Source of the DNA: Massilia frigida
GTDB lineage: Bacteria; Pseudomonadota; Gammaproteobacteria; Burkholderiales; Burkholderiaceae_D
Direction of reading: 5' to 3'
DNA: 64,000 nucleotides
Assembly (NCBI RefSeq): GCF_011682175.1
Contig: NZ_WHJG01000014.1
Span: 62,001 to 126,000 of the forward strand
Numbering within the stretch: position 1 is the first letter of the stretch; every line of letters starts with the position of its first letter. A program made the position numbers and the translations under genes. Below, one piece after another: positions 1 through 64,000 of the stretch. The notes beneath the pieces were generated by a model. It was not told where the DNA came from. It saw only the letters and a list, made by a program, of their open reading frames with translations, and searched no databases.

Positions 1-804
1 GTGATTTTCGAGCGCAACGGCAAGCGCCTGACCGGGCTGACCGACCCGGGCAAGGGCATCCTGAAAATCATCGACCGCCTGCTGGTGGAGGCCGAGAACC
101 TGCAGCAGGCCAGCATGGAATACGCGGGCCAGAACAGCGGCACCTTGACCATCGCCGCCACCCACACCCAGGCGCGCTATGCGCTGCCGAAGGTGGTGCA
201 GTCGTTCCGCAAGGACTTCCCGGAGGTGCGCATCGCGCTGCAGCAGAGCGCTCCCGATCATATCGCCGAGTGGGTCCTGTCGGGCAAGGCCGATATCGGC
301 ATCGCCACCGAGGGCCTGTCGCAGTTCCCCGACCTGGTGTCGTTCCCGTGTTACCGCTGGAGCCATCTGATCGTGGTGCCGGACCGGCATCCGCTGCTCA
401 ATTGCTCGCCGATCCGTCTGGAAGACCTGGCCGGCTATCCGCTGATTACCTACGATGTGGGCTTCACGGGGCGCGGGCATATCGATGCGGCGTTCGCCAA
501 GGCGGGGGTGGGCACCGACATCGTGCTCACGGCGATGGATTCGGACGTCATCAAGCAGTATGTGAGCCTGGGGATGGGCGTGGGGATCGTGGCCTCGATG
601 GCGTTCGATCATGGGCGCGACAAGGGCTTGCGCGCGGTCGAAGCGTCGCATCTGTTCGCGGCCAACGTGACGCGGCTTGCGGTGCGGCGCGGCGCATATC
701 TGCGCGCGTATGCGTATCACTTCATCGAGCAGTTTGCGCCGGATGTCTCGCGCGCCGATATCGAGCGCGCGCTCGACGCCGACGCGCCGCGCGAAGCGGC
801 GTAG
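1..804 (+). CDS. cysB: CysB-type LysR transcriptional regulator, 3' part only
   Basis: The frame is open from base 1 and ends at TAG 802-804, so the true start lies before the window. About 45 N-terminal residues, including most of the winged helix-turn-helix, are missing. What remains is the linker and the LysR substrate-binding domain. It carries CysB hallmarks: the THTQARYALP segment that begins the effector domain, ATEGL, and GFTGRGHID, which lines the anion/inducer pocket in CysB. CysB activates sulfate-assimilation genes when N-acetylserine is bound. No sulfur genes are visible in the window, so assignment rests on similarity. The GTG at base 1 is an internal valine, not a start. Confidence 0.88.
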   Translation: MIFERNGKRLTGLTDPGKGILKIIDRLLVEAENLQQASMEYAGQNSGTLTIAATHTQARYALPKVVQSFRKDFPEVRIALQQSAPDHIAEWVLSGKADIGIATEGLSQFPDLVSFPCYRWSHLIVVPDRHPLLNCSPIRLEDLAGYPLITYDVGFTGRGHIDAAFAKAGVGTDIVLTAMDSDVIKQYVSLGMGVGIVASMAFDHGRDKGLRAVEASHLFAANVTRLAVRRGAYLRAYAYHFIEQFAPDVSRADIERALDADAPREAA

Positions 805-809
805 TGTTT

Positions 810-839
810 GCGCGTGGGGGACTTGGATTTCCCACGCGC
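810..839 (+). terminator. Stem-loop after cysB
   Basis: A perfect 9-bp stem (GCGCGTGGG 810-818 with CCCACGCGC 831-839) with a 12-nt loop lies 5 nt after the cysB stop. No T-run follows, so it may be a weak terminator or a 3'-end stabiliser. Confidence 0.4.
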
Positions 840-898
840 GCCGCCTTGGCGCGGGAGCGGCGGAGGATGCGCGGCACGTATGCGACATGGCTTGCAAA

Positions 899-913
899 TG
901 CGAATGATTCTCG
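899..913. promoter_or_regulatory. Putative Fur box
   Basis: TGCGAATGATTCTCG matches the 7-1-7 Fur motif TGAGAATNATTCTCA at all but two arm positions. It lies 80 nt upstream of the GTG start at 993, in the only intergenic gap before the two-gene unit 993-2505. Iron-dependent repression of that unit is inferred. Confidence 0.55.
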
Positions 914-992
914 TTTATACTTGATTTCAGCAAGCCATCCACCCACGCATAGCCCGCCGCCGCCAGCCACTGCATACCGTCAAGGAAGCATC

Positions 993-1268
993 GTGCCGAG
1001 CAAACATCCACAGAATCCAAGCGAACCTTGCCAGCATGTGACGATCGCCGACAGTACCATCGGCCACGTCAGCATCTGCCCCGAATGCAGCGTGCTGCAC
1101 CTGTCGCTGAACCACGTCTCGGTGCGCTTCACGCCGGAAGCGTTCCGCGCGCTGTCCGGCATGGTCGGCGACGCCCAGGCGCGGCTTGACCACGTTGCCC
1201 AGTCCAACGCCGCTGCTGCCGCCGCCGCCGTCATCGACGACGCGCGCCACGGCCCCAAGCTGCATTAA
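993..1268 (+). CDS. Small CxxC protein upstream of DUF2325 gene
   Basis: A 91-residue protein. I chose the GTG at 993 because AGGA lies 6 nt upstream (983-986) and no ATG fits. It has one CPEC pair near residue 30 that could bind metal or be redox active, then a short stretch LHLSLNHVSVRF and an alanine-rich segment before the C-terminus. I do not recognise a named family. It ends 10 nt before the DUF2325 gene, whose GGAG ribosome site lies in that gap, so the two are almost certainly co-transcribed. The Fur-like box at 899-913 suggests an iron or metal link. Its function is unknown. Confidence 0.7.
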   Translation: MPSKHPQNPSEPCQHVTIADSTIGHVSICPECSVLHLSLNHVSVRFTPEAFRALSGMVGDAQARLDHVAQSNAAAAAAAVIDDARHGPKLH

Positions 1269-1278
1269 GGAGTAGCGC

Positions 1279-2505
1279 ATGTGCGACCACGATGCCAAAA
1301 AGCCGCTCGCGCGGTTTTTCCCTCCCGACGGCGAAGCGGCTTCGCGCACCTCGTCGTCGCGCCGCCAGCGCCTGTGGGAGCTGCCGGCCAATACCCACTG
1401 CCCGGTGATCGGCGTGTGCCTGCCGCTCGGCGTGCTGCGCAAGCTGGTGAACAAGGGCGTGCGCGGCCAGGCGCTGGCCGACGACTACGAAATCCATGTC
1501 GGCGCGGTGGCCGAATGCGCCAGCCGCAACCGCATCTCGAACCTGCTGCAGGATGCGCTCGACCAGCGTTACGCGCTGGTGCTGCTGCGCTTTCGCGACG
1601 CGCGCAGCGGCGACGCCGTCATGCTGCTGTGGCGCCAGGCGATCGCCCAGGGCGACGTGGCGGGTGCCTTCTGGGCCGCGCTGACGCACCCGCGCAGCGA
1701 TTTCCTGGTGCAGGACATCGTGCTGCGCGAGATGCACATGATCCAGCACCAGGCCGGGGCCAACACGCGCATCGACCACGCGCACTACATCGAGCTGCAG
1801 GAAGAGCATGCGGCGCTGGCGGCCGAACTGGCGCAGTCGCAGCAGCGCCACGTGCGCACCCTGGCCGACAAGGCGCGCGAGCTGGAACAGGTGCAGGGCC
1901 AGTTGATGCATGCGCGCGCCGAGCTGGTGGCGCGCGACAGCAAGTTTGCGTTCTTGCAGGCGGATATGGCGGAACTGAGCGCGTCGGTGCCGGACCTGGA
2001 AGCGCGCACGCGGCTCAAGCAAAAGCTCGACGAGGCGGCGCAGCGCTTGACTGCGCGCGATGCGCAGCTGGCGCAGTTGCGCCAGCAATTGGCGGCGACC
2101 ACGCGCCAGCTCGACGCCTTGCAGGCGGCGCGCCCGCCCGAGGCGGTGGTGTGCGAGGAAGATGCGGCCGAAGCGATCGCCGCGGCGCAGCTGGCCGACA
2201 AGACCTTGTTGTGCGTCGGCGGCAGGAGTGCCAGCGTGGCCAGTTACCGCTGCATGACGGAGGAGGCGGGCGCCAGGTTTGCCCATCACGACGGCGGGCA
2301 GGAGCACGGGGCCGATTTGCTCGATGCGAACCTGGCGGCGGCCGACCTGGTGATTTGCCAGACCGGCTGCATCAGCCATAACGCTTACTGGCGCGTGAAG
2401 GAGCACTGCAAGCGCACCGGCAAGCAGTGCGTGTTTGTGGAGAATCCGAGCAGCACGAGTTTTTCCAGGGGACTGCGGCAGATCGCGATTCTGGCGGAGG
2501 GGTAG
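1279..2505 (+). CDS. DUF2325 domain protein with coiled coil
   Basis: A 408-residue protein. The N-terminal 170 residues form an unrecognised alpha/beta region. Residues about 175-290 are a long Gln/Glu/Ala-rich coiled coil. The last 110 residues match DUF2325: TLLCVGGRSASVASYR, then ADLVICQTGCISHNAYWRVKEHCKR and a terminal FVENPSSTSFSRGL motif. DUF2325 resembles a Rossmann-type fold, and its role is not established. It sits 10 nt behind the CxxC mini-protein under a putative Fur box, so it may respond to iron. The coiled coil suggests oligomerisation or a scaffold role; this is inference. Confidence 0.8.
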   Translation: MCDHDAKKPLARFFPPDGEAASRTSSSRRQRLWELPANTHCPVIGVCLPLGVLRKLVNKGVRGQALADDYEIHVGAVAECASRNRISNLLQDALDQRYALVLLRFRDARSGDAVMLLWRQAIAQGDVAGAFWAALTHPRSDFLVQDIVLREMHMIQHQAGANTRIDHAHYIELQEEHAALAAELAQSQQRHVRTLADKARELEQVQGQLMHARAELVARDSKFAFLQADMAELSASVPDLEARTRLKQKLDEAAQRLTARDAQLAQLRQQLAATTRQLDALQAARPPEAVVCEEDAAEAIAAAQLADKTLLCVGGRSASVASYRCMTEEAGARFAHHDGGQEHGADLLDANLAAADLVICQTGCISHNAYWRVKEHCKRTGKQCVFVENPSSTSFSRGLRQIAILAEG

Positions 2506-2637
2506 GAGCAGCCGCGCTGCCGTTTCTGCGTCTGGTCGATCATGTACAATATGCGTGGCTGGTAAATTTGCAACATGGTTGTTCCAGTCGCATGGTGTCG
2601 CTTGACTATCCCTCCACCGCCCGTGAACTGAGTGACG

Positions 2638-3141
2638 ATGCAATCCTCTTCCCCCTGCCAAAGCATGACAACCGAGGCCCTCCTCGCTGAAATCAGCATC
2701 GCCTTCCCGCCCGTCAAGATGCCGGGGAAATCAGATCTTCGCTTTCATCGGGACAGCTGCTTCCACTGCGATTACCTGGCGCGAGACCTTGATATATTCA
2801 GGGGGGAACCCGTTGGCGCCGCGGTCATCTGGGTGCTCCATCGGGAACTGTCGTCGCTGTCGGCGAAGGGGTGGGCGTGGGCGCTCCCTCACTATCTGCC
2901 GTTCTGCCTCTCGCCAGAGGCGCAGGACAAGCGGACGGAGACCGAGTTTCTGCTGTATAGCCTCGCTCCGGTGGAGAAGTTCGAGGCCGAAACGCGGGTT
3001 CGTCTCTCGGCGTTGAGCCGGCAGCAAGTGGCCTGCCTGGTCCACTTTGTCGAGTGGTGCAAAGCGCATCCCCATTGGGGCAGCTACTGTCCTTCGGAGA
3101 TCGAGGACGCCTTGAATTTCCTTAAAAGGATGCAAGCCTGA
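2638..3141 (+). CDS. DUF6714-like protein
   Basis: A 167-residue cytoplasmic protein. It shows the pattern of DUF6714: a short helical start (ALLAEISIAFPPV), then HRDSCFHCDYLARDLDIFRGEP with a CxxC-like pair, then LPHYLPFCLSP. The function of that family is not known. The start is uncertain: GTG 2632, ATG 2638 and ATG 2665 are all in frame and none has a strong ribosome site. A TACAAT hexamer at 2545-2550 could be its -10 box. It is a single-gene unit facing the aldo-keto reductase gene, with a terminator between them. Confidence 0.6.
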   Translation: MQSSSPCQSMTTEALLAEISIAFPPVKMPGKSDLRFHRDSCFHCDYLARDLDIFRGEPVGAAVIWVLHRELSSLSAKGWAWALPHYLPFCLSPEAQDKRTETEFLLYSLAPVEKFEAETRVRLSALSRQQVACLVHFVEWCKAHPHWGSYCPSEIEDALNFLKRMQA

Positions 3142-3149
3142 TCTGTCGA

Positions 3150-3181
3150 GCGAGCGGCACGCATGCGCGCCGCCCGCTTTT
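3150..3181 (+). terminator. Rho-independent terminator, convergent genes
   Basis: GCGAGCGGC (3150-3158) pairs with GCCGCCCGC (3169-3177) with one mismatch and is followed by TTTT. It lies between the plus-strand DUF6714-like gene and the minus-strand aldo-keto reductase gene. Confidence 0.6.
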
Positions 3182-3204
3182 CTGCGCAGGCATGCGAACG
3201 ACGA

Positions 3205-4251
3205 TCATGCGCCCGGGTTGGTCATGCGCGCGTGAATGGCGTCGATCGCGGCCACCACGTCCGGGGTCAGGGTCACCGACATCGCATCGATATTTTCCTT
3301 CAACTGCGCCAGGCTGGTCGCGCCGATGATGGTCGAGGCCACGAACCAGCGCGAGTAGCACCACGCCAGCGCCATCTGCGCCGGCGTCATGCCGTTCGCG
3401 CGCGCCAGCGCCGTGTACTCCTTCACCGCCGCCAGCACCGGCGCGCGCAGATAGCGCGGGCTCCACGAGGCCGGGAAAATCGTCAAGCGTCCGCTCGCCC
3501 TGGGATCATCGAGGTACTTCGCGCTCAACTGCCCGAACGCCAGCGGACTATAGGCCAGCAAACCCACGTCCTCGCGAAAGCAGGTCTCGTCCATCAGGCT
3601 GGTCTCGAAACTGCGCGCGGTCAGGTTGTACAGGTTCTGGACGCTGGCGATGCGCGGCAGAGCGCGCATGTCGGACTGCTTGATAAATTCGCTCACGCCC
3701 CACGCGCTCTCGTTCGACAGGCCGATATGCCCAATCTTGCCAGCCTCGATCAGCTGCGCCAGCGCACCGAGCGTCTCTTCGACCGGAATGGCGGCGCGCT
3801 CCTTGGCCGGGTCGAACGCGGTCGCGCCGAAAACCGGCACATTCCGGCTCGGCCAGTGCAGCTGGTATAAATCGATATGATCGGTTTGCAGGCGCCGCAG
3901 GCTCTCTTCCACCGCCGTGCGCAGGCTGGCGGCATCGAGGTTCTGCTTTCCTTCGCGGACCCAGTGCAGGTTCGGATTCGGACCGGCCGCCTTGGTGGCC
4001 AATACGATGTCGCCGCGCCTGCCGCTCTTTTTCAGCCAGCTGCCGATAAAGCGCTCGGTGTCGCCCTGCGTCTGCGGACGCGGCATGACCGGATACATTT
4101 CGGCGGTGTCGACAAAATTGATCCCGCGTTCGAGCGCGTAATCGAGCTGGCTGTGCGCATCGGCCTCGCTGTTTTGCTCGCCGAAGGTCATGCTGCCGAG
4201 GCAGATCTTCGATACCTCGAGCGGCGTGCGTCCGAGCCTGGTCTTGATCAT
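3205..4251 (-). CDS. tas: Tas-like NADP(H)-dependent aldo-keto reductase
   Basis: A 348-residue protein, the usual length of Tas (346 in E. coli). It should be a cytosolic TIM-barrel oxidoreductase using NADPH to reduce carbonyl substrates. The catalytic tetrad is visible: Asp48 and Tyr53 in FVDTAEMYP, Lys87 in VLATKAAG, and His132 in YQLHWP. The long insert after Tyr53 (MPRPQTQGDTE) is typical of Tas rather than short aldo-keto reductases. The cofactor loop near the C-terminus (ASTIIGATSLAQLKENI) is intact. It lies 10 nt downstream of pyrD on the same strand and may share its transcript. The physiological substrate cannot be told from sequence. Confidence 0.88.
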   Translation of the reverse strand: MIKTRLGRTPLEVSKICLGSMTFGEQNSEADAHSQLDYALERGINFVDTAEMYPVMPRPQTQGDTERFIGSWLKKSGRRGDIVLATKAAGPNPNLHWVREGKQNLDAASLRTAVEESLRRLQTDHIDLYQLHWPSRNVPVFGATAFDPAKERAAIPVEETLGALAQLIEAGKIGHIGLSNESAWGVSEFIKQSDMRALPRIASVQNLYNLTARSFETSLMDETCFREDVGLLAYSPLAFGQLSAKYLDDPRASGRLTIFPASWSPRYLRAPVLAAVKEYTALARANGMTPAQMALAWCYSRWFVASTIIGATSLAQLKENIDAMSVTLTPDVVAAIDAIHARMTNPGA

Positions 4252-4261
4252 GGTGCGTTCC

Positions 4262-5299
4262 TTATGGTCGAAGGGCTCGCGCGCATTCGCGGATCAAGCC
4301 CGGTCCTTGATATATCAGGCCAGTGTACAGCTGCACCAGCGAGGCGCCGAGATTCATCTTTTCCTTGGCATCGGCGCCGCGCATGATGCCGCCCACGCCG
4401 ATAATCGGCAGCGCGTCGCCCACCTCCTGGCGCAGCGCGCGGATCACGATGTTCGACAGGTCGAACACCGGATCGCCCGACACGCCGCCGGTCTCCTGGC
4501 CGTGCCGGGCGCGGTCGACCAGGCGGTGACTGAGCGTGGTGTTGGTGGCGATGACGCCATCGATCTTGTGGCGCAGCAGGGCGGCGGCGATATCCTTGAT
4601 CTGGTCGCCGTCGACGTCCGGTGCGATCTTGAGCGCCAGCGGCACGTAGCGCTTGTGCTGGTCGGCCAGGCGCAGTTGCGCATCTTTCAGCCGCGTGAGC
4701 AGCGCGTCCAGTTCCGACGCGCCCTGCAGCTGGCGCAGGTTGGCGGTATTCGGCGAGGAGATATTGACCGTCACGTAGCTGGCGTACGGGTACACTTTTT
4801 CGAGGCAGTGCAGATAATCGTCGACCGCGCTCTCGATCGGCGTGCTGGCGTTCTTGCCGATGTTCAGGCCAAGCACGCCGCGCTTATCCTGGTAAAACTT
4901 CGACGCCTGCACGTTCGCCACGAAGGCGTCGACGCCGCCATTGTTAAAGCCCATGCGGTTGATCACGGCGCGCTTGGACGGGATGCGGAAAATGCGCGGC
5001 TTGGGATTGCCGGCCTGCGGCTTGGGGGTGACGGTGCCCACTTCGATGAAGCCGAAACCGAGCGCCGACAGGCCGTCGATGTAGGCGCCATCCTTGTCCA
5101 GTCCCGCGGCCAGGCCGACCGGGTTGGGGAAGGTGATGCCCATGACGGTGCGCGGGTCGGGCGCGGGTTTGCTCAACAGGCCGGTCAGGCCCAGCGCGGC
5201 CGCGCCGCGCAGCGCGGGCAGGGTGACATTGTGCGCCGTCTCCGGATTGAGGGTAAACAGCAGGGGACGGCCTAAGGCATACAGCAGTTTTTGGGACAT
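4262..5299 (-). CDS. pyrD: Dihydroorotate dehydrogenase (quinone), class 2
   Basis: A 345-residue enzyme that oxidises dihydroorotate to orotate with FMN and passes electrons to quinone at the inner membrane (fourth step of pyrimidine synthesis). I start at ATG 5299 ([14 protein letters not shown]), because the class-2 amphipathic N-terminal helix begins there; an upstream in-frame ATG at 5359 only adds junk. Class-2 marks: [20 protein letters not shown] with the PRIFR strand, NRMGFNN, and catalytic Ser in NISSPNT. The C-terminal GVGGI and [10 protein letters not shown] segments bind the FMN phosphate. The ribosome site is weak. Confidence 0.96.
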
Positions 5300-5365
5300 G
5301 GAGTGCTCGGGTTGGTGCGGGTCCCGGCATTTTACCGTGTGCCAGCGCTGCCCGCCCACAAGCTG

Positions 5366-6097
5366 TTATCGGTTCAACAGGCTCCAGATGCCGTCGATGC
5401 GCGTTTCGAGCGGCCGGAAGTTGGTCTTGTAGGCCATCTTGGGACTTTGTTCGATCCAGTAGCCCAGATACACGAAGGGCAGTTTCAGTTCGCTGGCCTG
5501 GGCGATTTGCCACAGCACGTTGTAGGTGCCGAAGGAAGCGCCGGCGACGTCGGGATCGAAAAACGTGTACACCGACGACAGGCCGTCGGAGAGCACGTCG
5601 ATGATCGAGACCATGCGCAGTGCGCCGTCATCGGGTTCGCGAAACTCCACCAGGCGCGTGTTGACGCGGCTTTGCAGCAAAAACTGCGCGTACTGGTCGC
5701 GGCTATCCTGGTCCATGCCGCCGCCGACGTGGCGCGTGGTCTGGTAGCGCAGGTAGAGCGCGTAGTGTTCGTCCGAAAAACTCAGGTTGGCGACCGTGGC
5801 CACCAGGCCCGCATGGCGGGTCCAGGCGCGCCGCTGGCCGCGGCTGGGCGCGAATTCGGCGGCGCGCACGCGCACCGGGATGCAGGCGTTGCAGCCGTCG
5901 CAGTAAGGGCGGTAGGTGAAGATGCCGCTGCGCCGGAAGCCATTCTTGACCAGTTCGGAGTAGACGTCGGCATTGATCAGGTGCGACGGGGTGGCCACTT
6001 GCGAACGCGCTTGCCGTGCGTCGAGGTAGCTGCACGGGTAGGGTGCTGTGGTGTAGAACTGCAGCGTCGAGAAAGGCAGGTCGTTTAAGTGCGTCAT
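5366..6097 (-). CDS. bpt: Aspartate/glutamate leucyltransferase
   Basis: A 243-residue cytosolic enzyme that transfers leucine from Leu-tRNA to proteins starting with Asp or Glu, marking them for ClpS/ClpAP (bacterial N-degron pathway). Family marks: [14 protein letters not shown] near the N-terminus, a [25 protein letters not shown] core with three clustered cysteines, and a C-terminal [20 protein letters not shown] motif. The gene lies 84 nt downstream of aat, the other N-degron transferase, on the same strand. It is full length and the start context is ordinary. Confidence 0.95.
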
Positions 6098-6180
6098 GCA
6101 GTCGCTTTCGATACGGCGTGGTTGCGATCGGTGGCCCTGGTTGCTTCCTTATTATCTATTGTAGCCAAACTTTACGCTGT

Positions 6181-6909
6181 TTACTGCGTCTGTGTAAATG
6201 GCGATCCCGGTTTCCATTCGGCGATGCCCGGTTTGGCGATGGCGTCGCGCAAATGCGCCAGGAAGGCGGCACGCGCGATGGGGGCGGCGCCCAGCGAGGC
6301 CAGGTGCCCGGTCTCTTGCTGGCAGTCGACCATGGCCACGCCCTGGCCGCGCAAGAAGGCGACCAGCCACGCCAGCGCGATCTTGGAACCGTCGGTCACG
6401 CGCGCGAACATCGATTCGCCGTAAAACATGCGTCCGATGCACACGCCATACGCCCCGCCGACCAGTTCGCCATCGAGCCACAGTTCGGAGCAGTGGGCGT
6501 AGCCCATCGCGTGCAGGCCGGTATAGCCGGCAATGATGTCGTCCGAAATCCAGGTGCCCGGGCCATCCTTGCGCGGCGCGGCACAGGCGCGCATCACATC
6601 CTCGAATGCGCTGTCGAAGCGGATCTGCCAGCGCCCGCCTTCTTCCATGCTGCGCTCGACCCGGCGCAGGGCTTTGCGCAGACTGTTGCTGATGCGAAAA
6701 TCGGCAGTCATCAGCACCATGCGCGGGTCGGTACTCCACCACAGGATGGGCTGGCCTTCGGAAAACCAGGGAAAGATGCCGTGCCGGTAGGCGCTCAGCA
6801 GGCGCTCGGGCGACAGGTCGGCGCCGGCCGCCAGCAGGCCGGGCGCGTCGGAGGTGAGCGCTTGGGAGACGTCGGGAAACGGCGAATCGGTTTCAAGCCA
6901 GGGAATCAT
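6181..6909 (-). CDS. aat: Leucyl/phenylalanyl-tRNA-protein transferase
   Basis: A 242-residue cytosolic transferase that adds Leu or Phe to proteins with N-terminal Lys or Arg, creating primary N-degrons. It opens with the typical [12 protein letters not shown] and carries [35 protein letters not shown], and the catalytic-domain motif [17 protein letters not shown], followed by [16 protein letters not shown]. Length is normal. It starts 3 nt after the NUDIX gene stop and is followed by bpt, so both N-end-rule aminoacyl transferases are probably made together. Confidence 0.96.
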
Positions 6910-6912
6910 GGC

Positions 6913-7497
6913 TCAGTCGGGATCGCTGGAGATACGCATCGGGCGCACGATGTCGTGCGTGTGAAAGCCGAAGCCGCCATCGTCGCGCATCCTGGCGCAA
7001 TCGGCGAAAAACAGTTCCAGCGTCTTGCGGATGGTGGGGAAGGCCAGTTCCTCCCACGGAATCTCGTGCTCGGCGAACATGCGCGCGTCCAGGCTTTCGA
7101 TGCCGGGCGCAAAGTCCAGGCTGCGCAGGCGGGCCAGGTAGAACAGATGGACTTGATGCACCTGGGCCACGTTCAATAGGCTGAACAGGCTGCCGATCTC
7201 GATGTCGGCGCCGGCTTCCTCTTCGGTTTCGCGCACGGCCGCCTCGGCCGTTGTTTCGCTGTTTTCCATGAAGCCGGCCGGCAAGGTCCAGAAACCGTGG
7301 CGCGGTTCGATGGCGCGCTTGCACAGCAGCACGCGGACCTGTTCGCCTTCCGGTTGCCAGACGGGAATGGAGCCGACGACGAGTTTGGGGTTCTGGTAGT
7401 GAATCGCCGCGCATTGCTTGCAGACATAGCGTGGACGGTTATCGCCCTCGGGGATGAGCAGGTCGACGGGATGGGCGCACTCGGAACAAAATTTCAT
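6913..7497 (-). CDS. NUDIX hydrolase with N-terminal zinc ribbon
   Basis: A 194-residue hydrolase. The N-terminus has two Cys pairs (CSEC at 4-7, CKQC about 27-30) forming a likely zinc ribbon. The Nudix box follows as GFMENSETTAEAAVRETEEEAG, which fits Gx5Ex7REUxEExGU with all metal-binding Glu residues present. This architecture resembles NudC-like and related zinc-ribbon Nudix proteins, but the SQPWPFPxS motif of true NudC is absent, so the substrate is open. It is the first gene of a tight series with aat and bpt. Confidence 0.86.
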   Translation of the reverse strand: MKFCSECAHPVDLLIPEGDNRPRYVCKQCAAIHYQNPKLVVGSIPVWQPEGEQVRVLLCKRAIEPRHGFWTLPAGFMENSETTAEAAVRETEEEAGADIEIGSLFSLLNVAQVHQVHLFYLARLRSLDFAPGIESLDARMFAEHEIPWEELAFPTIRKTLELFFADCARMRDDGGFGFHTHDIVRPMRISSDPD

Positions 7498-7635
7498 AGG
7501 GAATGGGAAGAATGATTTTCGCTTACTTTACACCGATTGCCGGGCCAATGCGGTTCGCGCAGAGGGTAAACCGGACCTGCCGCCCCTGCGCCTGCGTCCG
7601 CTCCGGGCCTATCGCAGCTCTTGATTGGATTAACA

Positions 7636-7664
7636 TTGCCTAATTCTGAAAAGCCCCCTATAAT
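7636..7664 (+). promoter_or_regulatory. Promoter of tRNA-fMet
   Basis: A perfect TATAAT (7659-7664) lies 13 nt before the mature tRNA, and TTGCCT (7636-7641) sits 17 nt upstream of it as the -35 box. Confidence 0.7.
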
Positions 7665-7677
7665 AGCTACATACAGA

Positions 7678-7754
7678 CGCGGGGTGGAGCAGTCTGGCAG
7701 CTCGTCGGGCTCATAACCCGAAGGTCACAGGTTCAAATCCTGTCCCCGCAACCA
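7678..7754 (+). tRNA. Initiator tRNA-fMet (CAT)
   Basis: A 77-nt tRNA with CCA encoded (7752-7754). It has the two marks of a bacterial initiator: an unpaired C1-A72 at the top of the acceptor stem (CGCGGGG against CCCCGCA) and three G-C pairs under the CTCATAA anticodon loop. The T arm reads CAGGTTCAAATCCTG. It stands alone with its own promoter and terminator. Confidence 0.97.
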
Positions 7755-7762
7755 AATACAGC

Positions 7763-7805
7763 AAGCCGCTGATTCTCTTAAAGGAATCAGCGGCTTTCGC
7801 TTTTG
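7763..7805 (+). terminator. Terminator of tRNA-fMet
   Basis: An 11-bp perfect stem (GCCGCTGATTC 7765-7775 with GAATCAGCGGC 7784-7794), extended by two A-T pairs, is followed by a broken T-run (TTTCGCTTTTG). Confidence 0.8.
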
Positions 7806-8029
7806 TGGGTGCTGGTATTGGCGCGCCGGCATCCAGCCCAGAGCCTGTTTTTTTCCTGCTTGTCGTTGCCGCTACCGTTTTGGCGCTCGCCTCCTTTGCT
7901 TGTCCGCGCTTTGAGCGCAAATTTGCCAGGTCCGCAGTCCGGCGCAGGCGTCATGTGGGTCCAGGGATGTTCTCGCCTGCCGAGGCTGGACAAGAACACC
8001 GCTTTGTCGGATGGCCGGGCGCGCGCCGT

Positions 8030-9058
8030 TCAGGAGTTCTGATGCACTGCCGCCATGGCTTGCCCGATATACGCCTTCATTTCATCGGTGATCCAGCTGC
8101 CGATCATCAGCAGCGGCTCCTTCTCGTAAGCGACACGGACCTTCGCGTGGGTGGCGGGATCGTCGCCGACGAAGGACTGCGACAAATCGATCCACTCGCG
8201 CATCAACTGCCCGACCTGGGGATCGGCCGGCGCGGCGCCGCTTGCAATCGCCTTGCGCACCCGCGCGATCAGCGCCGGCCACTCGTCCATGCGGATGCGG
8301 TAGTGCGCATCCATGTATGCAAACTCCTCGGGCGACAGGTATTTTTTGAACATCGCCAGGCGCGACTGCACGAACGCTTCCTTCAGATACGCCTCGACGT
8401 CGGGCGTGACGCCGTTCTGCTCGCGCATGGCCGGTTCGTGCGCCTGCATGGCGAGAATGCGCACCATCACGTCCGGGTCGCCGTTGGTGTCGCGTTCCAT
8501 CTTGAGCATCCATTCCTGCGACAGCGTTTGCGCTTCGACGGCCGATGGCGGCGTGCCCGCAGCGATCATCTGCTTGAAGCGCGCCACCATCGCATCCCAC
8601 TCGGCGATGCAGGCGGCGTCGCCGGCGAAAAAGGGCAGCTGTTTCAGTTCTTCTTTTGAAAAATAAGTATCGTACATCGTCATCAACTCCAAAGTAGTGA
8701 GCCACGCGGCCAGGTCGGGCTCCACGCCGGCATCGAGTTCACGGTGCAGCGTTGTCAGCTGCTCGCGCAAGATGCCGGCCTGGTCGATCTGCCGGGTCAG
8801 TGCGGCGATTTGCTGCTCCACGATGGTCGACAGGCTGGCGCCCGGATTGGCCAGGAAGGTTCCGATGTCGGCCAGCGACACGCCGAAACGGCGTAGTGCC
8901 TGCACCTGGTGCAGGCGGGCGATGTCGTCGCGGTTGTACAGGCGGTAGCCGGCCTCGGAACGCGCCGAAGGGGAGAGCAGGCCGATGCTGTCGTAATGAT
9001 GAAGCGCGCGCACCGTCAGTCCCGACCGTTTCGCCAGCTCGCCTATTTTCAACTTCAT
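8030..9058 (-). CDS. MerR-family regulator with two TipAS domains
   Basis: I start at ATG 9058 because AAGGAGTG lies 6 nt before it; an ATG at 9079 is in frame but has no such site. The 342-residue protein has an N-terminal MerR DNA-binding domain (IGELAKRSGLTVRALHHYDSIGLL, then YRLYNRDDIARLHQVQALRRFG), a dimerisation coiled coil near 75-115, and two successive TipAS-like all-alpha drug-binding domains. The second copy begins near KKYLSPEEFAYMDAHY. TipAS domains bind hydrophobic peptides or drugs. A long-spacer promoter with an inner dyad lies just upstream (9090-9120), so autoregulation is likely. No efflux pump is adjacent except the EamA transporter two genes away. Confidence 0.88.
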   Translation of the reverse strand: MKLKIGELAKRSGLTVRALHHYDSIGLLSPSARSEAGYRLYNRDDIARLHQVQALRRFGVSLADIGTFLANPGASLSTIVEQQIAALTRQIDQAGILREQLTTLHRELDAGVEPDLAAWLTTLELMTMYDTYFSKEELKQLPFFAGDAACIAEWDAMVARFKQMIAAGTPPSAVEAQTLSQEWMLKMERDTNGDPDVMVRILAMQAHEPAMREQNGVTPDVEAYLKEAFVQSRLAMFKKYLSPEEFAYMDAHYRIRMDEWPALIARVRKAIASGAAPADPQVGQLMREWIDLSQSFVGDDPATHAKVRVAYEKEPLLMIGSWITDEMKAYIGQAMAAVHQNS

Positions 9059-9089
9059 CGAATCACTCCTTGTCTTCATGCGTCAGCGC

Positions 9090-9120
9090 AGTGTGGAGTC
9101 TGACGTGGCGTCAGGGTCAA
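9090..9120 (-). promoter_or_regulatory. MerR-type promoter with 19-nt spacer and operator dyad
   Basis: On the minus strand TTGACC (9115-9120) is followed by a 19-nt spacer and CACACT (9090-9095). Within the spacer lies a perfect 6-3-6 dyad, CTGACG/CGTCAG (9100-9105 and 9109-9114). A long spacer holding a dyad is the typical architecture of promoters untwisted by MerR-family activators. The -35 box overlaps the stop codon of the upstream glycosylase gene. Confidence 0.6.
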
Positions 9121-10010
9121 GCGGCTTGTTGGTCGTCGCGCGGATGCAGGCTGGCCCACAGGTGGGCTGCGGCCATGGTACGGTGCGGCGCATAGCGCGC
9201 CAGCAGCGCTTCGGTGCGCGCCATGTCCGGCTTGGCGTCTTCGCCCAGCAGATGCTGGAACGCCGCGCGGATCGCCACGTCGCCATGCAGCGAACAGTCG
9301 GGGTAGCCGTAGCCGCGCAGCAGGGCGTAGTTGACGGTCCACGGGCCGATGCCCTTGACGGCCAGCAGCGAGGCCGCCACGTCGGCCGCGTCCTGGTGGC
9401 GATCGAGCGTCAGTTCGCCGCTGTCGACCAGCTGCGCCAGGCGCAGCAAGGTATCGGCCTTGGAGCGCGAGAATTTGCGGCCGGTCAGCACCTCGGCGCC
9501 GAGGCGGGCCACGTCGCGCGCCTCCGGATAGCACCACAAGCCGCTGCTGTGCTGGCGTCCAGCCTGCAAAATGAAGGTGCGGCGCAGCGCAATGGCGAAG
9601 GTCAGGTTGATTTGCTGGCCGATGATGGCCCAGGTCAGCGCCTCGAAAATCGTGGCCGACTGCACGATGCGCAAACCAGGCTGGCGCTGCGCCACGGGCC
9701 CCAGCAGCGGATCGCCCGCCACCGCCGCCAGGAAGGGCGCCGGATCGATGCGCAGCGCCAGGATATTGAGCAGGGCGTCGTCGATCTGGCGCAGATCGCC
9801 GGGCGTCAGTGGCCCGTCGGCCTGCACCGTGCAGTGCGCCACGCCGGCGCCCAGGGCGATATCGAGCAACACCGGCACGCCGCCGATCATGACGCCCTTG
9901 CGGATGCGCGCCGGCTCCACCTGTTCGGCCACTGCCTCAAGGTCGCGGCTGTGAAAGGTGAGGATATCGGCGCTGCGGTAAAGCGCCGGAAGGGGAATCG
10001 ACGTTTGCAA
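9117..10010 (-). CDS. AlkA-like DNA-3-methyladenine glycosylase
   Basis: About 297 residues if it starts at TTG 10010, just after the EamA gene stop at 10019; there is no good ATG, so the start is provisional. It has an AlkA-like N-terminal domain, then an HhH-GPD core: AIIGQQINLTFA, a hairpin LLAVKGIGPWTVNYALLRG, and the catalytic Asp near residue 244 in SLHGDVAIR. Such enzymes excise alkylated purines from DNA. There is no Ada methyltransferase domain. It follows the EamA gene on the same strand, and translational coupling is likely. Confidence 0.82.
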   Translation of the reverse strand: MQTSIPLPALYRSADILTFHSRDLEAVAEQVEPARIRKGVMIGGVPVLLDIALGAGVAHCTVQADGPLTPGDLRQIDDALLNILALRIDPAPFLAAVAGDPLLGPVAQRQPGLRIVQSATIFEALTWAIIGQQINLTFAIALRRTFILQAGRQHSSGLWCYPEARDVARLGAEVLTGRKFSRSKADTLLRLAQLVDSGELTLDRHQDAADVAASLLAVKGIGPWTVNYALLRGYGYPDCSLHGDVAIRAAFQHLLGEDAKPDMARTEALLARYAPHRTMAAAHLWASLHPRDDQQAA

Positions 10011-10018
10011 GCGGCTGC

Positions 10019-10918
10019 CTATTTGCTGGTGGGAGAGGGCGCAACGATAGCACGCGGCCCGAACGGCGTGAATCCAGTCACCAGCGCCGTGCCGGCGATG
10101 ACCACGGCGGCACCGGCGACGGTGTACCAGCCCACGTGTTCCGACAAGAACAGCACGCCCCACAAAATGCCGAACAGGGGACTGAGGAAGGTGACCGTCA
10201 GCGCGGAAGTCGGGCCGACCTGCTGTATCAGCTTGAAGTACATGATGTAGGCGATGCCGCTGCAAAGCACGCCCAGCGCGAGCGCGGCCGCCATGATGCC
10301 CGGCGTGGCCGCAGCGGGAGCGGGGAAGAATGGCAGCGCCGGAATCACCAGCACGGTGGCGGCCCACATGCTGCCGTGCGCGTTGGCGTAGGGGTCGACG
10401 GTCTTGGCCGATCTGGCGTAGGTGCTGGCCACGCTGTAGCAGAAGGCGGCCAGCAGGGCCGCCGCGATGGCGAGCGGCGCGCCGGGGCGCGCGGTGACGT
10501 CGTCGAAGCCGACCAGCAGGGCCACGCCGCAGGTGCCGAGCACCAGGCCGAGTACCTGCTTGCCGGCGATGGCCTGGCGCGACCAGAGCGTGCCGATCAG
10601 CGCGCCCCACATCGGCGCGGTGGCGTTCAGCACCGACAGCACGGAGGCCGACAAGGTGCGCGCGGCAAAAGCGAACAGCAGAAAGGGCAGGGCGGAGTTG
10701 ATGAAGCCGAGGATCAGGTAGTGCTTCCAGTTGGCTGCCAGGTCGAGGCGCTTTTTGAGGATCACGCCGACGATGGCCAGGAACAGGGCGGCAAAGGCGA
10801 CCCGGTATTCGATCAGCACGGCCGGCCCGAGCACCGGCGCGGCGATGCGCATGAAGAGAAAGGAACTGCCCCAGATGGCGGCGAGGACGATCAGGCGAAG
10901 CAGATTGGCTGTGTTCAT
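10019..10918 (-). CDS. EamA/DMT-family transporter
   Basis: A 299-residue inner-membrane protein with about ten hydrophobic helices in two EamA repeats. The first opens with IVLAAIWGSSFLFMRIAAP, the second with LAIAAALLAAFCYSVASTYAR. The typical signature LSASVLSVLNATAPMWGALIG is present in repeat one and QVGPTSALTVTFLSPLFGILWG in repeat two. Members export metabolites or amino acids; the substrate here is not predictable. It is followed at 8 nt by the AlkA-like gene. Confidence 0.88.
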   Translation of the reverse strand: MNTANLLRLIVLAAIWGSSFLFMRIAAPVLGPAVLIEYRVAFAALFLAIVGVILKKRLDLAANWKHYLILGFINSALPFLLFAFAARTLSASVLSVLNATAPMWGALIGTLWSRQAIAGKQVLGLVLGTCGVALLVGFDDVTARPGAPLAIAAALLAAFCYSVASTYARSAKTVDPYANAHGSMWAATVLVIPALPFFPAPAAATPGIMAAALALGVLCSGIAYIMYFKLIQQVGPTSALTVTFLSPLFGILWGVLFLSEHVGWYTVAGAAVVIAGTALVTGFTPFGPRAIVAPSPTSK

Positions 10919-11011
10919 GGGTCGACTCTCAATGCGCCCCTCGCGCTCGATGATGAAGCGGCATTGTCCACCGCCGGCGCCTTGCGGGATAGCCCATTCT
11001 TGCTATTGTTA

Positions 11012-12040
11012 TTACGCTTGCTGTTGAATCAGCGCCACCGCGCACACCTCGGTGCTGGCTGGTTCCAGCGCCGCCGCATGGCGTACCTGGAGGTCGGCCG
11101 GCACGCCATTCTTGACGGCGGTGAGCTCGGCCAGGATCGAAATGGCGATCTCCGAGGGCGTCTTGCTGCCGATGTACAGGCCGATCGGCCCGTGCAGGCG
11201 GGCCAGCTGGTGGTCCGACAGATCGAACTCCTTGAGCCGTTCGCGCCGTTTGGCGTTATTCAGGCGCGAGCCGATCGCACCCACGTAGAACGCATCGGAC
11301 TTGAGCGCTTCCATCAGCGCCAGGTCGTCCAGCTTGGGGTCGTGCGTGAGCGCCACCACGGCGCTGCGGTGGTCCAGGCGCGATTCGAGCACCAGGTCGT
11401 CCGGCATCATGTGCACCAGTTGCACGCCCGGCAGATTCCAGCCGGAGCGGTATTCCTCGCGCGGATCGCACACGGTGACGTAGTAATCCATGGCCGTGGC
11501 GATCTGCGCCAGGAAGCGCGAGAGTTGTCCGGCGCCGATGATGAACAGGCGCCAGCGCGGACCGTGCACGGTGGTCAGCGCGCCATCGGCCAGCAGCTGC
11601 ACCGCGCCGGCCTGCGCCGGCGCCAGGCTGACCGCGCCGCTGGCCAGGTCGAGCCGGCGCGCCAGCAGTTCGTGCGCTTCCAGGCGCGCGAGCAGTTCGT
11701 CGATGGCGCTGGCGCGCGACAGCGGCTCGATCGCCAGTTCGATGGTGCCGCCGCAGGGCAGGCCGAAACGGTGCGCTTCGTCGGCGCTGATGCCGTAGCT
11801 GACCACTTCGGGAGTGGTGCGCGTGATGCCGTCCCGGCGCACGCGCTCGATCAGGTCATCCTCGATGCAGCCGCCGGAGACCGAACCGACCACGCGGCCA
11901 TCGTCGCAAATGGCGAGCGTGGCGCCGATCGGGCGCGGGCTCGATCCCCAGGTCTTGATCACTGTGATCAATTCGCAGCGGCGACCGGCGGCGATCCATG
12001 CCGAGGCGCTCTTTAATACTTCCAGGTCTATGCTGTCCAT
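11012..12040 (-). CDS. XdhC/CoxI-family protein
   Basis: I start at ATG 12040 (MDSIDLEVLKSA), dropping a 19-residue unsupported extension. The 342-residue protein has the N-terminal XdhC_CoxI domain (VIKTWGSSPRPIGATLAI, SVSGGCIEDDLI) and a C-terminal XdhC Rossmann domain (LFIIGAGQLSRFLAQIA, DPREEYRSGW, ALTHDPKLDDLALMEAL, YVGAIGSRLNNAKRRERL). Such proteins bind molybdenum cofactor and insert its sulfurated form into xanthine-dehydrogenase-type enzymes. No such enzyme is in this window, although Moco synthesis genes lie at 41866-44890. It appears to be transcribed alone. Confidence 0.9.
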   Translation of the reverse strand: MDSIDLEVLKSASAWIAAGRRCELITVIKTWGSSPRPIGATLAICDDGRVVGSVSGGCIEDDLIERVRRDGITRTTPEVVSYGISADEAHRFGLPCGGTIELAIEPLSRASAIDELLARLEAHELLARRLDLASGAVSLAPAQAGAVQLLADGALTTVHGPRWRLFIIGAGQLSRFLAQIATAMDYYVTVCDPREEYRSGWNLPGVQLVHMMPDDLVLESRLDHRSAVVALTHDPKLDDLALMEALKSDAFYVGAIGSRLNNAKRRERLKEFDLSDHQLARLHGPIGLYIGSKTPSEIAISILAELTAVKNGVPADLQVRHAAALEPASTEVCAVALIQQQA

Positions 12041-12089
12041 TGAATCGAATATACTGGCGCTCCTGAATCGAGCACATGGTGGTTGGAAG

Positions 12090-12224
12090 ATGAGCAATGA
12101 TACAAAAAATGACGATGGCTCGCCGAAGTTCGGGCGTTTGCTGATCGTGCTGGTGGCGGTGGTGATTTTTTGCGGCGTGCTGACGTGGGTGATGGGGACG
12201 TTCTTCCCGAATTTCCCGAGCTGA
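12090..12224 (+). CDS. Small single-helix membrane protein (possible)
   Basis: A 44-residue frame starting at ATG 12090. It has a charged, hydrophilic N-terminus (MSNDTKNDDGSPKFGR) followed by one clear membrane helix (LLIVLVAVVIFCGVLTWVMG) and a short tail. It is divergent from the XdhC gene and ends 5 nt before the convergent adhesin-E-like gene. The clean amphipathic layout argues for a real gene; the weak ribosome site and small size argue caution. No function can be assigned. Confidence 0.45.
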   Translation: MSNDTKNDDGSPKFGRLLIVLVAVVIFCGVLTWVMGTFFPNFPS

Positions 12225-12229
12225 ACGCG

Positions 12230-12625
12230 CTATCGCTTCCTGCGCTTGCAGATCACCTGTAGCGCACCGTCCGAGACGCTGTCGGGCACGATGTCTTCCG
12301 GCGCGAACTTTTCGTACTTGAAGCTTTGCGAGACCGGCCCCTTGCCCATCGCCTCGGCGTAGTACACCTGGCTGAGCAAGGTCGTGGTGCGCTCGGCGCA
12401 TGAATACAGATGCAGGGCCTTCATCGACAGGTAGGGCGTGCCTTCCGGCGTGGCCTGCTCCTTCGCGTACGATACCAGCGACCACACCTTGTAGTTCTTG
12501 TCGCTGCGGATGATGCTGCCCTTGTCGATGTACGACTGGCTGCCCGCTGCCGATCCGACCTTCACCCACTGGGCGGCGTGCGCCAGCAGGGGAATCGCCA
12601 GGCAGGCGAGCAGCAGCTTTTTCAT
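12230..12625 (-). CDS. Secreted adhesin-E-like protein
   Basis: A 131-residue protein with a clear Sec signal peptide (MKKLLLACLAIPLLAHA). The mature part has the layout of surface-adhesin protein E: WVKVG, a YIDKGSI strand, VWSLVSYAKEQ, then SMKALHLYSCAERTTTLL with a cysteine, and a second Cys near the C-terminus that could form a disulfide. Periplasmic or outer-surface location is expected. It overlaps the upstream lipoprotein gene by 4 nt (ATGA type), so the two are translationally coupled. Confidence 0.65.
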   Translation of the reverse strand: MKKLLLACLAIPLLAHAAQWVKVGSAAGSQSYIDKGSIIRSDKNYKVWSLVSYAKEQATPEGTPYLSMKALHLYSCAERTTTLLSQVYYAEAMGKGPVSQSFKYEKFAPEDIVPDSVSDGALQVICKRRKR

Positions 12626-13713
12626 GGCGCGACCGGTTTTTTGGCAGTCTGCTTGGCCCTGATATCGGCCGTGGCCTTGTCGATCGCGGCCAGGCGCACG
12701 GCCGTACCGGGGTGGTTGGCGACGTAGCCGTTCAACACCGTGGCCGGATAGGTGGCGGCCAGGCGCTTCCAGAACGCCGGAGCGCCGTCGATGCCGACGT
12801 TGGCGCGCACCAGCAGGTACATGCTGAGCTGGTCGGCGGCGGCGTCGAGTTCCGGCGGCATGGCCTTGATGCCGCCGCTGCCGATCAGCATCGAGGTGTC
12901 CGGCCGCACGTTGGTCAGGTTGTCGATGATGCTGCCGATGGTGCCGGTGCTGCGCTGCGTGGCGGCGTGCCCCAGGATATTGTGCGCCATGCCCTTGGCC
13001 AGCAGGTAGGCGACTTCTTCGTCGTTCTTCGCAAACTGCAGCATGCCGCGCGTGACCAGGACGCGCGCGCCGTCGGCGTAGGAGTTGACGTTGTCGGCGT
13101 TCCCGAGTTCGACGGCGAAACCGCAGGCGCGCGTGACGGGAACGGTCAGCTCGCGGGTTTTGTCGTCACGCTCGATCTGCAGCGCCAGGCTGGCCTGGCT
13201 GGCCACCAGGGGACCGAACACCGCGCCGACCGTGCTCGATGCGTTGGGGCCGACCGGCAGCGCCTTGCCGCTGGCGGAAACCAGGTTGTCGCCGCGCCGC
13301 AGTCCGGCGCGCGCAGCGCCGCTGCCGGCCAGCACGCCCGTCACTTGCAGGCGCTCGCCCATGTCGAAGGCGATGTTGGCCGCTTCGTTGTATTCGCCCG
13401 GATACCAGTAGCGGTTGCGCGCGGTAAAGCCGAGCAGGTTGCGCGTGGACGTCTTGCACAAGTCGGCGTTGTTGATCAGGAGCGGGGCGGCGATCCGGTA
13501 CAGGCGTTCCTGCAGGGCCGCCATTTTGGTGAGCGCTTCGGCGGCAGCCGCCAGGCGTGGCGTGACCACCCGTGGCGCCGGCTCGGCCGGTTTTTGCGGA
13601 ACCGGGACAGTGGGAGTGGGTTCAGGCGCTGGCCCGGTCGTCTCGCAAGCCGACAGCAGCAGTGCCAGGCAGATTACCGGCATAGCCGGACGCAGACCAG
13701 TGAAACGGGCCAT
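12622..13713 (-). CDS. Lipoprotein with PDZ-like and degenerate M48 peptidase domains
   Basis: I start at ATG 13713; the product is 363 residues. The N-terminus is a lipoprotein signal with lipobox LLSAC (Cys23), then a Pro-rich linker. A helical region and a PDZ-like segment follow (GERLQVTGVLAGSGAARAGL, GDNLVSASGKAL). The C-terminal part resembles M48 peptidases (ARVLVTRGMLQFAKNDEEVAYLLAKGMAHNILGHAA, later LDAAADQLSMYLLVRA). The HExxH motif, however, reads KGMAH here: the first zinc His and the catalytic Glu are absent, and the expected ExxxD third-ligand motif reads DAAAD. It is therefore probably an inactive, scaffold-type relative. Confidence 0.7.
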   Translation of the reverse strand: MARFTGLRPAMPVICLALLLSACETTGPAPEPTPTVPVPQKPAEPAPRVVTPRLAAAAEALTKMAALQERLYRIAAPLLINNADLCKTSTRNLLGFTARNRYWYPGEYNEAANIAFDMGERLQVTGVLAGSGAARAGLRRGDNLVSASGKALPVGPNASSTVGAVFGPLVASQASLALQIERDDKTRELTVPVTRACGFAVELGNADNVNSYADGARVLVTRGMLQFAKNDEEVAYLLAKGMAHNILGHAATQRSTGTIGSIIDNLTNVRPDTSMLIGSGGIKAMPPELDAAADQLSMYLLVRANVGIDGAPAFWKRLAATYPATVLNGYVANHPGTAVRLAAIDKATADIRAKQTAKKPVAP

Positions 13714-13726
13714 AGACTTCTCCAAA

Positions 13727-14176
13727 TTAGTGTTTGCCGGTGCTGCCGAAACCGCCCGCACCGCGTTCGCTCGTGTCGAAATCGTCGACGATATTGAATC
13801 CGACCTGCACCACCGGCACCACGATCAGTTGCGCCAGGCGCTCCATGGGGTTGAGCGTGAAGGCGGCCTGGCCGCGGTTCCAGGTCGATACCATCAGTTG
13901 TCCCTGATAGTCGGAGTCGATCAAGCCTACCAGATTCCCCAGCACGATGCCGTTCTTGTGGCCCATGCCGCTGCGCGGCAGGATCATGGCGGCGTAACCG
14001 GGGTCGCTCACATGGATCGCCAGCCCGGTCGGAATGAGCACGGTGGCGCCGGCTTCGATGGTGATCGGCGCGTCGATGCAGGCGCGCAGGTCAAGCCCGG
14101 CGCTGCCCGGCGTGGCGTAGGCCGGCATCTGGTCTTTCATGCGCGGGTCGAGGATTTTGACGTCAATGGTTTTCAT
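13727..14176 (-). CDS. dut: dUTP diphosphatase
   Basis: A 149-residue trimeric enzyme that hydrolyses dUTP to dUMP, limiting uracil in DNA and feeding dTMP synthesis. All five dUTPase motifs are visible: [40 protein letters not shown], and the C-terminal [11 protein letters not shown] that closes over the substrate. The start is ATG 14176. It lies 14 nt after coaBC, the dut-coaBC pairing seen in many proteobacteria, and is followed at 13 nt by the degenerate peptidase gene. Confidence 0.97.
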
Positions 14177-14190
14177 GGTGCGGATACTTT

Positions 14191-15417
14191 TTACTTGAGC
14201 AGGGAGCGCTGTTCGATGCGCTTTGCGATTTCTGAAATGAGCTGGCGCGCCAGGGTAAGCTTGTCGGCGCGCGGCAGGACGGTGTGGCCCTGGTCGTCGA
14301 ACAGCATGATGCTGTTGTCGTCCTGGCCGAAGGTGTGGTGGCCGATATTGCCGACCAAAAGGGGAATGCCTTTTTTCTCGCGCTTGATGGCGCCGTATTC
14401 GACCAGGTTCTCCGATTCGGCGGCAAAGCCGACGCAGTACGGCCAGCCCGATAGCGAGGTGGTGGCGGCGACCGAGGCGAGGATGTCGGCGTTCTGTTCG
14501 AACTGCAGGCTGGGCGTGGCGCCGTCGTCCTGCTTTTTCATTTTCTGTGCGCTGGCATTGGCCACGCGCCAGTCGGCCACCGCCGCCACGCTGATGAACA
14601 CATGCTGGCCGCCGACGGCATTCATCACGGCGTCGTGCATCTGGCGCGCGCTTTGCACGTCGGTGCGGCGCACCCCGTGCGGCGTGGCCAGCGCGGTCGG
14701 GCCGGAGATGAGGGTGACCTCGGCTCCCGCTTCGCGCGCGGCGCGGGCAATCGCATAGCCCATTTTTCCGGACGACAGATTGGTGATGCCGCGCACCGGG
14801 TCGATCGCCTCGAACGTCGGTCCGGCGGTGATCAGGACGCGCTTGCCCGCCAGGACCTTGGCCTGGAACGAGGCGATCACTTCGTCGAGCAGGTCGCTTG
14901 GCTCCAGCATGCGGCCCAGGCCCGTTTCGCCGCAAGCCTGTTCGCCGGCGGCCGGGCCGAAGATGCTGATGCCGTCCGCGCGCAGCTGGGCGGCATTGCG
15001 GCGGGTGGCGGGGTTTTCCCACATCTCGACATTCATGGCCGGCGCGACCAGCAGCGGCACGCGCTGCGGGCGCGCCAGGCACAGGGTCGAGAGCAGGTCG
15101 TCGCACACGCCGTGCGCGAGTTTGCGCATGAAGTCGGCCGAGCAGGGCGCGATCAGGATCGCGTCGGCACCGCGCGTGAGGTCGATGTGGGCCATGTTGT
15201 TGGCCACGCGTGGATCCCACTGGTCGGTGTGGACCGGATGGCCCGACAGGGCCTGCATCGTCACCGCCGTGATGAAGTGAGTGGCGGCGTCGGTCATGAC
15301 CACCTGCACCGAGGCGCCCTGCTTGATGAGCGCGCGGCACAGGTCCGCCGCCTTGTAGCAGGCCACCCCGCCCGACAGGCCGAGCACGATTTTCTTGCCT
15401 TGCAGGTCCATCGTCAT
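14191..15417 (-). CDS. coaBC: Bifunctional CoaBC
   Basis: A 408-residue fusion of phosphopantothenoylcysteine decarboxylase (CoaC, FMN enzyme, residues about 1-190) and phosphopantothenate-cysteine ligase (CoaB, about 190-408) in coenzyme A synthesis. CoaC marks: [14 protein letters not shown], the active-site His in [20 protein letters not shown] and the [11 protein letters not shown] loop with its Cys. CoaB marks: [28 protein letters not shown] and AVADWR. AAGGAG lies 6-7 nt before the chosen start. It lies between lspA and dut on one strand. Confidence 0.97.
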
Positions 15418-15427
15418 CGCGTTCTCC

Positions 15428-15946
15428 TTATTGCCGGTTTACGCGCCGCAGCTCGTCGAAGATGAACAGGCCGGCGCCGAGGCAGATGGCGCAATCGGCC
15501 ACGTTAAAGACGGGGAAGTCGCCCACGCCGCGCAGGTAGAAGTGCAGGAAGTCGACCACATGCCCGTAAGCGACGCGGTCGATGACGTTGCCGATGGCGC
15601 CCCCCATGATCAGGGCCAGCGCCCAGCAAAAAAGCCGCTGGCCGGCATGGCGCTTGAGCATGTAGATGATGAAGCCGACCGCAACCACCCCGACGATGGT
15701 AAAGAAGTAGCGCTGCCAGCCCGGCTGGTTGTCGAAGAGGCCGAAGGCGGCGCCCTTGTTATACGTCAGCGTCAGGTTGAAGAACGCGGTGATGACCTTC
15801 TCTTCGTGGAACACGAAGGTCTTCTGGATCGCTATCTTGGTCAGCTGGTCGAGCAGGATCACGATGGCGGCGATGCCCAGCCAGGGCATCATGCCGGAGC
15901 CGCCTTGCGGCGCGGACGAGAACAGCTGTTTCTTTTTGGTTGCCAT
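15428..15946 (-). CDS. lspA: Lipoprotein signal peptidase (SPase II)
   Basis: A 172-residue inner-membrane aspartyl peptidase that cleaves prolipoprotein signal peptides after lipid modification. Four hydrophobic helices are visible. Catalytic aspartates sit in GGAIGNVIDRVAYGHVVDF and FNVADCAIC. An N-terminal charged extension (MATKKKQLF) precedes the first helix. It is 21 nt from ileS, the conserved ileS-lspA pair; ribF lies upstream of ileS, as in many proteobacteria. Confidence 0.96.
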   Translation of the reverse strand: MATKKKQLFSSAPQGGSGMMPWLGIAAIVILLDQLTKIAIQKTFVFHEEKVITAFFNLTLTYNKGAAFGLFDNQPGWQRYFFTIVGVVAVGFIIYMLKRHAGQRLFCWALALIMGGAIGNVIDRVAYGHVVDFLHFYLRGVGDFPVFNVADCAICLGAGLFIFDELRRVNRQ

Positions 15947-15967
15947 GGGATGGTGTCTTGTTATTGT

Positions 15968-18895
15968 TTACGCGAAGGCGCGCTTCTCGCCGCTGCCGAA
16001 CAAATTGCTGAAGCAGCGGCCGCACAGGCCCGCGTGCTCGGCATGGGTGCCGACGTCGGCGCGGTAATGCCAGCAACGCTCGCATTTCGGTGCGGCCGAC
16101 GCGGCCACCTCGATCGCTTCGCCCGCTTCGTCGGCCACTTCGGTCACCCGTGCCTGCGAGGTGATGAAGACGAATTTGAGATCGTCTTCCAGGCTGGCCA
16201 GCAGGCGGTACTTGACGGCGCTGGCCTTGATGGTCAGCTCGGCTTGCAGCGACGAACCGATGGCGCCGGAGACGCGCAATTCTTCCAGCTGCTTGGTGAC
16301 GTCGGTACGCACGGCGCGCAAGGTGGCGTATTTTTCCAGCAGGGCGGCGCCGTCGGCCACCTCGGGCAGGGTCCAGAAGGTTTGCGTGAAGATGGTTTCG
16401 TCGCTGGTGGCAAAGGCGTCGGCGTCGGCAAACACGGCCCACGCTTCCTCGGCGGTGAAGCTGAGCATCGGGGCCATCACGCGCAGCAGGCTTTGCGTGA
16501 TGTGCCACAGCGCGGTCTGGGCCGAGCGGCGTGCCGGCGAATCGACGGCGGACGTGTACAGGCGGTCCTTGAGGATGTCGAGGTAGAAGCCGCCCAGGTC
16601 TTCCGAGCAGTAGTTCTGCAGCTTGGAGACGACCGGGTGGAACTCGTAGCGCTCGTAGTGGCTGGCGATGTCGTTTTGCAGCGCGGCCATGGCGGCGATG
16701 GCGTAGCGGTCGATCTCCAGCAGCTCGGCGGTCGGCAGCGCGTGCTTGGCGTGGTCGAAGTCGGAGGTGTTCGCCAGCAGGAAGCGCAGGGTGTTGCGGA
16801 TGCGGCGGTACGATTCGGTCACGCGCTTGAGAATCTCTTCGGAGATCGACAGCTCGCCCGTGTAATCGGTCGAGGCGACCCACAGGCGCAGGATGTCGGC
16901 GCCCAGGGTGTCGGAGATTTTTTGCGGCGCCATGGTGTTACCGAGCGACTTGGACATCTTCTTGCCCTCGGCGTCGACCGTGAAGCCGTGCGTGAGCAGC
17001 GCTTTGTACGGCGGGCAGCCATTGAGCATGGAGGACGTCAGCAGCGACGAATGGAACCAGCCGCGGTGCTGGTCCGAGCCTTCGAGGTACAGGTCGGCCG
17101 GGAAGTGCGACTGGGCCGCGTGCGAGCCGCGCAGCACGGTCTGGTGGGTGCAGCCGGAATCGAACCAGACGTCGAGCGTGTCCTTGTTCTTGACGTACAT
17201 GCCGGCTTCATCGCCCAGCAGGTCCTTTGGTTCGATATCGAGCCAGGCATCGATGCCGCGTTCTTCGAACATCTTCGCAATTCTCTCCAGCAGCTCCGGG
17301 GTGCGCGGGTGCAGCTGGCCGGTTTCCTTGTGCAGGAAGAAGGCCATCGGCACGCCCCACTGGCGCTGGCGCGACAGGGTCCAGTCGGGACGGTTCTCGA
17401 TCATGCCGTGCAGGCGCGCCTGGCCCCAGTCCGGGAAGAAGCGGGTTTCGGTGATGCCCTTGAGGGCCGTTTCGCGCAGGGTCGGGCCGCCGTCTTTCGG
17501 CGTGACGTCCATGCCGGCGAACCATTGCGAGGTGGCGCGGTAGACGATCGGGGTCTTGTGGCGCCAGCAGTGCATGTAGCTGTGGTCGAACATCTTCAGT
17601 TCGAACAGGGCGCCGGCATCGGTCAGCGCGGCGCAGATTGGTTTCGACGCTTCCCAGATGGTCAGGCCGCCGAACAGCGGCAGGGTCGAGGCAAAGCGGC
17701 CGTCGCCCATCACCGGGGTCAGGATCTGGTCGTCCTGCATGCCGTGCGCCTTGCACGAAATGAAGTCGTCCAGGCCGTAGGCGGGCGCCGAGTGAACCAC
17801 GCCGGTGCCGCTTTCGGTGGTGACGTAGTCGGCCAGGTACATTGGCGAGAGGCGGTCGAAGAAGGCATCGGCCGCGTGCAGCGGGTGCTTGAAGCCGATG
17901 CCTTCCAGGGCCTGGCCCAGGCAGGTGGCAATCACTTTGCCTTCGAGCTTGTAGCGCAGCAGGCACGATTCGACCAGGTCGGCCGCCAGGATCAGCAGCA
18001 GCGGCTTGCCGTCGCGCGTGGTCTCGACCAGCGCGTAGGTCACTTCCGGATTGACGTTCAGTGCCTGGTTGGACGGGATGGTCCATGGCGTGGTGGTCCA
18101 GATGACGATGAAACCGTCGCCGGCCGGCAGCGCTGGCAGGCCAAAGGCGGCGGCCAGTTTGTCGTGCTGGGCGAAGGGGAAGCCGACGTCGATGGCCGGA
18201 TCGCGCTTGTCCTGGTATTCGACTTCCGCTTCGGCCAGGGCCGAGCCGCAATCGAAGCACCAGTTCACCGGTTTCAGGCCGCGGTACACATAGCCTTTGT
18301 CGAGCAGGGTGCCGAGCGAGCGTAGTTCATCGGCCTCGTTGCGAAAGGCCATCGTCAGGTAGGGGTTGTCCCATTCGCCGAGCACGCCCAGGCGAATGAA
18401 GCCGGCGCGCTGGCGGTCGACCTGTTCGAGCGCGTAGGCGCGTGCCTTGGTCAGCACGTCGGCGGTCGGCAGGTTTTTGCCGTGCAGTTTTTCGATCTGG
18501 ATTTCGATCGGCATGCCGTGGCAATCCCAACCCGGCACGTAGGGCGCGTCGAAGCCGGCGATGCCGCGCGATTTGACGACCATGTCTTTCAAGATCTTGT
18601 TGACGGCGTGGCCGAGGTGGATGTCGCCGTTGGCGTATGGCGGGCCGTCGTGCAGCACGAACATCGGACGGCCCTTGGCCGCCTTGCGCACGCGCTCATA
18701 GATTTTTTTGTCCTGCCATTGCTTGACCCAGCCCGGTTCGCGCTTGGCCAGGTCGCCGCGCATCGGGAACGGGGTGTCGGTCATATTGACCGGGTATTTG
18801 CTGACCGGCTTGGCTTCCTTTTTGCCGTCTTTTTTGGCGGCCTGTGGGGCTTGCTGGTTCTGCTCTGGTTTGCTGGTTTGGCTATTGTCGGACAT
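15968..18895 (-). CDS. ileS: Isoleucine-tRNA ligase
   Basis: A 975-residue class I aminoacyl-tRNA synthetase charging tRNA-Ile, with editing of mischarged valine. I start at ATG 18895; a TTG four codons upstream is also possible. Visible marks: HIGH-type motif [10 protein letters not shown] with [12 protein letters not shown], the editing (CP1) region including [14 protein letters not shown], the KMSKS motif, and a C-terminal zinc finger (CERCWHYR with a later CGRC). A Lys/Gln-rich N-terminal extension of about 35 residues precedes the core. It lies between ribF and lspA. Confidence 0.97.
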
Positions 18896-18967
18896 ATTTT
18901 TCTTCAAGGAGGTGTATCTGGGTGTCTTGGATCGTGACGCGGAGGGCAGCTGGCTGCGGAGTCGGCG

Positions 18968-19939
18968 TCAAATTCGGTCGGTGGCGGTGAGGGCGGCGGC
19001 GCGCCGCGCGAACCAGGCGCGCGTCTGGTCGCTGTCGCGCGTGATCGCAGCGGTCAGGGTGGCCAGGTCGACGTACTTTTCTTCGTCGCGTATCTTTTCC
19101 AGGAATTCGACGCGCACCATCTTGCCGTAGCAGGACTGGGCGAAGTCGAACACGTGCACTTCGAGCAGCACGCGGCCGCTGTCGTCGACGGTGGGGCGCA
19201 CGCCCAGGCTGGCCACGGCGGGCAGCGGTTCGGGCCCCAGGCCATGCACCTGGACGATGAAGATGCCCGACAGGGCAGGGCGGTGCGCCACGCGCAGATT
19301 GAGCGTCGGGAAGCCCAGCGTGCGGCCCAGCTTCTGGCCGTGGATCACGTGGCCGGACATGGCGTAGGGGTGGCCGAGCAGCTGGCCAGCCTGGTCGAAG
19401 TCGCCCGCGGCGAGCGCGGCGCGCACCGCCGACGAGGAAATGCGCTGGGCGCCGTGCATCACGGTGGGCAGGGTCTCGACATGAAAGCCGTGGCGCTTGC
19501 CCGCTTCGACCAGCATGGCGACGGTGCCGGCGCGCCGCGCGCCGAAACAAAAGTCGTCGCCCACCATCAGCCACTTGACGTGCAGGCCGTCGACCAGCAC
19601 GCGCTCCACAAAATCCTGGGGCGAGATGGCGGCGAAGTGTTCGTTGAAGTGTTCGACGATGACGCGGTCGATGCCGGCGTTCGAGAGCGATTGCAGCTTG
19701 TCGCGCAGGTTGGCGATGCGGTTCGGCGCTTTCGACAGGTCGCCGGCGCGGCGCGCGAAAAATTCGCGCGGGTGCGGCTCGAACGTCATCACGGCCGCTT
19801 CCAGTCCCAGGTCGGAGGCGGCAGCGCACACGCGCGCCAACAATGCCTGGTGGCCGCGATGGACACCGTCAAAGTTACCGATCGTGAGCGCGCAGGGCGC
19901 GCGCGCCCTGTCGTTGGGAAGTCCGCGAAAAACCTTCAT
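18968..19939 (-). CDS. ribF: Bifunctional riboflavin kinase / FAD synthetase
   Basis: A 323-residue enzyme converting riboflavin to FMN and then FAD. The N-terminal FAD synthetase domain has the nucleotidyltransferase motif GNFDGVHRGHQALL and a VGDDFCFGARRAG strand. The C-terminal flavokinase domain has MSGHVIHGQKLGRTLGFPTLN and the EVHVFDF/ Y-G-K segment near the end. Length and domain order are normal. It is the first gene of the ribF-ileS-lspA-coaBC-dut series. Confidence 0.96.
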   Translation of the reverse strand: MKVFRGLPNDRARAPCALTIGNFDGVHRGHQALLARVCAAASDLGLEAAVMTFEPHPREFFARRAGDLSKAPNRIANLRDKLQSLSNAGIDRVIVEHFNEHFAAISPQDFVERVLVDGLHVKWLMVGDDFCFGARRAGTVAMLVEAGKRHGFHVETLPTVMHGAQRISSSAVRAALAAGDFDQAGQLLGHPYAMSGHVIHGQKLGRTLGFPTLNLRVAHRPALSGIFIVQVHGLGPEPLPAVASLGVRPTVDDSGRVLLEVHVFDFAQSCYGKMVRVEFLEKIRDEEKYVDLATLTAAITRDSDQTRAWFARRAAALTATDRI

Positions 19940-20010
19940 AGGGTGCTCTTGGGATGACTGTGCATGAACAGGCCAACATAATCGAAACAGCGATTATACG
20001 TTCAAAGCTA

Positions 20011-20045
20011 AAAAGCGCTGCCTGCAAGATGCAGACAGCGCTTTT
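20011..20045 (-). terminator. Terminator after the TPR gene
   Basis: AAAAGCGCTG plus CTGC pairs with GCAG plus CAGCGCTTTT around a 5-nt loop, with one internal C-A mismatch. On the minus strand it ends in TTTTT, so it terminates the tonB-exb-TPR operon. Confidence 0.8.
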
Positions 20046-20073
20046 CAGTGGAACGACGGTGAAGCGGTGACGA

Positions 20074-21315
20074 TCAAGCCATTGGATGGTTGATGGCCAT
20101 GATCCAGTAGCGCGCCAGTTCGGCCGTGCCGTCCTTGCCGCCCACCGATTTGAGGGTGGAGATGGCTTTGGCTTTCTGGCCGGCGGCGGCGTAGGCCTGG
20201 CCCAGGCGCAGCTTGGCGTCGTCAGGACGCTTGAGGTTACCGGCGGCGATGGATTTTTCCATCAGCGCCAGGCCCTTGTCGGCCTGGCCGGCTTGCACCA
20301 TGGCGTAGCCCAGGTTCACCAGTCCATCGTTATCGGCGACCTTTTGCAGCGATGCTTCGGTGGTGGCGAGGTTCTTGTTGAAGTCGGCCAGGGTCTTGTC
20401 GGCCAGGTCTTTCAGACGCTGGTGACGCGGCGCATCGGCGCCCACACCCAGGATGCCTGCCTTGTAGCCCTTGTCGACGATCTTGACCGATTCGGCAGCG
20501 GCGCCATCGCGCAGGACCAGCTGTGCCAGTTCCATGTAATCGTTCGGCTTTTTCAGCAGGTTGTTGGCAAGCTGAAGGCGCGCCACGTCGACCTTCAGGC
20601 GGTCGGCGAAGCCAGGCTTGCTGGTGATACGGTTCAGCAGGTCGGCCCAGTAGCTGGACTTCGGATAGTGGGCGGCGAGCTTTTCGATCGTCGCGACGTA
20701 ACCGGATTTGTCGGGGTTCTTGATCTGCAGGTTGGCCATCATTTGCAGCGCTTCTTCCGGCGGGGTGCGGCCGGCTTTTTCGGCGGCGCGCAGGTCCGCT
20801 TCGAGCAGCCTGGTCGCTTCGGCGGTGTTATTCATCGCCATGTGATTCTGGATCAGGTAGGCGCGCAGCTTCGGATCGTCGCGCTCCTTGAGCGAGCGCT
20901 GGATGGCGGCGTTGGCCTTGCCGAATTCCTTGGCGCGCATGTAAATGCCGATCAAGCCTTCGGAGAAACTGGCGCGTTCGCCGGCGGACAGTTTGCCCGA
21001 GTCGATCAGTTTTTCGAAGGAGCGGGCGGCGGTATCGTAGTCGCCGGCGGTCGAGGCGGCGGCAGCGCGCACGCGTTCGATCAGGTATTGCTCATTGCCG
21101 GTCGGGTTTTTACCGTCGAGCTTGCGCAGTTCGTTCAGCGCATCCTTCGCGCGTCCGGCTTGCATCATTTTCTGGGCGGCTTGCAAAGGGCCACCGATTT
21201 CCGGGCGCACGGCTTCTGCCGCGTAAGCAGTGGACAGACCGAGGACGGGCGTTGCTGCGGTAAAGCCAAGAGCGGCCATGGCGAGGCCGAGATGTGCGAG
21301 ACGAAACTTGATCAT
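20074..21315 (-). CDS. Secreted TPR-repeat protein of the tonB operon
   Basis: A 413-residue protein starting at ATG 21315 with an AAAGAG ribosome site. A Sec signal sequence (about residues 1-32) exports it to the periplasm. The rest is helical, with TPR-like units: AQKMMQAGRAKDALNELRKL near the N-terminus and DNDGLVNLGYAMVQAGQADKGLALMEK then LRLGQAYAAAGQKAKAISTL near the C-terminus. It follows two exbD genes by 67 nt and precedes the operon terminator. A periplasmic partner of the ExbB/ExbD/TonB motor is plausible, but no function is proven by sequence. Confidence 0.82.
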   Translation of the reverse strand: MIKFRLAHLGLAMAALGFTAATPVLGLSTAYAAEAVRPEIGGPLQAAQKMMQAGRAKDALNELRKLDGKNPTGNEQYLIERVRAAAASTAGDYDTAARSFEKLIDSGKLSAGERASFSEGLIGIYMRAKEFGKANAAIQRSLKERDDPKLRAYLIQNHMAMNNTAEATRLLEADLRAAEKAGRTPPEEALQMMANLQIKNPDKSGYVATIEKLAAHYPKSSYWADLLNRITSKPGFADRLKVDVARLQLANNLLKKPNDYMELAQLVLRDGAAAESVKIVDKGYKAGILGVGADAPRHQRLKDLADKTLADFNKNLATTEASLQKVADNDGLVNLGYAMVQAGQADKGLALMEKSIAAGNLKRPDDAKLRLGQAYAAAGQKAKAISTLKSVGGKDGTAELARYWIMAINHPMA

Positions 21316-21382
21316 TGGGACTCTTTCAATCAAAAGCGAAACGGCAGGTTTACCCTGCCGTATCGTCAATTAGCAATAGCGC

Positions 21383-21817
21383 TTATTGGAACTGCTCGTT
21401 ACCAACCATACCGATCTTTTTCACACCCAGACGCTGGGCAGTTGCCATCACGCCAGCAACATACTTGTACTCGACCAGCTTGTTAGGGCGCAAATGCACT
21501 TCCGGCTGATCCGCATCCGCCATGGACGAGATGGCGTTCATCTTTGCTTCCAGGGCAGGGCGGTCAGCAACAACCTCGTTGTTCCACAAAATCGTGCCAT
21601 CGAAGTCGACGTCAACCGTGATGACCACCGGTGGTACTGGCGGAGTTGAGGCCGGACCGACAGGCATGTTCAGGTTGACCGAGTGGTTCTGCTTCGGAAT
21701 CGTGATGATCAACATGATAATCAAGACCAACATCACGTCGATCAAGGGGGTCATGTTCATTTCCATCATTGGTTCCGGATCCGCACCAGCGGCGGGGGAA
21801 CCGACATTCATACTCAT
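21383..21817 (-). CDS. exbD: ExbD/TolR-family protein, second copy
   Basis: A 144-residue inner-membrane protein. After a short cytoplasmic start it has NMTPLIDVMLVLIIMLIIT, the single ExbD membrane helix with the proton-path Asp, then a periplasmic domain (VDFDGTILWNNEVV, EVHLRPNKLVEYKYVAGVMA). It is a paralogue of the ExbD encoded just upstream, with a different periplasmic domain. Two unlike ExbD subunits next to one ExbB suggest a heteromeric or condition-specific motor. Confidence 0.92.
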   Translation of the reverse strand: MSMNVGSPAAGADPEPMMEMNMTPLIDVMLVLIIMLIITIPKQNHSVNLNMPVGPASTPPVPPVVITVDVDFDGTILWNNEVVADRPALEAKMNAISSMADADQPEVHLRPNKLVEYKYVAGVMATAQRLGVKKIGMVGNEQFQ

Positions 21818-21895
21818 GATGTTTCCTTTTCTAATGTTGGAACCCGTAAGGCGCGGGACCCGTGCTGCCAGTCCCGCGCCCTACTGAAGGAGGGC

Positions 21896-22333
21896 TTAGC
21901 GGCCGCCAGTTTTATCTGGTGGTTCCGTGATGAAGCCGACCTTCTGAATCCCAGCACGCTGTGCCGTGAAGATCACCTTGCCGATGAACTCGTAACGCGT
22001 CTGTTGATCGCCGCGTACGTGCACTTCAGGCTGAGGCAACTTGACGGACTCCTTCTTCAGGAACTCGAACAGCTCGCTCGTGTCGTTGAGGCGGGTCTGG
22101 TTCCAGTACATGTCGCCTTCTTTATTGACGACGATGTTCACCGTGGTTGGCTTAGGTTTCAATGCCTGGTTGGTTTCCGAAGGTAATGCGATCGTTTGCA
22201 GCTTCAGAACCACCGGGCTCGTAATCAAGAAGATAATCAGCAGAACCAACATGATGTCGACAAGCGGCGTCGTGTTGATTTCTGACATGACTGCATCTTC
22301 TTCTCCGCTATCGGAGCCGACGCTCATGGACAT
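21896..22333 (-). CDS. exbD: ExbD/TolR-family protein, first copy
   Basis: A 145-residue inner-membrane protein with the ExbD signature SEINTTPLVDIMLVLLIIFLI containing the conserved Asp in the membrane helix. The periplasmic domain carries NIVVNKEGDMYWNQTRL and PEVHVRGDQQTRYEFIGKVI. It lies 6 nt after exbB, so stoichiometric co-production with ExbB is expected. It supplies the proton-motive-force coupling subunit of the TonB system. Confidence 0.94.
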   Translation of the reverse strand: MSMSVGSDSGEEDAVMSEINTTPLVDIMLVLLIIFLITSPVVLKLQTIALPSETNQALKPKPTTVNIVVNKEGDMYWNQTRLNDTSELFEFLKKESVKLPQPEVHVRGDQQTRYEFIGKVIFTAQRAGIQKVGFITEPPDKTGGR

Positions 22334-22339
22334 GGTGAA

Positions 22340-23266
22340 TTATCCGATCTTTTTCGCGCCGGCAGCACGGCCAGCTTCGCTCGTCGACATGGCACCCGAA
22401 ATCAGGACCGAGTGAACGTCAGCGCTGAACGAGCGGACATCTTCCATGGCCGACTTGTTACGACGAACCAGCCAGTTGTAACCCAGAACCGCAGGAACCG
22501 CAACGAACAGACCGAACGCGGTCATGATCAGCGCTTCACCCACTGGACCTGCGACTTTATCGATCGATGCGTTACCCGACATACCGATGGCGGTCAGCGC
22601 ATTGTAGATACCCCACACCGTACCGAACAGACCGATAAACGGTGCGGTCGAACCAACGGTTGCCAGGAACGACAGGCCGTCTTGCAGACGCGATTGAACT
22701 TTGTCAACAGCGCGCTGGACCGACATCGTCACCCAGGTCGACAGGTCGATCTGCTCAAGCAGGGCGCCATCGTGGTGGTTGGTTGCCTTGGTACCGGTTT
22801 CCGCGATGAAGCGGAATGGGCTGCCTTCTTTCAGGGTAGCCGAACCAGCTGCGATCGACGATGCTTTCCAGAACTTGGCCTGGGCTTCTTTCGATTGCTT
22901 GAAGATCTTGGCCTGGTCGATCAGCTTGGTGATCAGGATGTACCACGAACCCATGGACATCAGCGACAGGATGATCAGCGTGCCTTTGGAAACGAAGTCG
23001 CCTTCAGCCCACAGTGCTTCGATACCGTACGGGTTTTTCACCGCTTCTTTTTCGCCTTCTTTGACTGCTGGAGCTTCAGCAGCCGGCGCTGCTGGTGCAG
23101 CCGCTTCTGGTGCTGGTGCCGCAGCTGGAGCCGCTGCGTCTGCTGCAGGGGCTGCCGCTGGAGCAGGAGCGTCAGCGAAAGCTGGTGCGGAGACCAGCGC
23201 TGTAGCTGCTGTAACCGAGAACAGGACAGCCGCCAGTGCAGCGGACAAACGGGTATTCTTAAACAT
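22340..23266 (-). CDS. exbB: ExbB/TolQ/MotA proton channel with Ala-Pro-rich periplasmic extension
   Basis: A 308-residue protein. It starts with a cleavable-looking signal (MFKNTRLSAALAAVLFS to FADA), then about 50 residues rich in Ala and Pro, before the usual ExbB core. The core has three membrane helices: GTLIILSLMSMGSWYILITKL, LATVGSTAPFIGLFGTVWGIYNAL and VGEALIMTAFGLFVAVPAVL. The second and third line the proton channel. N-terminally extended ExbB proteins occur in other Gram-negatives. It sits between tonB (88 nt) and exbD (6 nt). Confidence 0.94.
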   Translation of the reverse strand: MFKNTRLSAALAAVLFSVTAATALVSAPAFADAPAPAAAPAADAAAPAAAPAPEAAAPAAPAAEAPAVKEGEKEAVKNPYGIEALWAEGDFVSKGTLIILSLMSMGSWYILITKLIDQAKIFKQSKEAQAKFWKASSIAAGSATLKEGSPFRFIAETGTKATNHHDGALLEQIDLSTWVTMSVQRAVDKVQSRLQDGLSFLATVGSTAPFIGLFGTVWGIYNALTAIGMSGNASIDKVAGPVGEALIMTAFGLFVAVPAVLGYNWLVRRNKSAMEDVRSFSADVHSVLISGAMSTSEAGRAAGAKKIG

Positions 23267-23354
23267 GCTTCCTCCAAATTTATAAAATAATCAGTTCGCT
23301 GAACATAATGACAACGAAAATCACAGTAGTGAGACTAAACTGCCGCCTCGGTTC

Positions 23355-24017
23355 TTAATCCAGCGTCCAGACGTATTGCATTTGCATCCACGCTTGTTCC
23401 GGCTTGCCATCAACCATGGTTGGCTTGAACTTGCATTTACTAATACCGGCCTGCGCCGCTTTGTCCAGATCGCGGAAGCCGCTCGACTTCACGATCTTCG
23501 AATCGGCGACGCGACCGTCAACACCAATCAGGAAAGACAAGGTTACCGTACCGGTTTCTTCATTACGCAGGGAAGCTTTTGGAAACTCCGGTTTGGCGCA
23601 AGTGTTGAAATCGGCGACCGCTGCGACGCGGACGGGATTTGGATTAGCCGGCGCTGGTGGTGCAGGAGGCGCTGGGGTTGTCGGGCGTGGCAGTTCCGTC
23701 GTGGTCGGCTTGACATTGGTCGCCGCGGCGATCGTGTTCTGCACCGGTACCGGTTGTTGAACGTTCACTTCGACCGGCGGAATAAATGGAGGCGGAGGCG
23801 CCTTCATTTCAGGCGGCGGTGGCGGTGGCGGAACATCCGGCGGAGGAGGAGGTTTGACCTCTTCGACGATCTTGGTTTCCACTGCTTCAGCCATTTTCGT
23901 GACCATGCGGGTGCCAAGACCGCTTACGATCCCCCAAGCCACCAATGCGTGAATAGCGATAACGACCGCAATGCCAGTGAAATTCTTCCCGGGGTTCTTA
24001 TCATGCGAAAAATTCAT
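23355..24017 (-). CDS. tonB: TonB energy-transducing protein
   Basis: I start at ATG 24017, with GGAG upstream; the product is 220 residues. It has a cytoplasmic N-terminus, one membrane anchor (FTGIAVVIAIHALVAWGIV), a Pro-rich periplasmic span (about residues 45-125) and a C-terminal TonB domain with CAKPEFPKASLRNEETGTVTL, SFLIGVDGRVADSKIVKSSGF and a final WMQMQYVWTLD. It transmits ExbB/ExbD energy to outer-membrane TonB-dependent receptors. It is the first gene of the operon tonB-exbB-exbD-exbD-TPR. Confidence 0.93.
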   Translation of the reverse strand: MNFSHDKNPGKNFTGIAVVIAIHALVAWGIVSGLGTRMVTKMAEAVETKIVEEVKPPPPPDVPPPPPPPEMKAPPPPFIPPVEVNVQQPVPVQNTIAAATNVKPTTTELPRPTTPAPPAPPAPANPNPVRVAAVADFNTCAKPEFPKASLRNEETGTVTLSFLIGVDGRVADSKIVKSSGFRDLDKAAQAGISKCKFKPTMVDGKPEQAWMQMQYVWTLD

Positions 24018-24105
24018 GCCTGCTTTCTCCAATACCAACTCTTTTTGTTGCTACTAAACCCACAAAACACGACAAGACCTTGAGCCGCATCCGGGACGTC
24101 GGCGA

Positions 24106-24135
24106 ATTATACCTACGAATCCTTTTTTTACCACA
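24106..24135 (-). promoter_or_regulatory. Probable tonB operon promoter
   Basis: A perfect minus-strand TATAAT (24106-24111) lies about 90 nt upstream of the tonB start. The hexamer 18 nt upstream (TGTGGT) is a poor -35, so an activator may be needed. A minus-strand TTGACA also occurs at 24181-24186 but has no good -10. Confidence 0.45.
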
Positions 24136-24655
24136 CATTTTTACAGCTCCAAAACGGTGTGATTCAGAGTGTGAAAACGATTGTCAAAGCCTCGCTAGAG
24201 CCCGGACCTGCATCTTCTGGTAAAAAAAGCACTACTATAATGTGAAGGGCATGTTGAAACCGTACAACGTGAGGGAAACACTCGATTGAAGCGAATATTT
24301 CTTACAGCTTGCTGACATCGCGCCAAATAACATTCGACCCCCGCCGTGGCGATGATGCTAAGCATAGCCAGTTTCATGGAGCGAGGGCGTCCTGTTGAAA
24401 GCCACGGTTGCGCATCCGGGAACTTGCTGTCGAAAGGCTGGCTGCGCAGCGCCGGAAAGGGCGGCATCGCGGGGATGCCGGACCAGCCTGGCGCGCCAAG
24501 CTATGCGCCTGGCTAATGACTGTCATCACGTCAGCAATATAGCATATTGATGCGCGCGTACCAGTCTTTTTTGCGCGGGCATGGACGATTCTGTTGCGCT
24601 CATCTGGTAGGACCGGGTGGAGGACCCGGCAGCCGGACTTCCACCGGCTGGTGGC
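24136..24655. other. Non-coding gap between tonB promoter and spoVR
   Basis: About 520 nt with lower GC than its neighbours. It holds the distal tonB control region and, at 24608-24650, GC-rich stem-loops (AGCCGG/CCGGCT type) just after the spoVR stop that may end that transcript. I see no convincing gene, tRNA or riboswitch here. Confidence 0.5.
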
Positions 24656-26182
24656 TCAGGCGCGGGTGCGCTTCTCGCGCTTGCACTCCAGGCTGCTGAG
24701 GATGGTTCCGGACGGGTCCACGGTGTCCAGGTGGACGTCGAAGCCCCACAGGCGCGCCACGTGCTTGAGCACTTCCTGGGCGTGCTGGTTGAGCGGGCGG
24801 CGCTGGAACTGGGTATGGCGCAAGGTCAGTGCCCGGTCATCGCGCGTGTTGACTTGCCAGACCTGGATATTCGGTTCGCGGTTGCCCAGGTTGTACTGTT
24901 CGGCCAACTGCTGGCGCACGTAGCGGTAGCCGCGTTCGTCGTGGATGGCCGAGATGGTCAGCTTTTCATTCTTGTCGTCGTCGAGCACGGCGAAGAAGTG
25001 GAAGTCGCGGATCAGCTTCGGTGATAGGTATTGGGCAATGAAACTTTCATCTTTGAAATTGCGCATCGCAAAGTCGAGCGCCACCCGCCAATCGGTGCCG
25101 GCAATCGCGGGGAACCAGTCGCGGTCTTCCTGGGTCGGCTCTTCGCAGATGCGGCGGATATCGCTCATCATGGCAAAGCCGAGCGCGTACGGATTGATGC
25201 CGTTGTAATACTGGCTGGTGGCGGGCGGCTGGTACACGACGTTGGTGTGGCTTTGCAGGAACTCCATCATGAAGCCATCGCCGACGATGCCCTCCTTATA
25301 TAGTTCCTGCAAAATCGTGTAGTGCCAGAAGGTGGCCCAGCCCTCGTTCATGACCTGGGTCTGGCGTTGCGGATAAAAGTATTGGGAAATCTTGCGCGTG
25401 ATGCGCACCATTTCGCGCTGCCAGGGTTCGAGCAGGGGCGCATACTTTTCTATGAAGTACAGCAAGTTTTCTTCGGGCTCGGGCGGGAAGCGCGGGATCG
25501 CGACATCGGCCGCTTCCTCGTCGCGCCGCGGCACCGTGCGCCACAGGGCGTTGACCTGGGACTGGGCATATTCCTCGCGTTCTTTCTGGCGCGCATTTTC
25601 TTGCGCCATCGAGAGTTTGGCGGGGCGCTTGTAGCGGTCCACGCCATAGTTTTGCAGCGCATGGCAGGAATCGAGCAGCAGCTCGACCGCATCGATGCCG
25701 TAGCGCTGTTCGCATTCGGCAATGTAGTTCTTGGCGAACACCATATAGTCGACGATGGCGTCGGCATCGGTCCAGGTGCGAAACAGGTAGTTACCCTTGA
25801 AAAATGAATTATGCCCGTAAGCAGCGTGCGCGATCACCAGCGCCTGCATGGTCAGGCTGTTCTCTTCCATCAGGTAAGCGATGCAGGGGTTCGAGTTGAT
25901 GACGATCTCGTACGCCAGGCCCATCTGGCCGCGCTTGTAGCTCTTTTCCGTGGACAGGAAATGCTTGCCGAAGGACCAGTGGTTGTAGGACACCGGCATG
26001 CCGACCGAGGTGTAGGCATCCATCATTTGCTCGGCGGTGATGATTTCGAGCTGGTTGGGGTAGGTGTCGAGGCCGAATTTCTTGGCGACACGGCGGATTT
26101 CTTCGTGCGCGTGCTCGATCAGGTCGAAAGTCCATTCCGACTGCTCGGGCAAGGCGCGCGGGTGTTTGGGGTCTCTTGGCAT
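24656..26182 (-). CDS. spoVR: SpoVR/YcgB-family protein
   Basis: A 508-residue cytoplasmic protein of the SpoVR family, at its normal length. Typical stretches include SYNHWSFGKHFLSTEKSYKRG, INSNPCIAYLMEENS with AHAAYGHNSFFKGN, MNEGWATFWHYTIL, and near the C-terminus LTLRHTQFQRRPLN. The biochemical role is unknown; in enteric bacteria the orthologue is a stationary-phase gene. It is the last gene of the prkA-yeaH-spoVR unit, 29 nt after yeaH. Confidence 0.94.
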   Translation of the reverse strand: MPRDPKHPRALPEQSEWTFDLIEHAHEEIRRVAKKFGLDTYPNQLEIITAEQMMDAYTSVGMPVSYNHWSFGKHFLSTEKSYKRGQMGLAYEIVINSNPCIAYLMEENSLTMQALVIAHAAYGHNSFFKGNYLFRTWTDADAIVDYMVFAKNYIAECEQRYGIDAVELLLDSCHALQNYGVDRYKRPAKLSMAQENARQKEREEYAQSQVNALWRTVPRRDEEAADVAIPRFPPEPEENLLYFIEKYAPLLEPWQREMVRITRKISQYFYPQRQTQVMNEGWATFWHYTILQELYKEGIVGDGFMMEFLQSHTNVVYQPPATSQYYNGINPYALGFAMMSDIRRICEEPTQEDRDWFPAIAGTDWRVALDFAMRNFKDESFIAQYLSPKLIRDFHFFAVLDDDKNEKLTISAIHDERGYRYVRQQLAEQYNLGNREPNIQVWQVNTRDDRALTLRHTQFQRRPLNQHAQEVLKHVARLWGFDVHLDTVDPSGTILSSLECKREKRTRA

Positions 26183-26211
26183 GGCTGGTTCTCCTGGTGC
26201 CGACGAGTTAA

Positions 26212-27480
26212 CTATTTAGGCTGCTTCTTGAATAGTTCACGGAAGACCGGATAGATGTCGGCCGGCGTGACAATTTTTTGCATCGCAAAGTTCGCATGGT
26301 GATCCGAAACTTCGGCGTACTGCTCCCACAGGTTCTGCGGCGGGCCGTCGGTGATTTCCACATAGGTGTAATACTGGACCGACGGCATGATGGTGTTGAT
26401 CAGCAGCTGCTTGCACAGCAGCGAGTCGTTGTCCCAGTTGTCGCCGTCCGACGCTTGGGCGACGTAACTGTTCCACTCGCCGCTGCCGTAGCGCTCGCCG
26501 ATAATCTTGGTCAGCAGGTGCAGGGCCGAGGACACCACGGTGCCGCCCGATTCGCGCGAATGGAAGAATTCTTCCTCGTCCACTTCGGACGCGGCCGTGT
26601 GATGGCGGATGAACACCACCTCGATCTTGTCGTAGGCGCGCTTGAGGAACAGGTACAGCAGGATGAAGAAGCGCTTGGCGGTATCCTTGCGTGTCTCGTC
26701 CATCGAGCCCGACACGTCCATGATGCAGAACATCACGGCTTGCGTCATCGGCTTGGGCACCTTGATGCGGTTGCTGTAGCGCAGGTCGAACGGGTCGATG
26801 AAGGGAATCGCCAGCAGCTTGGTGTGCAGATGATGGATCAGGCGCTTGAGTTCGACCACGCGCGGGTCGTCCAGCGGCGTGCCTTCTTCCAGCAGTTCGA
26901 TCAGTTCGCTCTCGGCTTGCAGCACCGCCTTGCGCGAACTGCCGCCGACCGCGATGCGCCGTCCCAGCGCCCCGCGCAGCGAGCGCAGCACGTGGATATT
27001 CGACGGCGTGCCCGACATATTGTAGCCGGCGCGCTGGTTCTTGAATTCCGTGGTCGCGGTCAGCTGGGTCTTGACCATGTTCGGCAATTCCAGGTCTTCG
27101 AAGAAGTAATTCATGAATTCTTCGCGCGAGAGCTCGAAGATGAAATCGTCTTCCGATTGCTGGTCGCTGTTGCCCGCCTTGCCGCGTCCCGACCCGCCGC
27201 CGCCCTTGGGCCGGCTGAACTGGTCGCCCTTCTGGTATTCCTTGTTGCCGGGGTTGATGGTTTCCCACACGCCGCCGTGGGCGTGGCCGAAATTCGGTTC
27301 GTTCACATCCTTGACGGGAATCGATACCTTCTCGCCATTTTCAATGTCGGTGATCGAGCGCCCCTTGATGGCGCGCCCGACAGCGTCCTTGATCTGGCTT
27401 TTGTATCGCCGGAGGAAGCGCTCTCGGTTGATCGCTGACTTGTTCTTGCCTTGCAAGCGTCGGTCGATGAGGTAAGTCAA
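26212..27480 (-). CDS. yeaH: YeaH/YhbH family protein (DUF444)
   Basis: A 422-residue protein. The N-terminal part (LIDRRLQGKNKSAINRERFLRRYKSQI, then a Gly-rich segment GGGGSGRGKAGN) is typical of YeaH/YhbH. The C-terminal half has a von Willebrand A-like fold with the MIDAS motif DVSGSMDETRKDTAKRFF and a later TDGPP. It is made next to the PrkA kinase in many bacteria and is needed with it in stress responses. The gene is 85 nt downstream of prkA and 29 nt upstream of spoVR. Confidence 0.93.
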   Translation of the reverse strand: MTYLIDRRLQGKNKSAINRERFLRRYKSQIKDAVGRAIKGRSITDIENGEKVSIPVKDVNEPNFGHAHGGVWETINPGNKEYQKGDQFSRPKGGGGSGRGKAGNSDQQSEDDFIFELSREEFMNYFFEDLELPNMVKTQLTATTEFKNQRAGYNMSGTPSNIHVLRSLRGALGRRIAVGGSSRKAVLQAESELIELLEEGTPLDDPRVVELKRLIHHLHTKLLAIPFIDPFDLRYSNRIKVPKPMTQAVMFCIMDVSGSMDETRKDTAKRFFILLYLFLKRAYDKIEVVFIRHHTAASEVDEEEFFHSRESGGTVVSSALHLLTKIIGERYGSGEWNSYVAQASDGDNWDNDSLLCKQLLINTIMPSVQYYTYVEITDGPPQNLWEQYAEVSDHHANFAMQKIVTPADIYPVFRELFKKQPK

Positions 27481-27565
27481 AACGGGCCTCCTGCTTCAAA
27501 TCCTGTTTGCGCCTGGCGGGCGCCGTGGCGGCCAGGCGGACCATGACAGCCCGCCAAAGGCCGAC

Positions 27566-29488
27566 TTACGACGACTTGCGCACGCGCAGATACCATTCGC
27601 ACAGCAGGCGCACCTGCTTGGCGGTATATCCTTTTTCCACCATGCGCGCCACGAAATCGGCGTGCTTGTTCGCATCCTCGGCACTGGCCTTGGCATTGAA
27701 CGAAATGACCGGCAACAGTTCCTCGGTATTCGAGAACATCTTTTTCTCGATCACGGTGCGGAACTTTTCATAACTGGTCCAGGCCGGATTCTTGCCGCCG
27801 TTGGTGGCCCGCGCACGCAAGCCGAAGTTGACGATCTCGTTGCGGAAATCCTTGGGATTGCTGATCCCGGCCGGCTTTTCGATCTTTTCCAGCTCGTTGT
27901 TGAGCGAATCGCGGTCGAAGCTTTCGCCCGTGTCGGGATCGCGGAATTCCTGGTCCTGGATCCAGAAGTCGGCGAAGGTCACGTAGCGGTCGAAAATATT
28001 CTGGCCGTATTCCGAATAGCTTTCCAGGTAAGCGGTCTGGATTTCCTTGCCGATGAACTCGACATAGCGCTGCGCCAGATGCTCCTTAATATAGGAAAAG
28101 TAGCGCTGCTCGGTTTCGGGCGGAAACTGCTCGCGCTCGATCTGCTGCTCCAGCACATACAGCAGGTGCACCGGATTGGCCGCCACTTCGGTATTGTCGA
28201 AGTTGAAGACCTTCGACAAAATCTTGAACGCGAAGCGGGTCGACAGCCCGTTCATGCCTTCGTCCACCCCGGCGTAATCGACATACTCGTGCATCGACTT
28301 GGCCTTGGGATCGGTGTCTTTCAGGTTTTCGCCATCGTAGACCAGCATTTTAGAGAAGACGCTCGAATTTTCCGGGTCTTTCAGGCGCGACAGAATCGCG
28401 AACTGCGCCATCATTTTCATGGTGCCCGGCGCGCACGGGGCCAGCTCGAGCGAGGAATTGCGGATCAGCTTATCGTAGATCTTGATTTCGTCCGACACGC
28501 GCAGGCAATACGGTACCTTGACGATGTAAATCCGGTCCAGGAAGGCTTCGTTATTGCGGTTGTTGCGGAAGGTTTTCCACTCCGATTCGTTCGAGTGCGC
28601 CAGGATGATGCCGTCGAAAGGAATCGCGCCGAAACCCTCGGTCCCCTTGTAATTGCCTTCCTGGGTGGCCGTCAGCAGGGGATGGAGCACCTTGATCGGC
28701 GCCTTGAACATCTCGACGAATTCCATCAGCCCCTGGTTGGCCAGGCACAGGCCGCCGGAGTAGCTGTAGGCATCCGGATCGTCCTGGGCGTAATCTTCGA
28801 GCTTGCGGATATCGACCTTGCCGACCAGCGAAGAAATATCCTGGTTGTTTTCGTCGCCCGGTTCGGTCTTGGAAATGGCGATCTGCTTGAGCACCGATGG
28901 ATAGCGCTTGACCACGCGGAACTGGTTGATGTCGCCATTGAATTCGTGCAGGCGCTTGACCGCCCATGGACTTGGAATGGTGCGCAGGTAGCGGCGCGGA
29001 ATGCCGTAATCCTCTTCCAGGATGACGCCATCCTCTTCCTCGTTGAACAGGCCGAGCGGCGATTCGTTCACCGGCGAGCCTTTCAGCGCATAGAAGGGCA
29101 CCTGTTCCATCAGTACCTTGAGTTTTTCGGCGATCGACGACTTGCCGCCGCCCACCGGGCCGAGCAGGTACAGGATCTGCTTGCGTTCTTCCAGGCCCTG
29201 CGCGGCATGGCGGAAGTACGACACCACCTGCTCGATGACTTCCTCGGTGCCGTAGAAATCGCGGAAGGCCGGATAAATCTTGATCACCTTGTTGGCGAAG
29301 ATGCGCGACAGGCGCGTGTCGTTGCGCGTGTCCACCAGGGTCGGCTCGCCGATCGCGGCCAGCATGCGTTCCGGCGCGCTGGCATAGGTGAGCTTGTCCT
29401 TCTTGCACAGTGCCAGATACTCAGAAAGGGAATATTCCTCTTCGCGGGTACGCTCGTAGCGAGCTGCGTAGTTGTCAAAAATGGTCAT
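27566..29488 (-). CDS. prkA: PrkA-family serine protein kinase
   Basis: A 640-residue protein of the PrkA/YeaG family. The N-terminal AAA-like domain carries a Walker A motif (LLGPVGGGKSSIAEKL, near residue 115) and a downstream IILAHSNESEW segment; the C-terminal part is the PrkA kinase region (YVDYAGVDEGMNGLSTRFAFKIL, RNEIVNFGLRARA). AAAGGACA precedes the start by about 7 nt. It is the first gene of the prkA-yeaH-spoVR unit, linked in enteric bacteria to nitrogen starvation and stationary phase. Confidence 0.95.
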   Translation of the reverse strand: MTIFDNYAARYERTREEEYSLSEYLALCKKDKLTYASAPERMLAAIGEPTLVDTRNDTRLSRIFANKVIKIYPAFRDFYGTEEVIEQVVSYFRHAAQGLEERKQILYLLGPVGGGKSSIAEKLKVLMEQVPFYALKGSPVNESPLGLFNEEEDGVILEEDYGIPRRYLRTIPSPWAVKRLHEFNGDINQFRVVKRYPSVLKQIAISKTEPGDENNQDISSLVGKVDIRKLEDYAQDDPDAYSYSGGLCLANQGLMEFVEMFKAPIKVLHPLLTATQEGNYKGTEGFGAIPFDGIILAHSNESEWKTFRNNRNNEAFLDRIYIVKVPYCLRVSDEIKIYDKLIRNSSLELAPCAPGTMKMMAQFAILSRLKDPENSSVFSKMLVYDGENLKDTDPKAKSMHEYVDYAGVDEGMNGLSTRFAFKILSKVFNFDNTEVAANPVHLLYVLEQQIEREQFPPETEQRYFSYIKEHLAQRYVEFIGKEIQTAYLESYSEYGQNIFDRYVTFADFWIQDQEFRDPDTGESFDRDSLNNELEKIEKPAGISNPKDFRNEIVNFGLRARATNGGKNPAWTSYEKFRTVIEKKMFSNTEELLPVISFNAKASAEDANKHADFVARMVEKGYTAKQVRLLCEWYLRVRKSS

Positions 29489-31091
<1,603 letters not shown>

Positions 31092-31109
31092 ATCGATCAC
31101 CACGCCGCC

Positions 31110-33641
31110 ATGCTGATTCAATCGCTTCGAATGACCGCGCGCGACTGGCGCGCCGGTGAACTGCGTTTCCTGCTGATCGCCCTGATCATCGCCGTCTCTT
31201 CGCTGTCGGCGGTCGGTTTCTTCATCGACCGCATGCGCAGCGGCCTCAATCGCGATGCGCACCAGCTGCTCGGCGCCGACCTGCTGGTCAATGCCGACCA
31301 GCCGCTCGATCCCGCCTGGCGCGCCGAAGCCGTCAAGCGCGGCCTGGTGCTGGCCGATACGGTGACCTTCCCCAGCATGGCGCAGGCCGGCGAGGGCGAG
31401 CAATCGGTGTCGCTGCTGGCGGCGGTCAAGGCCGTTTCGCCCGGTTACCCGCTGCGCGGCCAGCTGCGCATCACCACCAGCATGGAGCAGGCCAGCGCCG
31501 CGCTGGGCCAGAAAACCGATACCACGCCCGCGGCGGGCACGGTGTGGGTCGACCCCAACATCGTTACCGCGCTCAAGACCAGCGTCGGCGGCCGCATGCG
31601 CGTGGGCGACAAGGAATTCACGATCGCCCAGCTGATCGCTTCGGAACCGGACCGCGGCCCCTCGTTCGCCAATTTTTCGCCGCGCGTGATGCTCCCCCTG
31701 GCCGACCTGGCCGCGACGGGCCTGATCGACAACGGTTCGCGCGTCACCTACCGCTTGCAGGTGAGCGCGCCGTCCAACAACGACACCAACAGCGTCAAGG
31801 CGTTTGAAGAATGGATCACGGCCCGCATCGAGGCGGACAAGGTGCGCGGCGTGCGCGTCGAGTCGCTCGAAAACGGCCGTCCCGAAATGCGCGCCACGCT
31901 CGACCGCGCCGACCGCTTCCTGTCGCTGGTCGGCCTGCTCTCGGCCATGCTGGCGGCGGTCGCCGTGGCCATGGCCGCGCGCCGCTTCATGCAGCGCCAC
32001 CTGGACGCCTGCGCCATGCTGCGCTGCCTCGGCCTGACGCAAAACCAGGTGACCATGCTGTACCTGATCGAATTCGCCCTGGTCGGCCTGGCCGGCAGCG
32101 CGCTCGGGGTGCTGGCCGGCTTCGGCGGCCACTTCGTGCTGATGCAGCTGATCGGGTCCATGCTCAGCACCGACCTGCCGCCGGTGTCCTTCCTGCCGGC
32201 GCTGCAAGGCATCGCCACCGGCATGCTGCTGCTGGTCGGCTTTGCGCTGCCGCCGATCCTTCAATTGCGCAACGTGCCGCACAACCGCGTGATCCGGCGC
32301 GAACAGGCAGCGCCCAAGCCGATGGCGCTGGCCACCTACGGCCTGGGCCTGATCGTGTTCGTCGGCCTGATGCTGTGGCAGGCGGGCGACGTCACGCTGG
32401 CGCTGTCCACCGCGGCCGGCTTCCTGGGCGGCTTCGCGGTTTTCGCGCTGGTGGCCTGGGGCGGCCTGGCGGCGCTGAAAACACTGCGCGGCGCGCTCGA
32501 CAACCAGAGCTGGCGCTTCGCCGTCACCTCGCTGCAGCGCCGCCCGGGCGCCACCATCGTGCAGGTGGTGTCGCTCGCGCTCGGCCTGATGGCCCTGCTG
32601 CTGCTGACCGTGGTGCGCGGCGACCTGATGACGGCCTGGCGCAGCGCCACCCCGCCGGACGCGCCCAACCGCTTCATCATCAACATTTTGCCCGACCAGA
32701 AAAACGAAGTGGCCCAGCGCATCGCCGCCGCCAAGGTCAGCGAAGCGCAGATGTTCCCGATGATCCGCGGACGCCTGACCGCCGTCAACGGCCAGACTAT
32801 CAGCGCCGCCACGTACCAGGACGACAATGCGCGCCGCCTGGCCGAGCGCGAATTCAACCTCTCGACCATGAATGACATGCCGGCCTCGAACCAGATCGTG
32901 GGCGGCCGCTGGTACCAGGATGCGCCGGGCGTGGCCGAAGCCTCGGTCGAACAGGGCATCGCCAAGACGCTCGGCCTGAAACTGGGCGACACGATGCGCT
33001 TCGATGTCGGCGGCACCCTGGTCGACGCCAGGGTGACCAGCCTGCGCAAGCTGGAATGGGGCTCGATGCGCGCGAATTTTTTCGTGATCATCAACCCGAC
33101 CGCGATGGAGAAAACCTCGCAAACCTTCATGACCGCCTTCCACCTGCCGCCGGCGCAAAGCACGTTCACCAATGCGCTGACGCGCGACTACCCGAACCTG
33201 ACGGTGATCGACGTGAGCGGCATCATCCGCCAGTTGCAGGAAGTGCTGGACCAGGTGGTGGCCGCGGTTGAGTTCCTGTTCATGTTCACCCTGGCCTCCG
33301 GGGTGCTGGTGCTGTACGCGGCGCTGATGGGATCGCAGGACGAGCGCACCCGCGAAGCGGGCTTGCTGCGCGCGCTGGGCGCGACCCGCAAGCAGCTCTC
33401 GCGCGCGCAGTGGATCGAGTTCTCGCTGGTGGGCGGGCTGGCCGGTTTGCTGGCCGCGTCGGGCGCGGCGGCGCTGGGCTGGGCGCTGGCCACTTACCAG
33501 TTCAAGTTCCCCTGGACTTTCAGCCCGATGGTGTGGCTGGCCGGGCTGGTGGTGGGCGCGCTGTGCGCCATCATCGGCGGCTGGCTCGGGCTGCGCAATG
33601 TGCTGCGCCAGCCGCCCTTGCAGACCTTGCGCGGTACGTAA
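31110..33641 (+). CDS. FtsX/YbbP-type ABC transporter permease
   Basis: An 843-residue inner-membrane protein. The N-terminal helix (LRFLLIALIIAVSSLSAVGFF) is followed by a MacB-like periplasmic domain, a first FtsX module (SLVGLLSAMLAAVAVAMAARRF, MLRCLGLTQNQVTMLYLIEF), further helices, and a second periplasmic plus FtsX module (RTREAGLLRALGATRKQLSRAQW). This layout matches YbbP, which normally works with the ATPase YbbA. No ATPase gene lies next to it here. Related systems act on lipids or lipoproteins at the envelope, but the substrate is unknown. Confidence 0.88.
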   Translation: MLIQSLRMTARDWRAGELRFLLIALIIAVSSLSAVGFFIDRMRSGLNRDAHQLLGADLLVNADQPLDPAWRAEAVKRGLVLADTVTFPSMAQAGEGEQSVSLLAAVKAVSPGYPLRGQLRITTSMEQASAALGQKTDTTPAAGTVWVDPNIVTALKTSVGGRMRVGDKEFTIAQLIASEPDRGPSFANFSPRVMLPLADLAATGLIDNGSRVTYRLQVSAPSNNDTNSVKAFEEWITARIEADKVRGVRVESLENGRPEMRATLDRADRFLSLVGLLSAMLAAVAVAMAARRFMQRHLDACAMLRCLGLTQNQVTMLYLIEFALVGLAGSALGVLAGFGGHFVLMQLIGSMLSTDLPPVSFLPALQGIATGMLLLVGFALPPILQLRNVPHNRVIRREQAAPKPMALATYGLGLIVFVGLMLWQAGDVTLALSTAAGFLGGFAVFALVAWGGLAALKTLRGALDNQSWRFAVTSLQRRPGATIVQVVSLALGLMALLLLTVVRGDLMTAWRSATPPDAPNRFIINILPDQKNEVAQRIAAAKVSEAQMFPMIRGRLTAVNGQTISAATYQDDNARRLAEREFNLSTMNDMPASNQIVGGRWYQDAPGVAEASVEQGIAKTLGLKLGDTMRFDVGGTLVDARVTSLRKLEWGSMRANFFVIINPTAMEKTSQTFMTAFHLPPAQSTFTNALTRDYPNLTVIDVSGIIRQLQEVLDQVVAAVEFLFMFTLASGVLVLYAALMGSQDERTREAGLLRALGATRKQLSRAQWIEFSLVGGLAGLLAASGAAALGWALATYQFKFPWTFSPMVWLAGLVVGALCAIIGGWLGLRNVLRQPPLQTLRGT

Positions 33642-33652
33642 GCACGCTGGCA

Positions 33653-34648
33653 TCAGGGTGCCGTCTCGCGCTCGCGCAGGAAGGCCGCGAACGGGTGGGC
33701 TGGCTGCTCCAGTTCGCCCGGCTCCAGCGCGAACAGTGCCCAGTAATAGGTGGTCTGGCCGCCCCGGCAGCGCTGCGCGGGCGCGGTCCAGCGGTGCCAG
33801 TTCTTGGCGAAATCGCGCGCATACATGCCGTCGCCCTCGCGAAAATACGGCACGATGCAGCGCTCGCGCACCGCCTGCAGGAACGACTGCGGCGCATCGT
33901 TGTCGCAACCGACCTCGTAGTGCGCGTTCATCCCGGCCTCGGTTTCGACCACCATCAGCTGGGCGCGTCCGCGCGCGTCGTACAGCAGGATGCCGGCCGG
34001 ATTCGGATACAGATAGTGTTCCACGATCCCGTGCTGCTCCACCACCATGCGCACCACCGCGGAAAACGCCGGGTCGCTCAGGAAGCTGTGGTTGTGCAGC
34101 TCCAGCAGGTCGCGCAGCGGGTCGGAGCGGGCGGCGAAATACGCCTGCTGGAGCGACACGATTTCGGCTTCGAGCTTGTCGAGCGCACCATCGTCGCTCT
34201 TTTTGATGTAACGGTCGATCAGGCCGCGGTTAAAGGCGTCGACCGCCACCTTTTCGTCGGCCACGCCGGTAAACAGGATCTTCTTGCAGGGCAGGTGGCG
34301 CAGCGCCTCGCACAGCTCCAGGCCATCCATCTGCGGCATCGAATAATCGACCACCACCACCGACGGCGTCATGAAGCGCTGCGGCTCGAAACTGATGCGG
34401 TGGATCTGGTCGATATCGAAGGCCACGTTGCAGCGCTCCGTCGAGCCGGGATAGGTATCGTAGCTGGCCGCCAGCCGGCCCGGCTGGCGTTCGCCGTGGG
34501 CGCCGATCCAGGCCAGCGCGCTGCTGGTGTCGGCAAAACATTTGCTGGCCAGGGCCGGGTCGAGCTGGAAGGCGACGCTTTTCAGGAAGCTGTCACTGTC
34601 GTCGATCAGGACGGTCAGGCTGGGATGGCTGTAAATCGGCAGGGGCAT
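33653..34648 (-). CDS. jqsR: LqsR/JqsR-like response regulator of the autoinducer locus
   Basis: A 331-residue protein starting at ATG 34648 with AAAGG upstream, 20 nt after the kinase stop. The receiver domain has the acidic pair Asp16-Asp17 (VLIDDSDS), phospho-acceptor Asp101 (VVVVDYSMPQMDG), Thr127 in LFTG and a Lys in RYIKK. An insert of about 45 residues separates the first two, as in LqsR. The C-terminal half (about 160-331) has no recognised DNA-binding domain. V. cholerae fuses a receiver to CqsS; here it is a separate protein, as in Legionella. Confidence 0.8.
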   Translation of the reverse strand: MPLPIYSHPSLTVLIDDSDSFLKSVAFQLDPALASKCFADTSSALAWIGAHGERQPGRLAASYDTYPGSTERCNVAFDIDQIHRISFEPQRFMTPSVVVVDYSMPQMDGLELCEALRHLPCKKILFTGVADEKVAVDAFNRGLIDRYIKKSDDGALDKLEAEIVSLQQAYFAARSDPLRDLLELHNHSFLSDPAFSAVVRMVVEQHGIVEHYLYPNPAGILLYDARGRAQLMVVETEAGMNAHYEVGCDNDAPQSFLQAVRERCIVPYFREGDGMYARDFAKNWHRWTAPAQRCRGGQTTYYWALFALEPGELEQPAHPFAAFLRERETAP

Positions 34649-34668
34649 GCTGGGCCTTTCATGGCGGG

Positions 34669-35979
34669 TCAATGCGCGGGCGGCTCTGCGGCCACGCGCG
34701 GAAATTCGAGCACGAACATGGTGTAGCCACGCTCGCGCGACGTGCAGCGGATGCTGGCCTGCCAGGCATCGATGATGTCCTTGCACAGGGCCAGGCCGAT
34801 GCCGGCGCCGGAACTGGTTGGGTAGGAAAAGAAGCGCTGGAAGATCATCGGCAGCTGGCGCGCGGCGATGCCGCAGCCGGTATCGATCACCAGCAGGCGC
34901 GGCGTGTCGGGACGGCCGTCGACGACGATGCGGATGCGTCCCTTGCCGGCCCGGTGCAGCGCCTTGAGCGCGTTGCGCAGCAGGTTGAGCAAAACGACGA
35001 CCGACAGCTCGTGCTTGCCGGCGAAGCGGAAGTCGGCGCGGATGGCGACGCTGACCGCATCGCGCTGCGCTTGCGCGGCGAACGGATAGCGCCGGATCAC
35101 CGACTCGACCACCTCGCGCATCGATATCACCTCGCTCGCTTCGAGCTGCTGCTGGACCGCGCTGGCCGACAGCAGGAACAGGTCGATCATGTGGTTCATG
35201 TGGCGTACCTCGTACTGGATGCGCGCCATCGCTTCGCACATCGCCTGCCAGTCGGCCTCGCTGGCCTGGGCCGGCGGCGTGATGCGGCGGTAGATGCCGC
35301 GCACATTGGCCTCGACGCTGATCAGGGGCGTGCGCAGCTCGTGCGACACGCTGGCCAGGCCGTGCGCCACGCCGGCCAGCTTCGCGCGCGCCAGTGCCCC
35401 GCGCCCGGCCTTGGCCACCGACACGGCGACGATGGTGAAGGCGTAGATGGGCAGCTGTTCCAGCACCGTGGGGCTGAGCATGAAAGCCGGCTCGCCGACC
35501 AGCGCAAACAGGGCGCAGGCCAGCACGGTGCCGGTGGCGCAGGCGCTCAGCGCCAGGCGCGTGCGAAAGTGGAACAGCACCGTCAGCGCGATCAGCAGCG
35601 ACTGGCTCCACACGGCCGAACCGTGATTCATCAGGTACATGAAGGCGAACTGGAACGGCAGCACATAGGTCACCGCGATGAACAGATAGGCATGCACGAA
35701 ACGCCCGCGCAGCAGGCGCCCCGGGGCCAGCGCGGGCAGGCACAGGGCCGCGCCGATCAGGCGCAGGGCAAGGCTCTCGAACTCCTGCGGAAACCAGTAG
35801 GTCCAGATCGAATAATAGGCCGGCATGCCCAGGAAGCCGATCCATGCCAGCACGATGAAGGGTCCGGTCGCGTGGGCGTGGTGACGCTCGTTGTGCACCA
35901 GCCAGCGCAGCAGCCAATGCAGCACGAACTCGCGCAGACGGTCGGTGAAAAACGGGGCGGGGGCACTGGCAAACATCAT
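34669..35979 (-). CDS. jqsS: CqsS/LqsS/JqsS-like sensor histidine kinase
   Basis: A 436-residue membrane kinase. I start at ATG 35979; a more distant ATG (36069) would run into the promoter dyad. The sensor module has about six membrane helices, and its segment GFLGMPAYYSIWTYWFPQ closely matches the first CqsS helices, which read alpha-hydroxyketone signals. Then come the phospho-acceptor His213 in SVSHELRTPL, an N box (LLNLLRNALKALH), and G boxes (DTGCGIAARQL, GAGIGLALCKDI). Unlike V. cholerae CqsS there is no fused receiver. It lies 20 nt upstream of the receiver gene and divergent from the synthase gene. Confidence 0.85.
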   Translation of the reverse strand: MMFASAPAPFFTDRLREFVLHWLLRWLVHNERHHAHATGPFIVLAWIGFLGMPAYYSIWTYWFPQEFESLALRLIGAALCLPALAPGRLLRGRFVHAYLFIAVTYVLPFQFAFMYLMNHGSAVWSQSLLIALTVLFHFRTRLALSACATGTVLACALFALVGEPAFMLSPTVLEQLPIYAFTIVAVSVAKAGRGALARAKLAGVAHGLASVSHELRTPLISVEANVRGIYRRITPPAQASEADWQAMCEAMARIQYEVRHMNHMIDLFLLSASAVQQQLEASEVISMREVVESVIRRYPFAAQAQRDAVSVAIRADFRFAGKHELSVVVLLNLLRNALKALHRAGKGRIRIVVDGRPDTPRLLVIDTGCGIAARQLPMIFQRFFSYPTSSGAGIGLALCKDIIDAWQASIRCTSRERGYTMFVLEFPRVAAEPPAH

Positions 35980-36022
35980 GGAAGGGTTTCCGGACTCGCA
36001 GCGGTGGGCGGGGAAGAGCAAT

Positions 36023-36063
36023 CTTGACCTATGTTGATATTTTGCAATTTGATATATGTCAAG
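36023..36063. promoter_or_regulatory. Divergent promoter with inverted repeat, jqsS/jqsA
   Basis: An imperfect 41-bp dyad (arms CTTGAC 36023-36028 and GTCAAG 36058-36063, with further matches inward) lies between the divergent genes. On the minus strand it forms a good promoter: TTGACA (36057-36062), a 17-nt spacer and TATCAA (36034-36039). The plus-strand arm gives TTGACC at 36024-36029 without a strong -10. A shared regulator could bind the dyad; this is inferred. Confidence 0.55.
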
Positions 36064-36131
36064 CTCCATCGATGTTGCAGGAATGGCAAGGAAGGGCGGC
36101 ACAGAATGGATAATTTTTCCAAGGAGAATTC

Positions 36132-37376
36132 ATGTCTTTTGCTGCCGATCACATTTCGACTGCCGTGCGCGCCGAACTGGCCATGCCATCCTTCGTCACA
36201 GGCCGCATGGATGAGCATTACGTGACCCGCGTCGCGCAGTTGCTGGGCGGCGAGCATCTGCATGTCTGGACGCCACCCCAGCCCGACGCGATCATGTTGG
36301 CCAGCAACGACTACCTGTGCATTTCCGGCGAAGCGGCCTTGCTGGAGGCGCAGGCGCGCTGCCTCGTCACGAGCCGGGCGGGCATGCTGATGTCCTCCGT
36401 ATTCCTGCAAGAGGGCAGCGCCCAGCACCGGCTGGAAGCGAAGCTGGCGGCCTTCATGGGCGCCGAAGACGCGGTGCTGACCCAGTCCGGATGGGCCGCC
36501 AACGTCGGCCTGCTGCAAACCATCGCCGGGCCGGGGGTGCCGGTCTATCTCGACATGATGGCGCATGCCTCGCTGTGGGAAGGCGTGCAGTCGGCGCAGG
36601 CCACCGCGCTGCCGTTCCTGCACAACGACGCGGCGCACCTGGAGCGCCAGGTGCGCAAGCACGGTCCCGGCGTGATCGTGGTCGATGCGCTGTACAGCAC
36701 CAACGGCAGCGTCGCGCCGTTGGAACAGGTGGCGCGCATCGCCACCGGCAGCGGCAGCATCCTGGTGGTCGACGAATCGCATTCGCTCGGCACCCACGGC
36801 CCGCGCGGGGCCGGGCTGGTGGCGGCGCTGGCACTGGAGGGACAGGTGCACTTTCGCACCGCCTCGCTAGCCAAGTGCTTCGCCGGGCGGGCCGGCTTCA
36901 TTACCTGTTCCAGCCACTTCAAGGGCTACTTCCTGTCGGCCTCGCGCCCGGCGATCTTCAGCTCCTGCCTGCTGGAGCACGAACTGGCATGGTTCGATGC
37001 GGCGCTCGACTTCATCGCCGCCGCCGATGGCCGCCGCGCGGCGCTGGCCCGCGTCACGCGCACGGTGAGGGACGGCCTGCGTGCGTTGGGCTACAACGTC
37101 GACGACGGCAGCGAACAAATCGTCGCGCTCGAAGCGGGACCGGAACCGCGCACGCTGGCGCTGCGCAAGGCGCTGGAGCGGCGCGGCATCCACGGCGCCG
37201 TGTTCTGCGCGCCGGCCACCGCCAAGAACCGTTCGCTGGTGCGCCTCACGCTCAACAGCGGCCTGACAAGCGCCCAGTGCGCGCGCCTGCTCGACGCCTG
37301 CGCCGACATGCGTCCGGAGGTCGGGATGGACAGCTGGCCATCGACGCGCCGCCTGCGCCGCCTCACACTGGTCTGA
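36132..37376 (+). CDS. jqsA: CqsA/LqsA/JqsA-family autoinducer synthase
   Basis: A 414-residue PLP enzyme of the alpha-oxoamine synthase group with CqsA features. Such enzymes condense an acyl-CoA with an amino substrate to make alpha-amino- or alpha-hydroxyketone quorum signals (CAI-1, LAI-1 type). AAGGAG lies 6 nt before ATG 36132. Visible residues: Asp214 and His217 (LVVDESHSLG) and the PLP Lys248 in FRTASLAKCFAGRAGF. The N-terminal ASNDYL and GSAQHRLE motifs are conserved in CqsA. Genes for a CqsS-like kinase and a receiver lie divergently, which supports signalling rather than biotin or haem synthesis. The exact product cannot be read from sequence. Confidence 0.9.
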   Translation: MSFAADHISTAVRAELAMPSFVTGRMDEHYVTRVAQLLGGEHLHVWTPPQPDAIMLASNDYLCISGEAALLEAQARCLVTSRAGMLMSSVFLQEGSAQHRLEAKLAAFMGAEDAVLTQSGWAANVGLLQTIAGPGVPVYLDMMAHASLWEGVQSAQATALPFLHNDAAHLERQVRKHGPGVIVVDALYSTNGSVAPLEQVARIATGSGSILVVDESHSLGTHGPRGAGLVAALALEGQVHFRTASLAKCFAGRAGFITCSSHFKGYFLSASRPAIFSSCLLEHELAWFDAALDFIAAADGRRAALARVTRTVRDGLRALGYNVDDGSEQIVALEAGPEPRTLALRKALERRGIHGAVFCAPATAKNRSLVRLTLNSGLTSAQCARLLDACADMRPEVGMDSWPSTRRLRRLTLV

Positions 37377-37408
37377 CAGCGGCGCGCGCGCTGCGCTATC
37401 ATGGCGGC

Positions 37409-37798
37409 ATGAGTGAACCACAAACCCTGTATGACGTCATCGGTGGCGAAGCGCGCGTGCGCGAGATGGTCGACCGCTTCTACGACCTGATGGAGCTGGA
37501 GCCCGAGTTTGCCGGCATCCGCGCGCTGCATCCGCCGTCGATGGACGGCTCGCGCGACAAGCTGTTCATGTTCCTGAGCGGCTGGATGGGCGGGCCCGAC
37601 CTGTTCGTCGAACAGTACGGCCATCCGCGCCTGCGCGCGCGCCACCTGCCGTTTGCCATCGGCGGCAGCGAGCGCGATCAGTGGCTGCGCGCCATGGCAT
37701 GGGCGATGGAAGATATCGGCATCGATGAAGCGCTGCGCCTGCGCCTGATGGAGTCGTTCTACCAGACCGCCGACTGGATGCGCAACCAGCCCGGTTGA
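37409..37798 (+). CDS. Group II truncated haemoglobin
   Basis: A 129-residue globin of the trHbO type. It shows the B-helix DRFYDLMELEPEF, the CD/E region FMFLSGWMGGPDLFVEQYG, the proximal His in RARHLPF and the G8 Trp in QWLRAMAW typical of group II. It may bind O2, NO or peroxide. It begins 33 nt after the synthase gene, in the same direction, so it may be co-expressed with the quorum signal synthase. It ends 4 nt before rmuC. Confidence 0.9.
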   Translation: MSEPQTLYDVIGGEARVREMVDRFYDLMELEPEFAGIRALHPPSMDGSRDKLFMFLSGWMGGPDLFVEQYGHPRLRARHLPFAIGGSERDQWLRAMAWAMEDIGIDEALRLRLMESFYQTADWMRNQPG

Positions 37799-37802
37799 TG
37801 TC

Positions 37803-39125
37803 ATGACCCAGACCGAATTTTTGATTCTCGCCGCGCTGGCGGTCATTGTCATTGTCTTGCAGGCCTTGCTGCTGCTGCGCGCGCGCGGGGCCGGTAACGG
37901 GGGCGCGCAGCTCGAACGGCTGGAGCGCGAACTGCGTCTGGAACTGCAGGCCGGCGCGCAAGGCACGCGCCAGGACATCGGCGCTACGCTGGCGCAGTAC
38001 CACGGCGCCACCGTTCAGCAGCTCGACAGCATGCGCCAGCAAATTCACATGGCCAGCGTCAGTGTGCGCGAAGAGCAGTCGGCCACGCTCAAGCGCTTTG
38101 CCGACACCATGCACCAGACCCTGTCGGCGCTGACTGAGTCGAACGCCCAGCGCATGCTGGAAGTGCGCTCGACCCTGGAAGCGAAAATCCGCGACCTGCA
38201 GAACGACAACGGTGCGCGCCTGGAAGAGATGCGCAAGACGGTTGACGAAAAGCTGCACGCCACCCTGGAGACGCGCTTGTCCGAATCGTTCCGCCAGGTG
38301 TCGGAACGTCTGGAGCGGGTGCACCAGGGGTTGGGCGAGATGCAACAGCTGGCCATCGGCGTGGGGGACCTGAAACGCGTGCTCACGAACGTGAAGACGC
38401 GCGGCACCTGGGGCGAAGTGCAGCTTGAAATGCTGCTCGAACAGGTGCTGACGGTGGACCAGTATGCCAAGAATGTCGAGACCATTCCTGGCAGCGGGGC
38501 GCGGGTCGAGTTTGCGATCAAGCTGCCCGGCCATGTGGAGGGTGGCACGCCGGTGTGGATGCCGATCGACGCCAAGTTCCCCAAGGAGCAGTACGAACGC
38601 CTGCTCGACGCGGCCGACCGGGCCGACGCCGACGGCGTGGCGCTGTCCGGGCGTGAGCTCGAACGCGCCGTGCGGCTGGAAGCGAAGACAATCTGCGACA
38701 AGTACGTTTCGCCGCCGCTGACCACCGATTTTGCGATCCTGTTCCTGCCGACCGAGGGGCTTTATGCGGAGGTCATGCGCAGGCCGGGCCTGGCCGATGA
38801 TCTGCAGCGCACCTTGCGCGTGTCGATTGCGGGACCGTCGACCCTGTCGGCGATTCTGAACAGTTTGCAGATGGGATTCCGTACCTTGGCGCTGGAAAAG
38901 CGCTCGTCCGAAGTGTGGCAGGTGCTGGGGGCGGTGAAGACGGAATTTACCAAGTTTGGCGATGTGCTTACGCAGACCAAGCTGACCCTAGAAAAGGCGG
39001 CCAAGAATATCGAGAGCGCGGAAGTACGCAGCCGGCAGATGGCGCGCAAGCTCAAGTCGGTGGAGGCGTTGCCGAGCGAGGCGGCGCAGCTGATGATGGG
39101 GCCTGATATTGACAGTGACGCGTAA
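37803..39125 (+). CDS. rmuC: DNA recombination protein RmuC
   Basis: A 440-residue protein. It has a single N-terminal membrane helix (FLILAALAVIVIVLQALLLL), a long coiled coil (about 35-190), then the RmuC nuclease-like core with GVGDLKRVLTNVKTRGTWGEVQL, DAKFPKEQYERL, LPTEGLYAEV and GPSTLSAILNSLQMGFR. RmuC limits rearrangements at inverted repeats and is thought to be a PD-(D/E)XK-type nuclease. The gene is followed by a long repeat-rich tract. Confidence 0.94.
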   Translation: MTQTEFLILAALAVIVIVLQALLLLRARGAGNGGAQLERLERELRLELQAGAQGTRQDIGATLAQYHGATVQQLDSMRQQIHMASVSVREEQSATLKRFADTMHQTLSALTESNAQRMLEVRSTLEAKIRDLQNDNGARLEEMRKTVDEKLHATLETRLSESFRQVSERLERVHQGLGEMQQLAIGVGDLKRVLTNVKTRGTWGEVQLEMLLEQVLTVDQYAKNVETIPGSGARVEFAIKLPGHVEGGTPVWMPIDAKFPKEQYERLLDAADRADADGVALSGRELERAVRLEAKTICDKYVSPPLTTDFAILFLPTEGLYAEVMRRPGLADDLQRTLRVSIAGPSTLSAILNSLQMGFRTLALEKRSSEVWQVLGAVKTEFTKFGDVLTQTKLTLEKAAKNIESAEVRSRQMARKLKSVEALPSEAAQLMMGPDIDSDA

Positions 39126-39128
39126 GGT

Positions 39129-39202
39129 GCAAACGTAAGCGCAAAGGTAAGCGCAAGCGCAAAGGTAAGCGCAAAGGAAAGCGCAAACGTAAGCGCAAGC
39201 GC
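39129..39202 (+). repeat. Direct repeat of a 12-nt unit
   Basis: Five 12-nt copies of GCAAANGTAAGC (one with an A for T change) with two 6-nt half units GCAAGC, directly after rmuC. The unit is in phase throughout. It codes for nothing convincing. Confidence 0.75.
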
Positions 39203-39213
39203 TACATGTAAAA

Positions 39214-39296
39214 CCGTCGTTCCCGCGCAGGCGGGAACCCAAGCCCTGCCGGCGACTCGACGGTGCTTTGGATTCCCGCCTGCGCGGGAATGACGG
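39214..39296. repeat. REP-like inverted repeat pair
   Basis: Two 29-nt inverted arms (39214-39242 and 39268-39296; 26 of 29 positions pair) are separated by 25 nt. Each arm is itself a palindrome around TTCCCGC/GCGGGAA. The CCGTCGTTCCCGC core recurs at 61644-61656. It may act as a transcription end for rmuC and for the PEP-CTERM gene read from the other side. Confidence 0.75.
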
Positions 39297-39321
39297 TATT
39301 GGGGCTAGCGGGTTGACGGAT

Positions 39322-39537
39322 GCTACAGCGGCGACGAAGGCTACAGCGACGAGAAAGGCTACAGCGGCGACACAGGCTAAAGCAGCGACGAAGGCTAAAG
39401 CAGCGACGAAGGCTACAGCAGCGACGAAGGCTACAGCAGCGACGAAGGCTACAGCAGCGACAAAGGCTACAGCAGCGACAAAGGCTACAGCAGCGACAAA
39501 GGCTACAGCGGCGACGAAGGCTACAGCGGCGACAACG
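39322..39537. repeat. Minisatellite, 12 units of 18 nt
   Basis: Twelve head-to-tail copies of an 18-nt unit with consensus GCTACAGCAGCGACGAAG. Copies 4-5 carry GCTAAAG and copies 8-10 carry GACAAAG, suggesting local homogenisation. The last unit (39520-39537) overlaps the stop and final codons of the minus-strand PEP-CTERM gene. There are no unique spacers, so it is not a CRISPR array. Confidence 0.9.
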
Positions 39538-40399
39538 TCCTGCGGCGCCGCCGCGCGGCGGCCAGCACCGCAGCCAGCCCAAATCCCATCATCATCCATT
39601 GTTCCGGCTCGGGCACTGGCACCGCGGGCAGGTTAGTGTCGGGGACGGGCGTGAGGTCGATGCCGGTAGTCGGCCCATCCCTGAACGGCGGCCCGAAGCC
39701 ACCAGGCCCGATCGGCGGGACCGGAACCCCTCCCTGGTAGGCAATCAGTCCCGGCGGCGTGCTCGATGCGTGCTCCGGGACCGGAAATTTGGGTTCGGCG
39801 CTGGTGCCGCGCAGCGCGAGCGCCAGTTCGCTCTCCGCTGCCGGCGGCTGTTCCGATAGCGACATCGATGAACCGGGACCGCCCGCCGTGCGGGGTCTGG
39901 ACGGCCTGCTGGTGCCCAGGCGATGGATGCGGCTCACGTTGCGGCACACGGTCGGCACCAGGATGCAGTGATCGCCTTCGCAGTACACCAGGCCCGCCTG
40001 TTTGGTCTTGGTGCTCCAGCCGGCGCGCGAGACGCTCCCGCACACCGTGCCAGCGCCGAAATGCATGTCGCGGATCTTCGATTCGTAGTAGTTCTGGCCC
40101 TTGATCGAGTCGCGCCCGATGGTCACGAATTCGTCGAAATTGCGGTCCGCCATGCGCTCCTTCAGGCGCGCACGCACCTGCGGCGGAATGTCGCGGTAAC
40201 GGTCCACTGCCGCCACCACATCACCCATGAAGGGGTTCACGCCGGGGTGGTCCCAGTTGCACTTTTCGATGCGGGCGCTGGACGCCGCCTTGACCGGGTT
40301 CGCCGCCAGCATCAGCGCCGCACCCAGCATCAACACGCAAGCCCGCACAGCGCTCGGGACCTTGTGACTTGCAACTGTAAAGCTGCTTGCGGGCATCAT
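39521..40399 (-). CDS. MHFG-type PEP-CTERM surface protein
   Basis: A 292-residue exported protein. It has a signal peptide (VRACVLMLGAALMLAANPVKA), a Cys-containing domain with RDMHFGAGTVCGSVSRAGW, VYCEGDHCILVPTVCRNVSRI, then a Pro-rich low-complexity region (about 165-265) and a PEP-CTERM sorting signal: VPEP, a membrane helix (MMMGFGLAAVLAAA) and an Arg cluster. The DMHFG segment fits the MHFG family of PEP-CTERM proteins. Exosortase/EpsH should process it, but none is in the window. Its last codons (TLSPL and the stop) lie inside the 18-nt minisatellite. Confidence 0.85.
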   Translation of the reverse strand: MMPASSFTVASHKVPSAVRACVLMLGAALMLAANPVKAASSARIEKCNWDHPGVNPFMGDVVAAVDRYRDIPPQVRARLKERMADRNFDEFVTIGRDSIKGQNYYESKIRDMHFGAGTVCGSVSRAGWSTKTKQAGLVYCEGDHCILVPTVCRNVSRIHRLGTSRPSRPRTAGGPGSSMSLSEQPPAAESELALALRGTSAEPKFPVPEHASSTPPGLIAYQGGVPVPPIGPGGFGPPFRDGPTTGIDLTPVPDTNLPAVPVPEPEQWMMMGFGLAAVLAAARRRRRTLSPL

Positions 40400-40819
40400 G
40401 ATCTCTGACCAAATTGGTTAGGTAGAGATTGATATTAGCAAGTGAGCCAGTCCGTTCTCTCATAAAACCTAACGATCAGGGTGATAGTAAATTACTATCA
40501 ATGATGCTTTTAAAGCATTCCTCCTATGAGAACTCCGTAGAAAATGCAGCAATAAATAGACAAGCTAGGGCAAAATGGAGTGAATAAAAAACAACGATAT
40601 TGCCATAAAAATCACAATTGAATGGATTTCAAAGATGATTTTCATATCATTACTGATGTTTTATACCTCATTGCATAACGTGAGTTGAAGGAAATGTGTG
40701 ACTATTTATGAGACCTTGAAACATTGCTCCTTACTTCCGCAGCCCTGGAATACAGTGGCCAGGCACGCGTGAACCAGCCATGTCACGCCCAGGCGTAACG
40801 CGCGCCGGCCTGTCACTAC
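40400..40819. other. AT-rich gap between two PEP-CTERM genes with paired dyads
   Basis: 420 nt, much AT-richer than the window. It contains two adjacent perfect palindromes: 9-1-9 (TGATAGTAA A TTACTATCA, 40482-40500) and 7-1-7 (ATGCTTT T AAAGCAT, 40504-40518), about 83-120 nt upstream of the MHFG PEP-CTERM start. They could be operator sites or a bidirectional terminator. The rest shows no gene. Confidence 0.55.
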
Positions 40820-41554
40820 CTAACGTGCACGTTGCCTCCGCCGGCGCAGGGCAACAACACTCAACCCGGCAAGTAACATACCGTAGGTGGCCGGTTCCGG
40901 AACCGGAGTTGCGAAAGTAAGCGCATAGGTATTAAAGTAAATATATCCCCCTTTTAGGGGGCTATTGGCAATGTCGACGGTGAAATCTTGGCTCAGCGCC
41001 CCTGACCTAATTTCAAACTTCTGGTCAACCTCCTGACCATTCCAAGGCCTGCCTTCGATCCAAGCTATGGCGTCAGTACCTTCGCTACTGGTTCCGCTGA
41101 TATCGAGCATCGCCGTGCCCGTCACCCGGATCAGGGTGTCCGGCGTAAGATTGTAATAAAGTAACGATCTTCTGCCGCGCGAATTTAACATATCATAATC
41201 GCGTACGCCTTCCATCGTCCATATTTGAGCATTGGCGCCCAGCGTCGTCGGGGTCGACCATGCAGATGTTCCACCGTACGAAACACCAATTGCAGTGGAA
41301 CCGGGACTGTAGGTATCCTGGGCCAAATCGTTGCTGTAATTGCCATCATTCGACTGGTACCGACTGTGTGAATCGTATTTCGTGGTGTCAAACTGTACGG
41401 ACGGCGTGATGTTGTCGTTGGGGTTCAGGTCAATCAATTCGATCTTCATGTTGCTGATCTGTGAGACGACTTTGTTACGTCCCGCCGCGTCAGCCGAAGG
41501 CGATGAAGCCAGCGCTGCAAGCAACAATGCCGCCGTAACATGGGATATGGACAT
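40820..41554 (-). CDS. PEP-CTERM sorting domain protein
   Basis: A 244-residue exported protein with an N-terminal signal peptide (HVTAALLLAALASSPSADA), a Ser/Thr/Asn-rich beta-type body with no recognised domain, and a C-terminal PEP-CTERM tail: VPEPATYGMLLAGLSVVALRRRRQ. AAGGA lies close to the start. GC content is visibly lower than in the flanking genes, a common sign in accessory extracellular proteins. It is expected to be sorted and cleaved by an exosortase encoded elsewhere. A promoter lies at 41599-41628. Confidence 0.85.
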   Translation of the reverse strand: MSISHVTAALLLAALASSPSADAAGRNKVVSQISNMKIELIDLNPNDNITPSVQFDTTKYDSHSRYQSNDGNYSNDLAQDTYSPGSTAIGVSYGGTSAWSTPTTLGANAQIWTMEGVRDYDMLNSRGRRSLLYYNLTPDTLIRVTGTAMLDISGTSSEGTDAIAWIEGRPWNGQEVDQKFEIRSGALSQDFTVDIANSPLKGGYIYFNTYALTFATPVPEPATYGMLLAGLSVVALRRRRQRAR

Positions 41555-41598
41555 GTTTTTCCTTTGGATGAGTGAAGAGTCAATAGTTGGTGCACGAT

Positions 41599-41628
41599 AT
41601 TATATATGCAAAAATGCTAAAAAGTCAA
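41599..41628 (-). promoter_or_regulatory. Promoter of the PEP-CTERM gene
   Basis: Minus-strand TTGACT (41623-41628), an 18-nt spacer and perfect TATAAT (41599-41604) lie about 45 nt before ATG 41554. The rest of the 311-nt gap to moeA (41629-41865) is unremarkable and shows no gene. Confidence 0.65.
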
Positions 41629-41865
41629 TATAGTCTTGCTTCGTGGAGACAATTCCTGGCGCTGGTAATAAAAAATATCAATGAAAAATTGTGTAAGCGT
41701 CATCCCATTACGTCTTGAGCGCGCAGCCGATTCAATCGAATGGTGTCACACCCCTGGGAAGCGGGATGTTGCTTAAGCCGACGGTAGCGATCCATCGAGG
41801 ACGTGCGTGGAAAGCATTTTCGCCATGCCGTACAGGATGAGCGGCACTAGGACGAGTTGCATTTT

Positions 41866-43149
41866 TCAAATCAAGCCATCGAACAACATGATGTCGACCA
41901 GATCGCCCGCCTCGACGTTGCCTTGCTCATCATGCAAGATCACCATGCAGTTCGCCTCGCTCATCGAACGCAGGATGCCGGAGCCTTGCGAGCCGGTGAT
42001 GCGCACGCTTTGCAGGCCCTCGTCATCGCGTTCGAGGATGCCGCGTTGGTACTCGGTGCGGCCCGGTTTTTTGCGGATGGCGCCGGCCGAACGTACTTTG
42101 AGCATCGGCAGCGGCGCATCGGCGCCCATCATGCGCAGCAGCGCGTCGCGTGCGAAGAAGTAGAACGACACCATTACGGCGACCGGATTGCCGGGAAGGC
42201 CAAACAGGAAGGCGCTGTGGCCGTGCGAGGCGATGCGGCCGAACGCCAGCGGCCGGCCCGGGCGCATGCCGATCTTCCAGAAGCTCACGTCGCCCAGTTT
42301 GGCCATGATCTGGCGCGTGTAGTCGGCCGCGCCGACCGACACGCCGCCCGAGGTGACGATGGCGTCCACGTTTTCGCAGGCGTGGCGCAGCGCGTCTTCC
42401 AGCGCTTGCGGATCGTCGCGCACGACGCCCATGTCGACGATCTCGCAACCTAAGCGCGTGAGCATGCCGTGCAGGGTGTAGCGGTTGCTGTCGTAGACGC
42501 AGCCGGCGTCGAGCGGCTGGCCGATCGAGCGCAGTTCGTCGCCGGTGGAAAAGAATGCCACGCGCAGGCGCCGCGCCACCGGCACCGTGGCAATGCCGAG
42601 GGAGGCCAGCAGCCCCAGGTCGGCCGGGCGGATGACTTTCCCCTTGCGCAGGGCGGCGCTGCCGGCCATCAGGTCTTCGCCCGCAAAACGGCGGTTGTCG
42701 CCGCTGCGGATCACATTGGGCGCGATGGTGATGCTGTCCTCGCCGATTGCCGCGACCAGTTCCTGCGGGACCACGCTGTCGCAGCCGGCCGGCATGACGC
42801 CGCCGGTCATGATGCGCACGCATTCGCCGCTGCCCGCAACCACCCCGGACGGGCGCCCCGCGAACACGGTGCCTACCACCGCCAGGGTGACCGGGCTATC
42901 GCCGGACAGGTCGGCGCCGCGCAGGGCGTAGCCGTCCATGGCCGAATTGTCATGCGCCGGCACGCTGATCGGCGAGATGATGTCCGCGCCCAGCACCCGG
43001 TCCAGCGCCGCCAGCAGCGCTACCTGTTCGATGGCGCCGACCGGCTCGATGAAGTCGCGGATGACGCGCTGCGCGTCGCGCACGGGCAGCGCATCGGGGT
43101 CGTAGGCGGACAAACAGCTGGTGATGTCGTTCAGGGTTGGCGTGGTCAT
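41866..43149 (-). CDS. moeA: Molybdopterin molybdenumtransferase
   Basis: A 427-residue enzyme inserting molybdate into adenylated molybdopterin. I start at ATG 43149; the upstream open frame overlaps mobA and is not coding. MoeA marks: PAHDNSAMDGYALR, RIMTGGVMPAGCDSVVP, FSTGDEL, and VTSGGVSVGAADY with the later FGLPGNPVAVMVSF. The C-terminal domain IV (about 345-427) is present. It is 19 nt downstream of mobA in the series moaA-mobA-moeA. Confidence 0.95.
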   Translation of the reverse strand: MTTPTLNDITSCLSAYDPDALPVRDAQRVIRDFIEPVGAIEQVALLAALDRVLGADIISPISVPAHDNSAMDGYALRGADLSGDSPVTLAVVGTVFAGRPSGVVAGSGECVRIMTGGVMPAGCDSVVPQELVAAIGEDSITIAPNVIRSGDNRRFAGEDLMAGSAALRKGKVIRPADLGLLASLGIATVPVARRLRVAFFSTGDELRSIGQPLDAGCVYDSNRYTLHGMLTRLGCEIVDMGVVRDDPQALEDALRHACENVDAIVTSGGVSVGAADYTRQIMAKLGDVSFWKIGMRPGRPLAFGRIASHGHSAFLFGLPGNPVAVMVSFYFFARDALLRMMGADAPLPMLKVRSAGAIRKKPGRTEYQRGILERDDEGLQSVRITGSQGSGILRSMSEANCMVILHDEQGNVEAGDLVDIMLFDGLI

Positions 43150-43168
43150 GGTGTGCTTGGGTGAGGGA

Positions 43169-43780
43169 TTATTCAGGTTCGCACTGGCGCAGTTCGTCCA
43201 GCGTGTTGATGTTGCGGAAGGCGCTGGCATCGTCGAAGCGCACGCGCACCACCCTGATGCCGCCGTACCAGCCATCCATGCGGCGTCCGCCGCCGGCAAG
43301 GTAGGCTTGCAGCCGGGGCAGGGCGCTGGTCCGGACCAGGGCGAACACGGGCTGCGGCTGGATGCGCGGCACGCCATCCGCGCCAGCTTCTTCGGTTTCG
43401 GCCAGCGCCAGGTCGGCGCCGCCGGCGTCGAGTGCCTGGCGCAGGCGCGCTACCAGGTCGGGCGGCAGGAATGGCGAGTCGCATGGCGCCGTGACCAGCA
43501 GCGGCGTGGCGCAGCGGGCCATGCCGGTGGCCAGCCCGGCCAGCGGACCCTCGAAACCGGTCAGCTGGTCGGGCCACACCGGCACGCCGAAAGCGGCGTA
43601 GACGTTGAGGTTCTGGTTGGCGTTGATGGCCAGCGTGCCGACCTGCGGCGCCAGGCGCCGCATCACATGCTCGGCCATGCTGGCGCCGCGAAAGGGCTGC
43701 AAGCCCTTGTCGACGTGGCCCATGCGGGTGCCACGCCCTCCGGCCAGAATCAGGCCGGTCATATCGTCAAGTAGTGTCAT
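43169..43780 (-). CDS. mobA: Molybdenum cofactor guanylyltransferase
   Basis: A 203-residue nucleotidyltransferase that links GMP to the molybdenum cofactor, forming bis-MGD for DMSO-reductase-type enzymes. It shows GLILAGGRGTRMGHVDKGLQPF, INANQNLN, APCDSPFLPPDLV and a C-terminal NINTLDEL. The start ATG 43780 abuts the moaA stop; an inner ATG at 43762 is a possible alternative. The gene lies between moaA and moeA. Confidence 0.93.
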   Translation of the reverse strand: MTLLDDMTGLILAGGRGTRMGHVDKGLQPFRGASMAEHVMRRLAPQVGTLAINANQNLNVYAAFGVPVWPDQLTGFEGPLAGLATGMARCATPLLVTAPCDSPFLPPDLVARLRQALDAGGADLALAETEEAGADGVPRIQPQPVFALVRTSALPRLQAYLAGGGRRMDGWYGGIRVVRVRFDDASAFRNINTLDELRQCEPE

Positions 43781-44890
43781 TTAACCGCCGATGTACGACA
43801 TTTCGACGCGTTTTCCGCCTCTTTCAATGCCGCTGGTGTTGATGGTACGGGTTTCGGAATAGCGGTCGGCGCGCACCTGCCACAGCGCGCCGATGGCGGC
43901 CGAGATTTCGGCGTCGGCGCGGCCTTCGCGTAGCAGGGCGCGCAGGTCGTGGCCACGGGTGGCGAACAGGCAGGTGTACAGCTTGCCCTCGGTCGACAGG
44001 CGCGCGCGCGAGCAATCCTTGCAGAAGGCCTGGGTGACGCTGGAGATCAGGCCGATCTCGCCGCCGCCGTCGGCATAGCGCCAGCGCGCCGCAGTTTCGC
44101 CGCTGTAGTTCGCTTGCAGCGGCACCAAAGGCATCTCGGCCGAGATGCGGCGCGCCACTTCCGCCGAGGGGATCACTTCGGCCAGGTTCCAGCCGTTGGA
44201 CGCTCCTACGTCCATGTATTCGATGAAGCGCAGGATGTACGGGCTGCCCTTGAAGTGGCGCGCCATGGGCACGATTTCCTGGTCGTTCATGCCGGCCTTG
44301 ACGACCATATTGATCTTGACCGGTCCCAGGCCCACGGCGTGGGCGCGATCGATCCCGGCCAGCACGTCGGCCACCGCGAAGTCGACATCGTTCATGCGCT
44401 TGAAGGTGGCATCGTCGAGCGAATCGAGCGACACCGTGACCCGGTTCAGGCCCGCATCTTTCAGGGACTGCGCTTTTTTCGCCAGCAGCGAGCCGTTGGT
44501 GGTGAGGGTGATGTCGAGCGGGCGGCCGCTTGGGGTGCGCAGGGCGCTGAGCATGCCGACCAGGCGTTCCAGGTTCTTGCGCAGCAGCGGCTCGCCCCCG
44601 GTCAGGCGCAGCTTTTCCACCCCGTGGGCGACGAACAGGGTCGCGATGCGGGTGATTTCCTCGAACGAGAGCAGCGAGGCATGCGGCAGGTAGGCGTAGT
44701 CCTTGTCGAACACCTCCTTGGGCATGCAGTACACGCAGCGGAAATTGCAGCGGTCGGTGACGGAAATGCGCAGGTCGTGCAGCGGCCGCCCGAGCGCGTC
44801 GGCCAGGAGGCCGGTGGGCGCATCGAGCCGCGCGGGGATTGCCGGCGGCGGCGCGCGGCCGTCGCTGAGCATGATAATTTTTTCAGCCAT
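43781..44890 (-). CDS. moaA: GTP 3',8-cyclase (MoaA)
   Basis: A 369-residue radical-SAM enzyme starting Moco synthesis by converting GTP to cyclic 3',8-dihydro-GTP. Both iron-sulfur clusters are represented: the N-terminal CNFRCVYC and the C-terminal CKDC with a later Cys in [17 protein letters not shown] and TTNGSLL are typical. A hydrophilic N-terminal extension of about 20 residues precedes the core. I start at ATG 44890; that ATG overlaps the chrA stop region by 8 nt, so the two are coupled. Confidence 0.96.
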
Positions 44891-46217
44891 GCCGATACGA
44901 TAGCACGAGGCCCGCGGCGGCACAGGCGGCGAGCAGTTTGATGGTCCCCACCTTGAAGCGGAACAGGGCCACGCAGGCGGCCGCGCTGATGGCAAGTGCC
45001 GCGATATCGATCCCTCCGCCACGCATGAACACGTGCTGGCCGAAGAACAGCGCCAGGCTGACGATCACGCCCACTACCGCCGCCGAAATGGCGGTCAGCG
45101 GCGCCGTCATGCGCACATTGTCGCGCGTCGCTTCCACCAGCGGGCCGCCGGCCAGGATGAACATGAACGAGGGCAGGAAGGTGAAGAAGGTGGCCACGCA
45201 GGCGCCGGCCACACCGGCCAGCAGCACGCCGCCCGGGCCAAAGATGGCGTGGCTCCAGGCGCCCACGAAGCCGACAAAGGCGACGATCATGATCAGCGGG
45301 CCGGGCGTGGTTTCGCCCAGCGCCAGGCCATCGATCATCTGGGACGCGGTCAGCCATTGATAGTGCTCGACGCCGCCCTGGTAGACATAGGGCAGCACGG
45401 CGTAGGCGCCGCCGAAGGTCATCAGCGCGGCCTTGGTGAAGAACCAGCCCATCTGCGCCAGCGCGCCCGCCGCCCCGTAGCGCCACGCCAGCAGCAGCCA
45501 CACGCCGGCGCCCAGGGCCAGGCCGCCAAGGGCTACCCGCGCCAGGCGCGGCCAGGTGAAGCGGGCATGCGCGGGCGTGGGGGTGTCATCGTCGATGAGC
45601 GCGGGGCCGTACGAGGCGCGGCTGTCCGGCTGCTGGCCGCCGACCTGGAACTGGGCCGGCAGCACACGGGCGCCGACGAAGCCGATGGTGGCCGCCGCCA
45701 GCACGATCAGCGGGAACGGCACTTCGGCCAGCGCGATGGCGAGGAAGGCGGCGAAGGCAATCGCCAGCAGGATGCGGTTTTTCAGCGTGCGCGAGCCGAT
45801 GCGCCAGGCGGCGGCCAGCACCACGGCCACCACCGCCGGCTTGATCCCGTACAGGATGCCGGCGACCACGGGCAGGGTGCCGTACGCCATGTAGATCCAC
45901 GACAGCACGATCAGGATCAGCAGCGAGGGCAGGAAGAACAGCAGTCCGGCCAGGATGCCGCCTCGGGTCTTGTGCATCAGCCAGCCGATGTAGATGGCGA
46001 GCTGGGTCGCTTCGGGGCCGGGGAGCAGCATGCAGTAGTTGAGCGCGTGCAGGAAGCGCTGTTCGGAAATCCAGCGGCGCCGCTCGACCAGTTCGGTGTG
46101 CATCAGCGCGATCTGGCCGGCCGGGCCGCCAAAGCTGATGAAGCCGAGCTTGAGCCAGTACCAGAACGCCATGCGCAGGGTGACGGGAGCGGGAGGGAGA
46201 TCGGCCGGAAGGGTCAT
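44883..46217 (-). CDS. chrA: Chromate transporter ChrA (two-domain)
   Basis: A 444-residue inner-membrane protein with duplicated CHR domains. Each half holds the CHR signature: [12 protein letters not shown] with [16 protein letters not shown] in the first, [13 protein letters not shown] with [14 protein letters not shown] in the second. It would export chromate, driven by the proton gradient, and gives chromate resistance in relatives. A charged cytoplasmic linker joins the halves. The 3' end overlaps moaA by 8 nt, an unusual coupling of metal export to Moco synthesis. Confidence 0.94.
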
Positions 46218-46259
46218 CGTTGACTCAGGTTCAAGGTAAATACGCTGTTTTTTTCACGT

Positions 46260-46293
46260 AAAAAAAGGGGAAGCCTCAGCTTCCCCTTTTTTT
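46260..46293. terminator. Bidirectional terminator, rne/chrA
   Basis: A-run, GGGGAAGC, a 4-nt loop CTCA, GCTTCCCC, T-run: a symmetric 8-bp stem bordered by A and T tracts. It ends rne on the minus strand and separates it from chrA. Confidence 0.9.
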
Positions 46294-46305
46294 GTTGCGC
46301 CTTGA

Positions 46306-49300
46306 TTACTGGCGGCTGGTGTCCACCTGGACCAGCGGCTCATCGACTTGCGGCGGCAGCGGCTTGCGCTCGCGTGGCACGCGTACCGGTGGCGCTGCGC
46401 TGGCGGCCGCTTCCTGGGCTGCACGCAGCTTTTCAGGATCGGTGGCCGCCAGGGTCAGGCCGGCAGAACCGAGGATCTCGGCCAGGTCGGCCACTGGCGT
46501 CGCTGCAACTGGCGCTGCTGCAACCGGTGCTGGTGCAACCGGCGCTGCTGCAACCGGTGCTGGTGCAACTGGCGCTGGTGGCGCGACAGGGGCCGGCGCA
46601 GGTGCTGCAACAGGCGCAGACGCTGCTTCGACCGGTGCAGCTGCGTCAGCAGCCGTTGTTTCGGCTGCCGCAGCTTCGGCTGCCGCAGCTTCCTCCGCAA
46701 CCGGATCGGCCGGGGTGAACATCGTTGCCGGCACGATTTCTTCGCGTACCGGAGCAACTACTGGAGCCACTTCCGGCGCTGCTTCGACTGGTGCTGTGGC
46801 AACTACCTCGGCCACTGGAGCTGGCTCGGCAGGTGCCGGTGCCGCTTCCATTACCGGAGCCGGGGCTGCTGGTGCAGCTTCGACTGGCGCAGGCGCTGGT
46901 GCTTCCACAGGTGCAGGTGCAGGAGCTTGCACCGGTGCTGGCGCTACCACGTATTCCGACACGGGCTCAGGTGCGGCTTCCGCTTCAGCTTGCGCAGCTT
47001 CCACTGCTGCTGCCTCGGCAACGACCGGCCGGGCCACGACAGGTTCGGCAGCGGCGAACACCGGCGCTTCGGTCTTCTCGAAGGACGGTGCATCCGCTGG
47101 CGCTGGTTCGACGGTGAAGCTGGCTTCATTGACAACGTCGCCGTCTTCGCCATCCATGCCCTCGGCCTGGTCGCGGTCGCGGCGATTGCGGTTGCGTCCG
47201 CCACGACGACGGCGACGGCGCGGCTCATCGCCACCGGCTTCGACTTCGATTTCTTCACCGTTCGGGCCGATCGTGGTGATCATTTTCGGCACGGCTGCTT
47301 CTTCATCGCCTTGCGGCACGGCGACATTGACCATGACTGGGTCAGCCACGACCGGCGCCACGGCCAGTTCGTCGGTTTTCGCTTCGGCTACCGGGGTGCG
47401 GTAGTCGGCGCGTTCGCGCGGTGGACGCGGTGCGCGCTCGGTGCGCTCGCCACGTTCCGGACGCTCGCCACGCTCGGCGCGCTCGCCACGTTCGGCGCGC
47501 GCTGCCACTGGCGCGCCGGCGGCGTCGACCTGCGGTTCACGCGGCTCGCGCGGTGGACGTGGAGGACGCGGCGGACGGGCGGCCTTGTCGGCATCGCCCG
47601 GCTTGCCGGCATCTTCCAGTGCGGCTGGCTTGCCCGGCTCGCGCTCAGGACGGCCGTCCGGCTTGCCGCCACGGGTGCGGGCACGCGGGCCACGGCCGTT
47701 GCGGTCTTCGCGGCCGGCAGGCGCAGCGGCCGGCTTGGCCGGGGCGACTGGCGCCGGAGCGGCGATGACGGGTGCTTCCTTCTTGAAGAAGAAGCCCATG
47801 ATCTTGGCCAGGAAGCCTTCTTCCTCGGGGGCGGTCAGTACCGGTGCCTGGACTGGCGGGGCGACCGGCTTGAGCACTTCGGAGCGGTCCACCATTGGGG
47901 CCGGCTGGTCCGGGGTGATGGTCTTGACGACGGCTTCCTGGCGCGGCTTGACTTCTTCCTTCTGGCGCTTGCTGTAAGCCATGTCGGTTTCCGCTTCTTC
48001 GGCCAGGTTGTAGCTGGCCTGGCTGTCTTCGAGGCGCGGATCGTCGTGCTTGATGCGTTCGAGCTTGTAGTGCGGCGTGTCCAGATGCTTGTTCGGGATC
48101 AGGATCACGCTGATGCGGTGGCGGTTCTCGATCTTGAGCACTTCGCCACGCTTTTCATTGAGCAGGAAAGCGGCAACATCGACGGGCACTTGCACGTGGA
48201 TGGTGGCCGAGTTTTCCTTCATCGCTTCTTCCTGGATGATGCGCAGCACCTGCAGGGCGGACGATTCGGTATCGCGGATGTGGCCGGTGCCGGAGCAGCG
48301 CGGGCAGGTCACGTGCGAGCCTTCGGACAGCGAAGGGCGCAGGCGCTGGCGCGACAGTTCCATCAGGCCGAAACGGGAAATCTTGCCCATCTGAACGCGT
48401 GCACGGTCGTGGTGCAGGGCATCCTTGAGGCGGGTTTCGACTTCGCGCTGGTTTTTCGCCACTTCCATGTCGATGAAGTCGATGACGATCAGGCCGCCAA
48501 GGTCGCGCAGGCGCAGCTGGCGTGCTACTTCTTCGGCGGCTTCGCAGTTGGTATTGAATGCGGTGGTTTCGATGTCGGAGCCGCGCGTGGCACGGGCCGA
48601 GTTGACGTCGACGGAAACCAGGGCTTCGGTGTGGTCGATGACGATGGCGCCGCCGGATGGCAAGGGCACCGTGCGCGAATACGCGGTTTCGATCTGGTGT
48701 TCGATCTGGAAGCGCGAAAACAGCGGTACATCGTCGCTGTAACGCTTGACCCGGTGGATCATGTCGGGCATCACGTGGCGCATGAACTGGTGCGCTTGTT
48801 CGTAGATATCGTCGGTATCGATCAGGATCTCGCCGATATCGGGCTGGAAGTAGTCGCGGATCGCGCGGATCACGAGCGACGATTCCTGGTAGATCAGGAA
48901 GGCGCCGCTGGCCGACTTGCCGGCGCCTTCGATCGCGCGCCACAGTTGCATCAGGTAATTCAAGTCCCACTGCAGTTCTTCGACATTGCGGCCGATGCCG
49001 GCGGTACGGGCAATCACTGACATACCCTGCGGCAAGTCCAGCTTGTCCATGGTTTCGCGCAGTTCCTGGCGTTCTTCGCCTTCGACCCGGCGCGAGACGC
49101 CGCCGCCACGCGGATTGTTCGGCATCAGGACCAGATAACGGCCGGCCAGGGAAACGAAGGAAGTCAGGGCGGCGCCCTTGTTGCCGCGTTCTTCTTTTTC
49201 GACCTGGACCATGATTTCCTGGCCTTCGCGCAGCGCTTCTTTGACCGAAGCGGTACGCACATCGACGCCTTCGCGGAAATAGGTGCGGGCGACTTCCTTG

Positions 49301-49509
49301 AATGGCAGGAAACCGTGGCGGTCTTCGCCGTAGCTGACGAAGCAAGCTTCGAGCGAGGGTTCGATCCGGGTAATCACGCCCTTGTAGATATTCGACTTGC
49401 GCTGTTCGCGACCAGCGGTTTCGATATCGATGTCGATCAGTTTCTGACCGTCGACAATCGCTACGCGCAGTTCTTCCTGCTGCGTAGCGTTAAACAACAT
49501 GCGTTTCAT
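46306..49509 (-). CDS. rne: Ribonuclease E
   Basis: A 1067-residue endoribonuclease that starts mRNA decay and processes rRNA and tRNA. The catalytic half (1 to about 510) has an S1 RNA-binding domain ([19 protein letters not shown]), a 5'-sensor region, the DNase-I-like core with the metal-binding DFIDM motif, and the zinc-link CPRCSGTG. The C-terminal half is disordered: a basic Arg-rich part (about 630-720), [16 protein letters not shown] near 790, and a long Ala-Pro-Val-rich tail, expected to bind RNA and degradosome partners. Long Ala/Pro repeats in this tail also make open frames on the other strand. Confidence 0.96.
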
Positions 49510-50193
49510 TTTTATTGACTCCGCGACCCGGGGGCCGTTCTAGTGCCGCTCTGCGCTGGGCGCGGGGCGGCGAAAAGTACAGGGATGTACGCGGGAAGGG
49601 AAGTGGAGGGTGGGTATGCCTTTTCGCACGGCGCAGCAACGCAAAGCGTTACGGCCGCAACAGGGCGCGGTGGGGTCGATCGACATGCCGAGTGCACGCA
49701 TCACCTGCAACTTAGCTGAAGCAGCCCCGGTGTGACCGGGGCACAGACAAAGCCAGGCTGAGCGAAATCATTGAGCCAAACCGTAGCCAGCGAACATACT
49801 AAGACTCGATACCAGGCTTAAACACCAGCCCTTCTTCTCAAGCCTTCAGGATGAGGCTTACATCGGGTCGGGCGAAAACGACAAGCGTTATCGACGCCAT
49901 CATCCGGCAAGCTGGCCCCGAGGGACAGCTTGCCAGTACTTATCCTTACAATTCCAAACAATCCATTCCGCAGCCTTGCGCGTTATCCGATTACAACAAC
50001 GGTGCAACCTTGATTCGCGCCGGGATGTGCGTACACATTTTTTCCATCGAATTTGCAATTTGGCGGGGCCGATGGAGACGCCCCTGTGTAAAATATCGTT
50101 TTAATTCTTACACCAGCAGAGGTTTGACCGCCGCCTGTCGATTATATATTCAAAATGAAGGACTTAGAGAGAATTTCTGGGAAGACAGAGCAA
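49510..50193. other. Divergent leader region rne / rluC
   Basis: 684 nt without a convincing gene. On the rne side it can form strong hairpins, for example GCCCCGGT-GTG-ACCGGGGC at 49724-49742, about 215-230 nt upstream of the rne start. RNase E commonly limits its own mRNA through its leader, so a structured autoregulatory 5' UTR is likely. On the rluC side TAAAAT at 50089-50094 is a possible -10. Confidence 0.5.
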
Positions 50194-51186
50194 ATGAAGA
50201 TGCAAAACGATGTTGTTCCCCCTTCATCACAGGCCCCCGTTCAAGCCCAATTTGTCACAATTACCGAAGAGGAAGCCGGACAGCGGATCGACAACTACTT
50301 GTTGCGGGTCTGTAAGGGCGTTCCGAAAAGCCATATTTACCGCATCCTGCGCTCGGGCGAGGTAAGGGTCAACAAGGGCCGTATCGACCAGTTGTACCGG
50401 CTCGAAAGCGGCGACGTGGTGCGCATTCCGCCGGTGCGGGTGGCCGAGAAATCGACCGCCGTGGTGCCCGGCGCCGAGTTTCCGATCCTGTTCGAGGACG
50501 CGCACCTGCTCATCATCGACAAGCCTTGCGGCGTGGCGGTGCATGGCGGTTCGGGCGTGTCTTACGGCGTGATCGAACAGTTGCGCGCGGCCCGGCCGGA
50601 TGCCAAGTTCCTGGAACTGGTGCACCGGCTCGACCGCGAAACGTCGGGCCTGTTGTTGCTGGCGAAGAAACGGTCGGCCCTGACCAATCTGCACGAGCAG
50701 ATGCGCGACGGCCTGACCGACAAGCGCTACCTCACCATGGTGTACGGCGACTGGAAAAACGCGCGCCAGCACATCAAGCTGCCGCTGCACAAGTTCACCA
50801 CGGCCGATGGCGAGCGCCGCGTCTGCGTGCAGGCCGGCGGCATGGAATCGCACACCGTGTTCAGCCTGCTGCGCAAGTTCGACAAGTTCGCCCTGCTCGA
50901 AGCCGAGCTGAAAACCGGGCGTACCCACCAGATTCGCGTTCATCTGGCTTCGTCGGGCTTTCCCATTGTTGGCGATGATAAGTACGGCGATTTTGCGTTA
51001 AACCGTGTCCTGCTCAAAGCCGACGCCACGCGCGGCGCGCTCAAGCGGATGTTCCTGCACGCGCACCAGATTACGTTTACCCATCCTGAAACCGGCAAGG
51101 ATGTGACGATAAATGCACCGTTGCCAGCAGAATGCGAACGTTTCTTGGTAAGCTTGGGGAAACCGCTGAACACAGCACCGCGCTAG
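50194..51186 (+). CDS. rluC: 23S rRNA pseudouridine(955/2504/2580) synthase
   Basis: A 330-residue pseudouridine synthase. I use ATG 50194, with GGGAAG about 9 nt upstream; ATG 50155 is also in frame but has no ribosome site. An N-terminal S4 domain (GQRIDNYLLRVCKGVPKSHIYRILRSGEVRVN) precedes the catalytic domain with ELVHRLDRETSGLLLLAKK (catalytic Asp) and LKTGRTHQIRVHLASSG. It is divergent from rne, a conserved neighbour pair in this group. Confidence 0.93.
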   Translation: MKMQNDVVPPSSQAPVQAQFVTITEEEAGQRIDNYLLRVCKGVPKSHIYRILRSGEVRVNKGRIDQLYRLESGDVVRIPPVRVAEKSTAVVPGAEFPILFEDAHLLIIDKPCGVAVHGGSGVSYGVIEQLRAARPDAKFLELVHRLDRETSGLLLLAKKRSALTNLHEQMRDGLTDKRYLTMVYGDWKNARQHIKLPLHKFTTADGERRVCVQAGGMESHTVFSLLRKFDKFALLEAELKTGRTHQIRVHLASSGFPIVGDDKYGDFALNRVLLKADATRGALKRMFLHAHQITFTHPETGKDVTINAPLPAECERFLVSLGKPLNTAPR

Positions 51187-51251
51187 TCTCACTAGACTTG
51201 GCGCGTTGATCAATCCTGGAAGGAGCCGGCCGCCACAAGCGGCCGCAATAC

Positions 51252-51911
51252 ATGGCACGTAAGCAATTTGATCTGATCGTTTTCGACTGGGATGGAACCT
51301 TGATGGACAGCACGTCCACCATCGTCAAGTGCATCCAGGCCGCCGCCAAGGACTTGGGCTTGCCGATCCCGCGCGACGATGCCGCTTCGCACGTGATCGG
51401 CCTGGGCTTGCACGAAGCGATGCAGGCCGTGATGCCGAATATCGACCCCGCTTTCTACCCGCGCATGGTCGAACGCTACCGTTTTCACTTTTTGTCGAAA
51501 GACCACGAACTGGTGCTGTTCAAGGGCGTTCGCGAGATGTTGACCGAACTTTCGCAGGAAGCTTACTTTTTGGCGGTCGCCACCGGCAAGAGCCGGGTGG
51601 GCCTGAACCGTTCGCTGAACGCGGTCGGCCTGCTGTCGCTGTTCGATGCCACCCGTTGCGCCGATGAGACATTCTCCAAGCCCCATCCAGCTATGCTGCA
51701 GGAACTGACCCGTGAACTGGGCCAGGATATGAAGCGCACCGTGATGATCGGCGACACCACGCATGATGTGCTGATGGCGAATAACGCCGGTGCGGCCGCG
51801 ATCGCCGTGCAGTACGGCGCCCATCCGCACGAGCAGCTGAGCGCCTGCAATCCTATCTACTCAGCCGAAAGCGTGGCCCAGCTGCGCACCTGGCTGAGCG
51901 AGAACGCATGA
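51252..51911 (+). CDS. HAD-family hydrolase (Gph/PpaX-like)
   Basis: A 219-residue phosphatase of the haloacid dehalogenase superfamily, subfamily with a helical cap. Motif I is FDWDGTLMDSTSTI, motif II the Thr in VATGKSR, motif III the Lys in FSKPHPAML, and motif IV is MIGDTTHDVLMANNAG. Its substrate could be phosphoglycolate or another small phosphate. It lies 65 nt after rluC and overlaps the Rieske gene by 4 nt. Confidence 0.9.
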   Translation: MARKQFDLIVFDWDGTLMDSTSTIVKCIQAAAKDLGLPIPRDDAASHVIGLGLHEAMQAVMPNIDPAFYPRMVERYRFHFLSKDHELVLFKGVREMLTELSQEAYFLAVATGKSRVGLNRSLNAVGLLSLFDATRCADETFSKPHPAMLQELTRELGQDMKRTVMIGDTTHDVLMANNAGAAAIAVQYGAHPHEQLSACNPIYSAESVAQLRTWLSENA

Positions 51912-52288
51912 TGGCGGACCAGGCTGGCGGCGTGCTCGTCTGCGGTTCCGACCAGGTGCTCGAGGGCGGGCGCGGCGTGCGCTTTGGCGTGCGCGCCTTC
52001 GGCGACAAGGCCACCGGCTTCGTGGTGCGCCACAAAGGCACGGTGTACGCCTACCTGAACCGCTGCGCCCACGTGCCCATCGAGCTGGACTGGGCCGAAG
52101 GCGAGTTCTTCGAGTCGAGCGGCCTGTACCTGATGTGTTCGACCCACGGCGCCATTTATGTACCGGAAAGCGGCTTTTGCGCGGGTGGACCGTGCAAGGG
52201 CGGCCGCCTGCGTCCGATCGGCGTGCGCGAGGAAGACGGGCAGATTTACTGGCAGCCCGACGAGTTCATCAAGCCGCCCGCGGCGTGA
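51908..52288 (+). CDS. Rieske (2Fe-2S) domain protein
   Basis: A 126-residue soluble protein consisting of one Rieske domain. The cluster ligands are Cys53 and His55 (NRCAHVP) and Cys77 and His80 (CSTHGAIY). It probably passes electrons to an unknown partner; no oxygenase is adjacent. Its ATG overlaps the phosphatase stop and it is followed by an S49 peptidase at 37 nt. The trio rluC-HAD-Rieske-sppA looks like one conserved transcription unit. Confidence 0.88.
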   Translation: MMADQAGGVLVCGSDQVLEGGRGVRFGVRAFGDKATGFVVRHKGTVYAYLNRCAHVPIELDWAEGEFFESSGLYLMCSTHGAIYVPESGFCAGGPCKGGRLRPIGVREEDGQIYWQPDEFIKPPAA

Positions 52289-52325
52289 GCGCGCAGTACT
52301 GACACCCTATTACGTAAAGCGATTT

Positions 52326-53324
52326 ATGAGCGACAACACTTTCGGCGATTCCAAGGAAACCACGCTGGCTGCGGCACCGACCACGGGCAACTGGGAGCGC
52401 GACACCCTGGAAAAGCTGGTTTTTGCCACGGTGCGGGAACAGCGTGCCACGCGCCGCTGGGGGATTTTCTTCAAGCTGACCTTCCTCGGGCTGGCATTTT
52501 TCGGGCTGTGGGCGTTTTTCGATTTCGATTTCAGCGGTTCCGACATGGAAACGCTGGGGCGCCATACCGCGCTGATTGAAATCGACGGCAGCATCGAATC
52601 GGAAGGCAGCGGCTCGGCCGATGTGGTGATTCCGTCATTGAACAAGGCATTTGCCGATGCCGGTTCGGTGGCGGTGGTCCTGCGCATTAACAGCCCGGGC
52701 GGCAGTCCGGTCCAGGCCGGCAATATCGTCGATGAGATCCTGCGCCTGAAACAGGCCTATCCCAACAAGCCGGTGTATGTGGTGGTCGATGAAATCTGCG
52801 CCTCGGGCGGCTATTACATTGCCGCCGCCGCCGACAAGATCTTTGTGAACAAGGCCAGCATTGTCGGATCGGTCGGGGTATTGATGGACGGTTTCGGCTT
52901 TACCGGCACCATGGACAAACTCGGGGTCGAGCGGCGTTTGCTGACGGCCGGCGAAAACAAGGGCTTCCTCGATCCTTTCAGCCCGCAGTCCGACAAGCAC
53001 AAGGCGCATGCCCAGGCCATGCTCAACGAAATTCACCAGCAATTCATCTCCGTGGTGCGCAGCGGGCGCGGCAAGCGCCTGAAAGAGACGCCGGAGACCT
53101 TCTCCGGCCTGTTCTGGAGCGGTGCCAGGGCGGTCGAGATGGGCCTGGCCGACGGCTTCGGTACGGTCGAGACGACAGCACGCGATGTGGTCAAGGCGGA
53201 AGATATTGTCGACTACACGGCGCATGAAGGTTTGCCGGAGCGGGTGCTGAAAAAATTCGGCGCCTCGGTGGGCGCGGGGATGGTCAACACCCTGGGTCCA
53301 GCGGCACGGCCAGCGTTGCGTTGA
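52326..53324 (+). CDS. sppA: S49 peptidase (SppA-like)
   Basis: A 332-residue membrane-anchored serine peptidase starting at ATG 52326. A cytoplasmic N-terminus is followed by one membrane helix (WGIFFKLTFLGLAFFGLWAFF) and the periplasmic protease domain. The nucleophile Ser is in EICASGGYYIAAAAD and the general-base Lys in GENKGFLDPF; INSPGGSP and IVGSVGVLM are typical. It is the single-domain type. It probably clears cleaved signal peptides. Confidence 0.9.
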   Translation: MSDNTFGDSKETTLAAAPTTGNWERDTLEKLVFATVREQRATRRWGIFFKLTFLGLAFFGLWAFFDFDFSGSDMETLGRHTALIEIDGSIESEGSGSADVVIPSLNKAFADAGSVAVVLRINSPGGSPVQAGNIVDEILRLKQAYPNKPVYVVVDEICASGGYYIAAAADKIFVNKASIVGSVGVLMDGFGFTGTMDKLGVERRLLTAGENKGFLDPFSPQSDKHKAHAQAMLNEIHQQFISVVRSGRGKRLKETPETFSGLFWSGARAVEMGLADGFGTVETTARDVVKAEDIVDYTAHEGLPERVLKKFGASVGAGMVNTLGPAARPALR

Positions 53325-53678
53325 CAGCGCCGGCAAATATTTTCCTTGAATGTTCGGGCAGGTGTTCTATATTAGACCTGTAGTTCTTTCCAAGGGAGGC
53401 CGATATAAAAAGTAAAGCGTGTGTTGGCAGCATATTGTTTGAAATGAACTACTAACCGCATCATGATGCGGCATAGAGAGAATTACAATTCCTCGCATGA
53501 AGTCCTCTTTGGGGACATGGAAACGGCGGCCGAAAGCCGTCGTTTTCCATCTGGCCGATGTTATTCCCGCCCTTGTTTGTTCCGCCATCTTGTCGATGTG
53601 CGATCCCTTGGCCAAATGGCTTGGGTCTCGCCGTTGGCGACTTCTTTTTGATCCCGCCATTGCCGCGTGGCCTGCCTT
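53325..53678. other. Gap after sppA with palindrome and long hairpin
   Basis: 354 nt. It contains a perfect 16-bp palindrome (CCGCATCATGATGCGG, 53457-53472) and a long hairpin 53517-53550 (ATGGAAACGGCGGC against GCCGTCGTTTTCCAT with one bulge) that could end the sppA transcript or mark a small RNA. Frames on both strands look accidental. Confidence 0.45.
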
Positions 53679-54365
53679 CTAGGCCGCCAGCACGACACGG
53701 TAGGCCGCATCGTTGGCACATGCGCCGGCGCGGATCCGGGGCGATGCGCGTACCGGCACAGGCTGCTCCTCGCCGAGCAGGGTCACCATCGCCGGCAGGT
53801 CCAGGCCGTTGATCGCGGCCTGGAAGCGGCGGATCAGCTCGCGGCAGAGCTTCTCGCTGGCCGGCGTTGCGGCCTCGTGCTCACGCAGGCGCCGGCGTGC
53901 GCGCGCCAGGTACTGGCGTGCATTCACGGTAGTGGTGCCGAGCGCCGCCGCAATGTCGGCGTGCTCGCGTTCGAACACTTCATGCAGGATCAATGCCAGG
54001 CGCTCGGACGGCGACAGGCAGGCCAGCAGGCGGGCCAGCGCCTCGCCCAGTTCGGCGCGCCGCAGCAAGCCCTCTTCCGGCGGCGCGGGCGGCGCCTCGG
54101 GCACCAGTTCCATGGCGCCGCGCGCGGCCACGCTGTCGCGGGCGCGTTTGCGCAGGCAGTCGAGCGACTGGTGCCGCACCACAGTGGTCAGCCAGGCCGC
54201 CGGCGTTGCCAGCGCCGCCTGATCGGTGCCTTGCCATTTCAGAAAGCAGTCCTGCACGATGTCCTGAGCTTCCGCTTCGCTGCCGACGATGCGGCGGCTG
54301 ATCGCGGTCAGGCGCGGCCGCAACTGTTCGAACAAGGCACCCTCGGTATCGGTCGTGCGCGGCAT
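53679..54365 (-). CDS. ECF-type RNA polymerase sigma factor
   Basis: I start at ATG 54365, with GGAG 8 nt upstream; the product is 228 residues. It has sigma region 2 (GALFEQLRPRLTAISRRIVG, QDIVQDCFLKW) and region 4 (LSPSERLALILHEVFEREHADIAAALG, then TTTVNARQYLARARRRL). A C-terminal tail of about 50 residues resembles the start of the SnoaL-like domain of SigJ/ECF41-type factors but stops early. No anti-sigma gene is adjacent. It is divergent from clpP with about 160 nt between, so it might regulate that gene. Confidence 0.83.
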   Translation of the reverse strand: MPRTTDTEGALFEQLRPRLTAISRRIVGSEAEAQDIVQDCFLKWQGTDQAALATPAAWLTTVVRHQSLDCLRKRARDSVAARGAMELVPEAPPAPPEEGLLRRAELGEALARLLACLSPSERLALILHEVFEREHADIAAALGTTTVNARQYLARARRRLREHEAATPASEKLCRELIRRFQAAINGLDLPAMVTLLGEEQPVPVRASPRIRAGACANDAAYRVVLAA

Positions 54366-54524
54366 CGGGAATCTCCTGTGAGGGTGTGGTACCACCTGAC
54401 GCCCGGCATTGCCCGGATGTGACACGCCAGCGATCTATTTTTTTATTGTCACATGGCGCAGCGGCGCAGGCGTCAAGCGGGCGGAATCGGCTCCGCGATT
54501 CAACTCTACCGCGAAAGAATGCAT

Positions 54525-55139
54525 ATGACTTCGAATTTTCCTATGGGACTAGGCTTGGTGCCCACCGTGATCGAACAGACAGGACGCGGCGAACGCGCCT
54601 TCGACATTTACTCGCGCCTGCTGAAAGAACGCGTGATTTTCCTGGTGGGGGAAGTGACCGAGCAATCGGCCAACCTGATCGTCGCCCAATTGCTGTTTTT
54701 GGAATCGGACAATCCCGACAAGGATATTTCACTCTATATCAATTCGCCGGGCGGCTCGGTGTATGCCGGCATGGCGGTCTACGACACGATGCAGTTCATC
54801 AAGCCGGACGTGTCGACCCTGTGCACGGGTTTCGCCGCCAGCATGGGTTCGTTCCTGCTGGCCGCCGGCGCGACCGGCAAGCGTTACGCCTTGCCGAATG
54901 CGCGCCTGATGATGCACCAGCCGCATGGCGGGTCGCAGGGCGTGGCCGCCGATATCGAGATCCAGGCGCGCGAAGTGCTGTACCTGCGTCACCGTCTCAA
55001 CACCATCTATGCCGAACGCACCGGACAGACGCTGGCGCAAATCGACAAGGATTCGGACCGCGACAATTACATGTCGGCCGCCCAAGGGGCGCAATACGGT
55101 TTGATCGACCGCGTGCTGGCCACGCGCGAGGGGACTTGA
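54525..55139 (+). CDS. clpP: ClpP protease, isolated copy
   Basis: A 204-residue subunit of the ClpP tetradecamer. I use ATG 54525, 8 nt after GAAAG. The catalytic triad is Ser106 ([10 protein letters not shown]), His131 (LMMHQPHGG) and Asp180 (DSDRDNYM). There is no tig or clpX next to it, unlike the standard tig-clpP-clpX operon, so this may be a second ClpP. It is divergent from an ECF-like sigma gene, which suggests separate, perhaps stress-linked, control. Confidence 0.92.
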
Positions 55140-55209
55140 GGCCTTCGGTGCCAGGCGCATCCCCACTGCGGGCGGCGGGAGCGGCAGATCCGTCATGCCC
55201 GCCATGGGC

Positions 55210-55233
55210 GCGCTGAAGGACCCGCTTCAGCGC
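55210..55233. terminator. Stem-loop between clpP and orphan gene
   Basis: GCGCTGAAG pairs perfectly with CTTCAGCGC around a 6-nt loop, between two convergent genes. No T-run follows, so it is at best a weak terminator. Confidence 0.4.
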
Positions 55234-55286
55234 CGGGAGCCTGGCGGCGCGCTCAAGGGTGGCAGGCGCAAGCCTGTCCACCCGGA

Positions 55287-55697
55287 TTAATCGATGCAGG
55301 CATCGCTGCTGTCGGCGTCGACCGTGCCCAGGCGCGCCACCCTGCGTTCGGTGCAGTCGACATCGAGGGCAGCCGCGCCGGCGCAATCGGCACTGCTGGC
55401 TTGCCCCGGCTCGCCATCGAAGCCCTGGCCGAAACCACCCTGGCTCAGCCATTCCTGGAAGCCATTGTTGGCCTGCGCATACCAGCGCGCCTGCGGCGAC
55501 ACGCGCACCATGCCCGGCACCAGCATGCGCGGCAGGTGGATGCCGCCGGTCCAGCGTGCGATCGCGTCACGCGTGGTCTCCAGCGCCGACTGGGCCAGGG
55601 GATTGTCGGGAAGATTGTCGGCAGCCGATTCCAGGAAGTCGGCGGTGTTCAATTGCGTGGCGGCGGAAGTAATAGTGCGCATCCTGGTCCTCATCAT
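55287..55697 (-). CDS. Orphan 136-residue protein
   Basis: An unrecognised 136-residue protein. AGGA lies 4-7 nt before two alternative Met codons. The N-terminal half is helical and looks conserved in style (NTADFLESAADNLPDNPLAQ, then SALETTRDAIARWTGG), followed by a Gly/Pro-rich middle and a C-terminal acidic tail with three cysteines. There is no signal peptide, no membrane helix and no known motif. It is read toward clpP. A regulatory or small-peptide role is possible, but nothing in the sequence settles it. Confidence 0.55.
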   Translation of the reverse strand: MMRTRMRTITSAATQLNTADFLESAADNLPDNPLAQSALETTRDAIARWTGGIHLPRMLVPGMVRVSPQARWYAQANNGFQEWLSQGGFGQGFDGEPGQASSADCAGAAALDVDCTERRVARLGTVDADSSDACID

Positions 55698-55920
55698 GTT
55701 GTCCTGTTCAATTTCCCTGGTGCTGCTGTAAGCATTCGCAGGTGGCGTTAGGCCGATTCCTACTGAAGTTTCAGTTTAACAACCGGGCTCTTGCTATTCT
55801 TGATCTGTGTCAAAGATGCGTGAAGGCTCTTCCTTAACTCGCCATCACTCGGGTCTTTATCCTACAAAGCGCTAAGCGCATTCCTATGCCGTCATGGGCG
55901 CATCTGGTAAAGTCTCGCCC

Positions 55921-56637
55921 ATGAGTAAATTATCCCTGGACCGCATCCTGCAATCGCAGGGTTTCGGCACACGCAAATATTGCCGCGCCCTCATTGAAGA
56001 CGGCGAAGTCGTCATCAATGGCGCCCCCCACACCGACTACAAGACCGCTATCGACACCGCTGGGCTGGTCATGACGATCTTCGACGACGAATGGGTTTAC
56101 CGCGAACATGTGTATATCGCGCTGCACAAACCGGTCAATGTCGAGTGTTCGCGCAAGCCGAGCCACCACCCCGGCGTATTGACATTGCTCCCGGAGCAAT
56201 TTACCTGGCGCGACGTGCAGCCGGTGGGCCGGCTCGATCACGACACCACCGGCATGTTGCTGATGTCGGACGATGGTCCATTTATCCACACCCAATCGTC
56301 GCCGAAGCGCCACATCCCCAAGATATATCAGGCCACCACCCAGGACCCCGTCACGCCAGAACTGATTGCGGAACTTCTGTCCGGCGTCAAACTGCATGAC
56401 GAGCCGGCGCCGCTGGCGGCGCTCAGCTGCGTCCAGCGCGGCGAGCATCGGCTCGAAATCGTGCTGGAACAAGGCAAGTACCATCAGGTCAAACGCATGC
56501 TGGCCGCCGCCGGCAACCATTGCAGCGCGCTGCACCGCTCCGCCATCGGCCAGCTGGCCCTGGAATCGCTCGGCCTGGCCGAAGGCGAGTGGTGCTATCT
56601 GGACCAGGCGCGGCTGGACTTGCTGGTGCCGGGCTGA
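55921..56637 (+). CDS. rsuA: RsuA-family 16S rRNA pseudouridine synthase
   Basis: A 238-residue enzyme starting at ATG 55921. An N-terminal S4-like domain (LDRILQSQGFGTRKYCRALI, GEVVING) precedes the RsuA/TruA catalytic core: HKPVNVECSRKPSHHP, PVGRLDHDTTGMLLMSDDG (catalytic Asp) and LEQGKYHQVKRMLAAAGNH. In E. coli RsuA isomerises U516 in 16S rRNA. It is 21 nt before the FAH-family gene on the same strand. Confidence 0.88.
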   Translation: MSKLSLDRILQSQGFGTRKYCRALIEDGEVVINGAPHTDYKTAIDTAGLVMTIFDDEWVYREHVYIALHKPVNVECSRKPSHHPGVLTLLPEQFTWRDVQPVGRLDHDTTGMLLMSDDGPFIHTQSSPKRHIPKIYQATTQDPVTPELIAELLSGVKLHDEPAPLAALSCVQRGEHRLEIVLEQGKYHQVKRMLAAAGNHCSALHRSAIGQLALESLGLAEGEWCYLDQARLDLLVPG

Positions 56638-56658
56638 TCCCGTGCGCCGAATCAGATC

Positions 56659-57657
56659 ATGAAATTAGCCACACTCAAGGACGGTAGCCGCGACGGCCAG
56701 CTGGCGGTGGTCTCGCGCGACCTGAAAACCATGCATGTGGCCGACGGCATCGCGCCGACCCTGCAGGCGGCGCTGGACGACTGGGCCTTCATCTCGCCCC
56801 AGCTGGGCGACTTGTACCAGATGCTCAACAGCGGACGGACTTCGCGCAGTGCCGATTTCGATCCCGCCAACTGCATGGCGCCCTTGCCGCGCGCTTTTCA
56901 GTGGGCTGACGGCTCGGCGTATGTCAATCACGTCGAACTGGTGCGCAAGGCGCGCAACGCCGACATGCCGGCTTCGTTCTGGGAAGATCCCCTGATGTAC
57001 CAGGGCGGCAGCGATGATTTTCTCGGGCCGATGGACGAGATCGTGCTGGCGCACGAGGAGTGGGGCATCGATTTCGAGGCCGAGGTGGCCGTGATCACGG
57101 GCGACGTGCCGATGGGCAGCACACCGGACCAGGCCTTTCAACAGATCCGCCTGCTCATGCTGGTGAATGACGTTTCGCTGCGCAACCTGATTCCGCCCGA
57201 GCTGGCCAAGGGCTTTGGCTTCCTGCAGTCCAAGCCGGCCTCGTCGTTTTCGCCGGTGGCAGTCACGCCGGATGAGCTGGGCGAGCACTGGCAGGATGCC
57301 AAGGTGCACCTGCCGCTGCGCTCGACCTGGAACGGCAAGCTGGTCGGCCAGCCGCATGCCGGTGTGGATATGGTATTCAACTTCGCGCAACTGCTCGCAC
57401 ATTTGTGCAAAACGCGCAATGCGCGTGCCGGGACGATACTCGGTTCCGGCACGGTGTCGAACAAGGATGCCAAGCGCGGCTACTCCTGCATTGCCGAAAA
57501 GCGCGCGCTGGAGATGATCGCCGATGGCGTCGCAAGCACGCCGTTCATGCTGTTTGGCGACACGATCCGGATCGAGATGCTCGATGGCGCAGGCAAGTCC
57601 GTGTTCGGGGCGATCGAGCAAACGCTCAAGCAGGCCGAGGCGAAAAAGAGCCGCTAG
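56659..57657 (+). CDS. Fumarylacetoacetate hydrolase family protein
   Basis: A 332-residue FAH-family hydrolase. The N-terminal FAA_hydro_N-like part is followed by the core fold: metal ligands in IDFEAEVAVITGDVP, VNDVSLRNLI, KPASSFSPVAVTPDEL and the end motif GSGTVSNKD and CIAEKRA. Family members split C-C bonds in aromatic catabolites or act on acylpyruvates. The partner pathway is not in the window, so the substrate is undefined. It is convergent with a DUF6328 gene at 12 nt. Confidence 0.88.
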   Translation: MKLATLKDGSRDGQLAVVSRDLKTMHVADGIAPTLQAALDDWAFISPQLGDLYQMLNSGRTSRSADFDPANCMAPLPRAFQWADGSAYVNHVELVRKARNADMPASFWEDPLMYQGGSDDFLGPMDEIVLAHEEWGIDFEAEVAVITGDVPMGSTPDQAFQQIRLLMLVNDVSLRNLIPPELAKGFGFLQSKPASSFSPVAVTPDELGEHWQDAKVHLPLRSTWNGKLVGQPHAGVDMVFNFAQLLAHLCKTRNARAGTILGSGTVSNKDAKRGYSCIAEKRALEMIADGVASTPFMLFGDTIRIEMLDGAGKSVFGAIEQTLKQAEAKKSR

Positions 57658-57669
57658 CGGGGGCGCTCG

Positions 57670-58158
57670 CTAATATCCGTGCATCCGCTTCAAATAGGCT
57701 GGCAACAGCCACCATAAGCACAGGATGAAGGTGGCGATCGTCGCCGCCACGGCCAGTCCGACCAGCGTACCGAAGACTTCCGACATCACCAGGTTGGTCG
57801 CCAGGATCAGCGCCACCGCCAGGGTGAACGCGCCGGCCACGATCTGGCGCGTCGCGACGCGCTTGAAGCGTGCGCGGTCGTTGAGCGGGCGCATCAGCCG
57901 ATGCTGGATCGCTGGTGCACTCAGCAACACCAGGCTGGTCAGCGCCAGCACGAAGGTGGCCAGGAAAACCAGCTTTTCCGTGTGCACGATCTGGCGGAAG
58001 CCGCCATTGAACGGCAGGATGATCAGGAAGGCCGTCAGCATCTGCGCTCCCGGCAGCAGGATGCGCTGCTCGCTGAGCATGTCGGAAAAGTCCCCATCCT
58101 CCTTGAGGTCGGCCGCGACCAGCGGCTCTTGGGGATCGGGCGGTACCAGCGAATTCAT
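57670..58158 (-). CDS. DUF6328 membrane protein
   Basis: A 162-residue protein with four hydrophobic helices in the pattern of DUF6328: a charged N-terminus, then SEQRILLPGAQMLTAFLIIL, FLATFVLALTSLVLLSAP, AIQHRLMRP with the conserved HR, and two C-terminal helices. Function is unknown; this family is often annotated as a small integral membrane protein. It is monocistronic and convergent with the FAH gene. Confidence 0.7.
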   Translation of the reverse strand: MNSLVPPDPQEPLVAADLKEDGDFSDMLSEQRILLPGAQMLTAFLIILPFNGGFRQIVHTEKLVFLATFVLALTSLVLLSAPAIQHRLMRPLNDRARFKRVATRQIVAGAFTLAVALILATNLVMSEVFGTLVGLAVAATIATFILCLWWLLPAYLKRMHGY

Positions 58159-58318
58159 GGCAATCGTGTAGAAGTTGATAATTTTTGATTATACGAGAGC
58201 CCGCCCCGGAGCCCCGTTCGCCTGCCACCACCCGAATTGACCCCTGTTTCCCGCCTTGCTCCATGGATAGCGCCAGGGCGATGTCGCGAATAATGGCATC
58301 TGTTAACGGGAGCCTGGC

Positions 58319-59497
58319 ATGTCAGACGAAAGCGACGCAGAAAAGACCGAAGCCGCGTCAGCCAAGCGATTGGAGCAGGCGCGCGAAGAAGGCGACGTGC
58401 CCCGATCGCGCGAAGTGGCGACGTTTACGGTCTTGATGACGGCCGGCTGCACCCTGTGGTTCTTCGGCACCGGCATCGTGCGCCAGCTGAACGCGACCAT
58501 GGTGTCCGGCCTGGCCATGAGCCGCGAGCAAATCTTCGACCCGAACGCCATGATCCTGCGCGTGGCCAGCGATATCGCCCAGGTCATGCTGGCTTGCCTG
58601 CCGCTGGCGGCGGCGGTCATGGTGGTGGCGCTGGCGTCGCCCCTGCTGATCGGCGGCTGGCTGTTCAGCAGCAAGTCGTTCATGCCTAATTTCAACAAGT
58701 TGAACCCGATCCGCGGGCTGAGCAATATGGTCTCGACCAACGCGCTGGTCGAGCTGCTCAAGGCCCTCGCCAAGACCATCGTGGTCGGCAGCGTGGCCTG
58801 GATGGTGGTGATGAGCCAGAAAGACGCCGTGATCGGCCTGGCTGTCGAGCCGCTGAAAAGCGGCAGCGCGCATATGGTCGACCTGATCGGCTCGGCGTTC
58901 CTGTTTATCGTCGGCGGCTTGGGGCTAGTGGCCGCGATTGACGGTCCGTACCAGATCTGGCATTACGCGAACAAGCTCAAGATGACGCGCCAGGAAATGA
59001 TCCAGGAGTCGAAAGAGTCGGACGGCAATCCCCAGATCAAGGGCAAGATCCGCCAGATGCAGCGCGAGATGTCGCAGCGCCGCATGATGGCCGACGTGCC
59101 GACCGCCGATGTGGTGGTCACCAACCCGACCCACTATGCGGTGGCGCTGAAGTACGCCGATGGCCAGCGCGGCGCGCCGCGCGTGGTGGCCAAGGGTAGC
59201 GATGAAGTGGCGGCGCGCATCCGCGAACTGGCCAAGGAACACAATGTGGCCATGCTGGAAGCGCCGGCCCTGGCCCGGGCGCTGCACAAGCACACCGAGA
59301 TCGGCGACGAGATTCCGGAAGCGCTGTACTCGGCGGTGGCCGAAGTGCTGGCGTACGTGTTCCAGCTGCGCGCCTACAAGAAGGATGGCGGGACTTACCC
59401 CGACCGGCCGACCAGGCTGCGCGTACCACCCGAGCTCGACCCGCATGACCCGGCATCGCACACCAAACCTGAACCGAAGAACGGAGCCACACCATGA
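58319..59497 (+). CDS. flhB: Flagellar export switch protein FlhB
   Basis: A 392-residue inner-membrane component of the flagellar type III export gate. It has an acidic N-terminus (ESDAEKTEAASAKRLEQAREEG), four helices, and a C-terminal cytoplasmic domain with the self-cleaving NPTH motif (VVTNPTHYAVALKY) that switches export from rod/hook to filament proteins. The C-terminal tail after the core is longer than usual and charged. Its stop overlaps the flhA start by 4 nt. Confidence 0.96.
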   Translation: MSDESDAEKTEAASAKRLEQAREEGDVPRSREVATFTVLMTAGCTLWFFGTGIVRQLNATMVSGLAMSREQIFDPNAMILRVASDIAQVMLACLPLAAAVMVVALASPLLIGGWLFSSKSFMPNFNKLNPIRGLSNMVSTNALVELLKALAKTIVVGSVAWMVVMSQKDAVIGLAVEPLKSGSAHMVDLIGSAFLFIVGGLGLVAAIDGPYQIWHYANKLKMTRQEMIQESKESDGNPQIKGKIRQMQREMSQRRMMADVPTADVVVTNPTHYAVALKYADGQRGAPRVVAKGSDEVAARIRELAKEHNVAMLEAPALARALHKHTEIGDEIPEALYSAVAEVLAYVFQLRAYKKDGGTYPDRPTRLRVPPELDPHDPASHTKPEPKNGATP

Positions 59498-61578
59498 ACC
59501 GCCTGAACATGCCCTCCTGGTTAAGTGCAATGAAAGGCGGCGGCAACGCCCTGGCGGCGCCGGCCATCATCATCATGCTGCTCATGATGATGATCCTGCC
59601 GCTGCCGGCCTTCGTGCTGGACGTGTTCTTCAGTTTCAACATCGCCCTGTCGGTCATCGTGCTGCTGACCAGCCTGTACACGGTCAAGCCACTCGACTTC
59701 ATGGCGTTTCCGACCATCCTGCTGGTGTCGACCATGCTGCGCCTGTCGCTCAACGTGGCCTCGACCCGTATCGTGCTCACTGAAGGTCATACCGGTGGCG
59801 CGGCGGCCGGCAAGGTGATCGAAGCATTCGGCCACTTCCTGATTGGCGGCAACTACACGGTCGGTATTGTCGTGTTTATCATTCTGACGATCATTAACTT
59901 TACCGTCGTCACCAAAGGTGCCGGCCGTATCGCTGAAGTGGGCGCGCGTTTTGCCCTGGACGCGATGCCTGGCAAACAGATGGCGATTGACGCCGACCTC
60001 AACGCCGGCCTGATCGCCGAAGACGAAGCGCGCCGCCGCCGTACCGAAGTCGCCCAGGAAGCCGAGTTCTACGGCGCCATGGACGGTGCCTCGAAATATG
60101 TGCGCGGCGATGCCGTGGCCGGCATCATGGTTACCGTGATCAATGTGATCGGCGGCTTGCTGGTCGGTGTTTTGCAGCACGACATGGCCTTCGGCGAAGC
60201 GGCCAAGACCTACACCCTGCTGGCCATCGGTGACGGCCTGGTGGCGCAGATTCCCTCGCTGATCATCTCGACCGCGGCCGGTATCGTGGTGTCGCGCGTG
60301 GCCAGCGAGCATGACATCGGTACGCAGCTGATGAACCAGTTGTTCGCCAAGCCGGAAGTGCTGTACATCACCGCCGCGATCATCGGCGGCATGGGCTTGA
60401 TTCCAGGCATGCCGAACCTGGTATTCCTGATGCTGGCCGGCGCGCTGGGCGGCAGTGCTTACCTGATCAACAAGAAAGCCAAGGCTCCGCCGCCGGCCGA
60501 AGTCGAAGCGCCGCCACCGGTGGCCGCGCCCGAGCAGGAAGAAGCCAGCTGGCAAGACATCATGCCGGTCGATACGCTGGGCCTGGAAGTGGGCTATCGT
60601 TTGATTCCGCTGGTCGACAAGACCCAGGGCGGCGAGCTGCTCAAGCGCATCAAAGGCATTCGCAAGAAGTTCGCGCAGGAAGTTGGTTTCCTGGCGCCGC
60701 CGGTGCACATCCGCGACAACCTGGAGCTGAAACCGTCGGCCTACCGGATCACGCTCAAGGGGGTGGAAGTGGGGAGTGGCGAATCGATGAACGGGCAATT
60801 TCTGGCGATCAATCCGGGCATGGCCAGCGGCACCCTGGCGGGCCTGGTGACGACCGATCCTGCGTTTGGTTTGCCGGCGGTGTGGATCGATGCCGGGCTG
60901 CGCGATGAGGCGCAAAGCATGGGCTATACCGTGGTCGATGCCGGTACTGTCGTGGCAACGCACCTGAATCATTTGATCACGACGCATGCGTCGGAATTGC
61001 TGGGCCGGGCCGAAGTGCAGGCACTGCTCGATCATCTGGCCAAGGAAGCGCCGAAACTGGTGGAAGACCTGGTGCCGAAGCTGGTATCGCTGTCGACCTT
61101 GCAGAAAGTGTTGCAGAATTTGCTGGTCGAAGGCGTGCACATCCGTGACATGCGGACCGTGATCGAAACCCTGGCCGAATATGCCCCGCAGACCCAGGAT
61201 CCGGCCGACCTGACCGCCGTGGTGAGGGTCGCGCTGGGGCGGGCGATTGTGCAGCAGTTGTTCCCGGGGACCAATGAGTTGTCGGTGATGACCTTGGATA
61301 ACCGGCTTGAGCGGCTGTTGATGCAGGCGCTGGGGACGAATGGCGATGGCGCCGGGATCGAGCCGGGCCTGGCCGATACGATTGCGCAGCAGGCCGGCGC
61401 GGCTGCGGCGCAGCAGGAACAGATGGGCTTGACGCCGGTGCTGCTGGTGCCGGGTCCGCTGCGGGCGATGCTGTCGCGTTTCCTGCGCCGGGCCTTGCCG
61501 CAGTTAAAGGTGCTGTCGCACAATGAGATTCCGGAGACCAAGACGATTCATGTGACCAGTTTGGTGGGGGGGCAGTAA
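59494..61578 (+). CDS. flhA: Flagellar export gate protein FlhA
   Basis: A 694-residue core of the flagellar type III export gate. The N-terminal half has about eight membrane helices, with PLDFMAFPTILLVSTMLRLSLN and the FHIPEP-type cytoplasmic loop (AEVGARFALDAMPGKQMAIDADLNAG). The C-terminal cytoplasmic domain (about 350-694) includes DTLGLEVGYRLIPLVDK and HLNHLITTHASELLGR. It is coupled to flhB by overlapping codons and is followed by a hairpin terminator. Confidence 0.97.
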   Translation: MNRLNMPSWLSAMKGGGNALAAPAIIIMLLMMMILPLPAFVLDVFFSFNIALSVIVLLTSLYTVKPLDFMAFPTILLVSTMLRLSLNVASTRIVLTEGHTGGAAAGKVIEAFGHFLIGGNYTVGIVVFIILTIINFTVVTKGAGRIAEVGARFALDAMPGKQMAIDADLNAGLIAEDEARRRRTEVAQEAEFYGAMDGASKYVRGDAVAGIMVTVINVIGGLLVGVLQHDMAFGEAAKTYTLLAIGDGLVAQIPSLIISTAAGIVVSRVASEHDIGTQLMNQLFAKPEVLYITAAIIGGMGLIPGMPNLVFLMLAGALGGSAYLINKKAKAPPPAEVEAPPPVAAPEQEEASWQDIMPVDTLGLEVGYRLIPLVDKTQGGELLKRIKGIRKKFAQEVGFLAPPVHIRDNLELKPSAYRITLKGVEVGSGESMNGQFLAINPGMASGTLAGLVTTDPAFGLPAVWIDAGLRDEAQSMGYTVVDAGTVVATHLNHLITTHASELLGRAEVQALLDHLAKEAPKLVEDLVPKLVSLSTLQKVLQNLLVEGVHIRDMRTVIETLAEYAPQTQDPADLTAVVRVALGRAIVQQLFPGTNELSVMTLDNRLERLLMQALGTNGDGAGIEPGLADTIAQQAGAAAAQQEQMGLTPVLLVPGPLRAMLSRFLRRALPQLKVLSHNEIPETKTIHVTSLVGGQ

Positions 61579-61604
61579 TTAGTCCGTTGTTCGCACCCAT
61601 ACCT

Positions 61605-61678
61605 CCGTCGTTCCGGCCCCCTACACCCGTCGTTCCAGCTAGCCCGTCGTTCCCGCCTGCGCGGGAGAGACGGTTTTT
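61605..61678 (+). repeat. REP-like repeat cluster and flhA terminator
   Basis: Three copies of CCGTCGTTCC (61605-61614, 61627-61636, 61644-61653). The third begins a hairpin, CCGTCgTTCCCGC-CTGC-GCGGGAgaGACGG (61644-61673), followed by TTTTT, which can end flhA transcription. The same core makes up the inverted pair at 39214-39296. Confidence 0.7.
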
Positions 61679-61711
61679 AGGCTGGTGGTTCAAACGTCGG
61701 ATATCACGCAA

Positions 61712-62005
61712 TCAGCCCGTAAAATCCTCATACAGGTCTCGCCACGTCGGATTGCTGGTCGAGATCAGCTTCACCTTCCATGCTCGTTCCCATTTCTTGA
61801 GTTGTTTCTCGCGTTTGATCGCTTCCATGATGTCGCCATGGGTTTCGTACCAGACCAGCCTGTTGATCTTGTGCTGTTTGGTGAAGCCTGCGACCACGCC
61901 GCTGCGGTGTTCCCAGACGCGCTTGACCAGGTCCGACGTTACCCCGATGTACAAGGTGTCGTACGCATCGCTGGCGAGAATATACACAAAGCTGTACCTG
62001 TCCAT
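61712..62005 (-). CDS. GIY-YIG endonuclease-like protein
   Basis: A 97-residue protein starting at ATG 62005; longer upstream frames lack support. It matches the small stand-alone GIY-YIG family (UPF0213/YhbQ type): FVYILASDAYDTLYIGVTSDL (the two strands and active Tyr), KRVWEHRSG (conserved Arg), FTKQHKINRLVWYE and EAIKREKQLKKWERAWK (metal Glu region). It lies on the opposite strand between flhA and flhF, next to REP-like repeats. Its role is uncertain. Confidence 0.82.
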   Translation of the reverse strand: MDRYSFVYILASDAYDTLYIGVTSDLVKRVWEHRSGVVAGFTKQHKINRLVWYETHGDIMEAIKREKQLKKWERAWKVKLISTSNPTWRDLYEDFTG

Positions 62006-62188
62006 CCGCGCATAGTGAACGCTTGAGAACACCGCCCCACCCATCCCGCTCAAACGCGCGCGCCAGCTCCTCCGAAATGAACCCCTTTTACCATCCTTCT
62101 CCCTCGATCATTTCCAAGCTGCATCGTCAATAATGGATCCTGTCAGTGCCTCATGTGAGCGCACCCAGCAGGAACCCAGGAGTTGGCG

Positions 62189-63514
62189 ATGAATGTCAAA
62201 AAATTTACGGCTGCAACATCACGCGACGCTCTGCGTAAAGTACGCGAAGCGCTCGGGCCCGACGCCGTCATCCTGTCCAACCGTCCGGTCGACGGCGTGG
62301 TCGAAATCCTCGCCCTCGCCAGCGACGACGTCGCCTCGATCTCGTCGCCCGCGCACGAAACCGAGATGGCCCAGCCGCGCCCATCCCTGTCGATCCCGCC
62401 CGAATCCTATGCCAACCGCCGCAGCGTACCCGCGCCGGCCCCGGCCTACGCCGCCCCGGAATCGTTCGACATGTCGATGATGGCCTCGCAAATGTCGTCG
62501 ATGATGCAGCAAGCCATGGCCCAGGCCAAGGATAGCGCCAGCGCCGAAATGTCGGGCATGATGAATGAAATTCGCGCCATGCGTGGCTTGATGGAAAGCC
62601 AGCTGGCCGAGATCGCCTGGGGCACGACCCAGCAGCGCGAGCCGCAAAAAGCCGGCGTGCTGCGCGACATGCTGGCCGCCGGTTTCTCGGCCAGCCTGTC
62701 GCGCTACCTGATTGAAAAACTCCCGGCCGGCAAAGATGCCGCCGAGAGCTTGCGCTGGATTAAAACCGTGCTCGCGCGCAACCTGAGCACCATCTCGAAC
62801 GAAGATGAAATCCTGGAAAAGGGTGGCGTGTTCGCCCTGGTCGGCCCCACCGGCGTCGGCAAGACCACCAGCACCGCCAAGCTGGCCGCGCGCTGCGTGA
62901 TGCGCCACGGCCCGGAAAAGCTGGCCCTGATCACCACCGATGCCTATCGTATCGGCGGCCACGAACAGCTGCGCATCTACGGCAAGATCCTGGGCGTGAT
63001 GGTGCACTCGGTCAAGGATGAATCGGACCTGCGCATCGCCCTCAAAGAATTGCGCAACAAGCACACCGTGCTGATCGATACCGTCGGCGTATCCCAGCGC
63101 GACCAGAACGTGGCCGAACAGGTGGCGATGCTGTCCGAGACCGGCGCCGACGTCAAGCGCCTGCTGTGCCTGAACTCGACCTCGACCAACGAAACCTTGA
63201 ACGAAGTGGTGCGCGCCTACCAGGGTAGTGGCCTGGCCGGCTGCATCATGACCAAGCTCGATGAAGCGGCCTCGATCGGCAATGTGCTCGACGTCGTGAT
63301 CCGCCAGAAACTGAACCTGTTCTATGTCTCGAACGGCCAGCGCGTGCCGGAAGACCTGCACCTGGCCGACCGCAACATGCTGGTCGACCGTGCCTTCCGC
63401 CTCAAGCGCGATGCCGCCGCGACCCAGTTTTCGGATGCCGAACTGCCGCTGCTGATGGCCAACGCCAGCACCGCCCGCAACGACCGCAGCCTGCGCGAGG
63501 TGTCCCTTGGCTAA
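62189..63514 (+). CDS. flhF: Flagellar SRP-like GTPase FlhF
   Basis: A 441-residue SRP-type GTPase that sets flagellar number and placement. I start at ATG 62189, with CAGGAG 6 nt upstream. An N-terminal segment (NVKKFTAATSRDALRKVREALG) is typical of FlhF; a Pro/Met-rich linker follows. The NG domain has the P-loop GPTGVGKTTSTAKLA, DAYRIGGHEQLRIY, DTVGVSQRD and TKLDEAASIGNVLDV. It overlaps flhG by 8 nt, so the two partner proteins are made together. Confidence 0.96.
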   Translation: MNVKKFTAATSRDALRKVREALGPDAVILSNRPVDGVVEILALASDDVASISSPAHETEMAQPRPSLSIPPESYANRRSVPAPAPAYAAPESFDMSMMASQMSSMMQQAMAQAKDSASAEMSGMMNEIRAMRGLMESQLAEIAWGTTQQREPQKAGVLRDMLAAGFSASLSRYLIEKLPAGKDAAESLRWIKTVLARNLSTISNEDEILEKGGVFALVGPTGVGKTTSTAKLAARCVMRHGPEKLALITTDAYRIGGHEQLRIYGKILGVMVHSVKDESDLRIALKELRNKHTVLIDTVGVSQRDQNVAEQVAMLSETGADVKRLLCLNSTSTNETLNEVVRAYQGSGLAGCIMTKLDEAASIGNVLDVVIRQKLNLFYVSNGQRVPEDLHLADRNMLVDRAFRLKRDAAATQFSDAELPLLMANASTARNDRSLREVSLG

Positions 63515-64000
63515 TCACTTCGATTTCGACCAGGCCGAAGGCCTGCGCCGGATGCTGGCCGGCCCCAAGCCGCGCATCGTCACCTTTCTGTCGGCCACCC
63601 CGCAAGACGACAAGGGCGCCATGCTGGTCAACCTGGGCGCCTCGCTGGCCCGGGCCGGCAACGACGTGCTCATCGTCGACGCCTGCGACCGCGAATACGG
63701 CGTGGCCCAGCGCCTCGGCGTGGCCGACCGCGCCAGCCTCTTGCAAGTGGCGCGCCAGCAGTGCGCGCTGAACCAGATCATCCACCAGGTGCCGCAAGGC
63801 TTCGGCGTGGTCAGCATGGCGCGTGCGCGCGGCGGCCCGGACGAAGCGCGCCGCCTGGCCAAGACCTTCGACGTGCTGGTCAAGCAGACCGGCATCGTCA
63901 TCGTCGACGGCGAATTCGGCGACGACGACAGTTTCCCGGTGCCGGTCATGGACAGCGCCGAAATCGTGGTCCAGGTGTCCACCAGCGCCGCCTCGATCAC
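63507..64000 (+). CDS. flhG: MinD-like flagellar regulator FlhG/FleN, 5' part, degenerate P-loop
   Basis: The frame runs open to the window end. The start is TTG 63507, overlapping flhF; the first 164 codons are visible. The protein has a MinD-like layout (RIVTFLSATPQDDKGAMLVN, NLGASLARAGNDVLIVDACD), but the Walker A motif that reads GKGGVGKT in active FlhG is TPQDDKGAM here, and the later Asp-containing strand is IVIVDGEF instead of a DTAAG type. The gene position right after flhF, with overlap, supports its identity as FlhG, which inhibits excess flagellum formation. ATP binding may be weak or absent. Confidence 0.8.
   Translation, partial: MANHFDFDQAEGLRRMLAGPKPRIVTFLSATPQDDKGAMLVNLGASLARAGNDVLIVDACDREYGVAQRLGVADRASLLQVARQQCALNQIIHQVPQGFGVVSMARARGGPDEARRLAKTFDVLVKQTGIVIVDGEFGDDDSFPVPVMDSAEIVVQVSTSAASI

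Follow-up and report, generated by a model that had tools for sequence, protein, structure and literature searches.

A JQS-type quorum-sensing locus in Massilia frigida and the possible FNR-type nature of its promoter box

Two questions are raised by a gene cluster in a window of 64,000 nucleotides from Massilia frigida (contig NZ_WHJG01000014.1, the whole stretch of DNA analysed): whether its synthase, kinase and regulator genes form an alpha-hydroxyketone quorum-sensing system, and which protein reads the box that stands before the synthase gene. The route from LqsR-family regulators to target genes awaits investigation, according to PMC10653808. The answer to the first question is hardly in doubt: the locus is very probably a JQS (Lqs-type) alpha-hydroxyketone quorum-sensing system. 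As such it is ordinary, being of an already described and well-conserved kind to which it adds only another member; jqs clusters are in print for Janthinobacterium sp. HH01 (PMC3566124, PMC5080296) and Massilia antarctica (PMC9028926), and systems of this type are known from violet bacteria of soil and water. The second question leads to an FNR-type reading of the box, which is the one fresh lead and the part worth testing.

Composition and conservation of the locus

The features of the locus are collected in Table 1. The genes jqsS and jqsR follow each other on the minus strand with a gap of 20 bp, and jqsS, which starts with two consecutive ATG codons, diverges from jqsA with 152 bp between them. 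The span of the preliminary description (36023-37376) holds the intergenic region and jqsA alone, jqsS and jqsR lying to its left. The residues that it named were all found in place: Lys248 of the synthase within SLAKCF, Asp101 of a separate receiver protein within VVVVDYSMP of JqsR, and the quoted sensor sequence GFLGMPAYYSIWTYWFPQ at residues 48-65 of JqsS.

Table 1. Coordinates of the jqs genes, the intergenic boxes and the adjoining globin gene in the window
Feature	Position	Strand	Description	Basis
jqsR	33653..34648	-	LqsR-family response regulator, 331 aa, Asp101, output domain ~184-331	Response_reg, 6sy9
jqsS	34669..35979	-	membrane sensor histidine kinase, 436 aa, His213, no receiver domain	HATPase_c, alignment, hydropathy
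imperfect second box TTGATATTTTGCAA	36034..36047	.	starts 15 bp before first box	by eye
JAI-1 / FNR-type box TTGATATATGTCAA	36049..36062	.	centre 76 nt before jqsA start	
jqsA	36132..37376	+	predicted PLP-dependent alpha-hydroxyketone autoinducer synthase, 414 aa, Lys248	NF005526, CqsA 2wk8, tree
truncated (bacterial-like) globin gene	37409..37798	+		Bac_globin PF01152, E 5.6e-41

JqsA scores 536.6 bits against the NCBIfam model of alpha-hydroxyketone-type autoinducer synthases (NF005526, cut-off 428). When named genomes were scanned with JqsA, 48 loci of close relatives were retrieved, in all of which homologues of JqsS and JqsR adjoin jqsA. Since the family cut-off is passed and the two partners are found beside the synthase in 48 of 48 loci, the arrangement is not due to chance; together with the tree described below, these results bear out the original assignment to an alpha-hydroxyketone quorum-sensing locus of JqsA/JqsS/JqsR type. 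By coordinates, jqsS and jqsA are divergent in 47 of the 48 loci and convergent in the remaining one (L046). At E 1e-80 or better the synthase occurs in 29 of 145 genomes of the family, all with an adjoining jqsS homologue, divergent in 28 (these loci are too short to reach jqsR), and in 9 of 369 genomes of the class, the M. frigida genome being included in both counts. In Massilia sp. H-1 (CP087969, L048), jqsA, jqsS and jqsR match only partly in one frame, which may reflect broken genes or errors in the record.

Homologues of a permease flank the cluster in 36 of the 48 loci and globin homologues in 37, so that jqsRSA is often embedded in the order ada - FtsX-type permease - jqsR - jqsS - jqsA - globin - rmuC. 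In the window, the globin gene is located 32 bp 3' of jqsA and 4 bp 5' of rmuC on the same strand, and may be co-transcribed with jqsA. A globin start within 600 bp after jqsA is found in 24 of the 46 loci with room downstream; in nine Janthinobacterium loci, unlike here, the globin gene is ~2.3 kb away. Further along, between rmuC and a PEP-CTERM gene (window positions 39322-39533), lies an 18-bp tandem repeat of 11.8 copies with 92 percent matches.

The box between jqsS and jqsA and its possible reader

The FNR/ANR/FixK box is TTGATN4ATCAA. The window box TTGATATATGTCAA has the TTGA-N6-TCAA arms and the 6-bp spacing of an FNR/CRP-type site without the full TTGAT-N4-ATCAA form, the ends of its spacer being T5 and G10 whereas the FNR-type box has T5 and A10. 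Among 69 sites at jqsA, 19 carry G at position 5, unlike the textbook FNR box; the arms are constant and the spacer variable, as for a dimeric regulator. The same motif has been published as TTGAN6/7TCAA, reported upstream of jqsA and tied to JAI-1 signalling (PMC5080296).

Exact N6 sites were found in 41 of 47 jqsA upstream regions of 260 bp (the window and L001-L047 minus L046), 26 of which hold two. First-order Markov resampling gives an expectation of 0.35 regions with a site and a maximum of 4 in 300 runs. L048 was omitted, its best match starting within the gene; two sites lie farther upstream in it. No exact N6 site is present in the 260-bp regions of L020, L022, L025, L028, L042 and L045, nor is an exact box present at any of the six loci of genus g28 in the family sample. 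The second box of the window is imperfect, and a full one stands at the same 15-bp offset in L047. Pairs exactly 66 bp apart occur upstream of jqsA in Janthinobacterium, Rugamonas and Duganella (L014, L015, L019, L024, L034, L038 and others), and other spacings (47, 60 and 61) in Massilia. Inspection by eye brought out no convincing -10 hexamer at class II spacing.

As the name JAI-1 implies, the box might serve quorum sensing alone and be read by JqsR or by a transcription factor specific to JQS; its frequency before jqsA (41 of 47 regions) would suit such a dedicated site. The structure predicted for JqsR speaks against the first of these readers. Modelled alone (pLDDT 83.1), the output domain has a single match under E 0.001 in the PDB, the Legionella regulator LqsR (6sy9), and no DNA-binding fold was found by this structure search; the next match has an E of 0.098, and the resemblance to kinases at this value and above was judged to be noise.

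The other genes that carry the box also argue against a dedicated site. TTGAN6TCAA occurs in 122 copies in the M. frigida genome, as compared with 24 for the reversed control; the corresponding figures are 36 (9) for N7 and 79 (56) for N5 spacing. Of the 122 sites, 45 were examined with a simple gene caller written for the analysis. By this caller 34 are intergenic, the non-coding share of the window being 13 percent; a predicted start is no more than 350 bp away for 25 of the 45, and none is found at this distance for 9 of the 34 called intergenic. The full TTGAT-N4-ATCAA form is present in 13 of the 45. The usual targets of FNR/ANR include Hem, Cco, Usp and OmpW genes, and here the palindrome stands before hemN, uspA, ompW and ccoN (COX1, followed by FixO), the ccoN site being counted as intragenic because the predicted frame overruns it. 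Another copy is found 439 bp upstream of the fnr gene itself, whose product scores 263 over an NCBIfam cut-off of 228. Leaving out jqsA and jqsS, 31 predicted genes flank the intergenic sites, and 20 of them were chosen for Pfam. Those that suit an FNR regulon are HemN, two Usp proteins, OmpW, a PAS-type chemoreceptor, a CoA ligase, a short-chain dehydrogenase and a PHB-depolymerase-type esterase. The others are MFS and EamA transporters, CsgE, a PilM-like protein, a sigma-70 factor, a PRC-barrel protein, a pseudouridine synthase, an AAA domain and four genes of no Pfam family; many of the scanned genes are not typical FNR targets or have no family. A PRC-barrel gene likewise figures in the JAI-1 list of PMC5080296. 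The exact 14-mer TTGATATATGTCAA has a second copy 46 kb away (L074 1501-1514, G000:C55:51878), where it overlaps an EamA transporter gene at the start predicted for it.

Across the 145 genomes of the family, the median ratio of motif to control is 3.5 in the 116 genomes without jqsA and 4.1 in the 29 with it (p 0.08). The seven sampled genomes of genus g6 all have jqsA and 109-461 copies of the motif, which again favours a dedicated site; when they are left aside, the medians are 3.5 in the remaining 22 genomes with jqsA and 3.5 without (p 0.91), so that the abundance of the motif outside g6 does not follow JQS. Six of the g6 genomes (G005, G048, G092, G109, G123 and G136) hold 258-461 copies of TTGAN6TCAA, as against 22-29 of the reversed control. 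In G123, 21 of 30 examined copies lie inside genes, and the control may differ in codon fit; for these reasons copy number was rejected as proof of a regulon, and reliance was placed on the intergenic share in the M. frigida genome rather than on the control ratio.

The violacein genes also count against a dedicated site. The violacein cluster of this genome lies at C133 (L097 4681-13012) and is followed by an MFS transporter. It comprises VioB (1856 bits), VioE (E 7.7e-100), VioA- and VioC-like flavoenzymes assigned by Pfam and position, and an ORF at the place of vioD with no Pfam match at 1e-5. Unlike the strains described in PMC5080296, its vioA has no N6 or N7 site with at most one mismatch within 0.78 kb upstream, the nearest exact site being 1.7 kb up. 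The paper on Massilia antarctica infers quorum-sensing control of vio (PMC9028926), to which the missing box gives no support here. As for the PEP-CTERM genes of the window, initially suggested as a target, one N7-spaced site at 40618 speaks for such control and nothing beyond it. On balance, a dedicated quorum-sensing site appears unlikely.

The reading preferred here is that the published JQS quorum-sensing box is an FNR/CRP-type box, that the missing transcription factor is a protein of the FNR family, that JqsR acts indirectly, and that the signal, together with the globin gene, is tied to oxygen. It is tentative, with a probability of roughly 0.4 for the whole; binding of FNR at the window box, as predicted from the sequence, has about even odds. 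Against it stand the departures of the window box and of 19 jqsA sites from the textbook form, the regions and loci that lack an exact box, the many flanking genes that are atypical for FNR, the lack of a convincing -10 hexamer, the high copy numbers in g6 and the published tie of the motif to JAI-1 signalling. JqsA would join an acyl-CoA and an amino-acid-derived unit into an alpha-hydroxyketone-type signal, to judge from its family and active site. The membrane kinase JqsS would sense this signal and set the phosphorylation of Asp101 in JqsR, by analogy with LqsS and LqsR. Because the output domain of JqsR has no recognisable DNA-binding fold, a separate transcription factor would most likely read the target promoters, and an FNR-type protein would most likely control jqsA directly through the box between jqsS and jqsA. 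If this is true, one promoter would read both cell density and oxygen, and the output step could be tested with two or three identified genes of the M. frigida genome.

Published promoter data are compatible with this reading. When 49 bp holding the motif are deleted, the vioA promoter loses 75-90 percent of its activity, as against a two-fold drop on loss of jqsA (PMC5080296); such a difference is expected if JQS is not the sole control over the reader of the box. In the main text of this paper, which named the motif, no words beginning with fnr, crp or anr occur, and among the literature matches listed, none equates the JAI-1 motif with the FNR box by title or abstract start.

Several proteins of the genome come into consideration as readers. 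FNR (at C77), an FNR-like protein (at C177) and a Dnr-like protein have an E-x-x-S-R pattern in common. The C177 protein, in which the N-terminal cysteine cluster of FNR is absent, was considered as a JQS-specific factor and rejected: it is matched at E 1e-30 or better in 127 of the 145 family genomes, with or without JQS, and is therefore not JQS-specific. Within the 29 genomes with jqsA, the box coincides with a close C177 homologue (E below 1e-90) in 19, occurs alone in 1, is missing where the homologue is present in 2, and both are missing in 7 (Fisher p 1.7e-4, counts by hand). This association is given little weight because few clades carry the pattern, six of the seven genomes with neither belonging to one genus.

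The regulator and the kinase compared with known systems

The receiver of the system had been called split. A separate receiver protein with Asp101 does exist, but the label misleads, since JqsR belongs to the LqsR family of regulators, has an output domain of its own, and is no fragment of CqsS. It carries a Response_reg domain, and by sequence it matches LqsR 6sy9 with an E of 3e-44 over residues 13-315 of the 342-residue translated stretch. The predicted structure (mean pLDDT 86.0) matches 6sy9 with an E of 3.1e-28, the remaining fold matches being mostly receivers and other response regulators (best 50 of 1335). It is this homology over both receiver and output domain that makes it very improbable that JqsR is a detached CqsS receiver feeding a LuxU/LuxO-like phosphorelay, even though a kinase with fused receiver exists among the class-genome loci (L143, 749 aa, HATPase_c then Response_reg) and a split origin has been speculated upon in PMC3376566. 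PMC10653808 regards LqsR-family regulators as ancestral to the Lqs system.

In JqsS, His213 is located within SHELRTP; HATPase_c scores over its cut-off and HisKA below its own. The 11 overlapping hydropathy windows ahead of this histidine, when merged by eye, give about six hydrophobic stretches. As to the suggested match of the sensor helices to CqsS, the motif is in place and its residues P53, Y56, W59, P64 and Q65 are invariant among 35 aligned JqsS; the NCBIfam search of JqsS gave no sensor-specific profile and matched generic kinases and LuxN.

The layout differs from that of V. cholerae, as first described: JqsS terminates after HATPase_c with no fused receiver, whereas CqsS of Vibrio carries one (PMC3376566), and the receiver here resides in JqsR, V. 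cholerae having no LqsR homologue in its cluster (PMC3566124). The synthase family and the kind of sensor kinase are those of Vibrio CqsA/CqsS. The proposed likeness to the Legionella lqs and Janthinobacterium jqs loci is also sustained. Janthinobacterium HH01 has the same three adjacent genes, TTGAN6TCAA upstream of jqsA, and violacein genes (PMC3566124, PMC5080296). The Legionella cluster, lqsA-lqsR-hdeD-lqsS, shares an LqsR-type regulator that has an output domain of its own, and differs in gene order and in hdeD, said to be present only in Legionella (PMC3376566). In Massilia antarctica P8398, likewise, jqsS and jqsR form an operon, jqsA stands as a gene of its own and vioABCDE is present, and no differences in the jqs genes are apparent from its description (PMC9028926).

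Identity of the synthase

JqsA is probably an alpha-hydroxyketone-type signal synthase, in view of its family and active site. The nearest solved structure is V. cholerae CqsA (2wk8, E 5.7e-103, 348 bits), the best chain other than CqsA being a KBL at 134 bits, and Lys236 of CqsA aligns with Lys248 of JqsA (read by hand). PMC3285556 lists nine acyl-pocket residues, of which JqsA keeps seven, as read by hand from the alignment with CqsA, the substitutions being V32 to His44 and F257 to Ser269. No chain length of the signal is drawn from these residues because CqsA of V. harveyi keeps all nine, yet prefers C8 (PMC3285556).

In a tree of 38 proteins, among which CqsA and named LqsA do not figure, JqsA groups with synthases of Massilia, Duganella, Rugamonas and Janthinobacterium. 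It is split at 100/100 from three paralogues of its own genome, a result repeated with cleaner outgroup rows; the program warned of long outgroup branches. These paralogues are a KBL (594 over an NCBIfam cut-off of 493), a BioF (427.3 over 426.45) and a third protein below every cut-off of the families listed. The comparison with KBL and BioF as outgroups, suggested at the outset, thus sets the synthase apart from both. That JqsA might be a metabolic enzyme of BioF/KBL type beside unrelated two-component genes is largely refuted, since the shared PLP fold and 225 bits with the bioF model are outweighed by a missed cut-off of 426 where NF005526 is passed, by separate KBL and BioF proteins from which the tree divides it, and by a cluster kept in all 48 loci.
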